DNA of 64,000 bases, taken from Bdellovibrio bacteriovorus. Lineage in GTDB: Bacteria > Bdellovibrionota > Bdellovibrionia > Bdellovibrionales > Bdellovibrionaceae. Both the position numbers and the translations under genes were made by a program. This document shows, piece by piece, positions 1 to 64,000 of the stretch (the first letter of the stretch is position 1; the number at the start of each line of letters is the position of its first letter). The stretch lies in contig NZ_LUKF01000001.1 in assembly GCF_001592755.1 (NCBI RefSeq), positions 36,774 through 100,773 on the forward strand. Reading direction: 5' to 3'. Under the pieces are notes generated by a model. The model was not told where the DNA came from and ran no database searches. It saw only the letters and a list, made by a program, of their open reading frames with translations.

Positions 1-121
1 TTAAACCCTTCCTCTCTCCGAACCAGTTTTTGGGGAAATAAAAAAAGACATCGGATCGTTCCTCTGTGATTTTCTGGTCAGCTGCGCTGACGTTTGGCCT
101 TCTGAAAAAACATCGAGATCT

Positions 122-308
122 AATTTTGGTCTGAGCCTAGGGTTCCTGCTCTTGGGCCTTGTAGCGAGTTCCGCAGCGCCAAAAACTTCTGCAACACAAC
201 GCTGAAAACTAAAGACCCAAAACAAAGAAGCCACCCCAGAATCCCAAGCGCGAGGACTGTCCGAGCGAAAAGGCCCAAGAGCAGGAACCCTAGGCTCGGA
301 CCAAAATT
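122..308. repeat. Modular inverted-repeat element, copy 1
   Basis: Two 39-base arms (122-160 and 270-308) are inverted copies of each other with one mismatch, separated by 109 bases. Inside the arms are two short motifs: gcgagttccgcagc at 164-177 and gcgaggactgtccgagcgaa at 250-269. The same two motifs, in the same order, occur on the minus strand of a second element at 29791-29911, although the outer arms there have a different sequence. A small hairpin (gcgcc-ttc-ggcgc, 309-321) abuts the right arm. The stretch 1-385 contains no gene I can support; a 77-codon minus-strand frame at 1-234 runs through the left arm and looks accidental. Function unknown; a structured transcript or a REP/MITE-like repeat are possible. 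Confidence 0.75.
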
Positions 309-385
309 GCGCCTTCGGCGCTTGTCGGCATGGAAGACTTTTGAATCGGCTTGGCTTTTTTATGGGGGATCGGTAGCCTGTTTCT

Positions 386-1375
386 ATGGCTCAGTTCAGT
401 AAGAAGATTCAGAAGATTGGTGTTTATACTAGCGGTGGCGATGCTCCCGGAATGAATGCGGCGATTCGTGCTGTGGTTCGGGTGGGGATTGCGCAAAATC
501 TTGAGGTCTACGGTATTCAAAACGGATACGTCGGAATGATGGAAAATAAAATTTCGCAGCTTCATTTGCGTGATATGGCAAATATCATTCAACGTGGAGG
601 CACTGTCTTAAAAACCGGCCGTTCTACTGAGTTCATGAAACCCGAAGGCCGTGCTAAAGCCGCTCAACACTTACGTGCTGCGGGTATTGATGCCATGGTT
701 TGTATTGGTGGTGATGGATCTTTTCGCGGTGCTCATGCTCTTTGGGAAGAGCATCAATTTCCTATTGTCGGTGTTCCCGGCACGATTGATAACGATATTT
801 TTGGAAGTGATAAAACGATTGGCTTTGATACGGCGGTGAATACGGCTCTTGAAGCTATCGATAGAATTCGTGATACGGCGGCTTCTCATGATCGTCTTTT
901 TATCGTGGAAGTGATGGGTCGAAACTCTGGCTTTATTGCATCTCACGTCGGTCTTGCGGGTGGTGCTGAGGAAATCTTCACGCCTGAAGGAAATACTACG
1001 GTCGAAAAGGCTTTGGACCGTATTAAAGAAGCCATCGGTCGTGGCAAAACTAGCAGTATTCTTATCACTGCCGAAGGTCAAAAGCCGGGTCGCGCTTATG
1101 ATCTTGCGGATGCCATTCGTAAAAAATCCGGAATGGATGCGAAGGTCTGCATTTTGGGTCATCAACAGCGTGGTGGATCACCAACCGCGGCAGATCGCAT
1201 TCTAGCTAGCCGTATGGGCGCAGCCGCCGTTGATTCTCTGCTTAAAGGCTATTGCGATATCATGATCGGCACGGAAGGCGAACGCTTAGTGCAAGTGCCT
1301 TTAGACCTTGTGACTAAGAATGAAAAGAAGACCCAATTGGATCTTCTTTCTTTGGCGAACATTCTTGCTACATAG
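386..1375 (+). CDS. pfkA: ATP-dependent 6-phosphofructokinase
   Basis: Phosphorylates fructose-6-phosphate to fructose-1,6-bisphosphate, the committing step of glycolysis, in the cytoplasm. At 329 residues it has the usual bacterial PfkA length. The nucleotide-binding start TSGGDAPGMNAAIRA is at about residues 15-29, the second phosphate-binding loop GGDGSFRGA near 108, the catalytic GTIDNDI near 131, and the substrate-binding VEVMGRNSGFIA near 173. The glycine at the GGDGS position is typical of ATP-dependent rather than pyrophosphate-dependent enzymes. The ATG at 386 has no clear Shine-Dalgarno sequence, so the start rests on alignment with the family. The gene stands alone and ends in a terminator-like hairpin. 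Confidence 0.95.
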   Translation: MAQFSKKIQKIGVYTSGGDAPGMNAAIRAVVRVGIAQNLEVYGIQNGYVGMMENKISQLHLRDMANIIQRGGTVLKTGRSTEFMKPEGRAKAAQHLRAAGIDAMVCIGGDGSFRGAHALWEEHQFPIVGVPGTIDNDIFGSDKTIGFDTAVNTALEAIDRIRDTAASHDRLFIVEVMGRNSGFIASHVGLAGGAEEIFTPEGNTTVEKALDRIKEAIGRGKTSSILITAEGQKPGRAYDLADAIRKKSGMDAKVCILGHQQRGGSPTAADRILASRMGAAAVDSLLKGYCDIMIGTEGERLVQVPLDLVTKNEKKTQLDLLSLANILAT

Positions 1376-1400
1376 GACTTCATTCGAAGTCCTTTCTTCT
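1374..1400 (+). terminator. Terminator-like hairpin after pfkA
   Basis: An 8-bp perfect stem (aggacttc/gaagtcct, loop attc) overlaps the pfkA stop codon and is followed by a T-rich run (ttcttct). It separates pfkA from the liv operon. Confidence 0.65.
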
Positions 1401-1478
1401 GCCTTTTTATCTTGACCAGAGTTTTGGGAACTTGAATTCTAGTGTGTATCTATTTGCACTCTTAGAAATGAGGTCCCG

Positions 1479-2600
1479 ATGAGACGCCTGCTTTTAACTT
1501 TGGTATTGGTGCTTCCGCTTTTGGCGGGTTGTACAAAAAAAGAAAATGAAATCGTGATTGGTGAGTATGACTCCCTGACAGGAAGCGATGCTACTTTCGG
1601 ATTGAGTTCAAACAAAGGCGTTCGTTTGGCCCTGGATGAGGTGAATGCGGCTGGTGGGATCAAAGGAAAGAAAATTTCTTTGGTCACTTTAGATGACCAG
1701 GGAAAAAACGAAGAGGCTGCCGCAGCCGTCACTCGCCTTATTAATCAAAATAAAGTGGTTGCCATCATCGGTGGTGTTGCCAGTGGTCGCTCTAAAGCGT
1801 CTGCTCCCATTGCTCAAAATGCCAAAGTTCCCTTTCTTTCTCCTGCATCGACAAATCCTGATGTGACTAAAATCGGTGACTACGTTTTCCGTATTTGCTT
1901 CATTGATCCTTTTCAAGGTTTCGTGATGGCAAAATTCGCAAACGAGAATTTGAAGCTTAAAAAAGTGGCGATCCTTCGTGACGTAAAAAATGACTACAGT
2001 GTAGGCCTGGCGGACGTGTTTTCGGAAGAGTTTAAAAAACGTGGTGGTGAAATCACGAACGATCTGAGCTATCAAGCTGGTGACATCGATTTCAAAGCCC
2101 AACTGACTCAGATCCGCTCTAAAAATCCAGATGGCATCTACGTTCCGGGTTACTACACAGAAGTCGGCTTGATCTCTCAACAAGCACGCCAATTAGGTAT
2201 CAAAGTGCCACTGATGGGCGGCGACGGCTGGGACAGTGACAAGCTTTCTGAAATCGGCAAAGAAGCTGTGAACGGAAACTACTATTCAAATCACTACACG
2301 ACAGAGTCCACAGATCCTGCGGTGACTGAGTTCATCAAAAAATTCAAAGCGAAATACAACGAGACTCCAGATGCCTTGGCAGCTTTGGGTTACGACGCGG
2401 GAAAAATCTTGGCGGCGGCCATTGAGCGTGCTCCCGACTTGTCAGGTAAGTCTATTCGTGATGAACTAGCTAAGACGAAAGATTTTGCAGGTGTGACAGG
2501 CAAAATCACTTTGAATGAAAATCGCGACGCTGTGAAAAGTGCGGTGATCATTCAAGTAGACGGTAACAACCGCAAATTTATTACGACGATCACGCCATAA
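1479..2600 (+). CDS. livJ: Branched-chain amino-acid ABC transporter, substrate-binding lipoprotein
   Basis: Captures leucine, isoleucine or valine (or a related amino acid) in the periplasm and passes it to the LivHM permease. The 373-residue protein has a signal peptide ending in a lipobox (LLAGC, Cys18), so it should be anchored to a membrane by lipid rather than be free in the periplasm as in E. coli. The remainder fits the LivJ/LivK fold (Peripla_BP_6): GEYDSLTGSDATFG early, then VNAAGGIKGKKI, and VAIIGGVASGRSKA. GAGGT upstream (aatgaggtcccg) serves as ribosome binding site. It is first in a five-gene operon, with livH following after 9 bases. The exact ligand cannot be told from sequence. 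Confidence 0.92.
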   Translation: MRRLLLTLVLVLPLLAGCTKKENEIVIGEYDSLTGSDATFGLSSNKGVRLALDEVNAAGGIKGKKISLVTLDDQGKNEEAAAAVTRLINQNKVVAIIGGVASGRSKASAPIAQNAKVPFLSPASTNPDVTKIGDYVFRICFIDPFQGFVMAKFANENLKLKKVAILRDVKNDYSVGLADVFSEEFKKRGGEITNDLSYQAGDIDFKAQLTQIRSKNPDGIYVPGYYTEVGLISQQARQLGIKVPLMGGDGWDSDKLSEIGKEAVNGNYYSNHYTTESTDPAVTEFIKKFKAKYNETPDALAALGYDAGKILAAAIERAPDLSGKSIRDELAKTKDFAGVTGKITLNENRDAVKSAVIIQVDGNNRKFITTITP

Positions 2601-2609
2601 GGACGGTGC

Positions 2610-3512
2610 ATGCAGGATTTCATACAACACATTATCAATGGTATCAGTCTTGGCTCTATTTACGCACTGATCGCCCTTGGTTACACGATGGTGTATGGAA
2701 TCCTGAAAATGATCAACTTCGCCCACTCCGATGTTTACATGGTGGGTGCCTTTGCCGCTTATTATTTCGCCCGCTGGATCGGCATTGAAAACAACCCGGG
2801 CATTTCTTCTCTGATCACTCTTTTAATCGTTTCGATGATCTGTTGCAGTATTCTAGGTCTGGTCATTGAACGTCTGGCTTACCGCCCTCTTCGAAATTCA
2901 CCAAAATTAAATATTCTGATTACGGCTATCGGTGTGAGTTTGTTCCTGGAATATTCGGGACAAGTTGTATTTGGTGCGGATCCTAAAGTCTTCCCTTCCG
3001 TGATAAATGACTTTGTCTTATTCAACATCGGTAACGTCGAACTCAAATCTTTTGATGTGACTGTTCTTGTTGTCAGCATCATTGCGATGCTCGCTTTAAA
3101 TTTTCTTATCTTTAAAACTAAAATCGGTCGTGCGATGCGCGCCGTAAGCAGCAATGCTTCTGTCGCCAGCCTTCTTGGTGTAAATCCGGATCGCATCATT
3201 GCGTTTACTTTCGTGGTGGGCTCTTCGTTGGCCGGCGTCGGCAGCGTTCTTGTGGGAATGAAATATCCTAAAATCGATCCTTTGATGGGAATGATGATTG
3301 GGATGAAGGCTTTTGTCGCCGCCGTATTGGGTGGAATTGGTAATTTAGGTGGCGCCGTTTTAGGCGCTTTGATTATGGGCCTTTCAGAAGAAATGGTCGT
3401 AGCTTATCTTTCCAGTACATATCGTGACGCCCTGGCTTTCGGTATTTTGATCGTGATCTTGATCTTTAAGCCTGCAGGGCTTTTAGGTAAATACTCGGTG
3501 GAGAAAGTTTAA
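2610..3512 (+). CDS. livH: Branched-chain amino-acid ABC transporter, permease LivH
   Basis: One of two inner-membrane permease subunits of the Liv transporter. The 300-residue protein is strongly hydrophobic with about eight membrane segments and carries the family signatures GISLGSIYALIALGYTMVYG at the N-terminus and FVAAVLGGIGNLGGAVLGA near residues 230-248, the latter containing the cytoplasmic loop that contacts the ATPases. The stop codon overlaps the livM start (TAATG), so translation is probably coupled. Confidence 0.93.
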   Translation: MQDFIQHIINGISLGSIYALIALGYTMVYGILKMINFAHSDVYMVGAFAAYYFARWIGIENNPGISSLITLLIVSMICCSILGLVIERLAYRPLRNSPKLNILITAIGVSLFLEYSGQVVFGADPKVFPSVINDFVLFNIGNVELKSFDVTVLVVSIIAMLALNFLIFKTKIGRAMRAVSSNASVASLLGVNPDRIIAFTFVVGSSLAGVGSVLVGMKYPKIDPLMGMMIGMKAFVAAVLGGIGNLGGAVLGALIMGLSEEMVVAYLSSTYRDALAFGILIVILIFKPAGLLGKYSVEKV

Positions 3513-4486
3513 TGATTAAGTCACTAAAATCTCCCCTGCTCGCTTTTTTGGTTCTTTGTGGTTTAGGTTTCATTCTTGATTTTGGAATAAATGCTTACTT
3601 CCAACTCATCTTGCTTTTTGCTTTAGTGAACTGTCTGCTTTCTATGAGCTTGAATCTGGTTAATGGTTACACAGGACAGTTTTCCTTGGGACATGCGGGA
3701 TTCATGGCGATTGGCGCTTATTTTTCTGCTTACGCCAACACTCATTGGGATTTAATTCCTCCGTCATTTCAAGCCGTGGAATATTTTATTTATGCTTTAG
3801 GCGGCGGTTTATTAGCAGCGGTGGCTGGGTTCTTAGTGGGGCTTCCTTCCTTAAGACTTAAAGGGGACTATCTTGCAATCGTGACTTTGGGCTTCGGAGA
3901 AATCATTCGCGTGGCCCTGCTTAATATGGATTTCTTAGGCGGCCCTCGTGGTTACTCAGGGATTCCCGGTTTTGGTTCCTTTTTGTTTTCGTTTATCTTT
4001 GCGTCCGTGTGGTTAGTGATTTGCTTTTTCACGATCTGGCGTGTGATGCACTCCACTTACGGCCGCGGTTTTTTAAGTGTGCGTGAAGATGAAATCGCCG
4101 CTGAAGCCATGGGCATCAACACAACTCGCATGAAAGTTCGCTCCTTCGTACTTTCCAGTTTCTTTGCGGGTGTTGCGGGCTCTTTGTTCGCACATTTCAC
4201 GAACTTTATTAATCCTTCCTCATTTACTTTCCTTTTGAGTGTTAATGCCGTGATCATGGTGGTTTTGGGCGGCATGGGATCTATGACCGGCTCGATTGTT
4301 GCCGCTATCGTTTTAACAATACTGCCAGAAGCTTTGCGTCCCTTGCAGGAATTTACCGGCGTAGACCTGCGCATGGTCATTTACTCTTTGCTTTTGATCC
4401 TGGTTATGATTCTTCGCCCGAAAGGACTTTTCGGCGAAAAAGAAATCACCGATGTTTGGAGAAAATATGTCCGACGTTCTGCTTGA
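3512..4486 (+). CDS. livM: Branched-chain amino-acid ABC transporter, permease LivM
   Basis: Second permease subunit of the Liv transporter in the inner membrane. At 324 residues it has the expected family length. Signatures are SMSLNLVNGYTGQFSLGHAG at about 43-62, LKGDYLAIVTLGFGEI near 118, and the ATPase-contact region NAVIMVVLGGMGSMTG near 244. The 3' end overlaps the first 20 bases of livG. Confidence 0.93.
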   Translation: MIKSLKSPLLAFLVLCGLGFILDFGINAYFQLILLFALVNCLLSMSLNLVNGYTGQFSLGHAGFMAIGAYFSAYANTHWDLIPPSFQAVEYFIYALGGGLLAAVAGFLVGLPSLRLKGDYLAIVTLGFGEIIRVALLNMDFLGGPRGYSGIPGFGSFLFSFIFASVWLVICFFTIWRVMHSTYGRGFLSVREDEIAAEAMGINTTRMKVRSFVLSSFFAGVAGSLFAHFTNFINPSSFTFLLSVNAVIMVVLGGMGSMTGSIVAAIVLTILPEALRPLQEFTGVDLRMVIYSLLLILVMILRPKGLFGEKEITDVWRKYVRRSA

Positions 4487-5243
4487 GGCGCGTAAGATCA
4501 CCATGCAGTTCGGCGGTTTGAAGGCTGTCGACTCATTAGAGTTTAAAATCCGCAAAGGTCAGCTTGCTGGATTGATCGGTCCTAATGGAGCGGGTAAAAC
4601 GACGGTCTTTAATATGTTAACCGGCGTTTATCAGCCCACTCATGGCGACGTCGCTCTTGAAGGTAAATCTTTAAAAGGTCTGAGACCTTATGAGATCTCT
4701 CATCATGGAGTCACTCGTACTTTTCAGAACATCCGTCTTTTTAAAGGCCTTACGGTTTTAGACAATGTTCTGATTGCGGGCCATCAACACATGCATTACG
4801 GGCTTTTCGATACTCTTTTGCAAACATCCCGCTTCCGCAAAGCAGAAAAAGACTTGCAGGAAAAGGCGATGAGCCTGCTTAAAATTTTTCATTTGGATGA
4901 AAAAGCGCACAAGCCGGCAAACTCGCTCCCCTACGGAGAACAACGAAAGCTTGAGATTGTTCGCGCGCTTGCAACGGACCCTAAAATTATTCTTTTAGAT
5001 GAACCCGCCGCCGGTATGAATCATTCTGAAACTCATCATTTGATGGAGACTATCGCAAAAATTCGTGAAGAGTTTAAGCTGACTGTCCTTTTGATCGAGC
5101 ATGATATGAAACTGGTGATGGGCATCTGCGAAAATATCATCGTCTTAGACCACGGTGTGAAAATCGAGGAAGGCGATCCCCAAAAAGTGCAAGGCTCCCA
5201 AAAAGTGATCGAAGCTTATCTTGGTGTGGAGGAAAAAGAATGA
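4467..5243 (+). CDS. livG: Branched-chain amino-acid ABC transporter, ATPase LivG
   Basis: One of two cytoplasmic ATPases that power the Liv permease. Walker A is GPNGAGKTT, the signature region is LPYGEQRKLEIVRAL (the YGEQ variant is normal for LivG) and Walker B is IILLDEPAAGMN. A reading frame is open from an ATG at 4452, but the ATG at 4467 is preceded by GGAGAAAAT and gives the standard N-terminus MSDVLLEARKITMQFGG, so I chose it (258 residues). The gene overlaps livM upstream and livF downstream (ATGA). Confidence 0.92.
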   Translation: MSDVLLEARKITMQFGGLKAVDSLEFKIRKGQLAGLIGPNGAGKTTVFNMLTGVYQPTHGDVALEGKSLKGLRPYEISHHGVTRTFQNIRLFKGLTVLDNVLIAGHQHMHYGLFDTLLQTSRFRKAEKDLQEKAMSLLKIFHLDEKAHKPANSLPYGEQRKLEIVRALATDPKIILLDEPAAGMNHSETHHLMETIAKIREEFKLTVLLIEHDMKLVMGICENIIVLDHGVKIEEGDPQKVQGSQKVIEAYLGVEEKE

Positions 5244-5953
5244 GTTCTCCTCTTTTAACTGTCGAAAATCTGGAAGTCTTCTATGGCTCTATTCAGGCCT
5301 TAAAAGGGGTTAGTTTTTACGTCAACGAAGGGGAAGTCGTTTCTTTAATCGGCGCCAATGGTGCAGGTAAAACAACGACCTTAAGAGCTATTTCAGGCCT
5401 TGTCCCTGTTCAGGGACAAATCTCATTCGCGAATCAGAATCTGGTTAAAGTTCCGACGCACAAACGCGTGAATCTGGGCATTGCACAATCTCCCGAAGGT
5501 CGCGGAGTCTTTCCGCAAATGAGTGTTTACGAAAATCTTGAAATGGGGGCTTATGCCCGCTCTGATAAAGCACAGGTAAAAACAGATCTCGAGATGTGCT
5601 TTGAGCTTTTTCCTCGTCTCAAAGAGCGTATAGCGCAAATGGCCGGCACTCTTTCTGGTGGTGAACAACAGATGCTCGCCATCAGCCGTGCTTTAATGTG
5701 CAAACCGAAGCTACTGCTTTTGGATGAGCCTTCGTTAGGTTTGGCCCCTTTAATTGTCGCGCAGATTTTTGAAATTGTGAAAAAACTGAATAAAGAAGGA
5801 ATGACGATTCTTTTAGTGGAACAGAACGCGCGCATGGCTTTAAAGATCTCTCAGCGCGCTTATGTTTTGGAAACCGGCCGCGTCGTTATGCAGGATTCAG
5901 CTCAGAATCTTCTGAACAACGACGAGGTCCGTAAGTCTTACTTGGGCGTTTAA
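5240..5953 (+). CDS. livF: Branched-chain amino-acid ABC transporter, ATPase LivF
   Basis: Second ATPase of the Liv transporter, forming a heterodimer with LivG under the LivHM permease. The 237-residue protein has Walker A GANGAGKTT, the signature LSGGEQQMLAISRAL and Walker B LLLLDEPSLGLAP. It starts inside the livG stop (ATGA) and closes the operon. Its 3' end overlaps, by 4 bases, the end of the convergent small gene at 5950, so there is no room for a normal terminator between the two operons. Confidence 0.93.
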   Translation: MSSPLLTVENLEVFYGSIQALKGVSFYVNEGEVVSLIGANGAGKTTTLRAISGLVPVQGQISFANQNLVKVPTHKRVNLGIAQSPEGRGVFPQMSVYENLEMGAYARSDKAQVKTDLEMCFELFPRLKERIAQMAGTLSGGEQQMLAISRALMCKPKLLLLDEPSLGLAPLIVAQIFEIVKKLNKEGMTILLVEQNARMALKISQRAYVLETGRVVMQDSAQNLLNNDEVRKSYLGV

Positions 5954-6216
5954 GCTCGGTTTTTTTCGACCACTGCGCCCGTAATCATCATAAATGCCAA
6001 CAAACGGAAGACGAAGACATAAGTATGAACTTCGTTTTCACTTTGAATAAACACAAAGATAAACCGTTCAATAGCCAACAAAAAAAAGGCTAAAGAAAAT
6101 AAAAGAAAAAAGTGATCGGCGGTCTTTCTCCAAAATTTGAGGAAGAAAGTGCCGGCGGCTATCGACGCCATCATCACGGCGCCATACAGAAACTGATTAA
6201 ATTCTTGATTGTCCAT
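5950..6216 (-). CDS. Small membrane protein, DUF5985-like (second of two)
   Basis: An 88-residue, almost wholly hydrophobic protein with three likely membrane segments. Features are the opening FLYGAVMMASIAAGTFFLKFWRK split by a short basic loop (KFWRKTADHFF), then FLLFSLAFFLLAIERF and a final helix. This resembles the small membrane family that I remember being called DUF5985; no biochemical role is established. It is the last gene of the signalling operon and starts directly after the stop of its sister gene (TAATATGG). The tandem arrangement suggests that the two proteins form a complex and may sense or relay a membrane signal, which is inference. Confidence 0.75.
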   Translation of the reverse strand: MDNQEFNQFLYGAVMMASIAAGTFFLKFWRKTADHFFLLFSLAFFLLAIERFIFVFIQSENEVHTYVFVFRLLAFMMITGAVVEKNRA

Positions 6217-6217
6217 A

Positions 6218-6475
6218 TTACACCGTATCCCAAATCAAACCGTAAATAAACGAAGCCATCGCCACGAAAATAATCACCGCGCGGATCGTAGACAGGTCAT
6301 AACTGGGTCCCAATTGAAAATCGACCGAAAGTAAGATGTTGTTTATAGCGATTCCGACAAAGCAGGCGCTGCTCCAAAAAAGAAGTCTTGTGCGATTGCT
6401 AAGATAGGCCCGCATTAACATAAATGCACAGAAGGTGCTCATAACCGAACAAAGAAGATAGACCACGAATGCCAT
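6218..6475 (-). CDS. Small membrane protein, DUF5985-like (first of two)
   Basis: An 85-residue protein with about three membrane helices. It has a basic loop followed by LLFWSSACFVGIAINNILL, a pattern typical of the second DUF5985-like type, and no catalytic motif. AAGGA lies 6 bases before the ATG. The gene begins 2 bases after the stop of the winged-helix gene and is followed immediately by its partner, so the three are one translational unit. Function unknown. Confidence 0.75.
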   Translation of the reverse strand: MAFVVYLLCSVMSTFCAFMLMRAYLSNRTRLLFWSSACFVGIAINNILLSVDFQLGPSYDLSTIRAVIIFVAMASFIYGLIWDTV

Positions 6476-6477
6476 AA

Positions 6478-6849
6478 CTAGTCCTTCTTAATCTTAAAGG
6501 CATTCGCGAAGTCGCGGATGCTATCAATAGGTTGAGAATAAATAAATCCAATAACAGAAGATCGACGATTGGCGTAGAGCTCTTCCAATCGATTGAGGAT
6601 CTCCATTTGTTTGGAATCTGCAGGGAATTCGTAGCCCCCGCCATTATTTACGATTAATTTTGCTGCCGCCAACTCTGCAAGCTGTGATGAGGCGTAAGAT
6701 ACGTTCGTTCGCATTTCAGAACTAATGTCTTCTGCGCGCCACGCTTTCGTCGAATCCCGCTTCATCAACAGTAAAACTTCTAACAGAGAAACCGAGCTGA
6801 TATACCTTCGAATAAACTCGCGGATATCATCAGGTATCTCACCGGACAT
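6478..6849 (-). CDS. Small winged-helix-like protein
   Basis: A 123-residue soluble protein. Residues about 10-75 look like a winged helix: helices around IREFIRRYISSVSLLEVLLL, a recognition region with AEDISSEMRTNVSYASSQLAEL, and a wing near LIVNNGGGYEF. It may bind DNA or act as a protein-interaction module. Longer in-frame starts exist up to 6900, but the ATG at 6849 has an ideal GGAAGGGG 8 bases upstream, so I chose it. It overlaps the stop of the hybrid kinase by 11 bases, which suggests that both work in one pathway. The trio wHTH plus two DUF5985-like proteins is a set I recall as recurring near kinases; its role is not known to me. Confidence 0.75.
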   Translation of the reverse strand: MSGEIPDDIREFIRRYISSVSLLEVLLLMKRDSTKAWRAEDISSEMRTNVSYASSQLAELAAAKLIVNNGGGYEFPADSKQMEILNRLEELYANRRSSVIGFIYSQPIDSIRDFANAFKIKKD

Positions 6850-8884
6850 GAGCATCCCCTTCCTTAGTTTGATTAGGATTGAACTTCGAAAGATGCTCAA
6901 TCAGAACGTTGAACTCCACCGGCTTAGCAAGGTGTTCTGTGCAACCGGCGTTAATACTTTTTTCTCGCTCTTCTCGCAAAGCGTGCGCGGACAGAGCTAT
7001 GATGGGAGCTTTAAAACTTTGAGCTCTTAGAAGACGTGTCGCCTCATAGCCATCCATCAATGGCATTTGAATGTCCATTAAAACGGCGTCGTAGCTGTTC
7101 TTCAAAGCTTTGGTGATTCCTTCTTGACCGTTGTTAGCCACATCGACGTGCGCTCCTGCAATATTTAGAAAGTGAACCATCAAAGCCTGGTTATCTAGAA
7201 CATCCTCTACCAAAAGCACTTTCATGCCTTTTAAACGGCCATCGCTGATTTCAGAAATGCCTTTTCTTTTACGTTGAATTCCAAATTCCAAATTCGAGAT
7301 GAAGTTCCCTTTGATGACCGGCTCTGCATGGATGACCACCAAGAACTTACTGCCTTTTCCCCGTTCACTTTCTTCCAATTTAACGTCGCCACCCATAGCG
7401 CGAGCCAATTGACGAGAAAGTGCCAGTCCTAATCCAGTTCCACCAAACTTACGCGTGGTTGAACCGTCTTCCTGAACAAACGGTTGGAAAAGCTTGGAGG
7501 CGTGTTCCGGTGCGATACCTACGCCGGAATCAGAAATAAGAAACCGCATTTCATCATTCTGCCATTCAACGTCTAAGTGAACAAATCCGTGACTCGTGAA
7601 CTTCAAAGAGTTTCCGACCAGATTTAAAAGAATTTGTCTTAGGCGTGTAGGATCCGAATAGATCGAACGCGGAATTGAATTTATCAGTTTGATTTCAAAG
7701 TCCAAGCCCTTGTCGGCAGCCTGAAGATTTAAGAGATTTTTCAGGTCATCAAGCAATGCCGACATATTGACTTCCACATGTTCAATAGTCATGTGTCCTG
7801 ACTCAACTTTGGAAATATCTAAAATTTCATCAATGATCTTTAAAAGCTGGCTGGCATTTCTTTGTACCGTATGAATGCAGTCAATACGATCTTCTGAGGT
7901 TTGATTTGGTTCTAACATCAGTTCGGTGAAACCCAGAATGGCATTCATTGGCGTGCGAATCTCATGGCTCATGTTCGCCAGGAAACTGGTTTTTGAAAGA
8001 TTCGCGGCTTTAGCCTCTTTTTCCGCCTGAATAAGTCGAATTTCCGCCATCTTTCGATCATGGATATCAGTACAAGTTCCCAACCAGCTTTGTGCTTGTC
8101 CGAATTGATTAAGTTCGGAAACAGCCTTCACCCAGAACCAACGCTGTTCACCATCGTGCTTGGTGATACGACATTCGCATTCAAACGAACTGCCGTCTGC
8201 CATAGCTTGCATCCAAGTCTTTAAAAAATGAGGTAGGTCTTCACTGACAAAGGCTGCTTGCCATCCGCTGCCGAAACTTTTTTCTAAAGAAAGTCCGGTG
8301 TAATCACTCCAACCTTTGTTGAAGTAATCCAAAGTTCCGTCCCCGCGCGCACGCCACACCATATGAGGAATCGCGTCTGCAAGATTTCGGTAACGCTTCA
8401 GACTTTCGTTTTCTAATTCTGTCAGACGTAAATAGCGCTCGCGGCGTTCACTTTCGCGAATCGTTTCAGCTTGCGCCTGTAGTTGGCGATTTTTTTTGAA
8501 GAGCTCAATGAACACGCTGACTTTTGAACGCAAAATCTGCGGCTCAAAAGGTTTGAAGATATAGTCCACCGCTCCGGCTTCGTATCCGCGATAAATATAG
8601 CGTTCGTCTTTATTAATCGCCGTTACAAAAATAATCGGCGTGAGTTTGTATTTTTCGTGCTTACGAATCAAAGCGGCGGTTTCGAAACCATCAAGCTCTG
8701 GCATTTGCACGTCTAATAGAATCACACCGAAGTCATAAAGATTCAAAAGATCCAATGCCTCGCGACCTGACTGAGCCTTCACCAAGTTCACGCCGGGCAT
8801 ATCCAGCACGGCTTCCAAGGTGATAAGCCCGTCGATACGGTCATCGACTATTAAAATGTCTACGAGGCTCTGATCTTTACGCAT
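6839..8884 (-). CDS. Cytoplasmic hybrid histidine kinase (REC-PAS-HisKA-HATPase-REC)
   Basis: A 681-residue two-component protein without membrane segments. Order of domains: receiver (about 8-125; VILLDVQMPELDGFE carries the phospho-accepting Asp), coiled coil, PAS (about 170-285), HisKA with HEIRTPMNAILGF (His near 305), HATPase with DSGVGIAPEH and GGTGLGLALS, and a second receiver (about 550-670; VLMDIQMPLMDGYEA). No output domain is present, so the phosphate must pass to another protein. It begins 2 bases from the stop of the HAMP-array kinase, so the two kinases are co-transcribed, and its N-terminal receiver could be a target of that kinase. That link is inference. Confidence 0.92.
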   Translation of the reverse strand: MRKDQSLVDILIVDDRIDGLITLEAVLDMPGVNLVKAQSGREALDLLNLYDFGVILLDVQMPELDGFETAALIRKHEKYKLTPIIFVTAINKDERYIYRGYEAGAVDYIFKPFEPQILRSKVSVFIELFKKNRQLQAQAETIRESERRERYLRLTELENESLKRYRNLADAIPHMVWRARGDGTLDYFNKGWSDYTGLSLEKSFGSGWQAAFVSEDLPHFLKTWMQAMADGSSFECECRITKHDGEQRWFWVKAVSELNQFGQAQSWLGTCTDIHDRKMAEIRLIQAEKEAKAANLSKTSFLANMSHEIRTPMNAILGFTELMLEPNQTSEDRIDCIHTVQRNASQLLKIIDEILDISKVESGHMTIEHVEVNMSALLDDLKNLLNLQAADKGLDFEIKLINSIPRSIYSDPTRLRQILLNLVGNSLKFTSHGFVHLDVEWQNDEMRFLISDSGVGIAPEHASKLFQPFVQEDGSTTRKFGGTGLGLALSRQLARAMGGDVKLEESERGKGSKFLVVIHAEPVIKGNFISNLEFGIQRKRKGISEISDGRLKGMKVLLVEDVLDNQALMVHFLNIAGAHVDVANNGQEGITKALKNSYDAVLMDIQMPLMDGYEATRLLRAQSFKAPIIALSAHALREEREKSINAGCTEHLAKPVEFNVLIEHLSKFNPNQTKEGDAHVR

Positions 8885-8886
8885 AA

Positions 8887-11800
8887 CTAGTTCATTTTTT
8901 CTTTATTCGGCAACCAAGAGTACATGACTGATAGCAAATGTGCTTCGTCAACCGGCTTCGTGACATAGTCCGAAGCTCCGGCTTCGATACATTTCTCTCT
9001 GTCACCCTTCATCGCTTTTGCGGTCAATGAAATGATTGGCAAATTCGCAAACTGAGGAAGTGTGCGGATTTCGCGAGTCGCTTCCAATCCATCCATCTCT
9101 GGCATCATTGTGTCCATCAAAACCAGATCCGTATCTGGGTTTTCGGTAAGTACTTTGATCCCTTGTTTGCCATTTTCGGCGAAGACCACATTCATGCCAC
9201 GCATTTTCAACACACTGGAAAGAGCGAAAACGTTACGAACATCGTCATCGACAATCAGAACTTTTCTTCCCGTGAAATCGGCGTTAACCGGCAATGGCTG
9301 CGCTTGAGTGCTTTCGTCCGCCTCTATACCAACACTTTGAGATTCCGCGCCCGTGTATTTTAAAGGCAGAACCAAAGTGAAGCTACTGCCCACGCCCGGT
9401 TGGCTTTGGACTTCGATCACACCGCCTAAGAGACGAGCGATCTCTCGGCTGATCGTCAACCCTAAACCAGTTCCACCGTATTTACGGCTTGTTGTACCAT
9501 CGGCTTGTTGGAAGGCTTCAAAGATCAGTTTTTGTTTTTCTAGTGGAATACCGATACCGGTGTCTGTCACTCGGAACACAATGGCGCCTTTGGACTTACC
9601 ACCTTCGCCACCAAACTCACGACGAGTCTTGTCCCAAAGCACTTCCAACTTCACTTGTCCTTTTTCAGTGAACTTGAAGGCATTAGATAAAAGATTCTTC
9701 AAAATCTGTTGCAGACGGTTTTCATCCGTATACATGTTCTTTGGAAGATCTGTGCTGGTTTCGATCACGAAATCCAAACCTTTGTGCTCTGCCACCGGAC
9801 GGAATGTTTGCTCGATGTATTCTTGAACTTCTTTGAGTGGTACCGCCTTTGGCGTAACAGGCATTTTTCCTGCTTCCACTTTTGAAAGATCAAGGATCTC
9901 ATTGATCAATGCCAATAAATCTTGTCCCGCAGAATGCACCGTACTTGCAAACTTCACTTGTTCGGCACTGAGGTTTTTATCTTTATTGTCCGCCAATGTT
10001 TTTGACAGGATCAACAAGCTATTAAGCGGCGTGCGAAGCTCGTGGGACATGTTCGCCAGGAACTCGGATTTGTACTTCGAAATAAGTGACAACTGTTCCG
10101 CTTTTTCTTCGAGTGAGCGGGATGCCAGCTCCACCTCTTGGTTTTTGACTTCCAAAAGTTTCGCTTTTTCTTCCAGTTCTTTTGCTTGAGCCTCCAATTC
10201 CGCGTTGGAACGTTTCAACTCTTGCAGAAGTTCTTCTGTTCTCATACTTGACGAGATCATATTTAGGATAACACCGACGGAATCCATCAACTGATCCAAG
10301 AAGTTGATGTAGTTCTGAGTGAAAGGAATAACTGAAGCCAACTCAATAACGGCTTTTAATTCACCCTCGAACAGAACCGGAAGCACGATCACATTGCGCG
10401 GTTTTTCCTCAACAATGCTCGAACTGATTTTTACATAGTCATCTGGAGGAGAAATCAAAAGAATACGTTTTTTCTCAAACGCACATTGACCTACCAGACC
10501 TTCTTTAAGTTTGTATTTATTAGAAACATTTCTTCTTTCCGTGAATGCGTAGCTCGCAATCAGATTCAAGACTGTTTCATTGCCTTCTGTTTCCGCCATG
10601 AAGAACGTACCGTGACGTGCATCCACCAGCGGAGTCAGTTCAGACATGATTAATTGAGCCACTGAGGTCACAGAACGTTGACCTTGCATCATTCCCGAGA
10701 ATTTCGCGAGGTTCGTTTTCAACCAGTCTTGCTCTTGGTTCTTTTGAGTCGTGTCTTTCAGATTCGAGATCATCTGATTGATGTTCTCTGAAAGGGCCGC
10801 AACCTCACCTTGAGCTTCAACTGTGATAGAACGAGTTAAATCCCCTTTCGTTACCGCCGTCGATACTTCGGCGATGGCACGAACTTGTGTCGTTAAGTTT
10901 CCGGCAAGCTGATTCACGTTGTCGGTCAAGTCTTTCCACGTACCTGAAGCACCCGGAACTTTCGCTTGTCCGCCCAGTTTACCTTCAATACCCACCTCAC
11001 GAGCCACCGTTGTGACCTGGTCAGAGAATGTACGAAGTGTGTCTGTCATCGAGTTGATCGTTTCCGCAAGAGCGGCCACTTCCCCTTTGGCTTCAAGAAC
11101 GAATTTTTGATTCAGGTCACCTTCCGCAACTGCGGTAACGACCTTCACGATACCGCGAACTTGTTTTGTTAAGTTCGACGCCATGAAGTTTACGTTGTCT
11201 GTTAAGTCTTTCCACGTGCCGGCAACCCCTGGTACGTGCGCTTGAGCTCCTAGTTTACCTTCGACACCCACTTCACGTGCCACCGTAGATACTTGATCTG
11301 CGAATGTACGAAGCGTGTCTGTCATCGAGTTGATCGTTTCCGCAAGAGCGGCCACTTCCCCTTTGGCTTCAAGAACGAATTTTTGATTCAAGTCACCATT
11401 GGCAACGGCAGTAACGACTTTCACGATACCACGAACTTGCATTGTTAAGTTCGACGCCATGAAGTTCACGTTGTCTGTTAAATCTTTCCAAGTACCAGAC
11501 ACACCTTTTACGTCCGCCTGTCCACCCAGTTTACCTTCAGTACCTACCTCTTTTGCCACACGAGTCACCTCGGCAGCGAACGAGTTCAACTGATCCACCA
11601 TCACGTTGATCGTATTTTTAAGCTCTAGGATTTCGCCTTTCGCATCAACGGTGATTTTTTGTGACAAGTCACCCTTTGCTACGGCCGTTGTTACTTTGGC
11701 GATATTACGAACTTGGGCTGTCAGATTTCCCGCAAGACCATTTACGTTATCCGTTAAGTCTTTCCATGTACCGGAAACACCTTTTACTTCGGCTTGTCCG

Positions 11801-14385
11801 CCCAGTTTACCTTCCGTACCTACTTCTTTCGCCACACGAGTCACCTCGGCAGCAAACGAGTTCAACTGATCCACCATCACGTTGATCGTATTTTTAAGCT
11901 CCAGGATTTCACCTTTTGCATCAACGGTGATTTTTTGTGACAAGTCACCTTTTGCAACGGCTGTCGTTACTTTTGCGATGTTACGTACTTGCGCCGTCAG
12001 ATTTCCAGCAAGACTATTTACGTTATCAGTTAAGTCTTTCCACGTACCCGAAACTCCACGAACCTCTGCTTGTCCGCCCAGTTTACCCTCAGTACCTACC
12101 TCTTTCGCAACACGAGTCACTTCGGCTGCGAAGGAGTTCAACTGATCCACCATCGTATTGATTGTATTTTTTAATTCGAAGATCTCGCCTTTGGCATCAA
12201 CGGTGATTTTTTGTGACAAGTCACCTTTAGCTACGGCCGTTGTTACTTTCGCGATGTTACGTACTTGCGCTGTTAAGTTTCCAGCTAGACCGTTCACATT
12301 ATCAGTAAGGTCTTTCCATGTACCGGAAACCCCTTTTACTTCGGCTTGTCCGCCCAACTTACCTTCAGTACCCACCTCTTTCGCAACACGAGTCACCTCG
12401 GCAGCGAAGGAGTTTAACTGGTCCACCATGACGTTGATCGTATTTTTTAATTCAAAGATTTCGCCTTTGGCATCAACGGTGATTTTTTGTGACAAGTCAC
12501 CTTTTGCAACCGCAGTTGTTACCTTTGCGATATTACGTACTTGATCTGTTAAGTTGCCCGCTAAGCTATTTACGTTGTCTGTTAAGTCTTTCCACGTACC
12601 GGAAACTCCGCGAACTTCTGCTTGTCCACCCAGTTTACCTTCAGTACCCACCTCTTTCGCGACGCGAGTCACCTCGGCAGCAAACGAGTTCAACTGGTCC
12701 ACCATCGTATTGATTGTATTTTTCAGTTCAAGGATTTCACCTTTAGCATCAACTGTGATCTTTTGAGATAAGTCGCCTGTCGCAACCGCTGTTGTTACTT
12801 TCGCGATGTTACGTACTTGCGCCGTTAAGTTTCCAGCAAGACCGTTTACGTTGTCTGTTAAGTCTTTCCAAGTACCAGACACACCTTTTACGTCGGCCTG
12901 ACCACCTAGTTTACCTTCAGTACCCACCTCTTTCGCGACACGAGTCACCTCGGCGGCGAACGAACGCAGTGTATCCACCATCGTATTGATGGTGTCTTTC
13001 AGTTCTAAGATTTCGCCTTTGGCGTCAACCGTGATCTTTTGTGATAAGTCACCGTTGGCAACGGCCGTTGTTACTTTTGCGATATTACGTACTTGCGCTG
13101 TTAAGTTGTTCGCAAGACCATTTACGTTGTCCGTTAGATCTTTCCAAGTACCAGACACACCTTTTACATCAGCCTGACCACCCAAACGACCTTCCGTACC
13201 TACTTCCTTCGCAACACGCGTCACCTCGGCCGCGAATGAGTTCAACTGATCCACCATCACGTTGATTGTATTTTTTAGTTCTAAGATTTCACCGCGAGCA
13301 TCGACTGTGATTTTTTGTGACAAGTCACCGTTGGCAACGGCTGTTGTTACCTTCGCGATGTTACGTACTTGCGCCGTTAAGTTATTCGCAAGACCATTTA
13401 CGTTGTCTGTTAAATCTTTCCATGTACCAGAAACACCTTTTACGTCCGCCTGACCACCTAGACGACCTTCCGTACCTACTTCCTTCGCAACGCGCGTTAC
13501 CTCGGCCGCGAATGATGAAAGCTGATCCACCATGACGTTGATTGTATTTTTCAGCTCGAAGATCTCGCCCTTGGCGTCAACCGTGATTTTTTGTGACAAG
13601 TCACCCTTTGCCACGGCCGTAGTTACTTTTGCGATGTTACGTACCTGGTCGGTCAAGTTGCCCGCAAGGCTGTTTACATTGTCTGTTAAGTCTCTCCAAA
13701 TACCAGAAGCACCGCGAACATCTGCTTGTCCGCCCAGCTTTCCTTCGGTACCCACCTCTTTCGCAACACGCGTTACCTCTGAGGCAAATGAATTCAGCTG
13801 ATCCACCATGGCATTCACCGTGGTACCAATACGCAAGAATTCTCCTTTTACCGCACGAGATTCAATTTCTAAGGACATCTTTTGTGACAAGTCGCCTTTT
13901 GCCACGGAGGTGATAACACGCGCAACCTCTTGTGTTGGTTGCACAAGATCCCCGATAAGAAGATTCACGGAATCTACGCTTGTCGCCCAAGCTCCACGCA
14001 CCGAACCCATCGACACACGTTCATTCATCTTACCTTCAAGGCCGACGGTGCTTCGCACTCTGACGAATTCGTTGGCCATGTTTTCGTTGAGTTCAATGAT
14101 GTCATTTAATACTTCACCGATTTCGGCGATGATGCCTTCTTGCCCAACAGGCATACGCACCGCAAAGTCACCGCGGCGCACAGCTTTTACTGTGAACAAG
14201 AGTTGGCGCAGTTGCTCTTTCGGGTTTGTGTCTGTTGGCAATTCAAAATTCAGAAAGGTTGACGGTGCGACATTTTTTTTGTCGACTGACGAAAATTCTT
14301 TCATCTTCATGGGTTTCGCGGGTGATTTAGAATTCTTTTTTCCGGAACGACTTTTTGCTTCTACGTGCGTATCAAGCTTCGCCAC
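8887..14385 (-). CDS. Giant soluble hybrid histidine kinase with tandem HAMP array (group III/Nik1-like)
   Basis: About 1832 residues and no membrane helix. A basic N-terminus and one diverged HAMP pair (to about residue 190) precede eleven exact 92-residue units, each with two HAMP-like halves ([13 protein letters not shown]... and [20 protein letters not shown]). Then come GAF (about 1230-1380), coiled coil, HisKA with [12 protein letters not shown], HATPase with [10 protein letters not shown] and [10 protein letters not shown], and a C-terminal receiver ([12 protein letters not shown]). This is the layout of fungal Nik1/Os-1 osmosensing kinases and their bacterial relatives, in which the HAMP array senses osmotic or other stress. 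The frame is open from an ATG at 14424 without a ribosome binding site; the GTG at 14385 has AAGGAG 7 bases upstream and is the likely start. First gene of a five-gene operon. Confidence 0.93.
10774..13809 (-). repeat. Tandem array, eleven units of exactly 276 bp inside the HAMP kinase gene
   Basis: Counting from the ATG codon of the first MVDQLNSF (13807-13809) to the equivalent Met of INQMISNL (10771-10773) gives 3036 bases, exactly 11 x 276. Units 1-9 are nearly identical at the protein level and very similar in DNA; the last two are more diverged ([17 protein letters not shown]). There is no indel. Copy number may vary through recombination and short-read assemblies may collapse it. Confidence 0.93.
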
Positions 14386-14727
14386 AAGATCTCTCCTTAG
14401 TTCGAGACATCTTCGAATAAACATTATGCAAATTTAAACATGTAGACAAAACACAAAGTCTTACGTGGATTTAATTTAATGGGCTACAGAGGGTCAATTA
14501 CGCAAGCGTAACTTGTAACCTTCTTGTTTTTTGCAGATCTTCCGCGCCCTCTTTTCAGAGGGAGACCGACAGCATTTCCGATAATTTGGATTGCAAAACA
14601 ATGCCCAAAAAAGCCTTGTGACAAAGAATTTTACAGCCCAAAAGGTTCAAGTTGAACGCAGCCTTTCTTCTTTATAGGTACAAGGATTGCTTCCTCATAT
14701 TCACCACTTAGCTGAAGGAGCTGTTCC
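14386..14727. other. Divergent intergenic region, 342 bp
   Basis: This AT-rich space separates the HAMP-kinase operon from a divergent secreted-protein gene, so promoters for both must lie here. I see a hairpin without a T-run (ccctc-ttttca-gaggg, 14547-14562) and a 13-base dyad gttcaagttgaac (14645-14657) some 70 bases before the plus-strand gene. GAAGGAG precedes the ATG at 14728. I see no gene or RNA that I can name. Confidence 0.5.
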
Positions 14728-15210
14728 ATGAAAATCTATATTCCGGCGTTGATCACAACACTTTTAGCAGCCATGACCGTGCATGCAGCGACAACATCTG
14801 GAAGCATCGGGGTTTCACTGACGATCGTTGATGCGGGAAAGACCTCTTCTAGCGCGCCCACAAGCCCTTCGGATCTTCACAGTGTGAAGTCCTTAAGTGT
14901 TCTGACCGATGCTGCGAATGGCGCCATGATTGACGTTTTATTGAACGGACAAAAGATCGCGTCTGTCCCTTCGCAAAACGGCGTTATCCATTTCAATGTC
15001 GACCTGCAAGATGCTGAAAGCATCAATTTCGCATTTAAGTCCAATGGTAAAACCGTCCATGTTTTACAGACCTACTACAAGCAAGGTGACCATTCGATCA
15101 CCCCCCAAATGAGTAAAAAAACCTATCGCCAGCAAATCCCAACAACGGATGCTCAAGGACGTTCTTCAACTCGAGAAATAGACGTTCAAGTCATCGAAAT
15201 TTCTTACTAG
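14728..15210 (+). CDS. Secreted protein of unknown function
   Basis: A 160-residue protein with a clear signal peptide (MKIYIPALITTLLAAMTVHA, cleavage after VHA). The mature part is predicted to be mostly beta strand: GSIGVSLTIVD, a Ser/Pro-rich stretch, then MIDVLLNGQKIASVP and INFAFKSNGKTVHVLQTYY, reminiscent of a small immunoglobulin-like or spore-coat-type fold, but no family is recognisable. It has no cysteine in the mature part. GAAGGAG precedes the ATG. It stands alone between two divergent or convergent units, and its stop overlaps the 3' end of a 51-codon gene on the other strand. Confidence 0.8.
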   Translation: MKIYIPALITTLLAAMTVHAATTSGSIGVSLTIVDAGKTSSSAPTSPSDLHSVKSLSVLTDAANGAMIDVLLNGQKIASVPSQNGVIHFNVDLQDAESINFAFKSNGKTVHVLQTYYKQGDHSITPQMSKKTYRQQIPTTDAQGRSSTREIDVQVIEISY

Positions 15211-15362
15211 GGACGTTTCTGATTTTTTGCCGAGTCGTCGCCACTTGAGATCTCGGCCTCTTTGGATTTTCGACGAGATTCCATATAGAAGAAAAGTGAT
15301 ACAAAGAAAATCAGGGGAATAAATATAAATAGAAGATTCAAGAACTTTTCACCAAGTTCCAT
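15207..15362 (-). CDS. 51-residue single-pass membrane protein
   Basis: A short reading frame encodes a protein that starts MELGEKFLNLLFIFIPLIFF, continues with a hydrophobic stretch to about residue 26, then a basic junction (ESRRKSKEAE) and an acidic/polar tail ending KNQKRP. That is the pattern of a single-pass membrane peptide with a cytoplasmic tail. AAAGGA lies 6 bases upstream of the ATG, supporting translation. It ends convergently, overlapping the last 4 bases of the secreted-protein gene. No family is recognised. Confidence 0.65.
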   Translation of the reverse strand: MELGEKFLNLLFIFIPLIFFVSLFFYMESRRKSKEAEISSGDDSAKNQKRP

Positions 15363-15487
15363 AGGGCATCCTTTCTGTAAAGGATGGCGACCCTACCATC
15401 AAAAAACTTTCGCGAAATTCCTTCGCGAAACCCTTGGTGTATTCGAATTTAAAATAAGCTTACTACAAAGCGAATTCTGACAACAGG

Positions 15488-15513
15488 ATAAAGCGCACCG
15501 AAGTGCGCTTTAT
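15488..15513 (-). terminator. Hairpin after the sensor kinase gene
   Basis: A perfect 11-bp stem (ataaagcgcac/gtgcgctttat, loop cgaa) lies directly against the kinase stop codon. The T-run is poor on either side, so it may be a weak terminator or an mRNA-stabilising hairpin. Confidence 0.6.
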
Positions 15514-16925
15514 TAGGACATCTTTTGCAAAAGAACTTCGAATTCAGTGCCTTTTCCGTCTTTAACGGGACTTTTGACAGACACTTTTCCATCGTGCGCT
15601 TCCACTACGGCTTTTACGAATGTAAGGCCCAAACCCATTCCGTATTCAGAACGGCTCTTATCGCTGCGATAAAGCTTTTGAAAGATCGCACCGTGCTCTT
15701 CAGCAGCAATACCCGGACCGGTGTCAGTCACACGCAGAATCACGTTTTCAGTTTGATTGATTGTTTCAATCAACACTTCGCCACCCGATGGAGTGTACTT
15801 GTGAGCATTATCTAAAAGATTGGCGATCACTCGACTGATAAGTCGCGCGTCCACCATAGCCCAGTCATGAGCATCCAGCTTCACACTGATCTTAATATCT
15901 TTTTCTTCAAAAGCCATTTCGTACAGGCTCATGATCTCTTCAACCAATTGGCTGATAAATTTCTTTTCTAGCTTCAGTTTTTTACTGCGGTTTTCTGCCT
16001 CAGTAATATCCGTCAAAACCTGCAAGAAATTAAGAATCTTGTCTGAGTTTTCAAAACAGCTTTGCAAAGCTTCACGATAAGTTTCGATATCACCTTCGGC
16101 TTGCAATGCCAGTTCGGCTCGACCGCGCAGACGGGTCACCGGCGTTCGAATATCGTGGGCTAAGTGATCAAAAGCTTCTTTCAAGCCGTTAACAAGATTT
16201 TCGATTTTATCGAGCATCTTATTGCAAAGAATTTTTAGCTCTTCCAACTCATCATCGCTGCCGCCGATCGGCACGCGCGTCGATAAAGAGCCACCTTCGA
16301 TCTTTTTCATGGAAGTCAGAAGCTCACGCACCGGACTTAAAGTTTTATTCGAAAGGAACAAGCCCCCTAAGAAACCCACCAAAGCCACCGGCAATAGCAG
16401 CCACCAGAATATCTTCTGCAGATTGCGTAATTGAACGCCCATGCCTTCTGTGCTTTTAGCAACGAAAAGACGATTGCCATCTTTCAGCGTTTTACCAAAC
16501 ACCAAAAGACTGTCATTCCCCTTTGCTTCGGGCATCACGAAATCAAAATGCGGAGACTTTTGATTGATAACCTCGGACTTCACATCCTCAAAATCCACAT
16601 TCGTACCGGAAACCGGTTCGTGAATAAAAAGGACGTCTCCTCGCGAGTTCACCAAACTCACCAGTAAAGAGGCATTCTGATCATAACCAGGGACATAAGA
16701 AAAATAGTCCGTCAGCTCTTTGAGACCGCGCATCTCGATACGATTGCGGTATTCTTCGAGTTTAGCTTCCAATACCAGTCGTTCCTGATTTTGCAGGGCG
16801 TGACTTATTTGAAAGTACAGGAAGCTAAATATGACAGTGGAACTAAGGATCAGCACTAAAGAGTACGCTAAGGTCAATTTAGTGCTGATTCGGAAAAGAG
16901 TCGGCTTAAGACGACTTAAGAACAT
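15513..16925 (-). CDS. Membrane sensor histidine kinase, OmpR-partner type
   Basis: A 470-residue orthodox sensor kinase of the inner membrane. Membrane helix 1 at about 16-38, a periplasmic sensor region of roughly 130 residues (40-168), helix 2 at about 172-192 (LLLPVALVGFLGGLFL), HAMP, then HisKA with AHDIRTPVTRL and HATPase with DNAHKYTP, DTGPGIAAEE and GMGLGLTFV. It should autophosphorylate on the His of AHDIRTP and pass phosphate to the regulator encoded just upstream, with which it overlaps by 20 bases. The periplasmic domain is not of a type I can name, so the signal is unknown. Confidence 0.92.
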   Translation of the reverse strand: MFLSRLKPTLFRISTKLTLAYSLVLILSSTVIFSFLYFQISHALQNQERLVLEAKLEEYRNRIEMRGLKELTDYFSYVPGYDQNASLLVSLVNSRGDVLFIHEPVSGTNVDFEDVKSEVINQKSPHFDFVMPEAKGNDSLLVFGKTLKDGNRLFVAKSTEGMGVQLRNLQKIFWWLLLPVALVGFLGGLFLSNKTLSPVRELLTSMKKIEGGSLSTRVPIGGSDDELEELKILCNKMLDKIENLVNGLKEAFDHLAHDIRTPVTRLRGRAELALQAEGDIETYREALQSCFENSDKILNFLQVLTDITEAENRSKKLKLEKKFISQLVEEIMSLYEMAFEEKDIKISVKLDAHDWAMVDARLISRVIANLLDNAHKYTPSGGEVLIETINQTENVILRVTDTGPGIAAEEHGAIFQKLYRSDKSRSEYGMGLGLTFVKAVVEAHDGKVSVKSPVKDGKGTEFEVLLQKMS

Positions 16926-17580
16926 ATCCTACACCTCTGACCGTATAAATAAGTCGTGTAGGGAAATCCTTCTCTAACTTGTTTCTTAAACGGCATACCA
17001 ATACGTCTACCACGTTTGTTTGTGGATCGAAATCATAGTTCCAAACTTCCTTAAGGATCGTTTGTTTTCCGATGATTTTATTTGGATTGCTCATGAATAG
17101 ATCTAGAAGAACGAATTCTCTTTCTTGAAGATCCAACTTGCGACCCGCACGTACGACTTCACGATTCAATCGGTTCAACTTCAAATCTTGGAAAACCAAT
17201 TGAGTCACTTCAGAAGCTTTTTGCGCGCGCTTCAAAAGATTTTTAACGCGGATTTGCAACTCAGCCATTGCAAAAGGTTTAGTAAGGTAGTCATCACCAC
17301 CCATGCTTAAACCTTTTAAACGGTCATCTAATTCGCGCAAGGCGCTAAGGATTAAGATTGGCGTGTTCACTTCTTTTTCGCGCAAAGACTTTGCGAATGT
17401 GTAACCGTCCATCTCAGGAAGCATTAGATCAAGTACGATGATGTCGTAATGATTTGTCAAAGCTCTCTCGTAAGCGCGGCGGCCGTTAGCTTCAACTTCC
17501 ACTTCGCCTTCAAGTTCCCCTAAGCCCTGTTTCACGATCGTTGCGATTTCGTTATCGTCTTCAACTACTAAGCATCTCAT
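16906..17580 (-). CDS. OmpR-family response regulator
   Basis: A 224-residue transcription regulator: receiver domain (1-120) with acidic pocket EDD, phospho-accepting Asp in IIVLDLMLPEMDGY and Lys in YLTKPF, then a winged-helix DNA-binding domain (about 130-222) with REFVLLDLFMSNPNKIIGK and the closing VDVLVCRLRNKLEKDF...VRGVGYVL. It is the cognate partner of the kinase at 15513-16925 and the first gene of the pair. AAGGTGACT lies before the ATG. The target genes are unknown; it is divergent in layout to nothing nearby, as the flagellar operon also runs on the minus strand. Confidence 0.93.
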   Translation of the reverse strand: MRCLVVEDDNEIATIVKQGLGELEGEVEVEANGRRAYERALTNHYDIIVLDLMLPEMDGYTFAKSLREKEVNTPILILSALRELDDRLKGLSMGGDDYLTKPFAMAELQIRVKNLLKRAQKASEVTQLVFQDLKLNRLNREVVRAGRKLDLQEREFVLLDLFMSNPNKIIGKQTILKEVWNYDFDPQTNVVDVLVCRLRNKLEKDFPTRLIYTVRGVGYVLKSS

Positions 17581-17795
17581 ACAGAGTCACCTTTGTTACG
17601 TTCATGTTATTTCTGAGCCCAAGGATATAACAGGTTTGTCTCTAAACAAAAGTCGGAAATGTAATAAAACCCCGTAAACACAGCATTATTACATACATTT
17701 AACGGACGTCTCATTTTGGATTGCAAACTTAAAATCAAACGGTGCCGTAATCATGATTGCATAAATGAGATTTCGCATTTACGGCAAGGCGCGAA

Positions 17796-17832
17796 AAATA
17801 AAAAACGGGCTCCTGGTCAGAGAGCCCGTCGA
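17796..17832 (-). terminator. Rho-independent terminator of the flagellar operon
   Basis: Read on the minus strand, a 7-bp GC stem (cgggctc/gagcccg, 9-base loop) is followed by ttttttattttt. It lies about 30 bases after the flgE stop codon and ends the 16-kb operon. Confidence 0.85.
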
Positions 17833-17860
17833 CATGGTCATTAGGTTTTAGATCAGATTA

Positions 17861-19144
17861 TTATCTCTTAAGCTGGATAACCTCGTTCAAAAGTTCATCT
17901 GTCGTCGTGATTGTCTTCGCGTTGGCTTGGAAACCACGTTGATTTTGGATCATGTTTACGAATTCTGTCGCCAAGTCTACTGTTGATCTCTCAAGAGATT
18001 TAGCAAACAACTTACCGCGACCAGCTGAACCCGGGCCACCCAAAGAAGCCGCACCAGAGTCTCTAGATTCTTTCAAACGGTTGTTACCAACTTTGAAAAG
18101 AGCTTCTGGATTTTCGAATTTCGCAAGAGCGATCTGAGCAAGGTCAGAAGCTTGTCCATTCGAGTAAACTGCCGTCAAGATACCTTCGTCATTGAATGAC
18201 AAACCAGTGATCGTTCCGGCCGCTGCACCATCTTGGTGCCAAGAGATCAAGTCAGAGTTTTTACCGTACTGCTTAGTACCTTCCAAACCTTTACCGCCAT
18301 CTTTAATAGCGTCACCGAAATTGATCTTAACTTGTTGGTCTTGAAGAGCACCACCTTTGAAGTTGAAGTTCGCCTCTGTCGTTTCTTGGCTGTCAAGTTT
18401 ACCGTCTACCGTGAACGTCAACTTACCAGCACATACTTGAGACAACAGTCCGTCTTCGCCACCAGTGACTTCTTTACCGTCAACAAGGCCTTTGAATTCC
18501 CACTCACGGTCAGCCACTTTATTGAAGAAGAAACTTACCAAGTGTTTATTACCTTGAGAGTCAAACATCTCTACACCCGTAGAGTAGTGAGAAGTGGAAT
18601 ATGGATCTTTGATATCAAATTTCTTAGTCGCTTCCATGCGCGAGTCTAAGTTCAGATCCAATTTCAATTCTTTTGTCGCTTTTGCTGGGATCAACGCGCG
18701 AGGGAACTTGATATCTGTCATTTTGTTAACGATATTGCCCTTCTCGTCTGTCGAGAAACCTTGAACTTTTTGGTTGTCGTTCGTTACCAAGTAACCTTCA
18801 CGGTCAAAGTGGAAAGAACCATCACGAGTGTAAGATTCGCCATCGGAACCTTTTACTTTGAAGTAACCGTCACCCGAAATTGCCAAGTCAGTGACTTTTT
18901 CTGTGGCGTCGATATTACCTTGAGTCAAGATTGGGTTTACTGCACCGATCTTCACACCGCGACCGATTTGGTTACCACCAAGAATACCTTTTAAGTTTTT
19001 AGAAATAATATCTTGGAATTCTGCACGGCTTGCTTTGAAACCGATAGTGTTCGCGTTGGCGATGTTGTCCCCGATAACGCCCAAAGCTTCGCCTTGCGCA
19101 GTCATACCAGACACACCCGTGTAAAGAGATGAAAGAATACCCAT
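17861..19144 (-). CDS. flgE: Flagellar hook protein FlgE
   Basis: Building block of the flagellar hook, exported through the flagellar type III system. The 427-residue protein has the rod/hook N-terminal motif (SLYTGVSGMTAQGEALGVIGDN...NTIGFKA), a central FlgE D2 region with few conserved features, and the C-terminal motif (DLATEFVNMIQNQRGFQANAKT). A strong GGAGGTCAC precedes the ATG. It is the last gene of the operon and is separated from the preceding gene by a 168-base gap holding an mRNA hairpin, which might set it apart for expression. Confidence 0.95.
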   Translation of the reverse strand: MGILSSLYTGVSGMTAQGEALGVIGDNIANANTIGFKASRAEFQDIISKNLKGILGGNQIGRGVKIGAVNPILTQGNIDATEKVTDLAISGDGYFKVKGSDGESYTRDGSFHFDREGYLVTNDNQKVQGFSTDEKGNIVNKMTDIKFPRALIPAKATKELKLDLNLDSRMEATKKFDIKDPYSTSHYSTGVEMFDSQGNKHLVSFFFNKVADREWEFKGLVDGKEVTGGEDGLLSQVCAGKLTFTVDGKLDSQETTEANFNFKGGALQDQQVKINFGDAIKDGGKGLEGTKQYGKNSDLISWHQDGAAAGTITGLSFNDEGILTAVYSNGQASDLAQIALAKFENPEALFKVGNNRLKESRDSGAASLGGPGSAGRGKLFAKSLERSTVDLATEFVNMIQNQRGFQANAKTITTTDELLNEVIQLKR

Positions 19145-19312
19145 GTGACCTCCATGTCGTTGGCGTCTTCATTCGGAATCCGCCGTTTGGAGGGCCTCCT
19201 CTACGAGGACCAGCCCTAAAATTATTTAATTTTTCAAACAAAAGCTAACTAAGCCCGTCCACTCTGTTAACTTCCCACATCCGCTCTTCCTGAGCTTCTG
19301 TGTTCTTGCGTC

Positions 19313-19744
19313 CTAGATAACTACTGTTGAGTCGATGTTCGTGAACACATTTTCTTTCAATGCGTTCTTATCCATCACCGTCACAACGGTATTATTCTTC
19401 ACGCTGACGATCAGTGCCGAGTCATTCATTAACACTAATGAATCCTTGGAACCTTTCGCCGCCGCTCTCGAGATCGCGTCTTGCAGCTTCGTGATGTCCT
19501 CAGGTGAATAACTAATCCCCCGAGTTCTCATGCGCTCAATCGCGTGATTCGAGAACTTCACTCCTTCAGCAGCCTTGGCAAGGCCTTGAGGATTTACTTG
19601 TCCAACATTCTGAGGCGTTACGCCCGAGATGTTGTTCAAGGTGTCCTTGAAGGAAGGTCCCTTACCCAAGTCAGGTTGTTTTATTTTCCCTGGCTGGCTC
19701 GGAACAAGTTGGTCGAATGTTTGTATCTTCTTTAAATCTACCAT
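19313..19744 (-). CDS. Flagellar operon protein (TIGR02530-like)
   Basis: A 143-residue protein between flgD and flgE, a position occupied by the small 'flagellar operon protein' family I remember as TIGR02530. The conserved core is FSNHAIERMRTRGISYSPED followed by a helix, then SLVLMNDSALIVSVKNNTVVTVMD, which fits that family. Its biochemical role is not known; a hook-assembly helper is inferred from location. Start and flgD stop overlap (TAATG). Confidence 0.85.
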   Translation of the reverse strand: MVDLKKIQTFDQLVPSQPGKIKQPDLGKGPSFKDTLNNISGVTPQNVGQVNPQGLAKAAEGVKFSNHAIERMRTRGISYSPEDITKLQDAISRAAAKGSKDSLVLMNDSALIVSVKNNTVVTVMDKNALKENVFTNIDSTVVI

Positions 19745-20748
19745 TACTTCGCTGTCTCCTTAGCGATCTTCTCCATCATGTCGCGGGACAAACCCACATT
19801 CTTCATGATATTCGATTTTGCCGTAGGAGCGCTAGCAGTGGAAGATGTTTGTTGAACAACATTCCCCTCTTTTTCAGTTTGTCCTAGGGCATCATCTTTC
19901 TTCAAGTCTAGGTTTGTAACATCATTTATTTTCTGGTCGTTGCTCATAAGACGAGGGTCTGTGATCTTCTTCACGTCAGAGAAACGAATCGCCTGATTTC
20001 CCACGTGAAGAACAGGGCCTTCTGGTGAATAACTCACGCCTGTGATCATTCCTTCGAAGTCTGTTTTCAATCCCATTTTTTTACCATCGCCTGTTTTTGC
20101 TTCTGCGATGAATTGATATTCTCCCGGAGGAGCTTTCATTGCTTTTTCATCCTCACCGTTCCAAGTCAGTTTGTTTTCGCCTGGCTTCAAACCTTTGAGG
20201 TTGTATGAACGAACAATGTTTCCTTCGGCATCACGAACTTTCACACTTACTTCCGCCGCTTCCATTGGAAGATTGAATTTGAAATCGTGCTCTTTATCAT
20301 TCACGCCACGAACAACTTTTGAAGAATCACCTGACACGGCTTTACCGATCAAGTTCAACGCTTGGAAACTTTCTGTTGGTTTCTGTCCGTTTTTCAATTC
20401 TTCCAATGTTCTGTTCATGTTCTGCATTTGCTCGAGAGACGAGAAGTTCGCAAGCTGTGCCGCCATCTCGTGACTCTTCATTGGATTCGTCGGATCTTGG
20501 TTTTTCATTTGCGTCAGCATCAACTTGAAGAAAGCATCTTTATCCAAGTTGGGATTTCCCGTCGTGCGGGCTTTTTTCGCCGGATCCGTCCAATTGGCAT
20601 CAACGATTTTATTTAAAACTTCGCCGACGTTTTCGCCGCCAAGTTTATCTTTATCGAGAGCACTGACGTTAGAAGCACCTACGTTTTCGGCTTTCGTTGT
20701 TGTTGCGCCGAATGCGTTGACTCCTAGTTTGGTACTCATGACTGCCAT
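19744..20748 (-). CDS. flgD: Flagellar hook-assembly scaffold FlgD
   Basis: Caps the growing hook and guides FlgE assembly, then leaves the structure. The 334-residue protein has the FlgD N-terminal motif DKDAFFKLMLTQMKNQDPTNP at about residues 70-90 (first part LDKDAFFKLMLTQMKNQ), SLEQMQNMNRTLEEL, and the C-terminal FlgD Ig/Tudor domains (GEYQFIAEA). It is longer than the E. coli protein (about 230) because of extra N- and C-terminal tails rich in polar residues. AAGGAG lies 6 bases before the ATG. Confidence 0.9.
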   Translation of the reverse strand: MAVMSTKLGVNAFGATTTKAENVGASNVSALDKDKLGGENVGEVLNKIVDANWTDPAKKARTTGNPNLDKDAFFKLMLTQMKNQDPTNPMKSHEMAAQLANFSSLEQMQNMNRTLEELKNGQKPTESFQALNLIGKAVSGDSSKVVRGVNDKEHDFKFNLPMEAAEVSVKVRDAEGNIVRSYNLKGLKPGENKLTWNGEDEKAMKAPPGEYQFIAEAKTGDGKKMGLKTDFEGMITGVSYSPEGPVLHVGNQAIRFSDVKKITDPRLMSNDQKINDVTNLDLKKDDALGQTEKEGNVVQQTSSTASAPTAKSNIMKNVGLSRDMMEKIAKETAK

Positions 20749-20827
20749 TGAGGTCTCCTTCTAAAAAGTTTCTTGCTGCTTCAGCTTACGCGCCTGCTCG
20801 GCGCTTCAGCTCTGCGGGCTCACGCCC

Positions 20828-22681
20828 TTACGCTACAAGATTTAATCCACTGCCTTTGCCTTCAACTTTTCGGGAACTTCGAGCAGTGCTGGAAGTTTCG
20901 ATGGGTTGAAGTGGATCGCGATTGCGCATTCCGTAACCTTTTAAGTTCGGCATTTCAGAGTAACCTTCACGACGTCCTTGAGAACCGAAGTTTTCGTTGA
21001 ACTGGTTCCAGAACTGGCGAGCTTGATCACGCTGCTGGTTGCCGTTGTTATTGGTTTGGTTTTGCATCGCTGTATCCGCAGACGTTGAATTCACAACATC
21101 CACCTTTACATTTTCCATTGAGAGCTTGTGAGCAGCAAGACTGGTTTTCAGTTCAGCTAGACTAGACTCAATCGCCTTCTTAGCCTCTTGAGTATCTGCT
21201 GACATCTGCATGTTCACTTTACCGTCTTGAAGCATCACTTTCAGATGAATCGTTCCCATGCCCTCAGGGGTCATTTGAACTTTCATCTCGCCGCCACCTT
21301 TTTTAATAAGATATTGGGCTTGATTCATGAGCTGCTTCACCGCGGCTTCGTTCTCGGCTTGATTGACGGGCGTTGGCGTTGCGGCCGCAGCTACTGGCGT
21401 TGCTTGAGGCAGACCCAATGCTTCACCCTTGATCGGCTGAGCATGAACCGCTTCAAGACCGGAAAGGCTGGATTGGAAATCCGCACTTTTCGTCGTCAGC
21501 TTCGTCAATGCACTTTCTTTCTCTGAGGACATTCCCTGTTGCGCCAGATTCTGAGAATTCTGTTGCATCATTTGTCCCTGAGATTGGTTTTGGAAGAATT
21601 CCTGATTCGCCATCTTGGCATTTGCCTGCGGAACTTGTCCGGCAAGCAGTGCTTGAGGCTTTTCAAGTTTAGGAGCTTGCGCCACTTGTTGGAACTCATT
21701 CGTCAACTCTGGAACTTGTTCCGCTGCAGACTGTCCCTCTGCGCCTTGAGCTTTCGCCGCTGCTTGTTTTGCCGCGAGTGCCGCCAACAAGGCCGGAGAC
21801 ATCGTCTCGCTCATTTGGCCTTTTAAGTGCGGTGGCAATTCAGGCAATGGCTTTGCGTTGGCCGGAGCTTCAGGCATTTCCATCGCCGGCGGCGCTTCCA
21901 TTGGAACTTCCTGCTCTAACGCCGCTGACATGGACTCTTCATCTATGTTCAGGTTTTGCGCTAAAGCCGCATCCAAGGATGGCATTGCCGTTGGCGGAGT
22001 TTGCTGCTCTGGAGTCGTCCAAAACTTTTTATTCATGCGATCTACGGAAGCGGTCAAAGCATCTTGCTTGCCTTGAGCATTCGCCACACGCATTTGCATA
22101 TTCTGTTGAGTCATACCAGCGCCACCCGTCACCATTTCTGGTGTCGGCTTTTGTTGTTGCTGTGTTGGCATCTGACTGAGTTGTACAAGCAAAGCGGCAT
22201 ACATCGCCTGCGCTTTTTCAGCGTCTGCTTCACTTAAACCCAATTGATCAATCACAGCATCCGCTGTTACCTCGGGAGATTGTGTAAGTTGCTTGTCGTC
22301 CAGCTGGGCCATCGCCTCCACAAGTCGTGTGGGAGGGATTTGGAATTCACTCTCGAATGAGTCCATGAACTCTTGAATTGCCTGCTGTCGAACTGCCTTC
22401 TTGGCTATCTTCCCTTCGGTTTTGTCGACCGGTTGTTCCTTCTTCGCTTCGGCCTTGGCTTGCGGAGGTTCTTTTTCCTCTTTCTGCCGCGTTTCCTTCT
22501 GCGGTGACTCTTTCACTTCCTTCGATTCTTTCGGGCTCTTTGCAGACATCTTGTCTTCGAGGGCCTTGCCGAATGAAGATTCGGAGCCGGAACCTTTGAA
22601 GTCTTTATCCACCGTTCTTTCCGGTTGAGACCTCAAATCGGTCGCACCCACCATAGGGGGTCCGACGATACTTTGTAACAA
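20828..22681 (-). CDS. fliK: Flagellar hook-length control protein FliK
   Basis: Measures hook length and switches export specificity. The 617-residue protein has the usual long, low-complexity N-terminal two-thirds (rich in Gln, Ala, Pro, Lys, including KESKEVKESPQKE), and the conserved C-terminal FliK domain (about 455-535) with VQMTPEGMGTIHLKVMLQDG and ADTQEAKKAIESSLAELK. The start is a TTG at 22681 preceded by a strong aaggaggaagg. It lies between the motE-like gene and flgD, as expected for this operon. Confidence 0.88.
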   Translation of the reverse strand: MLQSIVGPPMVGATDLRSQPERTVDKDFKGSGSESSFGKALEDKMSAKSPKESKEVKESPQKETRQKEEKEPPQAKAEAKKEQPVDKTEGKIAKKAVRQQAIQEFMDSFESEFQIPPTRLVEAMAQLDDKQLTQSPEVTADAVIDQLGLSEADAEKAQAMYAALLVQLSQMPTQQQQKPTPEMVTGGAGMTQQNMQMRVANAQGKQDALTASVDRMNKKFWTTPEQQTPPTAMPSLDAALAQNLNIDEESMSAALEQEVPMEAPPAMEMPEAPANAKPLPELPPHLKGQMSETMSPALLAALAAKQAAAKAQGAEGQSAAEQVPELTNEFQQVAQAPKLEKPQALLAGQVPQANAKMANQEFFQNQSQGQMMQQNSQNLAQQGMSSEKESALTKLTTKSADFQSSLSGLEAVHAQPIKGEALGLPQATPVAAAATPTPVNQAENEAAVKQLMNQAQYLIKKGGGEMKVQMTPEGMGTIHLKVMLQDGKVNMQMSADTQEAKKAIESSLAELKTSLAAHKLSMENVKVDVVNSTSADTAMQNQTNNNGNQQRDQARQFWNQFNENFGSQGRREGYSEMPNLKGYGMRNRDPLQPIETSSTARSSRKVEGKGSGLNLVA

Positions 22682-22711
22682 ACCTTCCTCCTTCCTTGGA
22701 AAAAGTTTTAT

Positions 22712-23524
22712 TTATTTTGCGTCGCTTGCGGGACGTCTTTTATATCCAGCGAACATCTCAGACAGAACCTGAGCCTTCTCTGGTTTTAACAAATTCATAA
22801 TATCAGCAGCGTTCTTCTTTTTCATACGACCAAGTATTTCAATTGCCAAATCCTCGTCCATTGTCTCAAAGACTTTGGCCGCTTGTGGCGCTTTCATATT
22901 GGTGTACATCTGTACCAAGGTATCGACCTTCTGGTCGTCAGCCTTGACCCGTTCTTCAAGGATGCCGGAGATCTTCGCGCGCATTTCCTCAAGATCTTTC
23001 AAACGCTTTTCTAATTCCACCTTCTGCACTTGAAGCTCCCCTTCCATACGGTTGAGTTCTTCTTCACGTGCATCGAGTTCTTTTTTTCTTTCATTCAATT
23101 TTTGCAAATGATCAATTTCAACACTGCTCATCGAAGCCGCTGCGGGAGCCGCTTCTGCCGGCTTGTCTGCAGGTGCTGCGGGAGCAGAAACTTTCGGCGC
23201 TTCTTCCGCATAAGCTTGACCGGTCATTTGAAATTCAACGCGCTTAATGATTCTTTCAACTTCTTCGTGATTTTGGAATCCCCAGATCGCCACCATCAAA
23301 CCCATAAAGGAAACGCCCACCATCTTCCAAGGAATCGTGGCCTTTTTCTTTCTTTTAGGTTGAGACATTTTCATACGACGGCGAAGTTGTTGTTCAACGT
23401 CTTCCGATGCAAGATCCAAATGCAATTTTGTCGCTGCAGGTTTTTTATTGAATTTCATTCCACCTTGCTGTTGATCGGCGACTTTGCGTGCATTTTGGAA
23501 AAATTGATCGTATCCGTTTTTCAT
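22712..23524 (-). CDS. MotE/YlxF-like flagellar protein with MgtE-N-like domain
   Basis: A 270-residue inner-membrane protein. A basic cytoplasmic N-terminus is followed by one membrane helix (about 66-84), an Ala/Pro-rich linker, a long coiled coil (about 130-200; LNERKKELDAREEEL), and a C-terminal domain (about 205-265; MYTNMKAPQAAKVFETMDED, then EILGRMKKKNAADIMNL) like the N-terminal domain of MgtE and FliG-type helices. This layout matches MotE/YlxF, which lies next to fliJ or fliK in many flagellar operons and in some bacteria helps motility as a periplasmic chaperone for MotC. The exact function here is unknown. Confidence 0.8.
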   Translation of the reverse strand: MKNGYDQFFQNARKVADQQQGGMKFNKKPAATKLHLDLASEDVEQQLRRRMKMSQPKRKKKATIPWKMVGVSFMGLMVAIWGFQNHEEVERIIKRVEFQMTGQAYAEEAPKVSAPAAPADKPAEAAPAAASMSSVEIDHLQKLNERKKELDAREEELNRMEGELQVQKVELEKRLKDLEEMRAKISGILEERVKADDQKVDTLVQMYTNMKAPQAAKVFETMDEDLAIEILGRMKKKNAADIMNLLKPEKAQVLSEMFAGYKRRPASDAK

Positions 23525-23527
23525 TCT

Positions 23528-23977
23528 TTAGGATTCCTTCACCGCTTTAAAGCGCAGGATGCTTTGTTCATCCATGTCTTTTTGGTCTTGTGCGAGTCGG
23601 CCAAGTCGATATTCTTCGAACTTGTTTTCACGCATCTTCTCCATAATTTTATATTCCTGGGCGGCTTGTCGCAAAATCTCTCTTTTGGCCTCGACCAATT
23701 TTTCGATTTCTTGAACTTTTTGCTTTTGGCGCTGGATGCGGATTTGCTGGCCTTTTAAGAACTCATGAATCTGCGAAAGAGCTGGACCTTGGGCCCCACC
23801 CTGATGCGCTAAGGCTCCTGCTTGCGCATGGGCGCCTGTGACTTGCTCGCTCATCTGCTCAAGAAGCTCGTTTTCTTTATTTAAAAGAAGCATGGCCTCC
23901 TGGAAGTCCTTCTGGGCCAGGTTTTCTTTAATCTTGCGATGCTCTAAGACTTTTTGGAGTGGAAATTTAAACTTCAT
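23528..23977 (-). CDS. fliJ: Flagellar export protein FliJ
   Basis: Small helical component of the flagellar export apparatus that escorts chaperone-substrate complexes and activates the ATPase FliI. The 149-residue protein is almost entirely predicted alpha helix/coiled coil, starting KFKFPLQKVLEHRKIKENLA, a typical FliJ start. Sequence conservation in this family is low, so the call relies on size, coiled coil and position directly after fliI. Confidence 0.87.
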   Translation of the reverse strand: MKFKFPLQKVLEHRKIKENLAQKDFQEAMLLLNKENELLEQMSEQVTGAHAQAGALAHQGGAQGPALSQIHEFLKGQQIRIQRQKQKVQEIEKLVEAKREILRQAAQEYKIMEKMRENKFEEYRLGRLAQDQKDMDEQSILRFKAVKES

Positions 23978-24026
23978 GTTTGCTTACTCCAGCTCGGGCC
24001 TCCGGCCCTGGCTTTATACGTCACGC

Positions 24027-25355
24027 TTAAGCGTTCATTAGGATTTGCTGCATTTGACGGACGGTCTGGGTGAAGTTTGTGGGGTCTTCGACTCTTTGTT
24101 TTAAGAAGTCATTCACCGCATCGATCACTTTCACCGCTTTATCAATCTTTGGATTTGATCCTGGCTTATAAGCGCCGATGTTAATCAAATCCTCGGCGTC
24201 TTTATAGATCGCCAAAGTTTCTCTGAGCTTTTGCGCGAGCTTCGCGTGTTCTGGCGAAGAAACCGCACGCATCACCCGACTTGCACTTTGCATAATATCA
24301 ATCGCCGGGAAGTGGCCTTTTTGCGCCAAAGCACGGCTTAGAACAATATGTCCGTCGACGATAGAACGAACAGAATCCCCGATAGGATCATTCATATCGT
24401 CCCCTTCAACAAGGGTTGTATAAAAACCTGTGATACTGCCTTCTCCTTCAAAGGAACCTGCGCGCTCTAAAAGTTTTGGCAAGGTCGCAAACACACTGGG
24501 CGTATAACCTTTTTGTGAAGGTGGTTCACCCGTGCTAAGACCAATTTCACGTTGTGCCATCGCAAAACGCGTCACCGAATCCATCATCAGAAGAACGTTT
24601 TTACCTTGAGAACAGAAATACTCTGCCAAGGCCGTTGCGACATAAGCACCACGCATACGAAGCAGCGGGCTTTGGTCACTGGTCACACAGACAACAACCG
24701 AACGAGCCATGCCCTGCGGTCCCAAATCGTGTTCGATGAATTCACGAACCTCACGGCCCCGTTCACCGATCATCGCGATCACATTCACGTCGGCATTGGT
24801 GTTACGAGCCATCATCCCCAAAAGGACGGACTTACCCACACCAGAACCTGCCATAATAGCGACACGCTGGCCCAGGCCCGCGGTTAATGCGCCATTGATA
24901 GCACGAATACCCAAGTCAATAGGTTCGCGAATAGGGCGACGATCCAAAGGATTTCGCACTTCACTGTAAAGAGGAATTTCACGGAAATTTTCAACTTCGC
25001 CCTTGTCATCCAAAGGACGACCCAAGCCATCCACCACACGGCCTAAAAGTTCATCGCCGGCGCGAACGGTGGCAATCTGGCGAGCTAAGATGATCTTAGA
25101 ACCCAAAGCCACGCCACGCATGTCATTTAAGGCCATCATAAGAACATGCTTGTCTTTAAAACCAACGACCTCTGCCAGGAAAGACTTATCCATTCCTGAA
25201 GGGATGATTTGCACGATACTTCCGACACTGGCACCTGGAAGATAACCCTTGATGAGCATGCCATTTACTTCCGTCACTTTCCCGCTATCGCGAGTTAAGT
25301 GGATGGAGCTGATGACATCAGAGTACTTCTCCAGATTCAGTTCAAGTTCGTTCAT
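24027..25355 (-). CDS. fliI: Flagellum-specific ATPase FliI
   Basis: ATPase of the flagellar type III export apparatus, at the cytoplasmic base of the flagellum. At 442 residues it matches the family. The Walker A loop is AGSGVGKSVLLGM, Walker B is NVLLMMDSVTRFAM, and QREIGLSTGEPPSQKGYTPS is the diagnostic FliI stretch. It starts within the fliH stop. A gap of 49 bases to fliJ contains a GC-rich hairpin (gggcc-tcc-ggccc). Confidence 0.95.
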   Translation of the reverse strand: MNELELNLEKYSDVISSIHLTRDSGKVTEVNGMLIKGYLPGASVGSIVQIIPSGMDKSFLAEVVGFKDKHVLMMALNDMRGVALGSKIILARQIATVRAGDELLGRVVDGLGRPLDDKGEVENFREIPLYSEVRNPLDRRPIREPIDLGIRAINGALTAGLGQRVAIMAGSGVGKSVLLGMMARNTNADVNVIAMIGERGREVREFIEHDLGPQGMARSVVVCVTSDQSPLLRMRGAYVATALAEYFCSQGKNVLLMMDSVTRFAMAQREIGLSTGEPPSQKGYTPSVFATLPKLLERAGSFEGEGSITGFYTTLVEGDDMNDPIGDSVRSIVDGHIVLSRALAQKGHFPAIDIMQSASRVMRAVSSPEHAKLAQKLRETLAIYKDAEDLINIGAYKPGSNPKIDKAVKVIDAVNDFLKQRVEDPTNFTQTVRQMQQILMNA

Positions 25356-26185
25356 TAGCTAGCAACCTTGTCTTTAACTTTCGGCATGTTTTCAGAAAGA
25401 GCGGTCCACAATTGTTCAATACGCTGTTCGATGCGTGCATCGACTTCACCATAGTTAGTTTGAACAATACAACCGCCATCAGCGACCTCAGAACTTGGCT
25501 CAAAACGGATCCTCTTTACGAATTCCAATTCACGGCCTGATTCTTTTTTTAGTTCTTCAAGGAATTCAAATTGCCCCGGAGACACACGCACCGTGATATT
25601 TTCTTCGTCTTGAGAAAGACTGACAGCATCTTTTAGAATCTGCACCATCACTTCATTATTATTTTGAAGTTCGGTCTTTGCCAATCGTGCTGCCATATGG
25701 AAAGCCACTTTGACCAGATGAGCTTCATTGAAAGAAGCCATCTCCGTTTTCAATTCTTTGATACCGTTCAAAAGGACATCCATGGTTTCCATGCGAGAAG
25801 CAATTTCCGCAGAGACTTTTTCAAAAGCTTCTTTGCGGCCTTCTTCCAAACCAAGGCGGTAAGCTTCTTGGTAAGCACCCTCTTGAATTTCTTTTAACTT
25901 TTCAAGAGCGGCTTCTTCGACTTTTTCTTCTTCACTGACTTGCTCGACATCATCAATGCCCGTTTGCATACGGACAGCATCGTTCATGCGGAAGTCAGAA
26001 CCTTTTTTCTTTTCAGCAAGATAGTTCAAAGCCTGCTCGGGTGTGCCCAGATCAAAGCGAACGGGTACAAACTCCAGCACGGTCTTTTCAGCCACTTCCT
26101 TAGGAAGAACTGACTTCGTCTTAGCATTAAGAGAGGCGTTAGAGCTCCCTGAGCCCGAATTAGACCATTGCATCTTCTGAACCAC
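25355..26185 (-). CDS. fliH: Flagellar assembly protein FliH
   Basis: Regulates FliI and links it to the export gate. The 276-residue protein has an unstructured N-terminus, a Glu-rich coiled-coil middle (EEEKVEEAALEKLKE, AYRLGLEEGRKEAFEK) and a C-terminal FliH domain (VRVSPGQFEFLEEL, FEPSSEVADGGCIVQTNYGEVDARI). It overlaps the end of fliG by 26 bases; an alternative ATG at 26173 would remove 4 residues. Confidence 0.9.
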   Translation of the reverse strand: MVQKMQWSNSGSGSSNASLNAKTKSVLPKEVAEKTVLEFVPVRFDLGTPEQALNYLAEKKKGSDFRMNDAVRMQTGIDDVEQVSEEEKVEEAALEKLKEIQEGAYQEAYRLGLEEGRKEAFEKVSAEIASRMETMDVLLNGIKELKTEMASFNEAHLVKVAFHMAARLAKTELQNNNEVMVQILKDAVSLSQDEENITVRVSPGQFEFLEELKKESGRELEFVKRIRFEPSSEVADGGCIVQTNYGEVDARIEQRIEQLWTALSENMPKVKDKVAS

Positions 26186-27194
26186 CTCTTGCGATCAAGA
26201 TCTTTCCTTCCGCCTCTAAGCGGCGAGCCACGTTGACGATCTCTTGTTGGGCAGATTCGACGTCTGACAAACGAGAAGGTCCCATGTTCGACAAATCTTC
26301 GCGCAACATATCTGCCGCACGTTGAGAAAGATTCTTGAGGATTTTTCCACGAATCTCTTCGCTGGCTGTTTTGAGTGCCAGAAGAAGTTTTTCGTTCGGC
26401 ACTTCTTTGAGAAGCGCTTGAATACCACGGTCGTCGATTTTGACAACATCGTCGAAAACGAACATGAGCTTGCGGATCTCTTCGGCAAGAAGAGGATCTT
26501 TTTCTTCCAAGCGGGACATGATCGCTGTCTCGGTATTCTTGTCCATAACGTTGAGCATTTCGGCCACCGGCTGAACACCACCCAAAGCAGCTTGTTCGAC
26601 TGTTGCCGTATTGGACAATTGGTTTTTCAAAACTTTATCGATTTCAGAAATCAATTCTGGATCCACGTGTTCCAAGTTCGCCATACGCAGAACCACTTCG
26701 GCTTGAAGAGCTTCTGGAAGACGTTTTAGAACCTCACCTTTTTTCTCCGGCTCTAGATGCGCCAAGATCACGGCGACCGTCTGAGGATGTTCGTTCACTA
26801 AGAACGTCGCTAAAGATTTCGCATCGACCATTTCAAGAGATTCCAAAGAACGAGAACCACCGGAAGTGATATTCAAACCACCCAGGATACCACGGGCTCT
26901 TTCTTCTCCCAAGGCATCCACGATCGTGTCTTTGGCAGAGATGCTTTCAGAGAAGATGTAATCTTCTGTTTCAGAGATCATTTCGTAGAATTCTTCCAGC
27001 ACACGCTTTGTCACGTGAACAGGAACGACGCGCAATTTACTCATCTGATTGATAAGTTTGCGAATGTCAGCATCATCCATGCGGCGAAGAAGGACTTTCA
27101 CAGCGTCTTTACCCAGATAGTTGATAAGGATTGCGGCCTTATCAAAACCTTTGAGCTGTTCATACTCGATATTATCGGCCTTATGTAATTTCAT
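26160..27194 (-). CDS. fliG: Flagellar motor switch protein FliG
   Basis: Cytoplasmic rotor protein that meets the stators and sets the direction of rotation. The 344-residue protein has the three FliG domains: N-terminal FliF-binding (1-100), the middle with the EHPQTVAVILAHL motif at about 130-142, and the C-terminal with the charged torque helix (KIDDRGIQALLKEVPNEKLL) and GPSRLSDVESAQQEIV. Its start overlaps the last base(s) of fliF. Confidence 0.95.
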   Translation of the reverse strand: MKLHKADNIEYEQLKGFDKAAILINYLGKDAVKVLLRRMDDADIRKLINQMSKLRVVPVHVTKRVLEEFYEMISETEDYIFSESISAKDTIVDALGEERARGILGGLNITSGGSRSLESLEMVDAKSLATFLVNEHPQTVAVILAHLEPEKKGEVLKRLPEALQAEVVLRMANLEHVDPELISEIDKVLKNQLSNTATVEQAALGGVQPVAEMLNVMDKNTETAIMSRLEEKDPLLAEEIRKLMFVFDDVVKIDDRGIQALLKEVPNEKLLLALKTASEEIRGKILKNLSQRAADMLREDLSNMGPSRLSDVESAQQEIVNVARRLEAEGKILIARGGSEDAMV

Positions 27195-28843
27195 TAGCCA
27201 TCCTTCCTAACAAGCCACATACCAAAGGCATTGGCTGCTTTCTCTTCGTCTCGTGACATAGTCGCCATGATACGATCTTTGAGAAGTTCGCTTTCCGCTT
27301 TTTCTGGATCGATAGATTCCTGCAGGACAGGAAGAGCCGCCGACATACCAGGAAGCGTGTTATCCACGGATTGTAATTCTTCAAGTTCTTCAATTGTACG
27401 AGGCAACATTTCCTCCACAGAGTCTTGGAAACTGTCTGTAATCCACTGCATGAATGGACGAACCACGATAAAGAAGAAGAGAGCCAAGCTGAATCCCAAC
27501 AGCGCCCATTTAAATAAAGCGTGGATCAACTTTTTGCGTTCCAATGTTGTTAAGATCTTCTCTGCTTCAGAAAAGTCTTCCGGCTGGAACTGCATGCTTT
27601 CAATTCTGACACTGTCACCGCGAGCTGTATTGAAACCGATCGCGTTTTTAACTAAGTCTTCGTACTTTTTAAGATCTTCCGCACTGCGAGGTTGGTAAGT
27701 TGTTTCTGTCGTGCCGTCTTCTTTTGTTTTAGTAACGGCAATACCATCAACCACAACCGCCACACTGACGCGTTCTAAATTACCCGCAGCTTCACGGATG
27801 TTGCGCACAGTTTTTGGAACTTCGTAGTTTGTTGTTTTGATTTCTTTTTTAACGTCTTGTTTAAAGCCCACAGTTCCTTGATCTTCCGCACCTGGAAGAT
27901 TGGAACGAGAACCCGGAACGCCGGCAGGATTCACACGGGAACCATCTAAAGATTCCTCTTCAGATTGTTGTGAACGAATCGCCGTTTTATCTGGATCTAC
28001 TAATTCTTCGACCGAAGAAATCACACGGTGATTCAAAGTCGCATCGACTTTTGCGACGACTTTAGCGTGACCGACAACTTTAGAAAGAATGTCTTCGATA
28101 CGATTTTCAAGATCGCCTTCGATCTTTGCCTTTAAATCCAAAAGATCGTTGGAACCTGTCGTCGCGCCATTTTCCTGGCGAGTCAGAACTTTACCACGCT
28201 CATCTAGAACCGTGACTTTATCTGCATCCATACCTTCAACTGCATTCGCAACTAGGTAACGGATACCACGCACTTGTTCGGGAGCCAGTTCTTTACCCTG
28301 ATGAAGTTCAACGACAACCGAAGCTGATGCCTGGCCGCCTTCTTCAAGGAAAGTTTTTTTATTGGGCAATGCCAAGATCACTTTAGACTGCTTTACAGCG
28401 GTCAAAGTGTTGATCGCTCTCATCAATTCACCTTGAAGGGCTCTTTGGTAATTGATTTTCTGAGCGTAAGAGTTCATTCCGAAGTCTTGTTTATCAAAGA
28501 TCTCAAGACCGATGGAACCCATTTTGGGAGAACCGATTTCAGACATCAACGTCATTTGCGTTGAATGCAAAAGCTCTTTTGGAATAGCGACAGTTTTACC
28601 TTCGTCACGAAGTTGGAAAGGGATGTTCTTTTCATTCAGTTTCGCAACGATTGTAGAAACTTGTTCTGTCGGAATATTGGTGAAGAGCGGCACATAGTCT
28701 TTACCGGATGCCATGAAAAGCATCGTCAATAAAGCCACAACAGCTATGACTGTAACCGCAATGACTGAAAGTCTTTTGGTTGGCCCTAAATTCTTGAAGA
28801 ACTCTCTAAACTGGACAACCAATCCGCCAAATATTTTGTTCAA
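27194..28843 (-). CDS. fliF: Flagellar MS-ring protein FliF
   Basis: Forms the membrane ring on which the flagellum is built. The 549-residue protein has an N-terminal helix at about 24-46 (SVIAVTVIAVVALLTMLFM), the periplasmic ring-building motifs (RALQGELMRAINTL, VKQSKVILALP, then ASVVVEL), a second helix at about 435-458 (ALFKWALLGFSLALFFFIVV) and a cytoplasmic tail for FliG. It lies 43 bases after fliE and overlaps fliG. Confidence 0.95.
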   Translation of the reverse strand: MNKIFGGLVVQFREFFKNLGPTKRLSVIAVTVIAVVALLTMLFMASGKDYVPLFTNIPTEQVSTIVAKLNEKNIPFQLRDEGKTVAIPKELLHSTQMTLMSEIGSPKMGSIGLEIFDKQDFGMNSYAQKINYQRALQGELMRAINTLTAVKQSKVILALPNKKTFLEEGGQASASVVVELHQGKELAPEQVRGIRYLVANAVEGMDADKVTVLDERGKVLTRQENGATTGSNDLLDLKAKIEGDLENRIEDILSKVVGHAKVVAKVDATLNHRVISSVEELVDPDKTAIRSQQSEEESLDGSRVNPAGVPGSRSNLPGAEDQGTVGFKQDVKKEIKTTNYEVPKTVRNIREAAGNLERVSVAVVVDGIAVTKTKEDGTTETTYQPRSAEDLKKYEDLVKNAIGFNTARGDSVRIESMQFQPEDFSEAEKILTTLERKKLIHALFKWALLGFSLALFFFIVVRPFMQWITDSFQDSVEEMLPRTIEELEELQSVDNTLPGMSAALPVLQESIDPEKAESELLKDRIMATMSRDEEKAANAFGMWLVRKDG

Positions 28844-28886
28844 GGTAACCCCTCCGACCTAAAACCGAAATCCCAAATAAATAAAA

Positions 28887-29222
28887 TCAAACCTGCATCT
28901 TCATGACTTCTTGGTACGCATCAATAATCTTGTTACGTACTTGCACCATCACTTTGAGGGCGATGTCTGCTTTTTCAGCGGCGATCATGACTTCTGCGAC
29001 GTTGTCTGTTTTTCCAGTGGCCAAGTTTTGCATAGCCTTATCCGAAGACTTTTGCATCTCGTTCACACTGCTGACGGCGTCTTTCAGGGTGTCGGCGAAG
29101 CTCTTGCCAGTATCTGCTGTAGAACTCGTTGATGAAGGACCCTCGATGCTTAAAGACTTGGAGTCACGAATGACACCCGTATCGAGAAATCTGTTTGCAT
29201 TTGATACAGTAAAACCTTCCAT
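28887..29222 (-). CDS. fliE: Flagellar hook-basal body protein FliE
   Basis: Small adaptor that joins the MS ring to the proximal rod. The 111-residue protein has the FliE C-terminal signature SFADTLKDAVSSVNEMQ and VMIAAEKADIALKVMVQVRN followed by KIIDAYQEVMKMQV, typical to the last residue. It lies between flgC and fliF as in the classical flgB-flgC-fliE-fliF order. Confidence 0.93.
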   Translation of the reverse strand: MEGFTVSNANRFLDTGVIRDSKSLSIEGPSSTSSTADTGKSFADTLKDAVSSVNEMQKSSDKAMQNLATGKTDNVAEVMIAAEKADIALKVMVQVRNKIIDAYQEVMKMQV

Positions 29223-29320
29223 GGCTTCACCTTTCCTCTTACAAAAATTGTATAAAACTAAACTAAAAAAGTCCTTAAAATTTGCCCCAGTCTAGGAAAA
29301 TTCCTCCTGGGCTTTCAGTC

Positions 29321-29764
29321 TTAGCGACCTATCTCTAAAGCACTCAACGCCATATCTTTTGACGCTTGAAGAGCCGTCACATTCGCCTCATAAGAACGAG
29401 TGGCCTGTATCATATTGGTCATCTCTTCCATAAGGTTGATATTGGGATAAGCGACGTATCCATCGGCATTTGCATCAGGATGATCTGGTTCATATTTCAA
29501 CAGCGGAGCCTTGCGGTCCGAGATAATATCAGTAACCTGGACCCTTTGGAAATTCCCCTTAGGATCGGTCGAGGTGATGATCTCGCCAAAATTTTTGGCG
29601 TCGGGCATCGACTCAAAAACCACGTCCTTACGACGATACGGACCACCTTCAGGCGTCTGAGTCGTATTGATATTCGCGATGTTGCTCGCAATAGTATTCA
29701 TGCGCATTCTTTGCGCTGCCATACCACTGCTACTTACTCTCATCCCTGTCAGAAAATCAGCCAT
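29321..29764 (-). CDS. flgC: Flagellar proximal rod protein FlgC
   Basis: Rod subunit, exported early. The 147-residue protein begins with the rod motif (SGMAAQRMRMNTIASNIANI), holds the FlgC-specific YRRKDVVFES and HPDANADGYVAYPNI, and ends with the C-terminal motif (EEMTNMIQATRSYEANVTAL). AGGAGGCC lies before the start. The gap before it (29765-29930) holds a copy of a modular repeat. Confidence 0.95.
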   Translation of the reverse strand: MADFLTGMRVSSSGMAAQRMRMNTIASNIANINTTQTPEGGPYRRKDVVFESMPDAKNFGEIITSTDPKGNFQRVQVTDIISDRKAPLLKYEPDHPDANADGYVAYPNINLMEEMTNMIQATRSYEANVTALQASKDMALSALEIGR

Positions 29765-29790
29765 TCTGGCCTCCTCTCAGAACTCTCGGC

Positions 29791-29911
29791 TGGGCCGAGA
29801 CTTCCTAGTTACTTACCCTTTCGCTCGAACAGTCCTCGCGGACGTGGTTCCATTGGAACCTACTGCTGCGGAACTCGCTTCAGGGCTAAGTAACTAGGAA
29901 TTCTCAGCCCA
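29791..29911. repeat. Modular inverted-repeat element, copy 2 (between flgB and flgC)
   Basis: Arms at 29791-29819 and 29882-29911 pair as an inverted repeat with two mismatches and one indel. Inside are ttcgctcgaacagtcctcgc (29820-29839), a perfect dyad ggttcc-att-ggaacc (29846-29860) and gctgcggaactcgc (29865-29878). On the minus strand the first and last of these read gcgagttccgcagc ... gcgaggactgttcgagcgaa, the same pair and order as in copy 1 at 122-308, with only one difference in 34 bases. It would form a large hairpin in the flagellar mRNA. Confidence 0.75.
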
Positions 29912-29930
29912 ACGAGGTCCATGTTCGTCG

Positions 29931-30344
29931 CTACCTACCGTCGTTGGCTGCGTATTTAAGCGCGGCCATTTTTTTGTTGATCAGTTGCAGAGCTGCTTTG
30001 TACAGAACCGCATTTTCTGATAACGCCGACATTTCTTTTTCTACGTCCACTGTGTTGCCATCGTTATTCACGGCACCTTCAGGGTCTTCATAGATATCAG
30101 GTCTAGTTTTTGAAACAGAAACTCCACCGATGCCGAAGTGCTGTGAATCACTTGTGCTTAGCGAGTTTGCGCCATCTAAATCCAGGGCTCTTTGCAACGC
30201 GCCTTCGAAATCCATTTTCTTAGCGTGATAGCCCGGAGTCTCGGCATTCGCGATATTCGAAGCCGTGACGTTGTGGCGGAGTTGTCTCATCGCCAACGAT
30301 GTGGCGAGGGCATTGGTTGTTTTATCAAAAATTCCGTTACTCAT
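29931..30344 (-). CDS. flgB: Flagellar proximal rod protein FlgB
   Basis: Rod subunit. The 137-residue protein carries the rod N-terminal pattern (MRQLRHNVTASNIANAETPG, then YHAKKMDFE), and the middle and C-terminal FlgB features (NDGNTVDVEKEMSALSENAV and YKAALQLINKKMAALKYA). It overlaps the stop of the upstream regulator gene (ATGA), so regulator and rod genes are translationally coupled. Confidence 0.94.
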   Translation of the reverse strand: MSNGIFDKTTNALATSLAMRQLRHNVTASNIANAETPGYHAKKMDFEGALQRALDLDGANSLSTSDSQHFGIGGVSVSKTRPDIYEDPEGAVNNDGNTVDVEKEMSALSENAVLYKAALQLINKKMAALKYAANDGR

Positions 30345-31186
30345 AAAACACCGGCCTCCTTGTATTCATTTAATTTATTTCTCAATGTTCTAATACTAAT
30401 CCCCAACATCTGAGCAGCTCGAGTACGGTTCTGCGCCGTCAACTCCAAGGTCTGTATAATAAGACGCTTTTCCACCTCAGAAAGGGACATTCCAGGGGCA
30501 AAATCCAGTTCCATATCTTCAACAATGGCCTCAAATTGAATAGATTCAGGGCCAATCAGTGAAGATTTTGCAAGAACTACAGATCTTTCAAGAACGTTTT
30601 CAAGTTCACGGATGTTTCCCGGCCAGTTCCATGCCGCCAAACGCTCATAAGCTTCGGCCGTCAAACGCAAGCCTGATTTCCCGTGCATGATTTGCGCGAC
30701 TTCTAAAATAAAAGTCACAATATTCTGGAAATCAGCCAAACGATCTTCAAGACGAGGAACTTCTAAATGAACCACAGCCAACTTATAGAATAGATCCTGA
30801 CGGAACTGTTCTTGTTTTACCAATGAGCGAAGATCACGTCGTGAAGTCGAAATGAAACGTGGGCGAGACGTGCCCGCTCTTTCCACCAACTTCATCAATT
30901 CATTTTGCAATGCTAGATTTGCACAATCTAAATCTTCAATCAGAAGAGTGCCACCATCGACTTTTGAAAAATCAAAACCGCCGGCATTCTTACAATCCAA
31001 AGTGTACAAACGAGCCGAGCGGCTTTTTGCATAGATGTAGCGAGCCAAACTGGTTTTTCCCACACCGGCTTCACCAAGAATCAACAGACTTGCTTGCGTT
31101 GCTGCCAACTGCAAACTTAGTTGCTTTACTTCGTGCATTCTTCTGTCTTCGATGTGTATCGCATCAAAATCAAAGTACGACATCAA
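30341..31186 (-). CDS. Sigma-54-family AAA+ regulator lacking the GAFTGA loop
   Basis: A 281-residue protein of the NtrC/FleQ type with no receiver domain. Present: Walker A GEAGVGKTSLARYI (about 38-51), a Walker B-like GGTLLIEDLD (about 76-85), the arginine-finger stretch FRQDLFYKLAV, NWPGNIRELENVLERSVVL, and a C-terminal Fis-type helix-turn-helix (RTRAAQMLGISIRTLRNKL). Missing: the segment of about 30 residues normally found between Walker A and B, which holds GAFTGA, the loop that contacts sigma-54. The gene at 57507 in this window has the full segment for comparison. It probably still binds DNA and ATP but should not open sigma-54 promoters by itself; a repressor, co-regulator or assembly checkpoint role is inference. 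It sits between the TPR gene and flgB. Confidence 0.88.
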   Translation of the reverse strand: MMSYFDFDAIHIEDRRMHEVKQLSLQLAATQASLLILGEAGVGKTSLARYIYAKSRSARLYTLDCKNAGGFDFSKVDGGTLLIEDLDCANLALQNELMKLVERAGTSRPRFISTSRRDLRSLVKQEQFRQDLFYKLAVVHLEVPRLEDRLADFQNIVTFILEVAQIMHGKSGLRLTAEAYERLAAWNWPGNIRELENVLERSVVLAKSSLIGPESIQFEAIVEDMELDFAPGMSLSEVEKRLIIQTLELTAQNRTRAAQMLGISIRTLRNKLNEYKEAGVL

Positions 31187-31192
31187 ATCTCC

Positions 31193-33970
31193 CTATTGCC
31201 CTTGCTCGTTCTCAGACATAGCTGGAATTCTTTGGATATATTTCTTATAACCGTCGCGCCATTCGGAATTCTTCAGCTGCTCTTGCGCCAAGTTTTTCCA
31301 AAAGCCACTTTTTTCACCTTTAAATTCATTCCAAACTTCCGCAGCTTTTTGCACTTCGCCACGTTTGAAATAAATCTGTCCTAGCTTGTAACGAATCGAA
31401 GAAAGAGGACGGCTTTCTTCGTACTTTTGCAGAAGCTTTCCGTAAGCTTCTGTGGCTTTCGCCTCATCACCTTTGTTCAGATAAAGATCGCCAATATTTT
31501 CTAAGGCTTTCGCATGTACGACAGTGGAAACCTTGCCAGAATCTTTTTGTAATTGATCCACCACTTCCAAAGCTTGCAATGCTTCAGTAGGACGGTTTTG
31601 TTTTTGCTGAAGTTCTGCCAATTTCAAATACGGTTCAGCCACTAGTTCCGGTTGGCCCTTCCACGTACGAAGCAGTTCACCTAAATAGCGAATCGCCGAC
31701 TCATTATCGCCACGCTTCTCAAGCAGACGAACAGCAATGTTCACTCTTTCGATTTGTGCAGCTTCTGAAAGCTTTTCCGGAGTTTTAATGTTTTTTAGGT
31801 ACTCATAACCCAAGTTGGACTTACCTTCTTGAGTGAAAACCGCTGCCAAACGCAGATTCAATTCATCTTCCGTCGGAATTTCTTCTTTGACCTGAACTTC
31901 TTTCGCCTCGGGAGTTCCGCGAATGGCATACACACGGTTCAAAACATCTTTATAATATTTTTCCGCTTCAACCGGTGCTCCACCCATTTCAAAAGCACGT
32001 CCTACATTGTAACGAGTGTCTAGACGCTTCGAGTTTTTCAACCACGTGTCGGCATATTGACTGTGAGTTTTCAAAGCCTCGATGAAATTTCCACGATTCA
32101 CTTCAGATTCCAACTTCGCATTGATGTTGGAAATAATTCTGTTCGTGATCAATGGAACATCCACAGAAGTCGGATGCTCTTTGTAATACTTAGAAAGAAG
32201 ATCAATAGATTTTTGGAATTCGTCACGTTGAGTGTAACCATCTGCCACCATCACGGTTGCGAACTGCTCCATGTTTGGCAAATCCACTTTTTTCGCCAAT
32301 GACATGATTTCGCCGACAGCGTTATTCACTTCTTTTGGCTTCATGCCTTTCATACGACCGCTCAGCAAACGCAGACGAGAAATCACTGCACTTGGGCTTT
32401 CGCCGTAACGGAAATACGTTTCTAGATAAGCACCCATCACGCGGGATTTATCAGCACCGAAGATATCCAAGAGCTCTCCCATGCGAGTCATGGCGTAAGG
32501 AGCGTTGGCATTGCTTGGGAACTTTTTAATAAACTCAAGATACGTGTCCAAGCTTTGATTGTATTTATTCATCCAGAATAAAGATTCCGCCTGGTTGTAG
32601 TAGGCATTAGGATAAGAGTTTTGACCTTCTGGGTACTTCTTAAGCGCGCGTTGATATTCTTCAACGGCTTTAGAGTAGTTTTTACCGCGCACCCACACGT
32701 CACCGCGACGGAATGCCGCCTCCACTTTCAGATCCCGATTCGTCGAGTTCTTTTCGATATCGTCGAATTGCGCTACAGCTTCGTTGTAACGATTGAGTTT
32801 CATGTAAGCCAAAGCTGTTCCCAAACGAGCCAAGTCTTTTGATAATGCATTTTTATCTGGGAAGTTTTTATTACCGATATGCTCGTTGAAAAGACGAAGA
32901 GCTCCAAGATAGTCACCCTTTTCCAATGCCAGGTAGCCGATCTTTAAGGATGTTCTTTCCGCCAAAGGAGAACGCGGATATTTTTCAATCGCTTCCTTAT
33001 AACGTTGAACAGCTTCGTCGTAATTTTGACTGTTGCCAGAGTCCTGCCACAAAGCCAGGTGTACATCGGCAGTCATATAATCGATGATTTCGTTGTACTC
33101 AGATTTTGGATATTTATCTTTAAACCAATTCTGAGTTTTCAAATAAACCGCGTATCTTTGCTTTTCAAAAAGAGTCAGAAGCAAACGCGCTTGTTTGTTT
33201 TCATCGGAAGACTTTGCAGAGATTTCGTAAATCGTGGGAGTGACTTTCATCTTCTCCCAATAGCTCACCGGAGTTTCCAACATAGGGAACGGGATGTAAT
33301 AATTGTCCTTAGCGCGGATCAAAGCTTCTTCTTTGATCTCGTAGTCTTTGATAGAAAAGCGCTCATAATTAGGATCGCCGCCATCAAAGATTCCTGATTT
33401 CACTGGGTCTGAGTTCATCGCCACAGCGGTTCCTTGATTTGCAATATTCAAAACGTCTGCTGTGGCGGGTTTTCTTTTCTTATCAGTTTTAGTTTTTGCC
33501 ACCGATTTTGCAGGCTTAGCATTCTCTTCTGCGGGTGCTGTTTCCGTTTTTTTAGCAACGGCTTTGATTTCTTTTTTAGGTTTGCTGTTTGGATTTACAT
33601 AGAAATCCATGATCAATCTGGAAGGCTGATCTGTTAAATAGTCAAAGGTATCAATGTCATCGCCCGACAATGTAAAAGAGATCACGTGTTTGCCATCTGG
33701 ACCTTTACGATCGACAGCGACACCCGTTACGAAATCACTTTTAAATGAAGAAAGAGCTTTGATTGTGGCGTCATCCATCGCAGGAACAGTCATTTCGACC
33801 ACAGTTTGGTTTTTTACTTCCAAACGTTTCACGTCGTAATCCCAGTTTTGCTGACCTGAGAGTTCCAAATGAACGGTATCGCCCTGATAATTAATCAAGC
33901 CACTGACTGTTTGAGCCTGTGCTGACGCTAGACTTAAGATGAGGCATCCTGCCGCAACGAAAAATCGCAA
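31193..33970 (-). CDS. Secreted TPR-repeat protein at the head of the flagellar operon
   Basis: About 925 residues. A signal peptide (RFFVAAGCLILSLASAQA) leads into a beta-rich AMIN-like domain (about 22-130), a Lys/Ala/Pro-rich linker, and many tetratricopeptide repeats from about 290 to the end (for example SPLAERTSLKIGYLALEKGD, YNEAVAQFDDIEKN, ALENIGDLYLNKGDEAKATE). It should act in the periplasm as a scaffold, perhaps for flagellar assembly; the family is not one I can name. The frame is open from an ATG at 34033, but a sigma-54-type promoter (34014-34029) lies inside that extension. The TTG at 33970, with AAGGAG 8 bases upstream and right before the signal peptide, is the likely start. 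It is 6 bases from the regulator gene. Confidence 0.85.
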   Translation of the reverse strand: MRFFVAAGCLILSLASAQAQTVSGLINYQGDTVHLELSGQQNWDYDVKRLEVKNQTVVEMTVPAMDDATIKALSSFKSDFVTGVAVDRKGPDGKHVISFTLSGDDIDTFDYLTDQPSRLIMDFYVNPNSKPKKEIKAVAKKTETAPAEENAKPAKSVAKTKTDKKRKPATADVLNIANQGTAVAMNSDPVKSGIFDGGDPNYERFSIKDYEIKEEALIRAKDNYYIPFPMLETPVSYWEKMKVTPTIYEISAKSSDENKQARLLLTLFEKQRYAVYLKTQNWFKDKYPKSEYNEIIDYMTADVHLALWQDSGNSQNYDEAVQRYKEAIEKYPRSPLAERTSLKIGYLALEKGDYLGALRLFNEHIGNKNFPDKNALSKDLARLGTALAYMKLNRYNEAVAQFDDIEKNSTNRDLKVEAAFRRGDVWVRGKNYSKAVEEYQRALKKYPEGQNSYPNAYYNQAESLFWMNKYNQSLDTYLEFIKKFPSNANAPYAMTRMGELLDIFGADKSRVMGAYLETYFRYGESPSAVISRLRLLSGRMKGMKPKEVNNAVGEIMSLAKKVDLPNMEQFATVMVADGYTQRDEFQKSIDLLSKYYKEHPTSVDVPLITNRIISNINAKLESEVNRGNFIEALKTHSQYADTWLKNSKRLDTRYNVGRAFEMGGAPVEAEKYYKDVLNRVYAIRGTPEAKEVQVKEEIPTEDELNLRLAAVFTQEGKSNLGYEYLKNIKTPEKLSEAAQIERVNIAVRLLEKRGDNESAIRYLGELLRTWKGQPELVAEPYLKLAELQQKQNRPTEALQALEVVDQLQKDSGKVSTVVHAKALENIGDLYLNKGDEAKATEAYGKLLQKYEESRPLSSIRYKLGQIYFKRGEVQKAAEVWNEFKGEKSGFWKNLAQEQLKNSEWRDGYKKYIQRIPAMSENEQGQ

Positions 33971-34013
33971 AGTGTTCACTCCTTGAACCCACCTTTTCCC
34001 TTCCTTGTGCTGT

Positions 34014-34029
34014 TGCACATACGGTGCCA
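34014..34029 (-). promoter_or_regulatory. Sigma-54-type promoter of the flagellar operon
   Basis: On the minus strand the bases read TGGCACCGTATGTGCA. The invariant GG (-24) and GC (-12) have the exact 10-base spacing, TGGCAC is perfect, and the -12 box is GTGCA instead of TTGCA. Transcription would begin near 34003, giving a leader of about 33 bases with AAGGAG before the TTG start at 33970. Confidence 0.65.
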
Positions 34030-34184
34030 GCATTTCTTTGGTCTATTGGCAAATATGTTCCAGATGGGCAAAAAGTTTCATAGATTTTCTGTCAGGCCTG
34101 ACAAATGGATGACAGTGGACTTAGGTCCTGTTTGCCAAGGTCAGGACTGAATATTTACCTTAAGTATTCCGATAGATAGGTGCT

Positions 34185-34673
34185 ATGAGAAACCACGTCT
34201 TTGTCTGCATCATGTTTTTGCTTCTTGGAAGTTGTGTGTCGGTTCAATTACCCGGCGGGAAAGTCACGTCTGCAAAGGATGTCAGCTTTTCGGCTCCTTC
34301 CGCTCCCTTTAATGAAATTAAGTCTGACAGCTCTGACAAGGCTTGGATCAGCGGCAAAACCGGGAATACGATTTCTTATCTTTCTGAGTGTGGTGGCAAA
34401 AATGAACCTACGTTGCAGCAACTGGAAAGTGATTCTTTGAGCGCTCTGAACTCTTTAAAAGTTTTAAAATCTGAAGACACATCGTTCAACGGCCGCGCGG
34501 CCCGACAAACTTTAGCACAAGGGTTTGTGGATGGCGTTTCCGTACAGCTTTCTCTTTTGGTGTTTAAAAAGAATGGTTGCAACTACACGCTGACTTACGG
34601 AGGCGTGGAAAAGAATTTTCAAAACGAACTCAACACTTTTGAAAACTTCAAACAGAACTTCAAGGCTCCTTAA
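34185..34673 (+). CDS. Lipoprotein of unknown function, upstream of the Mla-type genes
   Basis: A 162-residue protein with a signal peptide and lipobox (FLLLGSC, Cys17), so it is a membrane-anchored lipoprotein. The mature part holds two further cysteines (SECGG and NGCNY) that might pair, and is otherwise without a recognised domain. Its stop overlaps the start of the MlaE-like gene (TAATG), so it belongs to the transporter operon; it may serve as a periplasmic or outer-membrane partner in place of MlaA or MlaC, which is inference. Confidence 0.82.
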   Translation: MRNHVFVCIMFLLLGSCVSVQLPGGKVTSAKDVSFSAPSAPFNEIKSDSSDKAWISGKTGNTISYLSECGGKNEPTLQQLESDSLSALNSLKVLKSEDTSFNGRAARQTLAQGFVDGVSVQLSLLVFKKNGCNYTLTYGGVEKNFQNELNTFENFKQNFKAP

Positions 34674-35458
34674 TGAATTCAATTAACACACCTCTGACAG
34701 CCTTTATGCTTGAAATCCTCCGCTTCGTCGGTGGTGTCGGCTTATTGTCTGCAGATGTGTTTAAGCAAATCTTCAAAGGCCGATTTTATTGGAAGCTCTT
34801 GATTGAGCAAATCTATCAAATTGGTATTCGTTCAATGCCTTTAATTCTGGTGACGGCTGTCAGTATCGGCATGGTGATGTCCCTGCAGTTTGGTTTGGGC
34901 CTAGAGAAATTCGGTGGAAAGCTTTACGTTCCCAAACTTTTAGCGGTCACTATCTTGCGAGAAATCGGTCCGGTTTTTACAAGTCTTATGCTCGCCGCTC
35001 GTGTTGGTGCAGGTATCGCCAGTGAAATCGGAAGTATGGTCGTCACTCAGCAAATCGATGCGATTCGTGCGTTAGGAACATCTCCGATTAAAAAAATCGT
35101 GATTCCTCGAGTGCTTGCGTGTTTGATCGTACTTCCTATCTTGGTGTCGATTGCCAACATCGTGGGGAATGCCGGCGGTCTTTTAGTCGGCGCCACCGAA
35201 CTGAATCTTGATCCTAATTTCTATCTCCTTAAGGTGATTACGACATCTAGTATGCAGGATTATCTTTCCGGTTTCGGAAAAACCTTCTTTTTTGCTTTAT
35301 TTATTGCCATTCCTTCTTGCTACTTCGGGCTTAACGTCAAAGAAGGTACAAAAGAAGTGGGCATCGCGACAACGAAAGCCGTCGTCGTATCTTCAATTTT
35401 GATTTTGGTCGGTGACTTCTTTCTTTCAAAACTTTTCTGGATCGTGGAGAAACTATGA
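34673..35458 (+). CDS. mlaE: MlaE-type ABC transporter permease
   Basis: Inner-membrane permease of a phospholipid-trafficking (Mla/MCE) ABC transporter that keeps outer-membrane lipid asymmetry. The 261-residue protein has about five membrane helices and the MlaE signatures LREIGPVFTSLMLAARVGAG, IASEIGSMVVTQQIDAIRALG, and GATELNLDPN. It is followed directly by the MlaF-type ATPase (4-base overlap). The real substrate in this organism has not been tested. Confidence 0.9.
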   Translation: MNSINTPLTAFMLEILRFVGGVGLLSADVFKQIFKGRFYWKLLIEQIYQIGIRSMPLILVTAVSIGMVMSLQFGLGLEKFGGKLYVPKLLAVTILREIGPVFTSLMLAARVGAGIASEIGSMVVTQQIDAIRALGTSPIKKIVIPRVLACLIVLPILVSIANIVGNAGGLLVGATELNLDPNFYLLKVITTSSMQDYLSGFGKTFFFALFIAIPSCYFGLNVKEGTKEVGIATTKAVVVSSILILVGDFFLSKLFWIVEKL

Positions 35459-36204
35459 GCGAATCCAAAAAAGGCTTTATAGAAGTCGTTAACTTTCACA
35501 AGTCGTTCGGTCCTAAAAAGATTCACAGTGGTGTGAGCTTTTACGTGCGCAAAGGTGAGTGTCTAGGGCTCATTGGTGGTTCAGGTACAGGAAAGAGCGT
35601 GTTGCTGCGCAGTTTGGTGGGCCTGGAAAAGCCCGATCAAGGACAAATCCTTATTGATGGCGTCGACATTGCCCGCATGAGAGAGCGCGAACTCAACGAG
35701 ATTCGCAAAAAAGTGGCATATGCGTTTCAAGGCGGAGCTCTTTTTGACTCGATGTCGGTATATGAAAATCTTGCCTATCCGCTGCGTGAACATTTTAATT
35801 TAAATGAAAAAGAGATCGCGGAAAAAATTCGCGAGCAGCTGGCGGAGTTTGGCCTAGCGGGATCTGAACACTTGTTGCCCGGCAATATTTCAGGCGGGAT
35901 GCAGAAGCGCGTAGGTTTAGCTCGTGCCATGATGATGCATCCTGAAGTCGTTTTGTACGACGAACCTACAGCAGGCTTAGATCCCTATAATACAAAACGC
36001 ATTCAAGAGTCTATTTTGGCTTTGAAAGCCAAAGGTGTGACTTCAATCCTCGTCACTCACGATATGCCGACCGTGTATGCCGTTTGTGACAAGGTCGCAC
36101 TTTTACAGCACGGTAAAATCGGCGAACAATATACTATCGAAAAATTGAAAGAGGCTCCAGACAGCGGAGCCATGAGTCAGTTCATTAACGGAGAAAGTGC
36201 CTAA
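35455..36204 (+). CDS. mlaF: MlaF-type ABC transporter ATPase
   Basis: ATPase that drives the MlaE permease. The 249-residue protein contains Walker A GGSGTGKSVLLRS, signature ISGGMQKRVGLARAM, Walker B VVLYDEPTAGLDP and switch VTHDMP. The GGM in the signature motif (rather than GGQ) is typical of MlaF/TTG2A. The gene overlaps both its neighbours. Confidence 0.92.
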   Translation: MSESKKGFIEVVNFHKSFGPKKIHSGVSFYVRKGECLGLIGGSGTGKSVLLRSLVGLEKPDQGQILIDGVDIARMRERELNEIRKKVAYAFQGGALFDSMSVYENLAYPLREHFNLNEKEIAEKIREQLAEFGLAGSEHLLPGNISGGMQKRVGLARAMMMHPEVVLYDEPTAGLDPYNTKRIQESILALKAKGVTSILVTHDMPTVYAVCDKVALLQHGKIGEQYTIEKLKEAPDSGAMSQFINGESA

Positions 36205-37019
36205 TGGAATCACAAACAAGCACCCAATTGAAAGTCGGAATCTTTCTTTCTATCGGGATCATCTTTATTTTGGGATCCATCTTTCTTCTTGGTGCCGACC
36301 GCGCTCTTTTCACAAGCTACATCCGCGTGCATGCGCACTTTGATCAGGTCCAAGGTCTTTCCGAAGGCAGCGTGGTTTCTTTATCCGGTGTTCCTGTGGG
36401 TAACGTCGAGAAAATTACTTTCCTGTCAGAGAAGAACGCCCTTGATGTGCAGATGCGCATTAACGAAGAATACATCGGTCGCGTTCGTCAAGGTTCTCAA
36501 GTGGAAGTGCGCACTCAAGGTGCATTGGGTGATAAGTTCGTCTTTATTATTCCTGGCGATCCTTCAAGTCCGGTCGTTAAGGAAGGAGATGTTTTAGACA
36601 TTGCCAAACCCACTGATTTGATTGGCATTATTTCCGAACGCGGTAACGAAACAAATCGAATCTTTGATACGATCAATGAGCTCTACAAGCTGACAGCCAG
36701 CCTGAATGCTGACAATCGTTTGGTGCGTATTATGGGAAACCTAGAAACGGCTAGCTCTAACATGAGCCAGATGAGCAAAGAAGCTCATCGCGTCCTCACC
36801 AATATGAATGAAGGCGGCACCGGTGATAAGCTGACTCGCTCCGTGGAAAAGCTGGACTCTATCTTGACGAAAATTGATAAAGGCCAAGGCACATTAGGAG
36901 CTTTGATCAACGATCCTAGCGTGCACAACCAATTGAAGGCGATGCTCGGTGGATCGACTCAGCAGAATCGTGTGAAGTCATTGCTTCGCACCTCTATCGA
37001 AAAAGAGACGAAGGACTAA
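36204..37019 (+). CDS. mlaD: MCE-domain protein MlaD-type
   Basis: Lipid-binding ring protein anchored in the inner membrane, part of the Mla-type transporter. It has one N-terminal membrane helix (about 11-30), the MCE domain (about 38-120; GLSEGSVVSLSGVPVGNVEKI and GALGDKFVFII), and a helical C-terminal tail of about 120 residues (SSNMSQMSKEAHRVLTNM and SILTKIDKGQGTLGALINDP), longer than in the E. coli protein. It ends the operon; no MlaC or MlaB gene is adjacent. Confidence 0.9.
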   Translation: MESQTSTQLKVGIFLSIGIIFILGSIFLLGADRALFTSYIRVHAHFDQVQGLSEGSVVSLSGVPVGNVEKITFLSEKNALDVQMRINEEYIGRVRQGSQVEVRTQGALGDKFVFIIPGDPSSPVVKEGDVLDIAKPTDLIGIISERGNETNRIFDTINELYKLTASLNADNRLVRIMGNLETASSNMSQMSKEAHRVLTNMNEGGTGDKLTRSVEKLDSILTKIDKGQGTLGALINDPSVHNQLKAMLGGSTQQNRVKSLLRTSIEKETKD

Positions 37020-37104
37020 GCTCCAGTGTTAAGAATCTAAGCTTTCAATGTGTGAAAAATTTTAAATCGTCGTTAGCATGAGGGTGAAAACAAGGAGGGC
37101 CATC

Positions 37105-37497
37105 ATGCCACGAGGTTCAAAAGAAAAATACACGAGCAAACAGAAACGCCAAGCAGAACATATCGAAGAAAGCGCGAAAAAACGCGGCTACTCAGCAAAG
37201 CGCGCTGCCCAAATCGGCTGGGCCACGGTGAATAAAGAAACTGGCGGCGCCGGTAAAAAAGTTTCTAACACCGAGCCATCTAAACTTGGCGGTAAACGAG
37301 GCGGAAAAGCCGCTGCAAAATCAAAATCATCTTCTTCCTCTAAATCCGCATCTTCAAAATCAGCGTCTTCAAGATCCTCTTCAAAATCTTCTTCGTCAAA
37401 ATCGACTCAATCCCACGCATCCCGCGTGCGTGCAGCGAAGAAGGGCTGGCAAACAAGACGCCACGGCGGCGGTGCCACTCACCACGCTTCTCACTAA
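37105..37497 (+). CDS. Histone-like basic protein with plasmid-stabilization-type N-terminus
   Basis: 130 residues from the ATG at 37105, which has a strong AAGGAGG upstream (an in-frame upstream codon at 37078 is less likely). The N-terminal 50 residues (RGSKEKYTSKQKRQAEHIEE and KKRGYSAKRAAQIGWATVNK) match a small proteobacterial family usually named 'plasmid stabilization protein', of unknown biochemical role. The rest is a Lys/Ser/Ala-rich, histone-H1-like tail of about 50 residues, ending in a second basic motif (SRVRAAKKGWQTRRHGGG) and HH. It probably binds nucleic acid by charge. It is a stand-alone gene with its own terminator. Confidence 0.75.
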   Translation: MPRGSKEKYTSKQKRQAEHIEESAKKRGYSAKRAAQIGWATVNKETGGAGKKVSNTEPSKLGGKRGGKAAAKSKSSSSSKSASSKSASSRSSSKSSSSKSTQSHASRVRAAKKGWQTRRHGGGATHHASH

Positions 37498-37514
37498 ATT
37501 CGACCCCGCACGAA

Positions 37515-37543
37515 AGCCCTTGCAGAAATGCAAGGGCTTTTTT
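37515..37543 (+). terminator. Rho-independent terminator
   Basis: A perfect 10-bp stem (agcccttgca/tgcaagggct, loop gaaa) is followed by six T. It ends the histone-like gene. Confidence 0.9.
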
Positions 37544-37638
37544 AAGGTGCATTTTAGGTCGCCTATCAAAGTTTTAGACACCTAATAAACAACCTGTTTT
37601 CGCTGTGCCGAGCCAGTTTTTTGCATGCCTTGGTCGAC

Positions 37639-38466
37639 ATGAGAAAATGGCTCGTTCTTCCCTTTTTGTTAAGTGCCTGTCAAAGCGATGTTCAGACCTC
37701 TCCGGCTGAGATTACACAGGTGGATTCGCCGGCTATTGTCGGTGGGACGGAAGTGGCTCGTGAAGACGCCATGACCCGCAAGGCTCTGCACTTACGCTCG
37801 CTTTACAACAAACAAGTTAAAGACGATGGAAATAAAATTACGACATCATACAAAGTGCAGGAATGTACGGCCGCCGCTATTTCTCCACGAATCATTCTGA
37901 CAGCGGCTCACTGTATTGTGGAAAATGCCAATGTCGTTCGTATCGAACTTCCTATTGAAGACAAGAAAGCCCTTTTCAACGTGATCAAAATCGTTCGTCA
38001 CCCCGATTATCCGAAAGAAGATACGGCGGATCTAGCGATGATGCTTCTTGAAATCTCTCTCCCCGAAGACGTTACGATCATGACGTTGCCTGAGGCTAAG
38101 AAGAGTTTGGAATTAAAAAACGTAACGGCCGCGGGTTTCGGAAGAACTAATGGCAAAAAATCTCTTCCTGGAAATGCGGGCATCTTAAGAACGGCGAATC
38201 TTGAAATCACCTCTTATGATCCGAACCTTCCCACTTTCGAAGTGGATCAAACCAAAGGCAAAGGTGTCTGCCAAGGCGATTCCGGTGGTCCCGCAATGTT
38301 GACTGCAGGTGAAGACACGATGGTTGTCGGTGTTGTTTCAAAATCATTAATTCCTCAAACCGAGGATCCAGATCCGGACTGGTGCAATTACCGCGGTCAG
38401 TACATCAATGTTCAGTATCACATGGACTGGATTCAAAAAACTTTAAACGCCTTATCTTTAGAGTAA
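37639..38466 (+). CDS. Secreted trypsin-like serine protease (lipoprotein)
   Basis: A S1-family endopeptidase. From the ATG at 37639 (275 residues) it has a signal peptide with lipobox (LLSAC, Cys14), then the trypsin activation-type start IVGGTEV. The catalytic triad is visible: His in LTAAHCIV, Asp in DTADLAMML and Ser in CQGDSGGPAML. Cysteines near the His and the Ser could form the usual disulfides. The reading frame can be extended to a TTG at 37621, but that spoils the signal peptide. No good ribosome binding site is seen. The gene opens a three-gene group with an outer-membrane-type protein and a large lipoprotein. Digestion of prey or of peptides in the medium is a plausible use but is inference. 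Confidence 0.88.
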   Translation: MRKWLVLPFLLSACQSDVQTSPAEITQVDSPAIVGGTEVAREDAMTRKALHLRSLYNKQVKDDGNKITTSYKVQECTAAAISPRIILTAAHCIVENANVVRIELPIEDKKALFNVIKIVRHPDYPKEDTADLAMMLLEISLPEDVTIMTLPEAKKSLELKNVTAAGFGRTNGKKSLPGNAGILRTANLEITSYDPNLPTFEVDQTKGKGVCQGDSGGPAMLTAGEDTMVVGVVSKSLIPQTEDPDPDWCNYRGQYINVQYHMDWIQKTLNALSLE

Positions 38467-38469
38467 AAG

Positions 38470-39690
38470 ATGATGAAACAAGTCAAAGCCCTTTTAATCT
38501 TATTTGGACTTTGCGGCGCTCTTAGCGCCCAGGCTTTGACGTCCACAAACGTTCTTCCTGAAGGCATCAACAGTCCTTCATTTCGTTTTGGGAAGATTGA
38601 TGGCATTGATGAAAAGTATATTGAAGACGGCACTTTGATGAAACTGGGCGACTACAAATCTGTGGTCTTCGATGCTCCGACTTTGGCGAAATTCAATTCC
38701 GATGCAAAACGCCTGATTGATGCGTTGAACAGCTTTGGTGCTCATAATCTGGGAAGTGATTTTAATCTGGGAGTCTTGCGCGTTCATACAAAACCAACGG
38801 TGCAGTACTTCGCCCCTGTGTTTGCTCGTGGCTTAACGAAAAAATGGACGCTGGGTTTAGGTTTACCCGTCGTGACTTACAAAAACACCGTTTCTATATC
38901 TCAGCAGTTTTCTAATATTGAATACTACCGCGCGCAGTTTTCCGGTTTAAGTGCCGAACTTGATAGCGCCTTAAATACGAATCTTGCTGTCGCCACTCAA
39001 CAAACTTTGAAACAAAAAGGTTATCGCCCGTTAACCAATCAAGATGAGACTTTTTTAGGAGACGTGCAGTTAGCCAGCGTCTATAAGTTTTATGAAGACA
39101 ATAGACAAGCTATTGTCTATCAAGCACAGCTCAGCTTACCTACAGGCCCGACTTATGATCCTGACAATCTTGCCGCATTAAATATCTTCGGCCGAACGAA
39201 TATCAATAATACGATCGCTTATTCGCGCAAGATGGGGAAAAGCTTCACTCTGGTACCTTATCTTTCTTATATCTACAACGTCCCTGATAAAATCACCGCG
39301 CGTGTACCTTTGGACGAGGATGACACTCTTCCTGATCAGGCTTCAAAAGAAGAGGTCGATCGCTCGTTAGGAGACACGACATCACTAGGCAGCAATTTAT
39401 TCTATGAACTCAATGACAGTTGGACTTTCGGTGGCGGCTACGAATATTCCACGAAGTTCGAAGACAGTTTTTCTGGAGCTAAAAATTCTCGCTATGATCT
39501 TCTGGCTTTGAATACCGAAATGCGGGCACAAAGAGTGAAAGCGGAAGTCTCTTACAGCTCTGTGAAATCTTATTTTAAGAAGACGGCCGTACTTCCCATG
39601 ATCGTGTCCTTGGAAGTTTCGGATGTGATCGCGGGAGTCAACGTAGAACGCCAATTGGTGCAAGAACTGAACTTGATGATGTTTTTCTAA
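38470..39690 (+). CDS. Predicted outer-membrane beta-barrel protein
   Basis: A 406-residue protein with a signal peptide (KALLILFGLCGALSAQA) and a mature region of alternating polar/apolar strands (for example KWTLGLGLPVVTYKNTV, RQAIVYQAQLSLPTG, FTLVPYLSYIYNVPD) ending in Phe, the usual last residue of proteins inserted by the BAM machine. I cannot name the family; some phenol-degradation 'transporter'-type barrels look alike. It starts 3 bases after the protease gene and 10 bases before the next lipoprotein gene. The second Met (38473) is an equally good start. Confidence 0.75.
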   Translation: MMKQVKALLILFGLCGALSAQALTSTNVLPEGINSPSFRFGKIDGIDEKYIEDGTLMKLGDYKSVVFDAPTLAKFNSDAKRLIDALNSFGAHNLGSDFNLGVLRVHTKPTVQYFAPVFARGLTKKWTLGLGLPVVTYKNTVSISQQFSNIEYYRAQFSGLSAELDSALNTNLAVATQQTLKQKGYRPLTNQDETFLGDVQLASVYKFYEDNRQAIVYQAQLSLPTGPTYDPDNLAALNIFGRTNINNTIAYSRKMGKSFTLVPYLSYIYNVPDKITARVPLDEDDTLPDQASKEEVDRSLGDTTSLGSNLFYELNDSWTFGGGYEYSTKFEDSFSGAKNSRYDLLALNTEMRAQRVKAEVSYSSVKSYFKKTAVLPMIVSLEVSDVIAGVNVERQLVQELNLMMFF

Positions 39691-39700
39691 AGGATTTTAA

Positions 39701-42268
39701 ATGAAGACGAGCATTAAAATTCTAATTTCATCTGTCCTTGCCTTGAGTGCTTGTGCACCCAAACCGGAAGAGCGTCGCTTTGAAACACCTCGCAATGCTT
39801 TCGGCCCCAAATCCCAAGACGCCGATCTGAATGCGCGTCTTCGCTCGTTTAACAGAGAAACCCCTCCCCTCGTGTGGCAAGGAACGGTTTCCACCGCGGA
39901 CCTTTTTGAACAAGCCGAAAACTTAATTGCTCTTGGAAATTTACGGGACGACGAAGTTCTAAAAAACAAAGGCTTGCAGTGGATTCAAAGTTTTTATGCG
40001 CAACCCGGCGCCACAACGATGGTGCCCTTGGCGCAAACTCCTTTTGCATCTTTAGCCGCGGCCCAAACTCAGGAAGAAGTCAGAAAAACTTTAAGCGAAG
40101 TGTCCGTCGATCTTGAAAGATCACGACTGATTCTTTCCGGAAATATTCTTCAATTAGGAAGATCTTATCCCTGGCCGCAACAGCCCGAGACTTTATCAAG
40201 TCTTTTACTTCACGTCGAAAGATTCACCGAAGCTCTTCTTGGTTCGATTGATACTTTAGATATGCCGGAGATGATCAAAGAGGGCGTAAAAACGGAACTG
40301 CAACTGCAAACGAAACCTTTGTTCGCCGATATTCAGCGTTTAATGCAAGACTTGCAGAACGCAAAAACTCTGACGCAGACACTGAATCTGGTTGAAAAAG
40401 TAATTAAGGATTTTGAAGTTACTGTTCCTTCAGAACTTCAAAAAAGTCTTCAACAAGGTCGCCTTATCTCGACAGGCTTAGATGCCATTCAAGACGAGCC
40501 TCAAGCGGGACTCACAGTTCTTGTTGATATCTGGCGTATTCTGACTCCAGAAGAAAAAGCCAGCTATTTTAAACCGGTGAACGAAGACCTCTATGATTTT
40601 CTAACGAATCAAGATGATAAGGAACTAGATTGTCTTCGTAAAGATGGCTGTTCTGGCGGTTTGTTCAAAGGTATCGCCAAGAAGATCTTCATCCTTCCAA
40701 AAATTAAAAAGTACGGACTGCAGCAACTTCGCCAAGAAATGAACGAAAAAACGAAAGGCTATGTTTATTCTGAAATCGAAAAGTTCGCGCAGAACTTTGT
40801 AAAAGAGCTTCCGGCAATCTTTGTAGAAAAAATCGATGCCGGTTTGGTTGAGAAAAGCAAAGAGCTGACGAATGTTCAGTCCAATTATGGCGACTACATT
40901 AAAAATCTTTTTGCAAAGTGGTCCGAAAAAGTTTTGCCAGAGACAAAAGGCCACGTTGCGGGTTTTGAGGCTTCGCAGGTAAAAATCCAACTTTCCAACA
41001 AGGCGGCCTTCTCGGTGCAGCCTCAAGGTTCGATTAGCGAGATTCAGGCAGATAATATTGGCCCTTCTTTAGCGGCAAACAGTCTTCTTCTTGAGTACTC
41101 ACAACCAGAGACAGCTCTCAGTTTTCAAGCGGCTTTATCGCAGGTAAATAAGCTCGTGAGCATCGGTGGTTATCGCGATGTGAACGGAAACCTGATCCCC
41201 GCATTGCTTTCTCCCGTGGAAGCGGTCAAAGCGCCTTTAGACATTATGAATCTTAATGAGTCTGAGCACTCTTACCGCATCCCCGACAAGATCCAATTGC
41301 AAGATGGATTTCACGCCAACGAAGAGATAGCTTACGAGAAAAACTTTTCAGCAGAAGCCTTCGCCTCACAGATTCACGGCTTAAGCCGCATGATGCGCGT
41401 GATGGCCGATTGGAAAGAAACGAACTTTGACAAAGCACTAGGGAATATTAAAGCGCAGGAATTAACATCGGAAATTCAAGCCGAAGCTTTAAACAGATCT
41501 TTATTCCCCAAAGATATGCTTTTCACTTTGAATCTTGGCGATGTGGCCGTATTGCTTCAAGATATCACGAAGAAGTCCACGCCGGTTTTTCTACTCACAC
41601 TGGATAAGAAACTTTTGTGGGCAGATCAATACACGACGACAACTGAAACTGCCGTCATGGGCGGCATTGTCGACATCAAGGCCGGAAGAAAATCAAACGC
41701 CGTGAAGACACGGGACATGGCGAAGTTTATTTTAGCCATCGCTGAATTCTTAGAGGCCACTGAAGGCGTTGAGAATACAAAATCTTCGATCCTTTTAGAA
41801 AAAGATGCCGAAGGACTGAATGCTCTAGAAACCTTGGTGGAAGGTCGACGCGATCTTAAACTTTTAACCGTCGCTTTAGCTAACTTTCTTTCAAATCAGC
41901 TGATGAATGAAAAGTCTTTGCTTCCGTCTTACTATTATCTCAATAAGTTGCAACCATCGAATAATCCTGAAGTGAACGCTGAAGAACAAGCGTTAAGCCT
42001 GCGTGCTCTTCTTAAAGCGGCTGAAGTGACTGAGCTTGAAACCTACAAGTGGTCGGCTTTGGAAATTTATTACGGTATGAACAAGCATCTTTATAACGAC
42101 AAAGAAGGCTTCTATGTTCACGGCGATGGAACAAAATTGGATTTCCCGCAGAAGGTGAACGTAATCCTAGCGTTAGAAACAGTTCGTCCGCATCTGAACA
42201 AAGAAAGTCGTCAGCAATTGGATAAAATCCAACTGCCGTGGATTCGCTCTTTACAGTCTTTGAAGTGA
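39701..42268 (+). CDS. Large lipoprotein of unknown function
   Basis: An 855-residue protein with a signal peptide and lipobox (LALSACAPKP, Cys19). The mature region is mostly helical: helical segments at about 120-330 and 380-470, then an all-helical second half rich in Leu/Glu/Lys (about 640-850) that includes KWSALEIYYGMNKHLYNDKEG. No catalytic motif or known domain is visible. The ending resembles the helical toroid of some carbohydrate-active or thioredoxin-like hydrolases, but that is weak. Co-transcribed with the protease and barrel genes. Confidence 0.8.
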   Translation: MKTSIKILISSVLALSACAPKPEERRFETPRNAFGPKSQDADLNARLRSFNRETPPLVWQGTVSTADLFEQAENLIALGNLRDDEVLKNKGLQWIQSFYAQPGATTMVPLAQTPFASLAAAQTQEEVRKTLSEVSVDLERSRLILSGNILQLGRSYPWPQQPETLSSLLLHVERFTEALLGSIDTLDMPEMIKEGVKTELQLQTKPLFADIQRLMQDLQNAKTLTQTLNLVEKVIKDFEVTVPSELQKSLQQGRLISTGLDAIQDEPQAGLTVLVDIWRILTPEEKASYFKPVNEDLYDFLTNQDDKELDCLRKDGCSGGLFKGIAKKIFILPKIKKYGLQQLRQEMNEKTKGYVYSEIEKFAQNFVKELPAIFVEKIDAGLVEKSKELTNVQSNYGDYIKNLFAKWSEKVLPETKGHVAGFEASQVKIQLSNKAAFSVQPQGSISEIQADNIGPSLAANSLLLEYSQPETALSFQAALSQVNKLVSIGGYRDVNGNLIPALLSPVEAVKAPLDIMNLNESEHSYRIPDKIQLQDGFHANEEIAYEKNFSAEAFASQIHGLSRMMRVMADWKETNFDKALGNIKAQELTSEIQAEALNRSLFPKDMLFTLNLGDVAVLLQDITKKSTPVFLLTLDKKLLWADQYTTTTETAVMGGIVDIKAGRKSNAVKTRDMAKFILAIAEFLEATEGVENTKSSILLEKDAEGLNALETLVEGRRDLKLLTVALANFLSNQLMNEKSLLPSYYYLNKLQPSNNPEVNAEEQALSLRALLKAAEVTELETYKWSALEIYYGMNKHLYNDKEGFYVHGDGTKLDFPQKVNVILALETVRPHLNKESRQQLDKIQLPWIRSLQSLK

Positions 42269-42269
42269 T

Positions 42270-42665
42270 TTAGTCGTTGTCGTCTTCGGGAGCGATCTTT
42301 TGAATCATCTCTCGGAAACCCTGTTGATCCGCCGAAGGAACTTCACGACGGTCCAGAGTGAACTTGATATATTTTACAAAATTCTTCTCAAATTTTTGGT
42401 TGATGGTGTCACGAATGTGATTCCCCATAAAACTCATCTGCTGCATCCAGGTTGAGTTTCGCACCCAAACATACAAAACACCGCGCTGAAAACCTACAGG
42501 CTCGGCATTTTTCGCAATGGTGGGCCCCACGACTTCTTCCCATTTCGCCCACAATTTCCAACGCATAAATTGCTCTGACAATGGCGACTTGCCATTTTCA
42601 AAAAGACTCTGTAGTACTTCCGAGCCGATAGAAAATTTACGCTTGGGTTTGTTTGTGTAATCCAT
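42270..42665 (-). CDS. dciA: DUF721/DciA-like protein
   Basis: A 131-residue protein. The core (FMRWKLWAKWEEVVGPTIAK, FQRGVLYVWVRNSTWMQQM, and IRDTINQKFEKNFVKYIKF) has the W-x2-VVG-x2-IA-x-NAEP and S-x-W-MQQ-L signatures of DUF721 proteins. DciA proteins load or assist the replicative helicase DnaB in bacteria that lack DnaC/DnaI. It is divergent from trmFO, with 23 bases between the two start codons. Its 3' end meets the large lipoprotein gene tail to tail with a 1-base gap. Confidence 0.8.
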   Translation of the reverse strand: MDYTNKPKRKFSIGSEVLQSLFENGKSPLSEQFMRWKLWAKWEEVVGPTIAKNAEPVGFQRGVLYVWVRNSTWMQQMSFMGNHIRDTINQKFEKNFVKYIKFTLDRREVPSADQQGFREMIQKIAPEDDND

Positions 42666-42688
42666 CTCAGAAAAGGTCTACCACAAAG

Positions 42689-44011
42689 ATGACAAATTTC
42701 ACTCAAAATCAAAAAATTACAGTGGTTGGTGCAGGGCTCGCAGGCTCAGAATGCGCATTACAATTGGCTGACATGGGATATCAAGTCGTTCTTTACGAAA
42801 TGCGCGATAAAACCATGACGCCTGCTCATAAAACTCATAAATTCGCAGAACTTGTTTGTTCGAATTCTTTTGGTAGCTTGGGTGAGCACTCCGCTCCGGG
42901 ACAACTAAAGTGGGAAGCGCAAAAAATGAATTCCCACATCTTAGATGCCGCATTTAAGGCGCAAGTGCCAGCCGGTCAGGCTTTAGGGATGGACCGCGAG
43001 GTCTTTTCTGAAATCGTCACCGAGAAAATTAAAAATCATCCGCGCATTGAAGTCCGCAATGATGTCGTGACGTCGCTAAGTTCGTTGCCTCGTCCAACGG
43101 TGATTGCTACAGGCCCGTTGACTCATGATGAACTCGCCGAAGACATGCGCAAACACTTTGGTGATGAATTCCTTTATTTCTTCGACGCCATTGCGCCGAT
43201 CATCGATGCCGACACCATCAACACGGAAATCGCATGGAAAGCAGATCGTTACGACAAGGGTACGGGCGATTACTACAACTGTCCGATGAACAAAGAAGAA
43301 TACAATCGCTTCATCGAAGAAATTAAAAACGCACGTAAAATCGAACCAAAACATTTCGAGACGACAAACTTCTTTGAAGGCTGCATGCCAATTGAAGTGA
43401 TGGTTGACCGTGGTCCTCAAACTTTGCGTTTCGGCCCCATGAAACCGATCGGCTTGGATGATCCTCGCACAGGTCGTTACCCTTGGGCCGTCGTCCAATT
43501 AAGACAAGACAACAAAGAAGGCACGGCTTACAACATGGTGGGCTTTCAAACTCGCATGGCGTACGGAGAACAAGTGCGCGTCTTCCGCATGATTCCGGGA
43601 TTAGAAAATGCAGAGTTCTTGAAGCTTGGGAGCATTCACAGAAATCTCTTCATCAACTCACCCAAAAGACTGAATCAGGATTTGTCTTCCAAGAATGATC
43701 CTTGGTTGTTCTTTGCCGGGCAAATCACGGGTGTCGAAGGATACTTCGAATCAACATGCACGGGACTGATGGTTGCGCATTTCTTGAATCAAAAACTTCA
43801 AGATCGCCCTTTCACTCCACCACCAAGAGCCAGCGCGTTTGGTTCTTTGTTAGAAGCGATCACGGATCCTACAAGAGCAGAGCACTTCCAACCTACGAAC
43901 ATCAACTTCGCCCTTCTTCCCCCTTTGGCAGAAAAAGAGCGCGACAAAGAACTTCGCAAGAAAAAGCAAATCACTTTAGCTCGAGAAGCTTTGCAAAGCT
44001 GGAATCCCTAA
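42689..44011 (+). CDS. trmFO: Folate-dependent tRNA (uracil-54-C5)-methyltransferase TrmFO
   Basis: Makes ribothymidine (T54) in the T-loop of tRNAs using methylenetetrahydrofolate and FADH2. The protein (440 residues from ATG at 42689) has an N-terminal FAD loop (VVGAGLAGSECALQLADMG), the catalytic cysteine in AELVCSNSFGS, FEGCMPIEVMVDRGPQTLRF and the C-terminal FAD region GQITGVEGYFES. The frame is open upstream to 42653, overlapping dciA; a start at 42689 gives the normal family length. AAAAGG lies 12 bases upstream, a little far. Confidence 0.93.
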   Translation: MTNFTQNQKITVVGAGLAGSECALQLADMGYQVVLYEMRDKTMTPAHKTHKFAELVCSNSFGSLGEHSAPGQLKWEAQKMNSHILDAAFKAQVPAGQALGMDREVFSEIVTEKIKNHPRIEVRNDVVTSLSSLPRPTVIATGPLTHDELAEDMRKHFGDEFLYFFDAIAPIIDADTINTEIAWKADRYDKGTGDYYNCPMNKEEYNRFIEEIKNARKIEPKHFETTNFFEGCMPIEVMVDRGPQTLRFGPMKPIGLDDPRTGRYPWAVVQLRQDNKEGTAYNMVGFQTRMAYGEQVRVFRMIPGLENAEFLKLGSIHRNLFINSPKRLNQDLSSKNDPWLFFAGQITGVEGYFESTCTGLMVAHFLNQKLQDRPFTPPPRASAFGSLLEAITDPTRAEHFQPTNINFALLPPLAEKERDKELRKKKQITLAREALQSWNP

Positions 44012-44023
44012 GGGCCAAAGCCT

Positions 44024-44638
44024 TTAGGAGATTTCCATTTCACGTTTTAATTTCCAATCTAATGTCGGCTGATCCACTTCAGGCTTGAAGTGGTCACGGC
44101 AACGAGCTTCATAAGAATCATGAGCCCCAACAAGAACCTGATTGTCTCCACCGGAAGTTCTTTGCGTACGGCTAGCTTGAGCTCCACAAACCACGCACAC
44201 CGCGTGTTGCTTCGTCACACTTTCAGCAATCGCCATCAAAGTCGGCATCGGCTCAAAAGGCTTCCCCTGCCAATCCGTATCCAACCCCGCGATAATCACA
44301 CGAAGTCCACGATCCGCAAGATCCTGCGCCACTTGCACCAAATTAGCAGAAAAGAACTGCCCCTCATCAATACCGATGACTTTCGTCCCCGGCTTCAAAT
44401 GATTCCAAATCTCTTCCGCATCATGAATCGGCAAAGAATCCATGGTCGTCATATTATGAGAAGTCACAGCCATCTCATTATAACGTTTATCAATAATAGG
44501 CTTAAAAACCTGAATCTGCAGCCGAGCAAACTCCGCCCGACGCAATCGACGAATCAATTCTTCAGTCTTCCCACTGAACATCGACCCAACAACGATTTCA
44601 ATCCACCCTCTGCTTTGAACATAAGAAAACTCAGACAC
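44024..44638 (-). CDS. tdk: Thymidine kinase
   Basis: Salvage enzyme that phosphorylates thymidine to dTMP. It has the type II layout: P-loop GSMFSGKTEELIRRL, Walker B-like GIDEGQFF, and a lasso with zinc-type residues (CVVCGAQA and CRDH). The frame is open to an ATG at 44770, but that adds 44 Trp/Gly-rich residues not seen in the family. The GTG at 44638, preceded by GAGGGGTCAA, gives 204 residues, the usual length. For a predator that recycles prey DNA, thymidine salvage is useful; that is inference. Convergent with trmFO, with 12 bases between. Confidence 0.9.
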   Translation of the reverse strand: MSEFSYVQSRGWIEIVVGSMFSGKTEELIRRLRRAEFARLQIQVFKPIIDKRYNEMAVTSHNMTTMDSLPIHDAEEIWNHLKPGTKVIGIDEGQFFSANLVQVAQDLADRGLRVIIAGLDTDWQGKPFEPMPTLMAIAESVTKQHAVCVVCGAQASRTQRTSGGDNQVLVGAHDSYEARCRDHFKPEVDQPTLDWKLKREMEIS

Positions 44639-45211
44639 TTGACCCCTCACTGTCTTCAGCCAAAGACGATCCAAGAATCCCCACCCCGAGTCACCAACTA
44701 ACGCAAACCGTCCCCACCAAAAAAAATCCCAAGAAAGCATGTCTATATATAGAGAAGACCCAAGAAACAAAACTGCCCACGATTTAAGCTCAACGGTTAT
44801 AGCAAACCTTCATCATGCAATCTGCTCTTAGACTGAGTTGAATTGGAAAAATCCCTGAAACCTGGTTTCGATTCCGTGGATTGGCGAAGCCTTTGGGCTG
44901 GCGGATGACGAAGGGACCTCCGGCCCCGCAGGATGCGGTACCCTGGCCGGCAGAGGGCTGGATGCCCGTGTCCCGTAGTCATTCGACAGCCCAAAGGCTC
45001 CGACAAGCCGCGGAATCGAAGGACCCGCGTTACAATCGCGAGCTTCTCCCCCATTCGTAACACAACCCAGTAACTCAAGACCGAGACTGAAGTTTTTTCT
45101 AATTCACCCCGGAGTTCTTCCAAAAACCGTCAGTTTTTCACAATTTTAAGGGTCCAACACACCCTTAGAGCTTGCGGCTGCGCCGCGTCGTCAGATACTC
45201 AAGGCGAACAC
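44639..45211. other. 573-bp divergent intergenic region containing a large RNA-like hairpin
   Basis: Between tdk and mltF. It holds the 154-nt hairpin described separately (44867-45020), a small hairpin aagggt-ccaacac-accctt (about 45148-45168) and gcggc-tgc-gccgc (about 45175-45187) close to mltF. A 108-codon minus-strand frame at 44797-45123 runs through the hairpin and has no features of a gene. No tRNA is seen. Confidence 0.6.
44867..45020 (+). ncRNA. Candidate structured RNA: long 51-bp imperfect hairpin with branched tip
   Basis: Arms 44867-44917 and 44970-45020 pair in register without a gap over 51 positions: 43 Watson-Crick pairs, 2 G·U and 6 mismatches. Five of the six mismatches are G·A or A·G, counted on the plus strand; on the minus strand the G·U pairs would be A·C mismatches and the G·A ones C·U, so the plus strand is the better RNA. 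The 52-base tip can form ccggcc/ggccgg enclosing ccgca-gga-tgcgg, and gggc-tggat-gccc. The segment is visibly richer in G+C than its surroundings. I do not recognise 6S, SRP, tmRNA, RNase P or a known riboswitch. It may also be a DNA-level palindrome. Confidence 0.55.
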
Positions 45212-46591
45212 ATGGGTATGTTTTTAAGATTTCGACAGAAATTAACCAAGGTCGCTCTTGTCAGCGCTTTGGGTTTTACGACGATCGCGATGAATGGCTG
45301 CGACGCCATTTATTGGGACGAGCAAGAAACCTTATCCCGTGTTCAAGCCAAAGGCGAAGTTGTTGTCCTTACCACGCAAAGTCCTCTTATATATAGTAAG
45401 CCGAAAAAGGGCGTTGCGTTTGGAATCGATCACGATCTTTTAGAAAACTTCGCTCACCGCTATAACCTGAAGATCCGTTACATTGTTCTTCCTGATGAAG
45501 ACTCGGTGGTAAGAGCCCTGATGAAGGGTGAAGGCGATATCGCCGCGGCTCGTTTGAGGACTCCTCGTAATAATATGGGCTTTTTAAAAAGCCCCGCCTA
45601 TGAAGAGACTTTTTTAAGTCTTTACTGCCATAAGAAATCCCAAGTTCAAAATATCCAGGATCTTAACGGCAAACGCATCCAGCTTCTTAATAAAGATAAC
45701 TACTTCGGTCTTTCGCAACGCCTGCTTCAGCTTTCCCCGTCCGTCCAACTTGAAATCTTAGAAAATACAAAAACTCAGGATTTGTTCACGGCTCTGCCAC
45801 AGCGTAAAACCGATTGCGTGATCGCAGAAAACTTCAGCGGAGATTTCTATACGCGCTATCACACTTCCGTAGAAAAAGTGACTGCACTCACAGAGTCTTA
45901 TTCTTTAAGCTGGCTTTTGACTCCGGATAATTATGACCTCGTCCAGTTGATGAATGCTTGGTATCAGCAGGCGTCTCGGGACGATGAAATCATGCGCACT
46001 TTGGATCGTTACAAAACTTATCTCGCCCAGCTGGATAAACGCGACATTGCTCAGTTCTTTAAAAAGATCCGTTCGACACTTCCTCTTTACCGCCAGGCTT
46101 TCAAAGATGCTGGTGAAGAGCACGGTCTTCCGTGGCAATTGATTGCTTCGGTGGCGTATCAAGAATCGCATTGGAATCCTGATGCTCGCAGCTTTACCGG
46201 TGTGCGCGGTCTTATGCAATTAACGACAGAGACGGCAGATCACGTGGGTATCGAAGATCGCACAGATCCAATGCAAAGTATTTGGGGCGGATCGAAGTAT
46301 CTTCGTTACTTATGGAATCGCACTCCGAAAGACTTAAATCCGAAAGACCGTCTGGCTTTGACTTTGGCGGCTTACAACGTCGGTGTCGCTCACTTGAAAG
46401 ATGCGCAGAAGCTCGCTGAAAAAATGGGTCGCAATCCTAATTCATGGAGACACTTGCGCGAGGTTCTTCCTCTTCTGGCTAACCCCGATTACGCAGCGGA
46501 ACTAGAATACGGCCCCGCACGCGGTTATGAAACGGTGGATTTCGTCGAGCGTGTGAAATCTTTCTATAACTTGATGAACTCTGGCGTTTAA
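45212..46591 (+). CDS. mltF: Membrane-bound lytic transglycosylase MltF-type
   Basis: Cuts peptidoglycan between N-acetylmuramic acid and N-acetylglucosamine with formation of 1,6-anhydro ends. The 459-residue protein has a signal peptide with lipobox (AMNGC, Cys30), an amino-acid-binding (SBP type 3) domain (about 45-270; VVVLTTQSPLIY, GDIAAARLRT) and a C-terminal SLT domain (about 305-440) with catalytic Glu in YQESHWNPDA, then GVRGLMQLT and LAAYNVG. That two-part form is specific to MltF. AAGG is seen before the ATG. It stands alone and is followed by a terminator. Confidence 0.92.
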   Translation: MGMFLRFRQKLTKVALVSALGFTTIAMNGCDAIYWDEQETLSRVQAKGEVVVLTTQSPLIYSKPKKGVAFGIDHDLLENFAHRYNLKIRYIVLPDEDSVVRALMKGEGDIAAARLRTPRNNMGFLKSPAYEETFLSLYCHKKSQVQNIQDLNGKRIQLLNKDNYFGLSQRLLQLSPSVQLEILENTKTQDLFTALPQRKTDCVIAENFSGDFYTRYHTSVEKVTALTESYSLSWLLTPDNYDLVQLMNAWYQQASRDDEIMRTLDRYKTYLAQLDKRDIAQFFKKIRSTLPLYRQAFKDAGEEHGLPWQLIASVAYQESHWNPDARSFTGVRGLMQLTTETADHVGIEDRTDPMQSIWGGSKYLRYLWNRTPKDLNPKDRLALTLAAYNVGVAHLKDAQKLAEKMGRNPNSWRHLREVLPLLANPDYAAELEYGPARGYETVDFVERVKSFYNLMNSGV

Positions 46592-46613
46592 TTTGTTTGA
46601 AATTTTAGGAATT

Positions 46614-46642
46614 AAAAAGCCCTCTTTTCAGAGGGCTTTTTA
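46614..46642. terminator. Bidirectional terminator between mltF and glmS
   Basis: A perfect 11-bp stem (aaaaagccctc/gagggcttttt, loop ttttca) with A-run upstream and T-run downstream lies between two convergent genes and can stop both. Confidence 0.9.
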
Positions 46643-46644
46643 GT

Positions 46645-48531
46645 TTATTCAACTGTCACGGATTTTGCGAGGTTGCGTGGTTGATCCACGTCGTAACCTA
46701 AGTTGCATGCTAAATGGTAAGACATTAGCTGTAATGGAATGACAGTCAAAATAGACTCGACAGTCCAGTGAGCTTTCGGAATTGCCAAATAGTATTCACT
46801 GATAGCGCGAAGCTTTTCGTTTTCGCCAGTTCCGATAGAAATCACTTTACCGCCACGGGCACGAGCTTCTTCCAGATTGCTGATGGTTTTTTCGTAAAGG
46901 TGATCTGTCGGAGCCACCATCACAATCGCCATACGCTCGTCGATCAATGCCAAAGGACCGTGCTTCATTTCGCCGGCCGCATAACCTTCCGCGTGCATGT
47001 AAGCGAGTTCTTTTAATTTCAAAGCACCTTCCATTGCGATCGGGAAGCTGGTACCACGACCCATGTACAAGAAACCACGGAACAACTTCAAACCTGAAGC
47101 CGCTTCTTCGAAGTACTTGTCATAAGCCAAAACACCTTCCATTTGACTTGGAACCGCTAGTAAAGACTTCACAAGTTCTTTTTCTGTCGCCTCATTCATC
47201 GCACCGCGAGCGCGAGCCAATGAAATGGCAAAGCAGTTAAGGACCGCCATCGTGCTGGTGAAAGCTTTTGTCGAAGCCACGCCGATCTCCGGACCCGAGT
47301 TCATGTACAAGTGACCGTGAGCTTCACGATCAATTGTTGAATTGCGCACGTTACAGATACTCAAAGTTGTCGCACCCAATTCTTTAGCCATGCGGATTGC
47401 TGCCAAAGTATCAGCCGTCTCTCCACTTTGCGAAATCGTCATTACCAAGCTGCGCGGAGGAATCACCGGGTTGCGATAGCGGAATTCACTTGCGATATCA
47501 CATTCAACCGGAACCTTCGCCAATTGTTCGATCAGGTATTTACCCACCATGCCGGCATAGTTACTTGTCCCGCAGGCGATGATGAAAACGCGGTCGATGT
47601 TTTTAAAGACCTCTTGAGTTTTCGCCCAGTCTGCTTTCGTGTCCAACTCTTCCAGCTTTTGAACAGGTTGTCCGCCAAAGCCGACATTCTTAAGAGCGAC
47701 AGAGAAGTTCTCTGGATTCACATGCGGCTCAATTGCTGCTGCGACCGCGCGAGGTTGCTCATAGATTTCTTTAAGCATGTAGTGAGCATAACCTTGCTTT
47801 TCAACCATCTCTGGATTCCAGTTCAGCTCAACCACTTTCTTTTGAATCGGAAAGCCGTTGGCAGAGAAGAACTGAACATCCGCCCCTTTGATCGACACGA
47901 TTTCACGGTCGTCCAAGTAAACGAATTTTTTTGTGTACTGAATCAAAGCTTGAACGTCGCTGGCCACGAACATTTCTTTTTCGCCGATACCCACAACAAG
48001 CGGTGGACCGTCTTTGAAAGCCACTAGACGATCTGGATCTTGCTCCCACATCACAAGGATAGAGAACGCGCCGCGGATTTTTTGCAAAACGCCTTCAACG
48101 GCTTTGAAAAGATCTTTCGTCAGTTCGACTTCGTTCGCGATCAAATGCGCGACAAGTTCAGAGTCTGTGTCTGAAGTGATCTCCGCCCCTTGAGCCAAAA
48201 GCTCTTCGCGAATTTCAAGATAGTTTTCGATAATGCCATTGTGAACAAGATTGATGCCGCGAACTTGGTGAGGATGGGCATTTCTTTCAGAAGGTTTACC
48301 GTGAGTCGCCCAACGAGTGTGACCGATGCCGATACGACCATCGAACTTTTCTGACGTCAGTTTTTCTTCCAAGTTTTTAAGTTTACCTTGGGCACGCACG
48401 CGTTTTGTTTTGCCACCATCAAGAATAGCTACACCCGCACTGTCGTATCCACGGTATTCTAATTTTTTAAGACCGCTGATAATCACATCTTTGGGATTTT
48501 GAGGGCCTAAATAGCCAACGATACCACACAT
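46645..48531 (-). CDS. glmS: Glutamine-fructose-6-phosphate aminotransferase GlmS
   Basis: Makes glucosamine-6-phosphate, the first step of amino-sugar supply for cell wall and LPS. The 628-residue protein starts MCGIVGYLG with the catalytic Cys2, carries HTRWATHGKPSERNAHPH, and two SIS domains (for example VFIIACGTSNYAGMVGKY and TISQSGETADTLAA). It is slightly longer than the E. coli enzyme (609). It lies 8 bases after glmU; no glmS ribozyme is seen, as expected for a second gene in the operon. Confidence 0.96.
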   Translation of the reverse strand: MCGIVGYLGPQNPKDVIISGLKKLEYRGYDSAGVAILDGGKTKRVRAQGKLKNLEEKLTSEKFDGRIGIGHTRWATHGKPSERNAHPHQVRGINLVHNGIIENYLEIREELLAQGAEITSDTDSELVAHLIANEVELTKDLFKAVEGVLQKIRGAFSILVMWEQDPDRLVAFKDGPPLVVGIGEKEMFVASDVQALIQYTKKFVYLDDREIVSIKGADVQFFSANGFPIQKKVVELNWNPEMVEKQGYAHYMLKEIYEQPRAVAAAIEPHVNPENFSVALKNVGFGGQPVQKLEELDTKADWAKTQEVFKNIDRVFIIACGTSNYAGMVGKYLIEQLAKVPVECDIASEFRYRNPVIPPRSLVMTISQSGETADTLAAIRMAKELGATTLSICNVRNSTIDREAHGHLYMNSGPEIGVASTKAFTSTMAVLNCFAISLARARGAMNEATEKELVKSLLAVPSQMEGVLAYDKYFEEAASGLKLFRGFLYMGRGTSFPIAMEGALKLKELAYMHAEGYAAGEMKHGPLALIDERMAIVMVAPTDHLYEKTISNLEEARARGGKVISIGTGENEKLRAISEYYLAIPKAHWTVESILTVIPLQLMSYHLACNLGYDVDQPRNLAKSVTVE

Positions 48532-48539
48532 AACTTCAC

Positions 48540-49946
48540 CTATTTGCTTTCAGTCTCGGCCACTTCTTGTTCGGTGGCTTTGACAGCGTAGTTTTCTTTA
48601 ACGAATTGTTTGCCACGAGCGACAGCCAAAGCTTTCGCTGGGACATTTTTAGTAATCGTCGATCCAGAACCGATGATGGCGTCGTCGCCAACTTCGATAG
48701 GAGCCACGAACTGAGTGTCACTGCCTACGAAGACGCGGTTCCCGATCTTCGTTTTATATTTCTTTCTGTCAGCTGCGTAATTACAAGTTATAGTTCCGCA
48801 ACCTACGTTCACTTCTTCTCCGATCTCGGCATCGCCAAGATACGTCAAGTGACCGGCTTTCGATTTTTTACCGAACTTCACTTTCTTCATTTCCACGAAG
48901 TTTCCAACATGAGCTTCTTCGAAGATTTCTGTCTCTGGGCGAAGGCGCGCGTAAGGGCCCACAGAAACTTTATTGTGAAGTTTCGTTTGTTCTAAATAGC
49001 TGCCGCCGCGCACTTGCACGCTATCGCCGATTTCTGAATCAGATATAAAACTATTCGATTCGATCACGGTGAAAGAGCCGACTTTGGAGCGACCACGAAT
49101 AAAGACATTCGGGTAAAGCACTGTGCCAGCGCCGATCTCCACACTTTCTTCCACATAGACAGTGCGAGGGTCGATCATCAACACGCCTTCTTCCATCAAG
49201 CGCATAGCTTTGCGTTTGAATAAAAGACGAGTGGCTTTAGCTAACTCGACTTGGTTGTTCACACCGACAGCGACTTTTGGAGTCGACTGAATGGCTTGCA
49301 CACGCAGCTTGTCCGAGATGCACAAAGAAATAAGATCGGTGATGTAGAATTCTTTTTTTGAATTGTTGTTTGAAATCTTCGGAAGGTATTCGGCAAGGAC
49401 CGAGCCCTTCACCACGTAGATACCTGTATTGATTTCTTTGATTTTCAAAGTTTCAACCGAAGCATCTTTCGCTTCAACGATCGCGGCAAGTTCACCACGA
49501 TGACGCACGATACGGCCGAACTCGCCCGGCGTTTTAATGACAGCAGTCACCACGGCCAAATCACATTTTTCATCACGGAAGTGACGAACGAAGTCTTTGA
49601 TATCCGAAGCTTCAATCAACGGATGATCACCGTTCATGATAACAACGTCACCTTCGATGGTTTCTGGTTTGGCGCAACGAACGGCGTGTGCCGTCCCCAA
49701 TTGCTCGTCTTGGACGTAACAAGCAACACCCATAGGTTCGACGACCTGGCGGACGAGATTTTGTCCGTGACCCACGATCACACGAACTTCAGCGGCACCG
49801 GCACCTTTGGAAGCTTGAATGACTTTTTCAATCATCGGGCGGCCCGCCACGGGATGAAGAACTTTTGGAAGTGGCGATTTCATACGTGTGCCCTTACCGG
49901 CAGCAAGAGCGATCACAGTTAACTTCTCAGATGAATTGACTGACAT
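48540..49946 (-). CDS. glmU: Bifunctional UDP-GlcNAc pyrophosphorylase/glucosamine-1-phosphate acetyltransferase GlmU
   Basis: Acetylates glucosamine-1-phosphate and couples it with UTP to give UDP-GlcNAc. The 468-residue protein has the uridyltransferase N-terminal domain (ALAAGKGTRMKSPLPKVLH, MNGDHPLI), a linker and a left-handed beta-helix acetyltransferase domain with acetyl-CoA residues (GNFVEMKKVKFG, GHLTYLGDAEIG, TCNYAADRKKYKT). First gene of the glmU-glmS operon, divergent from the M14 peptidase gene with 57 bases between. Confidence 0.95.
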   Translation of the reverse strand: MSVNSSEKLTVIALAAGKGTRMKSPLPKVLHPVAGRPMIEKVIQASKGAGAAEVRVIVGHGQNLVRQVVEPMGVACYVQDEQLGTAHAVRCAKPETIEGDVVIMNGDHPLIEASDIKDFVRHFRDEKCDLAVVTAVIKTPGEFGRIVRHRGELAAIVEAKDASVETLKIKEINTGIYVVKGSVLAEYLPKISNNNSKKEFYITDLISLCISDKLRVQAIQSTPKVAVGVNNQVELAKATRLLFKRKAMRLMEEGVLMIDPRTVYVEESVEIGAGTVLYPNVFIRGRSKVGSFTVIESNSFISDSEIGDSVQVRGGSYLEQTKLHNKVSVGPYARLRPETEIFEEAHVGNFVEMKKVKFGKKSKAGHLTYLGDAEIGEEVNVGCGTITCNYAADRKKYKTKIGNRVFVGSDTQFVAPIEVGDDAIIGSGSTITKNVPAKALAVARGKQFVKENYAVKATEQEVAETESK

Positions 49947-50003
49947 TTAGAAACATCCTTTTAAAAGCTTTTCTTCTCTGAAAAAAACAGGCTTAATTGT
50001 CTC

Positions 50004-50702
50004 ATGCAAGGAAAAATTTTTCACCAAACTTCTTGGGCTCAAACCTCTCTTGGAACTTCTATCGAATTGTATAAAAAATCACACAGTTTGAGTGGCTTTT
50101 CCGAACGGCCCATTTTGTTTATTGGAGGAGTTCATGGCGACGAACCCGAAGGCGTTCGCCTGGCGCAGGAACTTATCCAATGGCTTAAGCAGGTGGAGGC
50201 CACTCAATCTGAGTCTATCCGCCCTTGGCTGCTGATTCCCTGTATCAACCCCGACGGTTATGCGAAAAACCAAAGAGTGAACGCCGGTGGAGTCGACCTG
50301 AACCGCAACTTTCCTTCGCGAGACTGGTCCTCAGAAGCCAAGGCACCCCGATATTATCCTGGCCCTTCGCCTGGAAGTGAGAAGGAAGTGCAGGCCTTGG
50401 TAAAACTCATTGAGGACGAAAAGCCACAGCTCATAGTACACTTTCACTCGTGGGAGCCTTGCGTTGTCTACACGGGCCAGCCTGGAAAGAAAGCCGCAGA
50501 GATACTGGCGACTGACACAGGTTACGAGGCGCGTGAAGACATTGGCTATCCGACACCGGGAAGCCTAGGGCAATACGGTTGGATGGAACACCAGATCCCG
50601 GTGATCTGTATTGAAGAACAAGAACACATTGATCTGAATTTAGTGTGGCCTCACTTTAAAAAGGGACTGGAACTTCTACTGACAGGAAAATCAATTTCAT
50701 GA
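50004..50702 (+). CDS. M14-family zinc carboxypeptidase, MpaA-like
   Basis: A 232-residue cytoplasmic peptidase. The zinc ligands are visible in GGVHGDEPEG (H-x2-E) and VHFHSWEP (His), the substrate Arg/Asn motif is GGVDLNRNFPSRDW, and a catalytic Glu probably lies in CIEEQEH. It resembles MpaA, which removes meso-diaminopimelate from murein tripeptides during cell-wall recycling, and short M14 carboxypeptidases. The bond it cuts here is not proven. No good ribosome binding site. It overlaps the HAD gene by 4 bases. Confidence 0.8.
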   Translation: MQGKIFHQTSWAQTSLGTSIELYKKSHSLSGFSERPILFIGGVHGDEPEGVRLAQELIQWLKQVEATQSESIRPWLLIPCINPDGYAKNQRVNAGGVDLNRNFPSRDWSSEAKAPRYYPGPSPGSEKEVQALVKLIEDEKPQLIVHFHSWEPCVVYTGQPGKKAAEILATDTGYEAREDIGYPTPGSLGQYGWMEHQIPVICIEEQEHIDLNLVWPHFKKGLELLLTGKSIS

Positions 50703-51382
50703 GTAAGTATAAATCCATCGCCTTCGACTTAGACGACACCTTGCTGGACACCTCAGGCATTCTGGTTCCCGCAGCGGCCCGCCGTTCTTGCGAAGCCATG
50801 CTGGCGGCGGGATTGCGATGTGATTTAGAAACTTGCTTGCAAATGCGCCATGAGTTGGCCTCGCAATATTCCCATACCGAAATCTTTACGAAGATTGTCG
50901 ATAGATTTGGAACAAACCAAAAAGGGAAAGCCATTCACGACGCGCTTGAGCGTTTCTATAATCCCGAGATCCCTGAAAAACTTCCGATGATGCCGGGCTC
51001 TTTGGAAAACATCCAAAAACTTCGCGAGTCTCACAATTTATTTTTAGTGACGATGGGGTCTCCCGAGGCCCAGGCGCAAAAAATCCGCTCTTTAGGAATC
51101 GCGCCGCTGTTTAAAAAAATCTATATTCTGAATGGGTTTATCGGAGAGAAAAAAGAATCGGCCTTCCTGGACATTGTTCAAAGTGAAGGTCATAAACCGC
51201 AAGAGCTTTTAAGTATCGGGAATCGTCTTTCCAGTGAAATTCGTGATGGAAAGCGCATTGGTGCTGACACCTGTTACTTCGCTTATGGCGAGCACGTCGG
51301 TGAAATTCCGCAATATCCTGAAGATCATCCTGACTTTACTATCACTCAACACCAGGACCTTATCCCGACATGCGGACTTTAA
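50699..51382 (+). CDS. HAD-superfamily hydrolase
   Basis: A 227-residue phosphatase-type protein. Motif I FDLDDTLLDTS (nucleophile Asp), motif II LVTMGS, Lys of motif III in YILNGFIGEKK, and motif IV LSIGNRLSSEIRDGKRIGAD are present. Helical cap between I and II. Substrate unknown (sugar-phosphate, nucleotide or phosphoglycolate-like). It overlaps the next kinase gene by 13 bases, an unusual coupling of an enzyme and a sensor. Confidence 0.85.
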   Translation: MSKYKSIAFDLDDTLLDTSGILVPAAARRSCEAMLAAGLRCDLETCLQMRHELASQYSHTEIFTKIVDRFGTNQKGKAIHDALERFYNPEIPEKLPMMPGSLENIQKLRESHNLFLVTMGSPEAQAQKIRSLGIAPLFKKIYILNGFIGEKKESAFLDIVQSEGHKPQELLSIGNRLSSEIRDGKRIGADTCYFAYGEHVGEIPQYPEDHPDFTITQHQDLIPTCGL

Positions 51383-53211
51383 AAGCCAGTTTTCTTTTAA
51401 TTGGTCCTTGGGACGCCCGTTTGCAAGAGTTGGGGGCGCATATTGCCACCGACTTGCAGCAGGCCTGGCATTGGATTCAAGATTCCACCTACGATGTTGT
51501 CGCCGTATCGATCACTTTGGTTTTAGGAAAAAAGTTTCCTGAGTTTTATCAGGCCATCAAAGAAAGTTCGCCGGCGACGCAATTTATTGCCGTCGTGCCA
51601 GAAGATTTTTCCGCCCATCAGCTTTCTTTTTTGCATGAAGAGTTTTCTTTCTTCCGAGTGATGTCGAGCTATCAAGATGCCGATTTAGAAACCCACTTGT
51701 TTTCGGCCTTAGAAGAAGCCAATCAGCGTAAACAGGATGAAAACTTAGCGCTCTTAATTCGCGAACAAACAGCACAGTTAAAACGCTTGCAAATTGAACT
51801 GGAAGAACGCGTGCAAAAAAGAACAAAGTTTCTTACCGAAGCACGCCGCAAATTGTTTTTAACAAACTCTCGTATCGAAGGATTTAAGCGCGCCCTCATG
51901 GCCGTGCATCAGGCAAGCTCTGTCGGGGAAATTGAACAACTTCTTAATGAATCTATGGCGGCGACGGTTCACACCTCTTGGATTCGTTTGTTCTATCACC
52001 CGCAAGACGAACTGTTTTCAAGACAGGTGCAAGCCCAGTTGAACTTCACGCAACTGCAGGTTCCCCTTTTCCGTCATCACGAAAAAGTCGGGTCCATCTT
52101 TTTCTTGCGCGGCCCGGATCATCCTTTTACGAAGGAAGAAAGTGACTTCCTCACTCGCGTGGCCGAAGCCGTGGCTTTGGCCTTGGATCGTATTCAGAAA
52201 CTGAAAGAATCAGAGTCTTTGAAAGAACAATGGGAAGCCACTTTCAACTCCATGTCTGACCCCGTTGTTCTTATCGATACGAATTATGACATCATTCAAT
52301 CCAACAAGGCTTTGGACGACAGGCTTCGTGAGCAGGGCCGTGAACACACCTCGCGCAAGTGTTACCAAGTTTTATACAATCGCGAAGAACCTTGTCCGGG
52401 CTGTCAGCGTGGAACGAACTTCCGCGTGCAAAGTCAGAGCTCTTCTCCGCGCACCTTTGAAGTTTTCAGCCAAAGTCTTCCGTTGGATTCTGAAAAGCCA
52501 CCGGTATTCGTCAATCTTTATCATGACGTGACTCAACAACTGAAAATGGAAAAGCAGATCTTAGAGTCGGCAAAAATGGCAGAGCTGGGAACTATCGGAT
52601 CAAGTATCGCTCACGAACTGAACAATCCCTTAGGTGGCATACTATCCTTCACTCAGCTCATTAAGATGGACATGAGTCCAGACAATCCGCTTTACCCCGA
52701 CATTGTGGAAATGGAAGCCGGCGTGCAACGCTGTAAAGAAATCGTGCAAAACCTATTAGGTTTCACGCGAAACCCCAATGCCGATCAGATTGGAGATATC
52801 AGTCTGAAGGAAGCCTGCTTGCGTGCTCTTAAGATCGTAGAGCTGCAAACAAAATCTCAGGGCATTGAAGTGAAGCTGCACTTCCCGGGCGACGACATTT
52901 TGGTACGTGGCCACCTTAATCTTCTGGCTCAAGCTTTGAAAAATGTTTTACAAAGTGCGATTGATCACGTCACAGATCGTTCACGCAACGAAAAGGGCTT
53001 TCGTCCAATTCTGGATATCGAAATTTCTTCCGGCACCGAACTGACATATATTTTAGTCAAGGATAACGGTACGCCAGAAAAAAACCCCAGCCTTCCTATC
53101 GGCTTAGGTCTTTCAGTGGCTTCGCAGATTTTGCGAGACTTTGAAGGCACACTGGAGTTTTCACTGAGCCAAGACCAAGAGAATATAGCGCGCATAGCTT
53201 TTTCACTTTAA
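51370..53211 (+). CDS. Soluble sensor histidine kinase (pseudo-receiver-GAF-PAS-HisKA-HATPase)
   Basis: A 613-residue kinase without membrane helices. The N-terminal 120 residues look like a receiver fold, but the phospho-Asp position seems to be Ser (YDVVAVSITLVLG), so it is a pseudo-receiver. Then a long coiled coil (about 120-170), GAF (about 175-280), PAS with a Cys pair typical of redox or metal binding (SRKCYQVLYNREEPCPGC), HisKA with IAHELNNPLGGILSF and HATPase (VKDNG, then PIGLGLSVASQIL). The cysteines may sense redox state; that is inference. First of three signalling genes in a row. Confidence 0.88.
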   Translation: MRTLKASFLLIGPWDARLQELGAHIATDLQQAWHWIQDSTYDVVAVSITLVLGKKFPEFYQAIKESSPATQFIAVVPEDFSAHQLSFLHEEFSFFRVMSSYQDADLETHLFSALEEANQRKQDENLALLIREQTAQLKRLQIELEERVQKRTKFLTEARRKLFLTNSRIEGFKRALMAVHQASSVGEIEQLLNESMAATVHTSWIRLFYHPQDELFSRQVQAQLNFTQLQVPLFRHHEKVGSIFFLRGPDHPFTKEESDFLTRVAEAVALALDRIQKLKESESLKEQWEATFNSMSDPVVLIDTNYDIIQSNKALDDRLREQGREHTSRKCYQVLYNREEPCPGCQRGTNFRVQSQSSSPRTFEVFSQSLPLDSEKPPVFVNLYHDVTQQLKMEKQILESAKMAELGTIGSSIAHELNNPLGGILSFTQLIKMDMSPDNPLYPDIVEMEAGVQRCKEIVQNLLGFTRNPNADQIGDISLKEACLRALKIVELQTKSQGIEVKLHFPGDDILVRGHLNLLAQALKNVLQSAIDHVTDRSRNEKGFRPILDIEISSGTELTYILVKDNGTPEKNPSLPIGLGLSVASQILRDFEGTLEFSLSQDQENIARIAFSL

Positions 53212-53220
53212 AGGGTTTTT

Positions 53221-55422
53221 GTGGAAATCAAAATCACCAATCGCTTGATTCAGGGTATCTTTGCCCTTGGCACGGTCGTCACTCTTTCTATTCTTGTCTT
53301 AAACTTTTTATCGTTACGTGACTATCGCCGTTCTATTCGTGAACAGGAAAAAAGCGAAGCTCTGGTGACCGTCATGGAAGAACTTGTGAAGACGATGGTT
53401 GACCTCGAGACGGGCCAACGGGGTTACATCCTTACATCTAACGGTGATTTTCTTGAACCCTACGACAAAGCCCGCATCCACATTCCGCGCCACCTCGACA
53501 CTTTGGATAAAGGCGCTCCCGCGGAAATTAAAAACATGGCCGAATACAAAGCGATCCGCGGACTTATTAATAAAAAAATTGGAATCTCGCGTGAACTTAT
53601 TGCGCTCGTGAATGCGGGCGAAGTGAAAAAAGCTCAAGACAAAGTACGCTCTGGAACGGGTAAAGAAGTCATGGATCAGCTTCGCAACAACGTTGAAATC
53701 GTGAAAGGTGTTGAGCGCGCTAAAGTGGAAGAGCATCGTCTCATCGCTGAATCCAAAGGCCGTATCAATCGCGACTGGACAATCTTAGGTAGCGGACTTT
53801 GTTTTGCGGTTATTGTTCTGGCCTATCTTCTGACCGACATGGAAAACCGCCGACGCACCAAAGTTGAAGAAGAATTAGCACTGGCGAAGGATGCCGCTGT
53901 TGAGGCTTCTAAACACAAGTCTGAATTTTTAGCGAACATGAGCCACGAAATTCGCACTCCCATGAACGGCATTCTAGGAATGTCGGAAGTGATGCTTGCG
54001 GAAATGCCCGAGGGCAGCCAACGTGCCAAACTTGAAAAGATCCGCGATGCTGGAATGGCTCTTTTGACCCTCATCAACGGCATTTTGGATCTTTCAAAGA
54101 TTGAATCCGGAAAACTGGAACTTGAAGAAAACTATTTCGAGCTGCCGAAACTTGTGCAAGAAGTTTACAACACCTTAGAATATTCCGCGAAGTCCAAGGG
54201 CTTGGACTTCGCGATTTCTATTTCTGACAACACACCTCGCGCGTTTTCCGGAGACGCTCTTCGCATCCGCCAAATTCTTATCAATCTTTTGGGGAATGCC
54301 ATCAAGTTCAGCTCTTCAGGTAAAGTTGCGTTACAGATCAACTCTTACCGCGCGCAAAGTTCCAAAACGATGCTTCAAGTGCAAGTTTCCGATAACGGCC
54401 CGGGTATGACGGAAGAGACCGTCAAGAAACTCTTCACTCCGTTTGAACAAGGCGACAAAAGCACGACAAGAAAATACGGTGGAACGGGCTTGGGCCTTTC
54501 TATCACGAAAAAACTTGTAGATCTGATGAACGGAACGATTGAAGTCGAAAGCAAACCCGGAGAAGGAACTTCATTCTGGGTGAACATTCCTTTAGAGGCA
54601 GTGAATTCCATGCCGGCAACAAATAGCTCTGCGTCGCTATCGAATCCGGCATTCCTGTCATCTTTGGCTCCGTTGAAAGTGCTGGTGGCTGAAGACAACG
54701 CCACAAACCAGGAAGTGATCAAGGTTATGTTGAAACGCCTGGGTCACACCTTCACGATAGTAGAAAACGGCCGCGAAGCCATTGCCGCTTATGAAAAAGA
54801 AAAACCTGACGTGATCCTGATGGACTGCCACATGCCGGAAATGGATGGCTATGAAGCGGCAAAACATATTACTGACGGTCAAGGCGCGGTTTGGTGTCGA
54901 GGTGTCCCTATTATCGCCGTCACCGCCAATGCTGTTCGAGGCGATAAAGAGGACTGCATGCGCGCAGGAATGTGTGACTATCTGTCGAAACCTCTGACGA
55001 TGGGAGAGCTCGATGATAAACTGGCGATGTGGTCACCAAAGCTTGATGCCGTCGACACCCAAATTGTGGATCCCCGTGCGATGGAACGACTTCGCCAGAT
55101 CAGTGAAACTCAAGCACCCCTCTTGATGTCGCAAATCCGCGAGGAGTGGTTCAAAGAAGCTCCAGAGTCTTTACAGAAAATGAAGACGGTGATCGAACAA
55201 TCTGAATGGTCCGAGGCGAGCAAAATTGCTCATCATTTAAAGTCGACTTGCGCAAACGCGGGCTTACGTCGAATGACTCAGTTCTGTTCCAAAATTGAAG
55301 AAGACATTGCTCAAAACAAGTTTGATGAAGTGATGTATTTGTTTTTACAGCTGCGTTCTGAATATAAACTTGCGTGTTTGCATTTAGGAAGAGAAAATAG
55401 AAATCAAGGTATGACTTCTTAG
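53221..55422 (+). CDS. CHASE3 hybrid histidine kinase with receiver and HPt domains
   Basis: A 733-residue inner-membrane protein beginning at a GTG. Helix 1 at about 9-29, periplasmic CHASE3 domain (about 40-175; TMVDLETGQRGYILTSNGDF), helix 2 (about 182-203), coiled coil, HisKA with SHEIRTPMNGILGM, HATPase (DNGPGMTEET, GGTGLGLSITK), receiver (about 478-600; VILMDCHMPEMDGYEA) and a C-terminal HPt domain (about 620-720; IAHHLKSTCANAGL with phospho-His). It has all parts for an internal His-Asp-His relay whose output would be a free receiver, most simply the next gene. Confidence 0.93.
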   Translation: MEIKITNRLIQGIFALGTVVTLSILVLNFLSLRDYRRSIREQEKSEALVTVMEELVKTMVDLETGQRGYILTSNGDFLEPYDKARIHIPRHLDTLDKGAPAEIKNMAEYKAIRGLINKKIGISRELIALVNAGEVKKAQDKVRSGTGKEVMDQLRNNVEIVKGVERAKVEEHRLIAESKGRINRDWTILGSGLCFAVIVLAYLLTDMENRRRTKVEEELALAKDAAVEASKHKSEFLANMSHEIRTPMNGILGMSEVMLAEMPEGSQRAKLEKIRDAGMALLTLINGILDLSKIESGKLELEENYFELPKLVQEVYNTLEYSAKSKGLDFAISISDNTPRAFSGDALRIRQILINLLGNAIKFSSSGKVALQINSYRAQSSKTMLQVQVSDNGPGMTEETVKKLFTPFEQGDKSTTRKYGGTGLGLSITKKLVDLMNGTIEVESKPGEGTSFWVNIPLEAVNSMPATNSSASLSNPAFLSSLAPLKVLVAEDNATNQEVIKVMLKRLGHTFTIVENGREAIAAYEKEKPDVILMDCHMPEMDGYEAAKHITDGQGAVWCRGVPIIAVTANAVRGDKEDCMRAGMCDYLSKPLTMGELDDKLAMWSPKLDAVDTQIVDPRAMERLRQISETQAPLLMSQIREEWFKEAPESLQKMKTVIEQSEWSEASKIAHHLKSTCANAGLRRMTQFCSKIEEDIAQNKFDEVMYLFLQLRSEYKLACLHLGRENRNQGMTS

Positions 55423-55431
55423 AGGTGGCTC

Positions 55432-55833
55432 GTGGATAAAAAGGTATTCAGTAAAGTGCGTGTGTTGATTAGTGATGATAATACCACCGATCGAATGATT
55501 CTGGCCGCCGCCCTCAGCGAACTTGGTTTTCAAAATATTATTCAGGCCGAAGACGGCGCTGTGGCGCTAGCTAAAATCGAACGCGCTCACGATATGGGTG
55601 CCAGTATTGATCTTCTTTTTTTGGATTGGCAGATGCCAAAACGCAATGGCCTGAGTCTTTTGACAGATCTGCGCCGATCTCAACGTCATAAAAATATCAA
55701 GATCGTTATGACCACAAATGTTGCCGACGAAAAGTCAGTCAAGGAAGCATTAAATCAAGGCTTAGATTCTTATATTATTAAGCCTCTTTCGCTAGATACA
55801 TTGAAGTCCAAGCTTCTTGCGATGAAGCTTTAA
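55432..55833 (+). CDS. CheY-like single-domain response regulator
   Basis: A 133-residue stand-alone receiver beginning at a GTG. Acidic pair in VLISDDNTTDR, phospho-Asp in LLFLDWQMPKRNGL, Thr in KIVMTTNVADE and Lys in YIIKPLS are all present, so it should be functional. No output domain. It begins 9 bases after the hybrid kinase gene and is the likely acceptor of its HPt phosphate; a target at the flagellar switch or a protein partner is possible. Confidence 0.9.
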   Translation: MDKKVFSKVRVLISDDNTTDRMILAAALSELGFQNIIQAEDGAVALAKIERAHDMGASIDLLFLDWQMPKRNGLSLLTDLRRSQRHKNIKIVMTTNVADEKSVKEALNQGLDSYIIKPLSLDTLKSKLLAMKL

Positions 55834-55921
55834 GGCAGTTCCCTGACTGTTGCCACCACCTGTGAAATTCCATTCCTAGAGGCTCCGACGTTTTCTAAAA
55901 TTATGAAAACAAGGAGTTGTT

Positions 55922-57265
55922 ATGAAGCTCAAAAAGTCCCTGGCAGCGTTCTGTCTACTGTTGCTCTCGCCTTTCAGCTCGCCCGCACAAAATAATCAAA
56001 ACACCATCAGTGATAAAGATATTGTCGATGCCTATCATTATTTTCTGGGCCGTCTGTTGGTGCTTCGTCAAGAGCATATCGACTTTAAAGACGGTGGATT
56101 TAAATGGAATGAAATCTATCATCGCGAACCCGGCGGTGTGGCCTGGGCCAATCCCAACTTAGACGTCGTTTACAGCGAAGCGTGGCTAGCACTAGATCCC
56201 AAAACCTGCGTTCTCGTGGATATTCCAAAAATCGAAAAAAGGTATTACACCTTCCAGGTTTTAAACAGCTGGGGCGAAACACTTTCCAACATCAACGAAA
56301 GGGCTTTCCCTCGGCATCCTTACGGAAAGTTTGCTTATTGTCAGGAAAATGCGGCGGTGAAAATCCCTACAGGCACCGAGCGCATCAATGTGGTCGGAAA
56401 TAAATTTCGTGTTCTGGCCAGAGTGGAGATCGGAAAAAACCAAAAAGAAGCCGTGAGACTTCAAAAGCAAATAAAAATTCGGCCGACTGCAACGGCACAG
56501 GTTGAAACGCCAGTACAGATCCCGCTCTTTTCAAACAAAGAGCTTCCGGGGGCTACGGCATTTGAAAAAGCAGATGCGATTCTACAAAGCGAACCAGATA
56601 TTAACGACAGCATGGTTCCTTTACAGGAAAAGACCCTGCTGATCAGCCGCAATCTGGGAGATGAAGCCTTTCGCGCAAGAACCGAAGAAGTTATTCGTAA
56701 AGAAGCCATTCCTTCTTTTTTGCGCGCTCTTTTGACGGAAGGAACACGCAAAAATGGCTGGGGCGCCACACCGCCTGCGGGAAAATATGGAAGTAATTAT
56801 CTTTGGCGCTCTCTCGTTAACTACGGGGGGATCTGGGCCAATACTTCAGATGAGGTTGTTTATTATCGTACAAACACCGACGGAACCAATACTCCTTTGA
56901 ATGGCAGCGAAACTTACACTATGACCTTTCCTGCGGATCAACTGCCAGAGACTTTGGCGAAGTTCTTTTGGTCCGTCATCGTCGTCGACGGTGAAAAGTT
57001 CATGGTCGTTCCGAACTCTTTGAAGAGATACCTAATAAACAATCAATCCAAGTTGCAGAAAAATAAAGACGGCTCTTTGACAATCGTCTTTGCGAACAAG
57101 CAACCCAAGAATTATCCGCAAGCCAACTGGCTTCCGACGCCTGACAAATCCAACTATCATCTGACATTTCGTTTTTACGGCCCGGAACTACCCGTCGTTA
57201 AAGGACAGTATTTCCCACCGCCCTTACAGAAAGTCACAACGTCACTTTCTAAAAACGAACTTTGA
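55922..57265 (+). CDS. Secreted DUF1254/DUF1214 protein
   Basis: A 447-residue protein with signal peptide (SLAAFCLLLLSPFSSPAQ). The N-terminal half carries the DUF1254 pattern (WANPNLDVVYSEAWLALDP, RYYTFQVLNSWGETLSNIN) and the C-terminal half the DUF1214 pattern (TPLNGSETYTMTFPADQLPE, FWSVIVVDGEKFMV, WLPTPDKSNYHLTFRFYGP). Function of the family is not known, although the proteins are common in bacteria and usually exported. AAGGAG-type sequence (acaaggagttgtt) lies before the ATG. Stand-alone gene with terminator. Confidence 0.9.
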   Translation: MKLKKSLAAFCLLLLSPFSSPAQNNQNTISDKDIVDAYHYFLGRLLVLRQEHIDFKDGGFKWNEIYHREPGGVAWANPNLDVVYSEAWLALDPKTCVLVDIPKIEKRYYTFQVLNSWGETLSNINERAFPRHPYGKFAYCQENAAVKIPTGTERINVVGNKFRVLARVEIGKNQKEAVRLQKQIKIRPTATAQVETPVQIPLFSNKELPGATAFEKADAILQSEPDINDSMVPLQEKTLLISRNLGDEAFRARTEEVIRKEAIPSFLRALLTEGTRKNGWGATPPAGKYGSNYLWRSLVNYGGIWANTSDEVVYYRTNTDGTNTPLNGSETYTMTFPADQLPETLAKFFWSVIVVDGEKFMVVPNSLKRYLINNQSKLQKNKDGSLTIVFANKQPKNYPQANWLPTPDKSNYHLTFRFYGPELPVVKGQYFPPPLQKVTTSLSKNEL

Positions 57266-57280
57266 ATTTCGGTTAATCAA

Positions 57281-57312
57281 AAAGGCAGATTTCTTAAATC
57301 TGCCTTCTTTTT
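57281..57312 (+). terminator. Rho-independent terminator
   Basis: A perfect 11-bp stem (aaggcagattt/aaatctgcctt, loop ctt) with a cttttt tail follows the DUF1254/1214 gene. Confidence 0.9.
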
Positions 57313-57424
57313 AATCATGGTGAGGATTTTCTCGAATTTTTATCGGGTCTAGTTCGTTAAAAGGCGGCATTTTTTTCCATTCCCCGTCCAGTTTTATGGT
57401 CCTGAAAGCCTTACCTGGCGCGGA

Positions 57425-57480
57425 TTTTTTGACAGTCCCGTCAAAAATACCCTAAGCTTAAAAAAGTACTGAAACAGTAC
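57425..57480 (+). promoter_or_regulatory. Promoter/operator region of the NtrC-type gene with two dyads
   Basis: An 8-bp inverted repeat (tttttgac-agtccc-gtcaaaaa, 57426-57447) contains a perfect -35 hexamer TTGACA (57429-57434); taagct, 18 bases on, may be the -10. A second, perfect dyad GTACTG-AAA-CAGTAC is at 57466-57480, near the expected transcript start. Both could be binding sites, for example for autoregulation. Confidence 0.45.
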
Positions 57481-57506
57481 AAGAACCCACCATGGAAGGA
57501 AGGTTC

Positions 57507-58910
57507 ATGCGAAGCCAAAGAGTCCTAATATTAGATGACGAGTCCTCCTTAAGAACCGCACTTTTTAGAGTGCTTGATCGCAAAGGCCTGAACGTCATCA
57601 CTGCCAACAAAATCGAAGAAGCCAAAGTTTTATGTCAGGGTGACACTCCTGTCGATTTAGCTATCGTTGATTTGAATCTTCCCGATGGCGATGGCATTGA
57701 ATTCATGACTCATCTTAAATCTCTAAGTCCAGCGACCGAAGTTATCATTCTAACAGGTCACGCAACGATTGAGTCTGCTATCCGTGCGACACAAAAAGGC
57801 GCCTTCCACTTTGTAACTAAGCCTTTCAATCTTGAAGAGCTGATGAGCTTGATTGAAAAAGCTCTGACTCACAAAAAGCTTCAACAGGAAAATCAGCAAC
57901 TTCGTTCGGAACTTAATAAGAAGTATAAATTCGATCAGATCGTCGGTAACTCAGATCAAATCCAAAATGTTTTGCGCTTGATTGAAAGAGTGGCCGATTC
58001 CGATTCGACAGTTCTGGTTACTGGTGAATCAGGAACAGGAAAAGAACTTATTGCCCGCGCTATTCACTACAACTCTCCTCGCGCGCAAGGCCCATTTATT
58101 CCAATTAACTGTGGCGCGATCCCTGCGGAGCTTCTGGAAAGTGAACTTTTCGGACATATTAAGGGAGCTTTTACGGGCGCTATTGCCAACCGCGTAGGTC
58201 GCTTTGAAATGGCTGACGGCGGAACGATCTTCTTAGACGAAATCGGAGATCTTGAACCTTCTTTGCAGGTGAAACTTCTTCGCGCGCTACAAGAGCGTAG
58301 TTTTGAACCGGTAGGCTCAACTAAAACTGTGACCGTGAATGTGCGCGTGATCGCGGCGACGAATATCAATCTTGAAGAGGCTGTCGACAATGGCCGCTTC
58401 CGTGAAGATCTTTTCTATCGTCTGAATGTCATTCCTTTGCCGGTTCCGGCTTTGCGTGAACGCAAAACCGACATTCCCTTGTTACTGAATCATTTCATGG
58501 AAATTTTTAATAAAAGCAAAGGCCGTGGTCTTTCGGGAATCACTCCCGATGCTTTAGATTGCCTTGTGAACTATGCTTGGCCTGGAAACATTCGTGAACT
58601 TGAGAATCTTGTCGAGCGCATGACGATTCTAAAAGGCCAAGGGCAGGTCGATATTTCAGATCTTCCGATCAAGTATAAGTCCGGCAAAACCGCTTCTGCG
58701 GAAGTCGGCGGTTTGGAAATCCCTGACGCAGGAATGGATTTCAACTCTGCGGTGGATGCTTACGAAAATGCTTTGATCCTAAAAGCTTTGGAAAAGACAG
58801 GCTGGAACCGAAACCAGGCGGCCGCTCTTTTAAGACTGAATCGAACGACTTTGGTGGAGAAGATCAAAAAGAAAGGTCTTATTCCTCCCAACGAAATCAC
58901 ACCGACATAA
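57507..58910 (+). CDS. NtrC-family sigma-54-dependent response regulator
   Basis: A transcription activator of 467 residues from the ATG at 57507 (GGAAGG precedes; 57492 is a longer alternative). Receiver domain (1-120; phospho-Asp in LAIVDLNLPDGDG), AAA+ domain (about 140-380) with Walker A GESGTGKELIARAI, a full GAFTGA loop (ELFGHIKGAFTGAIANRVGR), Walker B GGTIFLDEIGD and RFREDLFYRLNVIPL, and a C-terminal Fis-type helix-turn-helix (NRNQAAALLRLNRTTLVEKI). It may activate the sigma-54-type promoter seen before the flagellar operon, but no kinase is next to it and the regulon is unknown. Confidence 0.93.
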   Translation: MRSQRVLILDDESSLRTALFRVLDRKGLNVITANKIEEAKVLCQGDTPVDLAIVDLNLPDGDGIEFMTHLKSLSPATEVIILTGHATIESAIRATQKGAFHFVTKPFNLEELMSLIEKALTHKKLQQENQQLRSELNKKYKFDQIVGNSDQIQNVLRLIERVADSDSTVLVTGESGTGKELIARAIHYNSPRAQGPFIPINCGAIPAELLESELFGHIKGAFTGAIANRVGRFEMADGGTIFLDEIGDLEPSLQVKLLRALQERSFEPVGSTKTVTVNVRVIAATNINLEEAVDNGRFREDLFYRLNVIPLPVPALRERKTDIPLLLNHFMEIFNKSKGRGLSGITPDALDCLVNYAWPGNIRELENLVERMTILKGQGQVDISDLPIKYKSGKTASAEVGGLEIPDAGMDFNSAVDAYENALILKALEKTGWNRNQAAALLRLNRTTLVEKIKKKGLIPPNEITPT

Positions 58911-58918
58911 TTTAAGAA

Positions 58919-58950
58919 GAAAGCCCGCCAACAGCGGGCTTTCTTGTTTG
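58919..58950 (+). terminator. Rho-independent terminator
   Basis: A 9-bp stem (aaagcccgc/gcgggcttt, loop caaca) with a moderate T tail (cttgtttg) ends the NtrC-type gene. Confidence 0.8.
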
Positions 58951-58983
58951 GGCTGAACTGCGTCCCTCACTACGATTGAAACT

Positions 58984-59400
58984 TTATTCTTTAATTAAAA
59001 CTTTATTATTCACAGAGTTAATTCCTTCGACAGCCATCACTTTTTGACGAATAGATTCTTTTTCTTCAGGTGAAGCCGCCTGCCCCTGCAACGTCGCCCG
59101 TCCATTTTGAACACGAATGTTCACATTGCGAGCTTCGGATGATAATGAAGTATCGCGTTGCAAGCTACGACGAGCCATCGCTTGAATTTCAGAATCTGAT
59201 TTGGCAGGTGCGTTCATCGCCGTGTCACCAGCAGGCATGGATGTCGCAGTGCTTGTTGCTTCACTATCAACTCCTGTTGGCGCCGATTCATACATTGAAT
59301 CACGGTCATAAGAATGTTTCGCCTTATCATCGGAAGTGTCCGCGAACGAAGTGCCACCTAAAACAGTCAGAGCTAATAATGTCACAAGTTGCGTTTTCAT
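58984..59400 (-). CDS. Secreted BON-domain protein
   Basis: A 138-residue protein with a signal peptide (VTLLALTVLGGTSFA) and one C-terminal BON domain (about 70-138; RSLQRDTSLSSEARNVNIRV, GRATLQGQAASPEEKESI, INSVNNKVLIKE). The Ser/Thr/Ala-rich middle is a linker. BON proteins (OsmY type) reside in the periplasm and are linked to osmotic or membrane stress. A strong AGGAGG lies before the ATG. Stand-alone gene; the upstream 234-base gap holds no gene I can support. Confidence 0.88.
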   Translation of the reverse strand: MKTQLVTLLALTVLGGTSFADTSDDKAKHSYDRDSMYESAPTGVDSEATSTATSMPAGDTAMNAPAKSDSEIQAMARRSLQRDTSLSSEARNVNIRVQNGRATLQGQAASPEEKESIRQKVMAVEGINSVNNKVLIKE

Positions 59401-59634
59401 TAGATCCTCCTCGTTGTTCTTCTTTTAACAACTTCATTGTAAACCCCTGTCGCGCATTACACAAAAAATCAGCAAAACTTGTGGGCTGCCACTTGGCGAA
59501 AGAGCGAATCATTTCAGCGTGGAAAAGAAAAAGGATCTGGCCCCGATTCGGACAGCGCCAATTCTCATGTTCTATTGTGATTGTTTTCAAAAGACCTGGG
59601 CCTTTGCAGAAGGCTTTAGCACGAGGAGATCTTT

Positions 59635-60129
59635 ATGAAAAAACTCATTTTTGTTCTGTTCTTTTTTAATGTGGGAAATTCTTTTGCATCGGTTCCGTTA
59701 GAACTTCCGCTCTCGCTGCAAAACTTGAAAATGGAATGCGCCCGAACCGAGGAAGACTTTCCTGATTTTGCCTGTTTGAAATTCGAGTTCTTCCAAAGCA
59801 GTCCCGAACGTCTTCAACTGGATCTTCAGGAATTGATTGAAACTAATGAATACAACCTGCAAAGAACAAGTTCATCGAAAATGCTAGCTACTTTAATGAG
59901 TTCCATGGATGCGCAAATTTATCGCTATCAAAGAATCGAACACCGAGAAACTTTGCGCCGCTTAAAAACAAAAAATCACTGGGAGCTTTTGAAGGTCAAA
60001 AAAGATTTAGAAAGTTTTATGTGGGATCCACATACTTACTGGTATCCCAGCGTGAATGCGATGAGTTTTATTGCGGTGGATCCCCGCCGGCACGTGATCG
60101 CCGTGATTTCTCACGGCGAAAGAAACTAG
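59635..60129 (+). CDS. Small secreted protein of unknown function
   Basis: A 164-residue protein with a signal peptide (KKLIFVLFFFNVGNSFA). Mature part: two cysteines near the start (MECARTEED and FACLKFEFF) that may pair, then a helical region (EIGP-free; QLDLQELIETNEYNL, HRETLRRLKTKNHWELL) and a C-terminal strand-like end (AMSFIAVDPRRHVIAVIS). No family recognised. GAGGAGAT precedes the ATG. Its end is 4 bases from the convergent ureohydrolase gene. Confidence 0.78.
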   Translation: MKKLIFVLFFFNVGNSFASVPLELPLSLQNLKMECARTEEDFPDFACLKFEFFQSSPERLQLDLQELIETNEYNLQRTSSSKMLATLMSSMDAQIYRYQRIEHRETLRRLKTKNHWELLKVKKDLESFMWDPHTYWYPSVNAMSFIAVDPRRHVIAVISHGERN

Positions 60130-60133
60130 TTAA

Positions 60134-61069
60134 TTATTTCTTCTTCGGGAAAAGATGCAGCATCTCAAACAAGGCATCCATTCCTGCCAAAGCCGTAATA
60201 TCACTGTGATCAAACGGAGGAGAAATCTCAACAACATCCCCGCCCACAAGGTTCGGAATCTTTAAGGCGCGGAAAATGCGTTGTACTTCATAAGTCGTCA
60301 AACCACCAGGGACTGGAGTTCCAGTTCCTGGGGCGCAGCTAGGATCCAAGTTGTCGATGTCATAGCTGATATAAGTCGGTGTATCATCAAATACCGGAAG
60401 CGTGCGCAGGAATTCGTTTAAAGGTTGATTGCGAACATCGTCAACCGTGACCACGCGAATGCCGTGGGCGCGCACAAAATTCAAATCATCTCCGCCGGCC
60501 AAGGGTCCGCGAATTCCGATTTGCACCATTTTCTTAGGATCTACCAGTCCTTCTTCGACAGCATGGCGAGCAAAAGCCCCATGATGGTATTCACAACCCC
60601 AAGCCGCAGGATAAGTATCCAAATGAGCATCGAAGTGAACGAAAGCCAAAGGCTTGCCATATTTTTTTCGCAGGGCCCGTAAGACCGGAAGCGTGGTTGA
60701 GTGGTCACCACCGACAGCTAAAAAGCGCTTACCGTGATTTAAAATTTCAGTCACAAATTTTTCGATGCGCTCATATGTCTGACCTTGGTCAATAGGCACT
60801 GTCGGGCAATCGCCAATATCAGCAACTTTTAAATTCTCAAAAAAGTTTTCCGCACGGGTCATATGGAAACCACGTCCCAGGGCTGAAACTTCGCGCAATT
60901 TTGTTGGCGCAAAGCGTGCTCCCGGTCGATAAGAAACGCCACCGTCGTAAGGTATGCCAAAGATTCCGACTTCATAGTCGGCGTCTAATGAAACGTAGGG
61001 CAACCGGAAGAAGGTCTTGATCGCAGAAAAACGGGGAAACTCACGTCCGCTTAACGGTTTGTATTCCAT
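60134..61069 (-). CDS. speB: Ureohydrolase family protein (agmatinase-like)
   Basis: A binuclear-manganese enzyme that hydrolyses a guanidino group to release urea. The 311-residue protein holds all metal-ligand motifs: VGGDHSTTLP, FVHFDAHLDTYP and YISYDIDNLDPSCAPGTGTP. Agmatinase (agmatine to putrescine) is the most common activity for this length and pattern; guanidinobutyrase, guanidinopropionase or formimidoylglutamase-type activity is not excluded. Stand-alone gene, divergent from mutY with 38 bases between. Confidence 0.85.
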   Translation of the reverse strand: MEYKPLSGREFPRFSAIKTFFRLPYVSLDADYEVGIFGIPYDGGVSYRPGARFAPTKLREVSALGRGFHMTRAENFFENLKVADIGDCPTVPIDQGQTYERIEKFVTEILNHGKRFLAVGGDHSTTLPVLRALRKKYGKPLAFVHFDAHLDTYPAAWGCEYHHGAFARHAVEEGLVDPKKMVQIGIRGPLAGGDDLNFVRAHGIRVVTVDDVRNQPLNEFLRTLPVFDDTPTYISYDIDNLDPSCAPGTGTPVPGGLTTYEVQRIFRALKIPNLVGGDVVEISPPFDHSDITALAGMDALFEMLHLFPKKK

Positions 61070-61107
61070 ATTGACTCCTCAAATACCGTACGACTACATT
61101 ACCGCGG

Positions 61108-62091
61108 ATGAGCTCAAATTACGACTATAAACTCGACCACAAGCAACTTACGCAATGGTACAAAAAGAACCTGCGCGCCCTTCCCTGGAGAGAGAACAAA
61201 GACCCTTATCGTATTTGGCTTTCAGAAGTTATGTTGCAACAAACAACCGTTGTTGCGGTCATTCCTTATTTCGAAAAATTTCTTAAAAAATTTCCCACCG
61301 TGCAGGACTTGGCGAATGCTCCGGAAAATGAAGTGCTAGAAGCTTGGGCCGGTTTAGGTTATTACTCTCGTGCCCGCAATCTCCACAAAGCCGCTAAAGC
61401 TTTGGCCGAAAAAGGTTTTCCCAAAACAGCCGCAGAGCTTTTAGAACTTCCCGGTTTTGGTTCCTATACCTCCCGCGCCGTGGCTAGCATCGCCTTTGGA
61501 GAAAAAGTCGGTGTCCTGGATGGAAACGTCATCCGCGTCCTTTCACGTCGTTATGGATTGAAGTTAGAATGGTGGAATAACAAAGGCCGCGAGATTTTAC
61601 AGAAGATCTCAGACGAGCTCTCGTTGTTGGGAAATGCCGATGTGGTAAACCAAGGTCTTATGGAACTCGGTGCGACCGTCTGTACACCGCAAAAAGTAAC
61701 TTGCATGTTATGTCCGTGGGTGAATACGTGTGTGTCGCGTGAAAAAAATCTGGTTGAGAAATTACCTCTAAAAAAACCACGCAAAGAAAGCGAAGTCTGG
61801 GTCTGGAAGCCGTTTGTCGCGATCAAAGACCGGAAGGTCGCCTTGGTGAAAAATGATTATGCTCCGTTCTTGAAAGGTCAGATGATTTTTCCTGGAGAAA
61901 TCGCCATGGAAAAAAACAAGCCCAAGGACTATGATGTCAAACACAACATCACACATCATGATATCTTTATTCAGATTCATTCGAAAAAATCCGTTAGTGG
62001 TAAGAACGTCGAATGGGTAGAGCTTAAAGAATTGAAGAAGGTCAATCCTTCTTCTCTGTTACAGAAAGTGCTGCATAAGGTTGATATATGA
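61108..62091 (+). CDS. mutY: A/G-specific adenine DNA glycosylase MutY
   Basis: Removes adenine paired with 8-oxoguanine. The 327-residue protein has the catalytic Glu in WLSEVMLQQTTV, the helix-hairpin-helix LELPGFGSYTSRAVAS followed by the catalytic Asp in VLDGNVIRVLSRR, and the [4Fe-4S] cysteines (C-x6-C-x2-C-x5-C; TVCTPQKVTCMLCPWVNTC). The C-terminal NUDIX-like domain that recognises 8-oxoG is present but short (about 230-327). It overlaps the next gene by 4 bases. Confidence 0.93.
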   Translation: MSSNYDYKLDHKQLTQWYKKNLRALPWRENKDPYRIWLSEVMLQQTTVVAVIPYFEKFLKKFPTVQDLANAPENEVLEAWAGLGYYSRARNLHKAAKALAEKGFPKTAAELLELPGFGSYTSRAVASIAFGEKVGVLDGNVIRVLSRRYGLKLEWWNNKGREILQKISDELSLLGNADVVNQGLMELGATVCTPQKVTCMLCPWVNTCVSREKNLVEKLPLKKPRKESEVWVWKPFVAIKDRKVALVKNDYAPFLKGQMIFPGEIAMEKNKPKDYDVKHNITHHDIFIQIHSKKSVSGKNVEWVELKELKKVNPSSLLQKVLHKVDI

Positions 62092-63113
62092 AGTGGATCC
62101 AGTGGAAAGTTGCAGGTGTATTTTTTCTTCTTTCGGCCTGCACACACTTGAGCGTCACCAAGGACGTATTAACTTCTGACTTTTTACTTACTAAAAACAC
62201 AAAACAAATCACCTTCCTGGGTGATAACGATCATCCCCGCTTTTCCGAAGATGGAAAGCGTTTGATCTATAGCAGTCGTTCCCGCGCATCTCACAAAGGT
62301 TGGCAAGTGTACGAGATGGACCTTGAAAACAACAAGGAACGTCGGGTGACCTTCTCTGATGGCGATGCCTTCGATGCCATCTATATCTCTAAATCTGAAA
62401 TTCTTTATGCGTCGACAACAGATGAAATTAAAGAAAGTCCGTTGCTAAATAAAAACTTCGACAAAGAGTTTCCCCCTTCAGACCTTTACATGAGTGATCT
62501 GTATGGGACAAACATTCTGCGCGTGACTCAACAGCCGGGCTTCGATGCTCAGCCATTTTTTGTTTCTCACGCGACAAGACCCTCTATATTTTTTACTTCG
62601 CGACGTGGAGAGCTCTCAGGGATTTATCGCTTGGACTTAAAGAAAGTTCCGGTCAGTTTGATCTCTGCAGAAAAAGAAAAGGAAAAGCGGTTCCCCGCAA
62701 TCACTCCCGACCGTTCGCAAGTGGCGTGGGCGGAAAAGAATTTGAAAACGGGCGAAGAAAGCTTGGTCCTTTATAATCTGAAAACAAAAATTCCTTTTAT
62801 GTTGAAATCCAACGAAGGAAATTACCGCGATCTGTTCTTCTCGCCTCGCAATCCCCAACGTCTTTTTTATAGCATTTTACGTAAAGGCGAAAAGCGTTAC
62901 CAAATCGAGGTCTATGACATCGACAAGCAGTGCACGCAGGTGGTTTTTAAAGGCAATGACTCGTTGTCTTCACCGGCTATTTCGAATGAAGAAACTGAAC
63001 GCGTCGCCTTCTCGCGCCTATTCCAGGATAAGAAACAAATTTACATTGTGAATCTTCCAGTTGATTTAGGCCCTTGCCTTGAACCGGCCGCCCAAGCTAC
63101 TCTTAAGAAGTGA
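62088..63113 (+). CDS. TolB-like/PD40 beta-propeller lipoprotein
   Basis: A 341-residue protein with signal peptide and lipobox (FFLLSACTHL, Cys18). It consists of WD40-like PD40 repeats (DNDHPRFSEDGKRLIYSSRS, GFDAQPFFVSHATRPSIFFT, FPAITPDRSQVAWAEKN, SSPAISNEETERVAFSRL), which should fold into a beta propeller as in TolB. It may bind a protein partner at the envelope. It is linked by overlap to mutY and to the next small gene, an odd combination that probably reflects shared transcription rather than shared function. Confidence 0.85.
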   Translation: MKWIQWKVAGVFFLLSACTHLSVTKDVLTSDFLLTKNTKQITFLGDNDHPRFSEDGKRLIYSSRSRASHKGWQVYEMDLENNKERRVTFSDGDAFDAIYISKSEILYASTTDEIKESPLLNKNFDKEFPPSDLYMSDLYGTNILRVTQQPGFDAQPFFVSHATRPSIFFTSRRGELSGIYRLDLKKVPVSLISAEKEKEKRFPAITPDRSQVAWAEKNLKTGEESLVLYNLKTKIPFMLKSNEGNYRDLFFSPRNPQRLFYSILRKGEKRYQIEVYDIDKQCTQVVFKGNDSLSSPAISNEETERVAFSRLFQDKKQIYIVNLPVDLGPCLEPAAQATLKK

Positions 63114-63667
63114 AATCCTTAGTCGCCTTTATTACATTCTGTTCCTCAGTAACGTTGGCAGCGCCGCATCCGGCGACGAGTTCGTCTGCGTTCACCGCCC
63201 CCGAAAAAGGCCTCTATTTTCTGCACAAAGGTTTCACTTTAAAAACGGAAGGAACGAACTGGGTTCCGGTAGCAAACAGTGAGGAAAGTCTTTTAGACAC
63301 CGTTCGTTTTGCTCCGCGCGACAATCAGACAGAAGGCAGTCTTAGTATTCGTACTGATAAAGTCGCAAAAAATGCCTCGCTAGAGCTTTATACACGCAAA
63401 TGGATGCGTGATTACCCGAACTATGGCTTTGAGGTGATTTCAGCGAAGAACTTCACTTTGAATGGCAGTCCTGCTTTGGTTGTGGATATGCTTTCAAGAT
63501 CTAAGAATAAACAAATTCGCCAAGTCGTTTTAAAGAACGAAGACCGCGTCGCGATCATGACTTGTCTTGATGATAAGGCTCGCTTCACAAAAGCTCTGCA
63601 AAGCTGCAATCAAATCATGAAAACTTTTGCGTGGACGCCCCCTGAGACGATGCCCGCGAAGCGGTAG
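63110..63667 (+). CDS. Secreted protein of unknown function
   Basis: A 185-residue protein starting at a GTG inside the stop of the preceding gene (GTGA). Signal peptide (KSLVAFITFCSSVTLAAP). The mature part (about 35-180) is strand-rich: GLYFLHKGFTLKTEGTNWVP, TVRFAPRDNQTEGSLSIRTD, NYGFEVISAKNFTLNGSPAL, VVDMLSRSKNKQIRQVVLKN, and two late cysteines (TCLDDKARF, SCNQIMKTF). It resembles small periplasmic proteins that share a fold with PsbP-like or DcrB-type domains, which is a weak guess. Confidence 0.78.
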   Translation: MKSLVAFITFCSSVTLAAPHPATSSSAFTAPEKGLYFLHKGFTLKTEGTNWVPVANSEESLLDTVRFAPRDNQTEGSLSIRTDKVAKNASLELYTRKWMRDYPNYGFEVISAKNFTLNGSPALVVDMLSRSKNKQIRQVVLKNEDRVAIMTCLDDKARFTKALQSCNQIMKTFAWTPPETMPAKR

Positions 63668-63689
63668 CTTTATGTGCTTCCACTGACAA

Positions 63690-63718
63690 AAAAAAGAGCC
63701 AAGACAACTTGGCTCTTT
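63690..63718 (-). terminator. Terminator, stronger on the minus strand
   Basis: An 11-bp stem (aaagagccaag/cttggctcttt, loop acaa) has nine T behind it on the minus strand and only three on the plus strand. It lies between two convergent genes and fits as the end of the peptidase gene at 63746. Confidence 0.85.
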
Positions 63719-63745
63719 AAAGGAAATAACAATTTATAGCGGAAA

Positions 63746-64000
63746 CTAGTTACAGCTTTTACCCCACGTGTTGGCCGTTTTATCACCTACACCAATGTGT
63801 AAAGAAGCACTTCCGTAGTGACCGATCGCGCGCAATCTTTTCTTTGCTCTCATTTTACAAAGCTCACGGAAAGCACGGTCCGCCTCGCTATTACTTGCAA
63901 AGCGCACGTCAATAGAAGTTCCGTAAGGATGACGACCTTTTGCTCCGCCTACGTTTTTATTGTAAGGCTCGGGTCTCCACCAGTTATAGATATGGCTGAT
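63746..64000 (-). CDS. Peptidase M15-like protein, 3' end (cut by the window edge)
   Basis: The last 84 codons of a gene that continues beyond the window. The visible part reads ...GGAKGRHPYGTSIDVRFASN... and ends ...SASLHIGVGDKTANTWGKSCN. The H-x6-D spacing in RHPYGTSIDVRF and the downstream LHIGVG fit the zinc ligands of M15-type (VanY/D-Ala-D-Ala carboxypeptidase or endopeptidase) proteins that cut peptidoglycan. Two cysteines (ELCKM and KSCN) may form a disulfide, which would suit an exported enzyme. The start and any signal peptide lie outside. Confidence 0.75.
   Translation of the reverse strand: MSHIYNWWRPEPYNKNVGGAKGRHPYGTSIDVRFASNSEADRAFRELCKMRAKKRLRAIGHYGSASLHIGVGDKTANTWGKSCN

Follow-up and report, generated by a model that had tools for sequence, protein, structure and literature searches.

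A hairpin between tdk and mltF of Bdellovibrio bacteriovorus belongs to a dispersed and apparently undescribed family of probable structured RNAs

The hairpin at positions 44867-45020 of the window (the whole 64,000-nt stretch of Bdellovibrio bacteriovorus DNA that was analyzed) is a member of a dispersed, apparently undescribed structured-RNA family. Its copies have in common a branched tip, carried on long stems whose sequence is specific to each locus. We give an even chance to the reading in which this tip binds a protein, likely CsrA through GGA hairpins, and acts as a decoy or locally. No description of this hairpin family was found in Rfam 15 or in the open-access literature searched. 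The original prediction had considered a lone new small RNA gene; instead, the hairpin proved to be one of about 27 dispersed copies in its own genome.

When the two arms were aligned by anchored pairing (locus L001), the plus strand gave 51 in-register pairs without any gap, namely 43 Watson-Crick pairs, 2 G·U, 5 G·A or A·G and 1 A·C. This reproduces exactly the count first reported for the hairpin (43 Watson-Crick pairs, 2 G·U and 6 mismatches, 5 of them G·A). The MFE of the plus strand was -101 kcal/mol (z -10.1), and none of 200 shuffles was equally stable, in agreement with the claim that random DNA does not give such a structure; for the minus strand the values were -95.5 kcal/mol and z -9.5, again with no shuffle equally stable. 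The additional stems foreseen at the tip fold as a P1 helix and two hairpins. The hairpin sits between the divergent genes tdk and mltF, and the features of the region are as follows.

44024-44638, minus strand: tdk (thymidine kinase), divergent, on the 5' side of the hairpin (ORF; alignment)
44867-44914, plus strand: left (5') stem arm (pairs with the right arm in the 51-pair register)
44915-44972, plus strand: conserved branched tip, type I, GACCTCCGGCCCCGCAGGATGCGGTACCCTGGCCGGCAGAGGGCTGGATGCCCGTGTC (identity and covarying structure)
44920-44950, plus strand: P1 helix of the tip, enclosing hairpin A (CCGGCC at 44920-44925 pairs with GGCCGG at 44945-44950)
44926-44938, plus strand: tip hairpin A, loop AGGAU at 44930-44934 (fold; GGA here, CGA in many other copies)
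44955-44967, plus strand: tip hairpin C, loop UGGAU at 44959-44963 (fold)
44973-45020, plus strand: right (3') arm of the stem (pairing with the left arm)
45164-45211, plus strand: promoter-like block GCTTGC...GATAC, upstream of mltF and 3' of the hairpin (conserved in relatives)
45212-46591, plus strand: mltF-like lytic transglycosylase, the downstream gene (ORF; family name taken from the original prediction)

A covariance scan of the 64-kb window against Rfam returned no family at gathering score, as expected from the earlier statement that the hairpin is not 6S, SRP RNA or tmRNA. The same scan of 20 copy loci gave none at threshold, save a separate SRP RNA gene: at L060:479-577, a bacterial small SRP RNA gene (RF00169) lies directly 3' of the copy upstream of dnaX. 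Matches to VA and miRNA families were dismissed as noise.

When the window's own genome was searched at the DNA level, the window tip matched partially at a second place. In relatives, the 58-nt tip recurred flanked by unrelated arms, and tips from other members of the genus are 79-89% identical to that of the window. A covariance model built from 21 tips (R1) found copies in 21 of 24 genomes of the genus at E<=0.01, with up to 16 per genome. Many of these matches belonged to a second tip type with an extra hairpin, on which a second model (R2) was built. With R2, 27 copies were found in the window's own genome, the window hairpin among them, and 25 further own-genome copies were all long hairpins when refolded. 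Four other Bdellovibrio genomes held 12, 35, 23 and 19 copies, the first of these (G005) being the genome that we take to be strain HD100. Copies of G005 lie, among other places, at 423498-423578 (plus strand), 1191858-1191938 (minus), 1192182-1192263 (plus), 2138262-2138341 (minus) and 3086149-3086223 (minus). At E<=0.001, R1 matched in 9 of the 20 genera of the bacterial family; the few weaker R2 matches in the remainder of the order, and a single one in the rest of the phylum, are candidate copies by score only. A pattern scan of named genomes returned Bdellovibrio MAGs and scattered single matches in unrelated genomes, and no match to the element was present in the phage and plasmid collections searched.

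The copies are about 150-200 nt in size. Their conserved branched tip carries two (type I) or three short hairpins, and their stems typically comprise 30-45 bp, usually with a GA-rich internal loop close to the tip and, in many copies, another internal loop at the foot. Within the window's own genome the arms are unlike one another and the tip is common. The tip loops read NSGAN or ANGGAU (mostly NGGAN, some NCGAN), GGA being about three times as frequent as CGA. Recognisable GGA hairpin loops were found in 100 of 115 copies (25 of the 27 from the window's own genome), with one to three recognised loops per copy. The motif CANGGAUG is present in 21 copies and CAGGAUG in 47, always on the plus strand and never on the opposite one. 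Some stems (L058, L103, L108, L119 and L121) show single G·A mismatches every 4 bp or so, with the A usually preceded by a G; avoidance of RNase III or a weaker DNA palindrome would be guesses at the purpose of this regular interruption.

Which strand folds can be read from the mismatches. The preference for G·A and G·U over their complements, already noticed in the window hairpin, is general across 90 members of the hairpin family: the tip strand of these stems contains 181 G·A/A·G against 11 C·T/T·C, and 80 G·U against 9 A·C/C·A. A symmetric DNA palindrome would not give so strong a bias of the mismatches to one strand. Furthermore, a covariance search in related genomes, proposed at the outset, found compensatory changes. 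In the tip, 16 of 26 pairs showed double-sided compensatory changes, a level reached by 0 of 500 shuffles, and 93.8% of the alignment cells pair, which no shuffle or slide came near. In 20 pairwise comparisons, mostly between orthologues, 70 pairs were doubly compensated, compared with 29 that had a single change to G·U and 50 that were broken. The strand-biased mismatches and the joint changes of paired bases thus identify the plus strand as the folding strand, which bears out the structured RNA proposed for it. The plus strand is the strand under selection, and the stem stays self-complementary over evolution. As far as the sequences can tell, folding occurs most likely as RNA; that the same strand instead folds as single-stranded DNA may also be the case.

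Two candidate signs of expression were set aside. Of the eight attack-phase sRNAs of strain HD100 (PMC3627812), 0 coincide in coordinates with the copies of G005, and they were rejected as members. A dedicated upstream promoter of sigma-70 type was also rejected, since a scan 5' of 115 copies showed no enrichment and fell below shuffled controls.

With regard to function, a CsrA-binding RNA is favoured because of the GGA hairpins, the presence of csrA in 65 of 66 genomes of the bacterial family and a sub-threshold resemblance to TwoAYGGAY (RF01731). The element would be transcribed, its stem arms would be copied by template switching during replication, and its tip would bind a protein as RNA, CsrA being the likeliest partner by way of the GGA hairpins. 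The many copies would jointly form a CsrA decoy, as CsrB or RsmZ do, or each would act locally, on its own transcript. The window's genome encodes csrA (PF02599, 89.9 bits). In the bacterial family the gene is found in genomes with or without detected copies and is nearly universal, and its co-occurrence with the copies is therefore uninformative. CGA loops should not bind CsrA, and about one quarter of the recognised tip loops, being CGA, speak against this protein. The G·A mismatches of the stems were also considered as hidden CsrA sites, and this was rejected, since any NGA is enriched there and not GGA in particular.

TwoAYGGAY, which is predicted to bind CsrA, has tandem-GA pairs and an outer stem of low conservation (PMC4333381); it was described from gammaproteobacteria, Clostridiales and the human gut (PMC2864571). 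The copies have in common with it a long, poorly conserved outer stem, a GA-rich internal loop and a multibranch core with GGA-loop hairpins; some carry GCCACGGAUGGC or GCCAUGGAUGGC hairpins, GCCAUGGAUGGC being as in the Rfam consensus. Two copies match the model over its full length (1-168), under threshold, and in these full-length alignments the order of external stem, internal loop and multibranch core is kept. In 24 genomes, the best sub-threshold RF01731 matches mostly coincide with copies of the element, strand included; in none of them was the gathering score (43 bits) reached, the best match having 31.6 bits (E 0.0072 per genome), and part of the score may be due to the possession of any long stem. 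As to the two AYGGAY loops of RF01731, most loops here are NGGAN or A[ACU]GGAU, and at least two GGA loops are present in 51 of 115 copies. The copies differ from TwoAYGGAY in that they score under the gathering threshold, many have an extra hairpin and CGA loops, and they are dispersed in tens per genome. A similar comparison holds for the CsrB/CsrC and RsmX/Y/Z sponges, which likewise are highly structured RNAs with paired GGA stem-loops, found in genomes with csrA. These, however, have many GGA hairpins at one to a few loci, whereas the present family has many copies with one to three recognised loops each.

If the elements are transcribed, they would give a model predatory bacterium a large family of structured RNAs, one without an Rfam family at threshold, and predicted CsrA-binding RNAs would then reach into the Bdellovibrionota as well. 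To our knowledge, no post-transcriptional regulator of the attack-to-growth switch is known in this phylum.

In order to follow how the stems arise, the tdk-mltF site was compared between relatives. The element is present there only in G000 (the window genome), G018 and G009, and the site is empty in the 12 other relatives examined. The left arm of G009 aligns over its length, in the sense direction, with empty-site DNA (z 9.8 with G019 and 7.1 with G004), including TGTCAA, the complement of TTGACA; its right arm matches empty-site DNA only as the reverse complement. As judged from these alignments, it is thus shown, for one locus in one species, that host DNA already at the site became the left arm and was newly copied in inverted orientation to give the right arm. 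The arms of G000 and G018 gave no clear match to the empty sites. Between these two genomes (orthologue L004), the middle 10 nt or so of both arms have been replaced together, en bloc.

It is known that RNA stems can be created and repaired by template switching with reverse-complement copying (PMC8794818). The fit with this process makes it probable that the stems of the hairpin family are built and repaired in the same way: as there, perfect stems would be made or repaired by reverse-complement copying, with block changes in both arms. The published mechanism concerns RNA genes in general, whereas here a single dispersed family with a conserved tip is involved. The series of orthologous stems (empty site, fresh arm copy, block-compensated arms, decayed copies) constitutes a natural experiment on how RNA stems are made and kept by template switching. 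When further empty sites were sought, most comparisons showed the element in both genomes or a decayed copy in one of them. L269 (G005, about 2.384 Mb), orthologue of the G001 copy at 2551079, lacks 44 nt of the inner left arm and tip and is decaying. In G011, L278 (about 12110-15130), orthologue of the G022 copy at 2220661, has a tip longer by about 60 nt and an insertion of about 2.9 kb directly 3'. A 185-bp stretch of G022 (L279:1547-1732), missing in G011, contains a 3' half-tip and right arm with no 5' half, a 5'-truncated copy beside an intact one.

The position of the copies bears on the remaining explanations. In the window's own genome, the 3' side of 21 of 27 copies faces the 3' end of a gene on the opposite strand, and 15 of 27 lie between convergent genes; among the neighbours, as named from sequence, are rplL and a GroEL-like C terminus. 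Other genomes carry copies beside rplL-rpoB, flagellin, pth/ychF and ssb-like genes. The 5' flank of the copies is G-poor and A/C-rich. All 19 pairs of neighbouring copies within 1.5 kb have their 5' ends facing each other, several of these pairs being orthologous, so that they are not 19 independent events. Outward pairs (L187, L197, L076, L077, L078, L088, L129, L079 and L173) are usually 220-530 bp apart, with an apparently non-coding spacer. Of the copies at rplL-rpoB, the one nearer rpoB apparently lies upstream of the rpoB promoter.

A non-autonomous mobile or insertional repeat of the REP/ERIC/Correia kind, with a mobile tip, insertion at gene edges and snap-back copying of host DNA into the stem, is possible, though doubtful to us. 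The strand bias would then reflect the folding of one strand during mobilisation. The dispersed copies with many singleton loci, the occupation of tdk-mltF in only three genomes, the host-derived right arm of G009 and the orientation towards opposite-strand 3' ends are consistent with it, and of the mobile multicopy element named in the original prediction as an argument against a small RNA, the multiple-copy part was indeed found. However, no mobilising enzyme was identified: a RAYT/Y1 transposase was rejected, the single weak Y1 match (28.7 bits) not being beside a copy. Many loci (rplL, dnaX, ssb) are moreover common to several species, and the structure has been kept over long times, which together point to function. 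Like REP/BIME, ERIC and Correia (NEMIS) repeats, the copies are multiple, dispersed intergenic hairpins, often 3' of genes. In those repeats the palindrome arms or terminal inverted repeats are conserved across copies, whereas here the tip is common, the arms differ even between copies within one genome, and the mismatches are strongly biased to one strand. With a similarly low probability, we consider a selfish or domesticated RNA element in which the branched tip alone passes from locus to locus, the stem being copied in reverse from adjacent host DNA at each new site; every copy would then be a hairpin built from local sequence, with the same protein-binding RNA head on top.

It is rather unlikely that the hairpin is a cis-acting 3'-end or boundary element, which would be carried by transcripts leaving the intergenic region towards a gene and would halt exonucleases, RNase III or polymerase, thus limiting antisense read-through into well-expressed genes. 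Such a role would fit the location between convergent genes, the outward pairs, the composition of the 5' flank and neighbours such as rplL and the GroEL-like gene, which are usually well expressed. A terminator or exonuclease block does not need a conserved tip, however, no 3'-side U-run was seen in the own-genome copies read, and the window copy lies between divergent genes. Both the mobile repeat and the boundary element could hold alongside the preferred CsrA-binding RNA.

Finally, the suggestion of a regulatory leader of mltF (attenuator or riboswitch) is most improbable: the hairpin does lie on the mltF strand about 190 nt upstream of the ATG, but the 12 relatives without it keep the mltF upstream region, the family adjoins unrelated genes and mostly lies antisense to the gene 3' of it, and the GCTTGC...GATAC block, putatively promoter-like and kept in relatives both with and without the hairpin, intervenes before the ATG. 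On the other side of the hairpin, comparison with G009 places the probable tdk start at the GTG at 44636-44638. Most relatives at tdk-mltF have TGTCAA upstream of tdk, that is TTGACA on the tdk strand, probably the -35 of this gene. The window carries instead, at 44742-44753, the palindrome TCTATATATAGA, common to G018, in view of which the tdk promoter may be different in the window genome. In G020 (L235/L255, 3333033-3334870), the gap from tdk to mltF is about 1.8 kb, as against about 90-320 bp in the other relatives without the hairpin.
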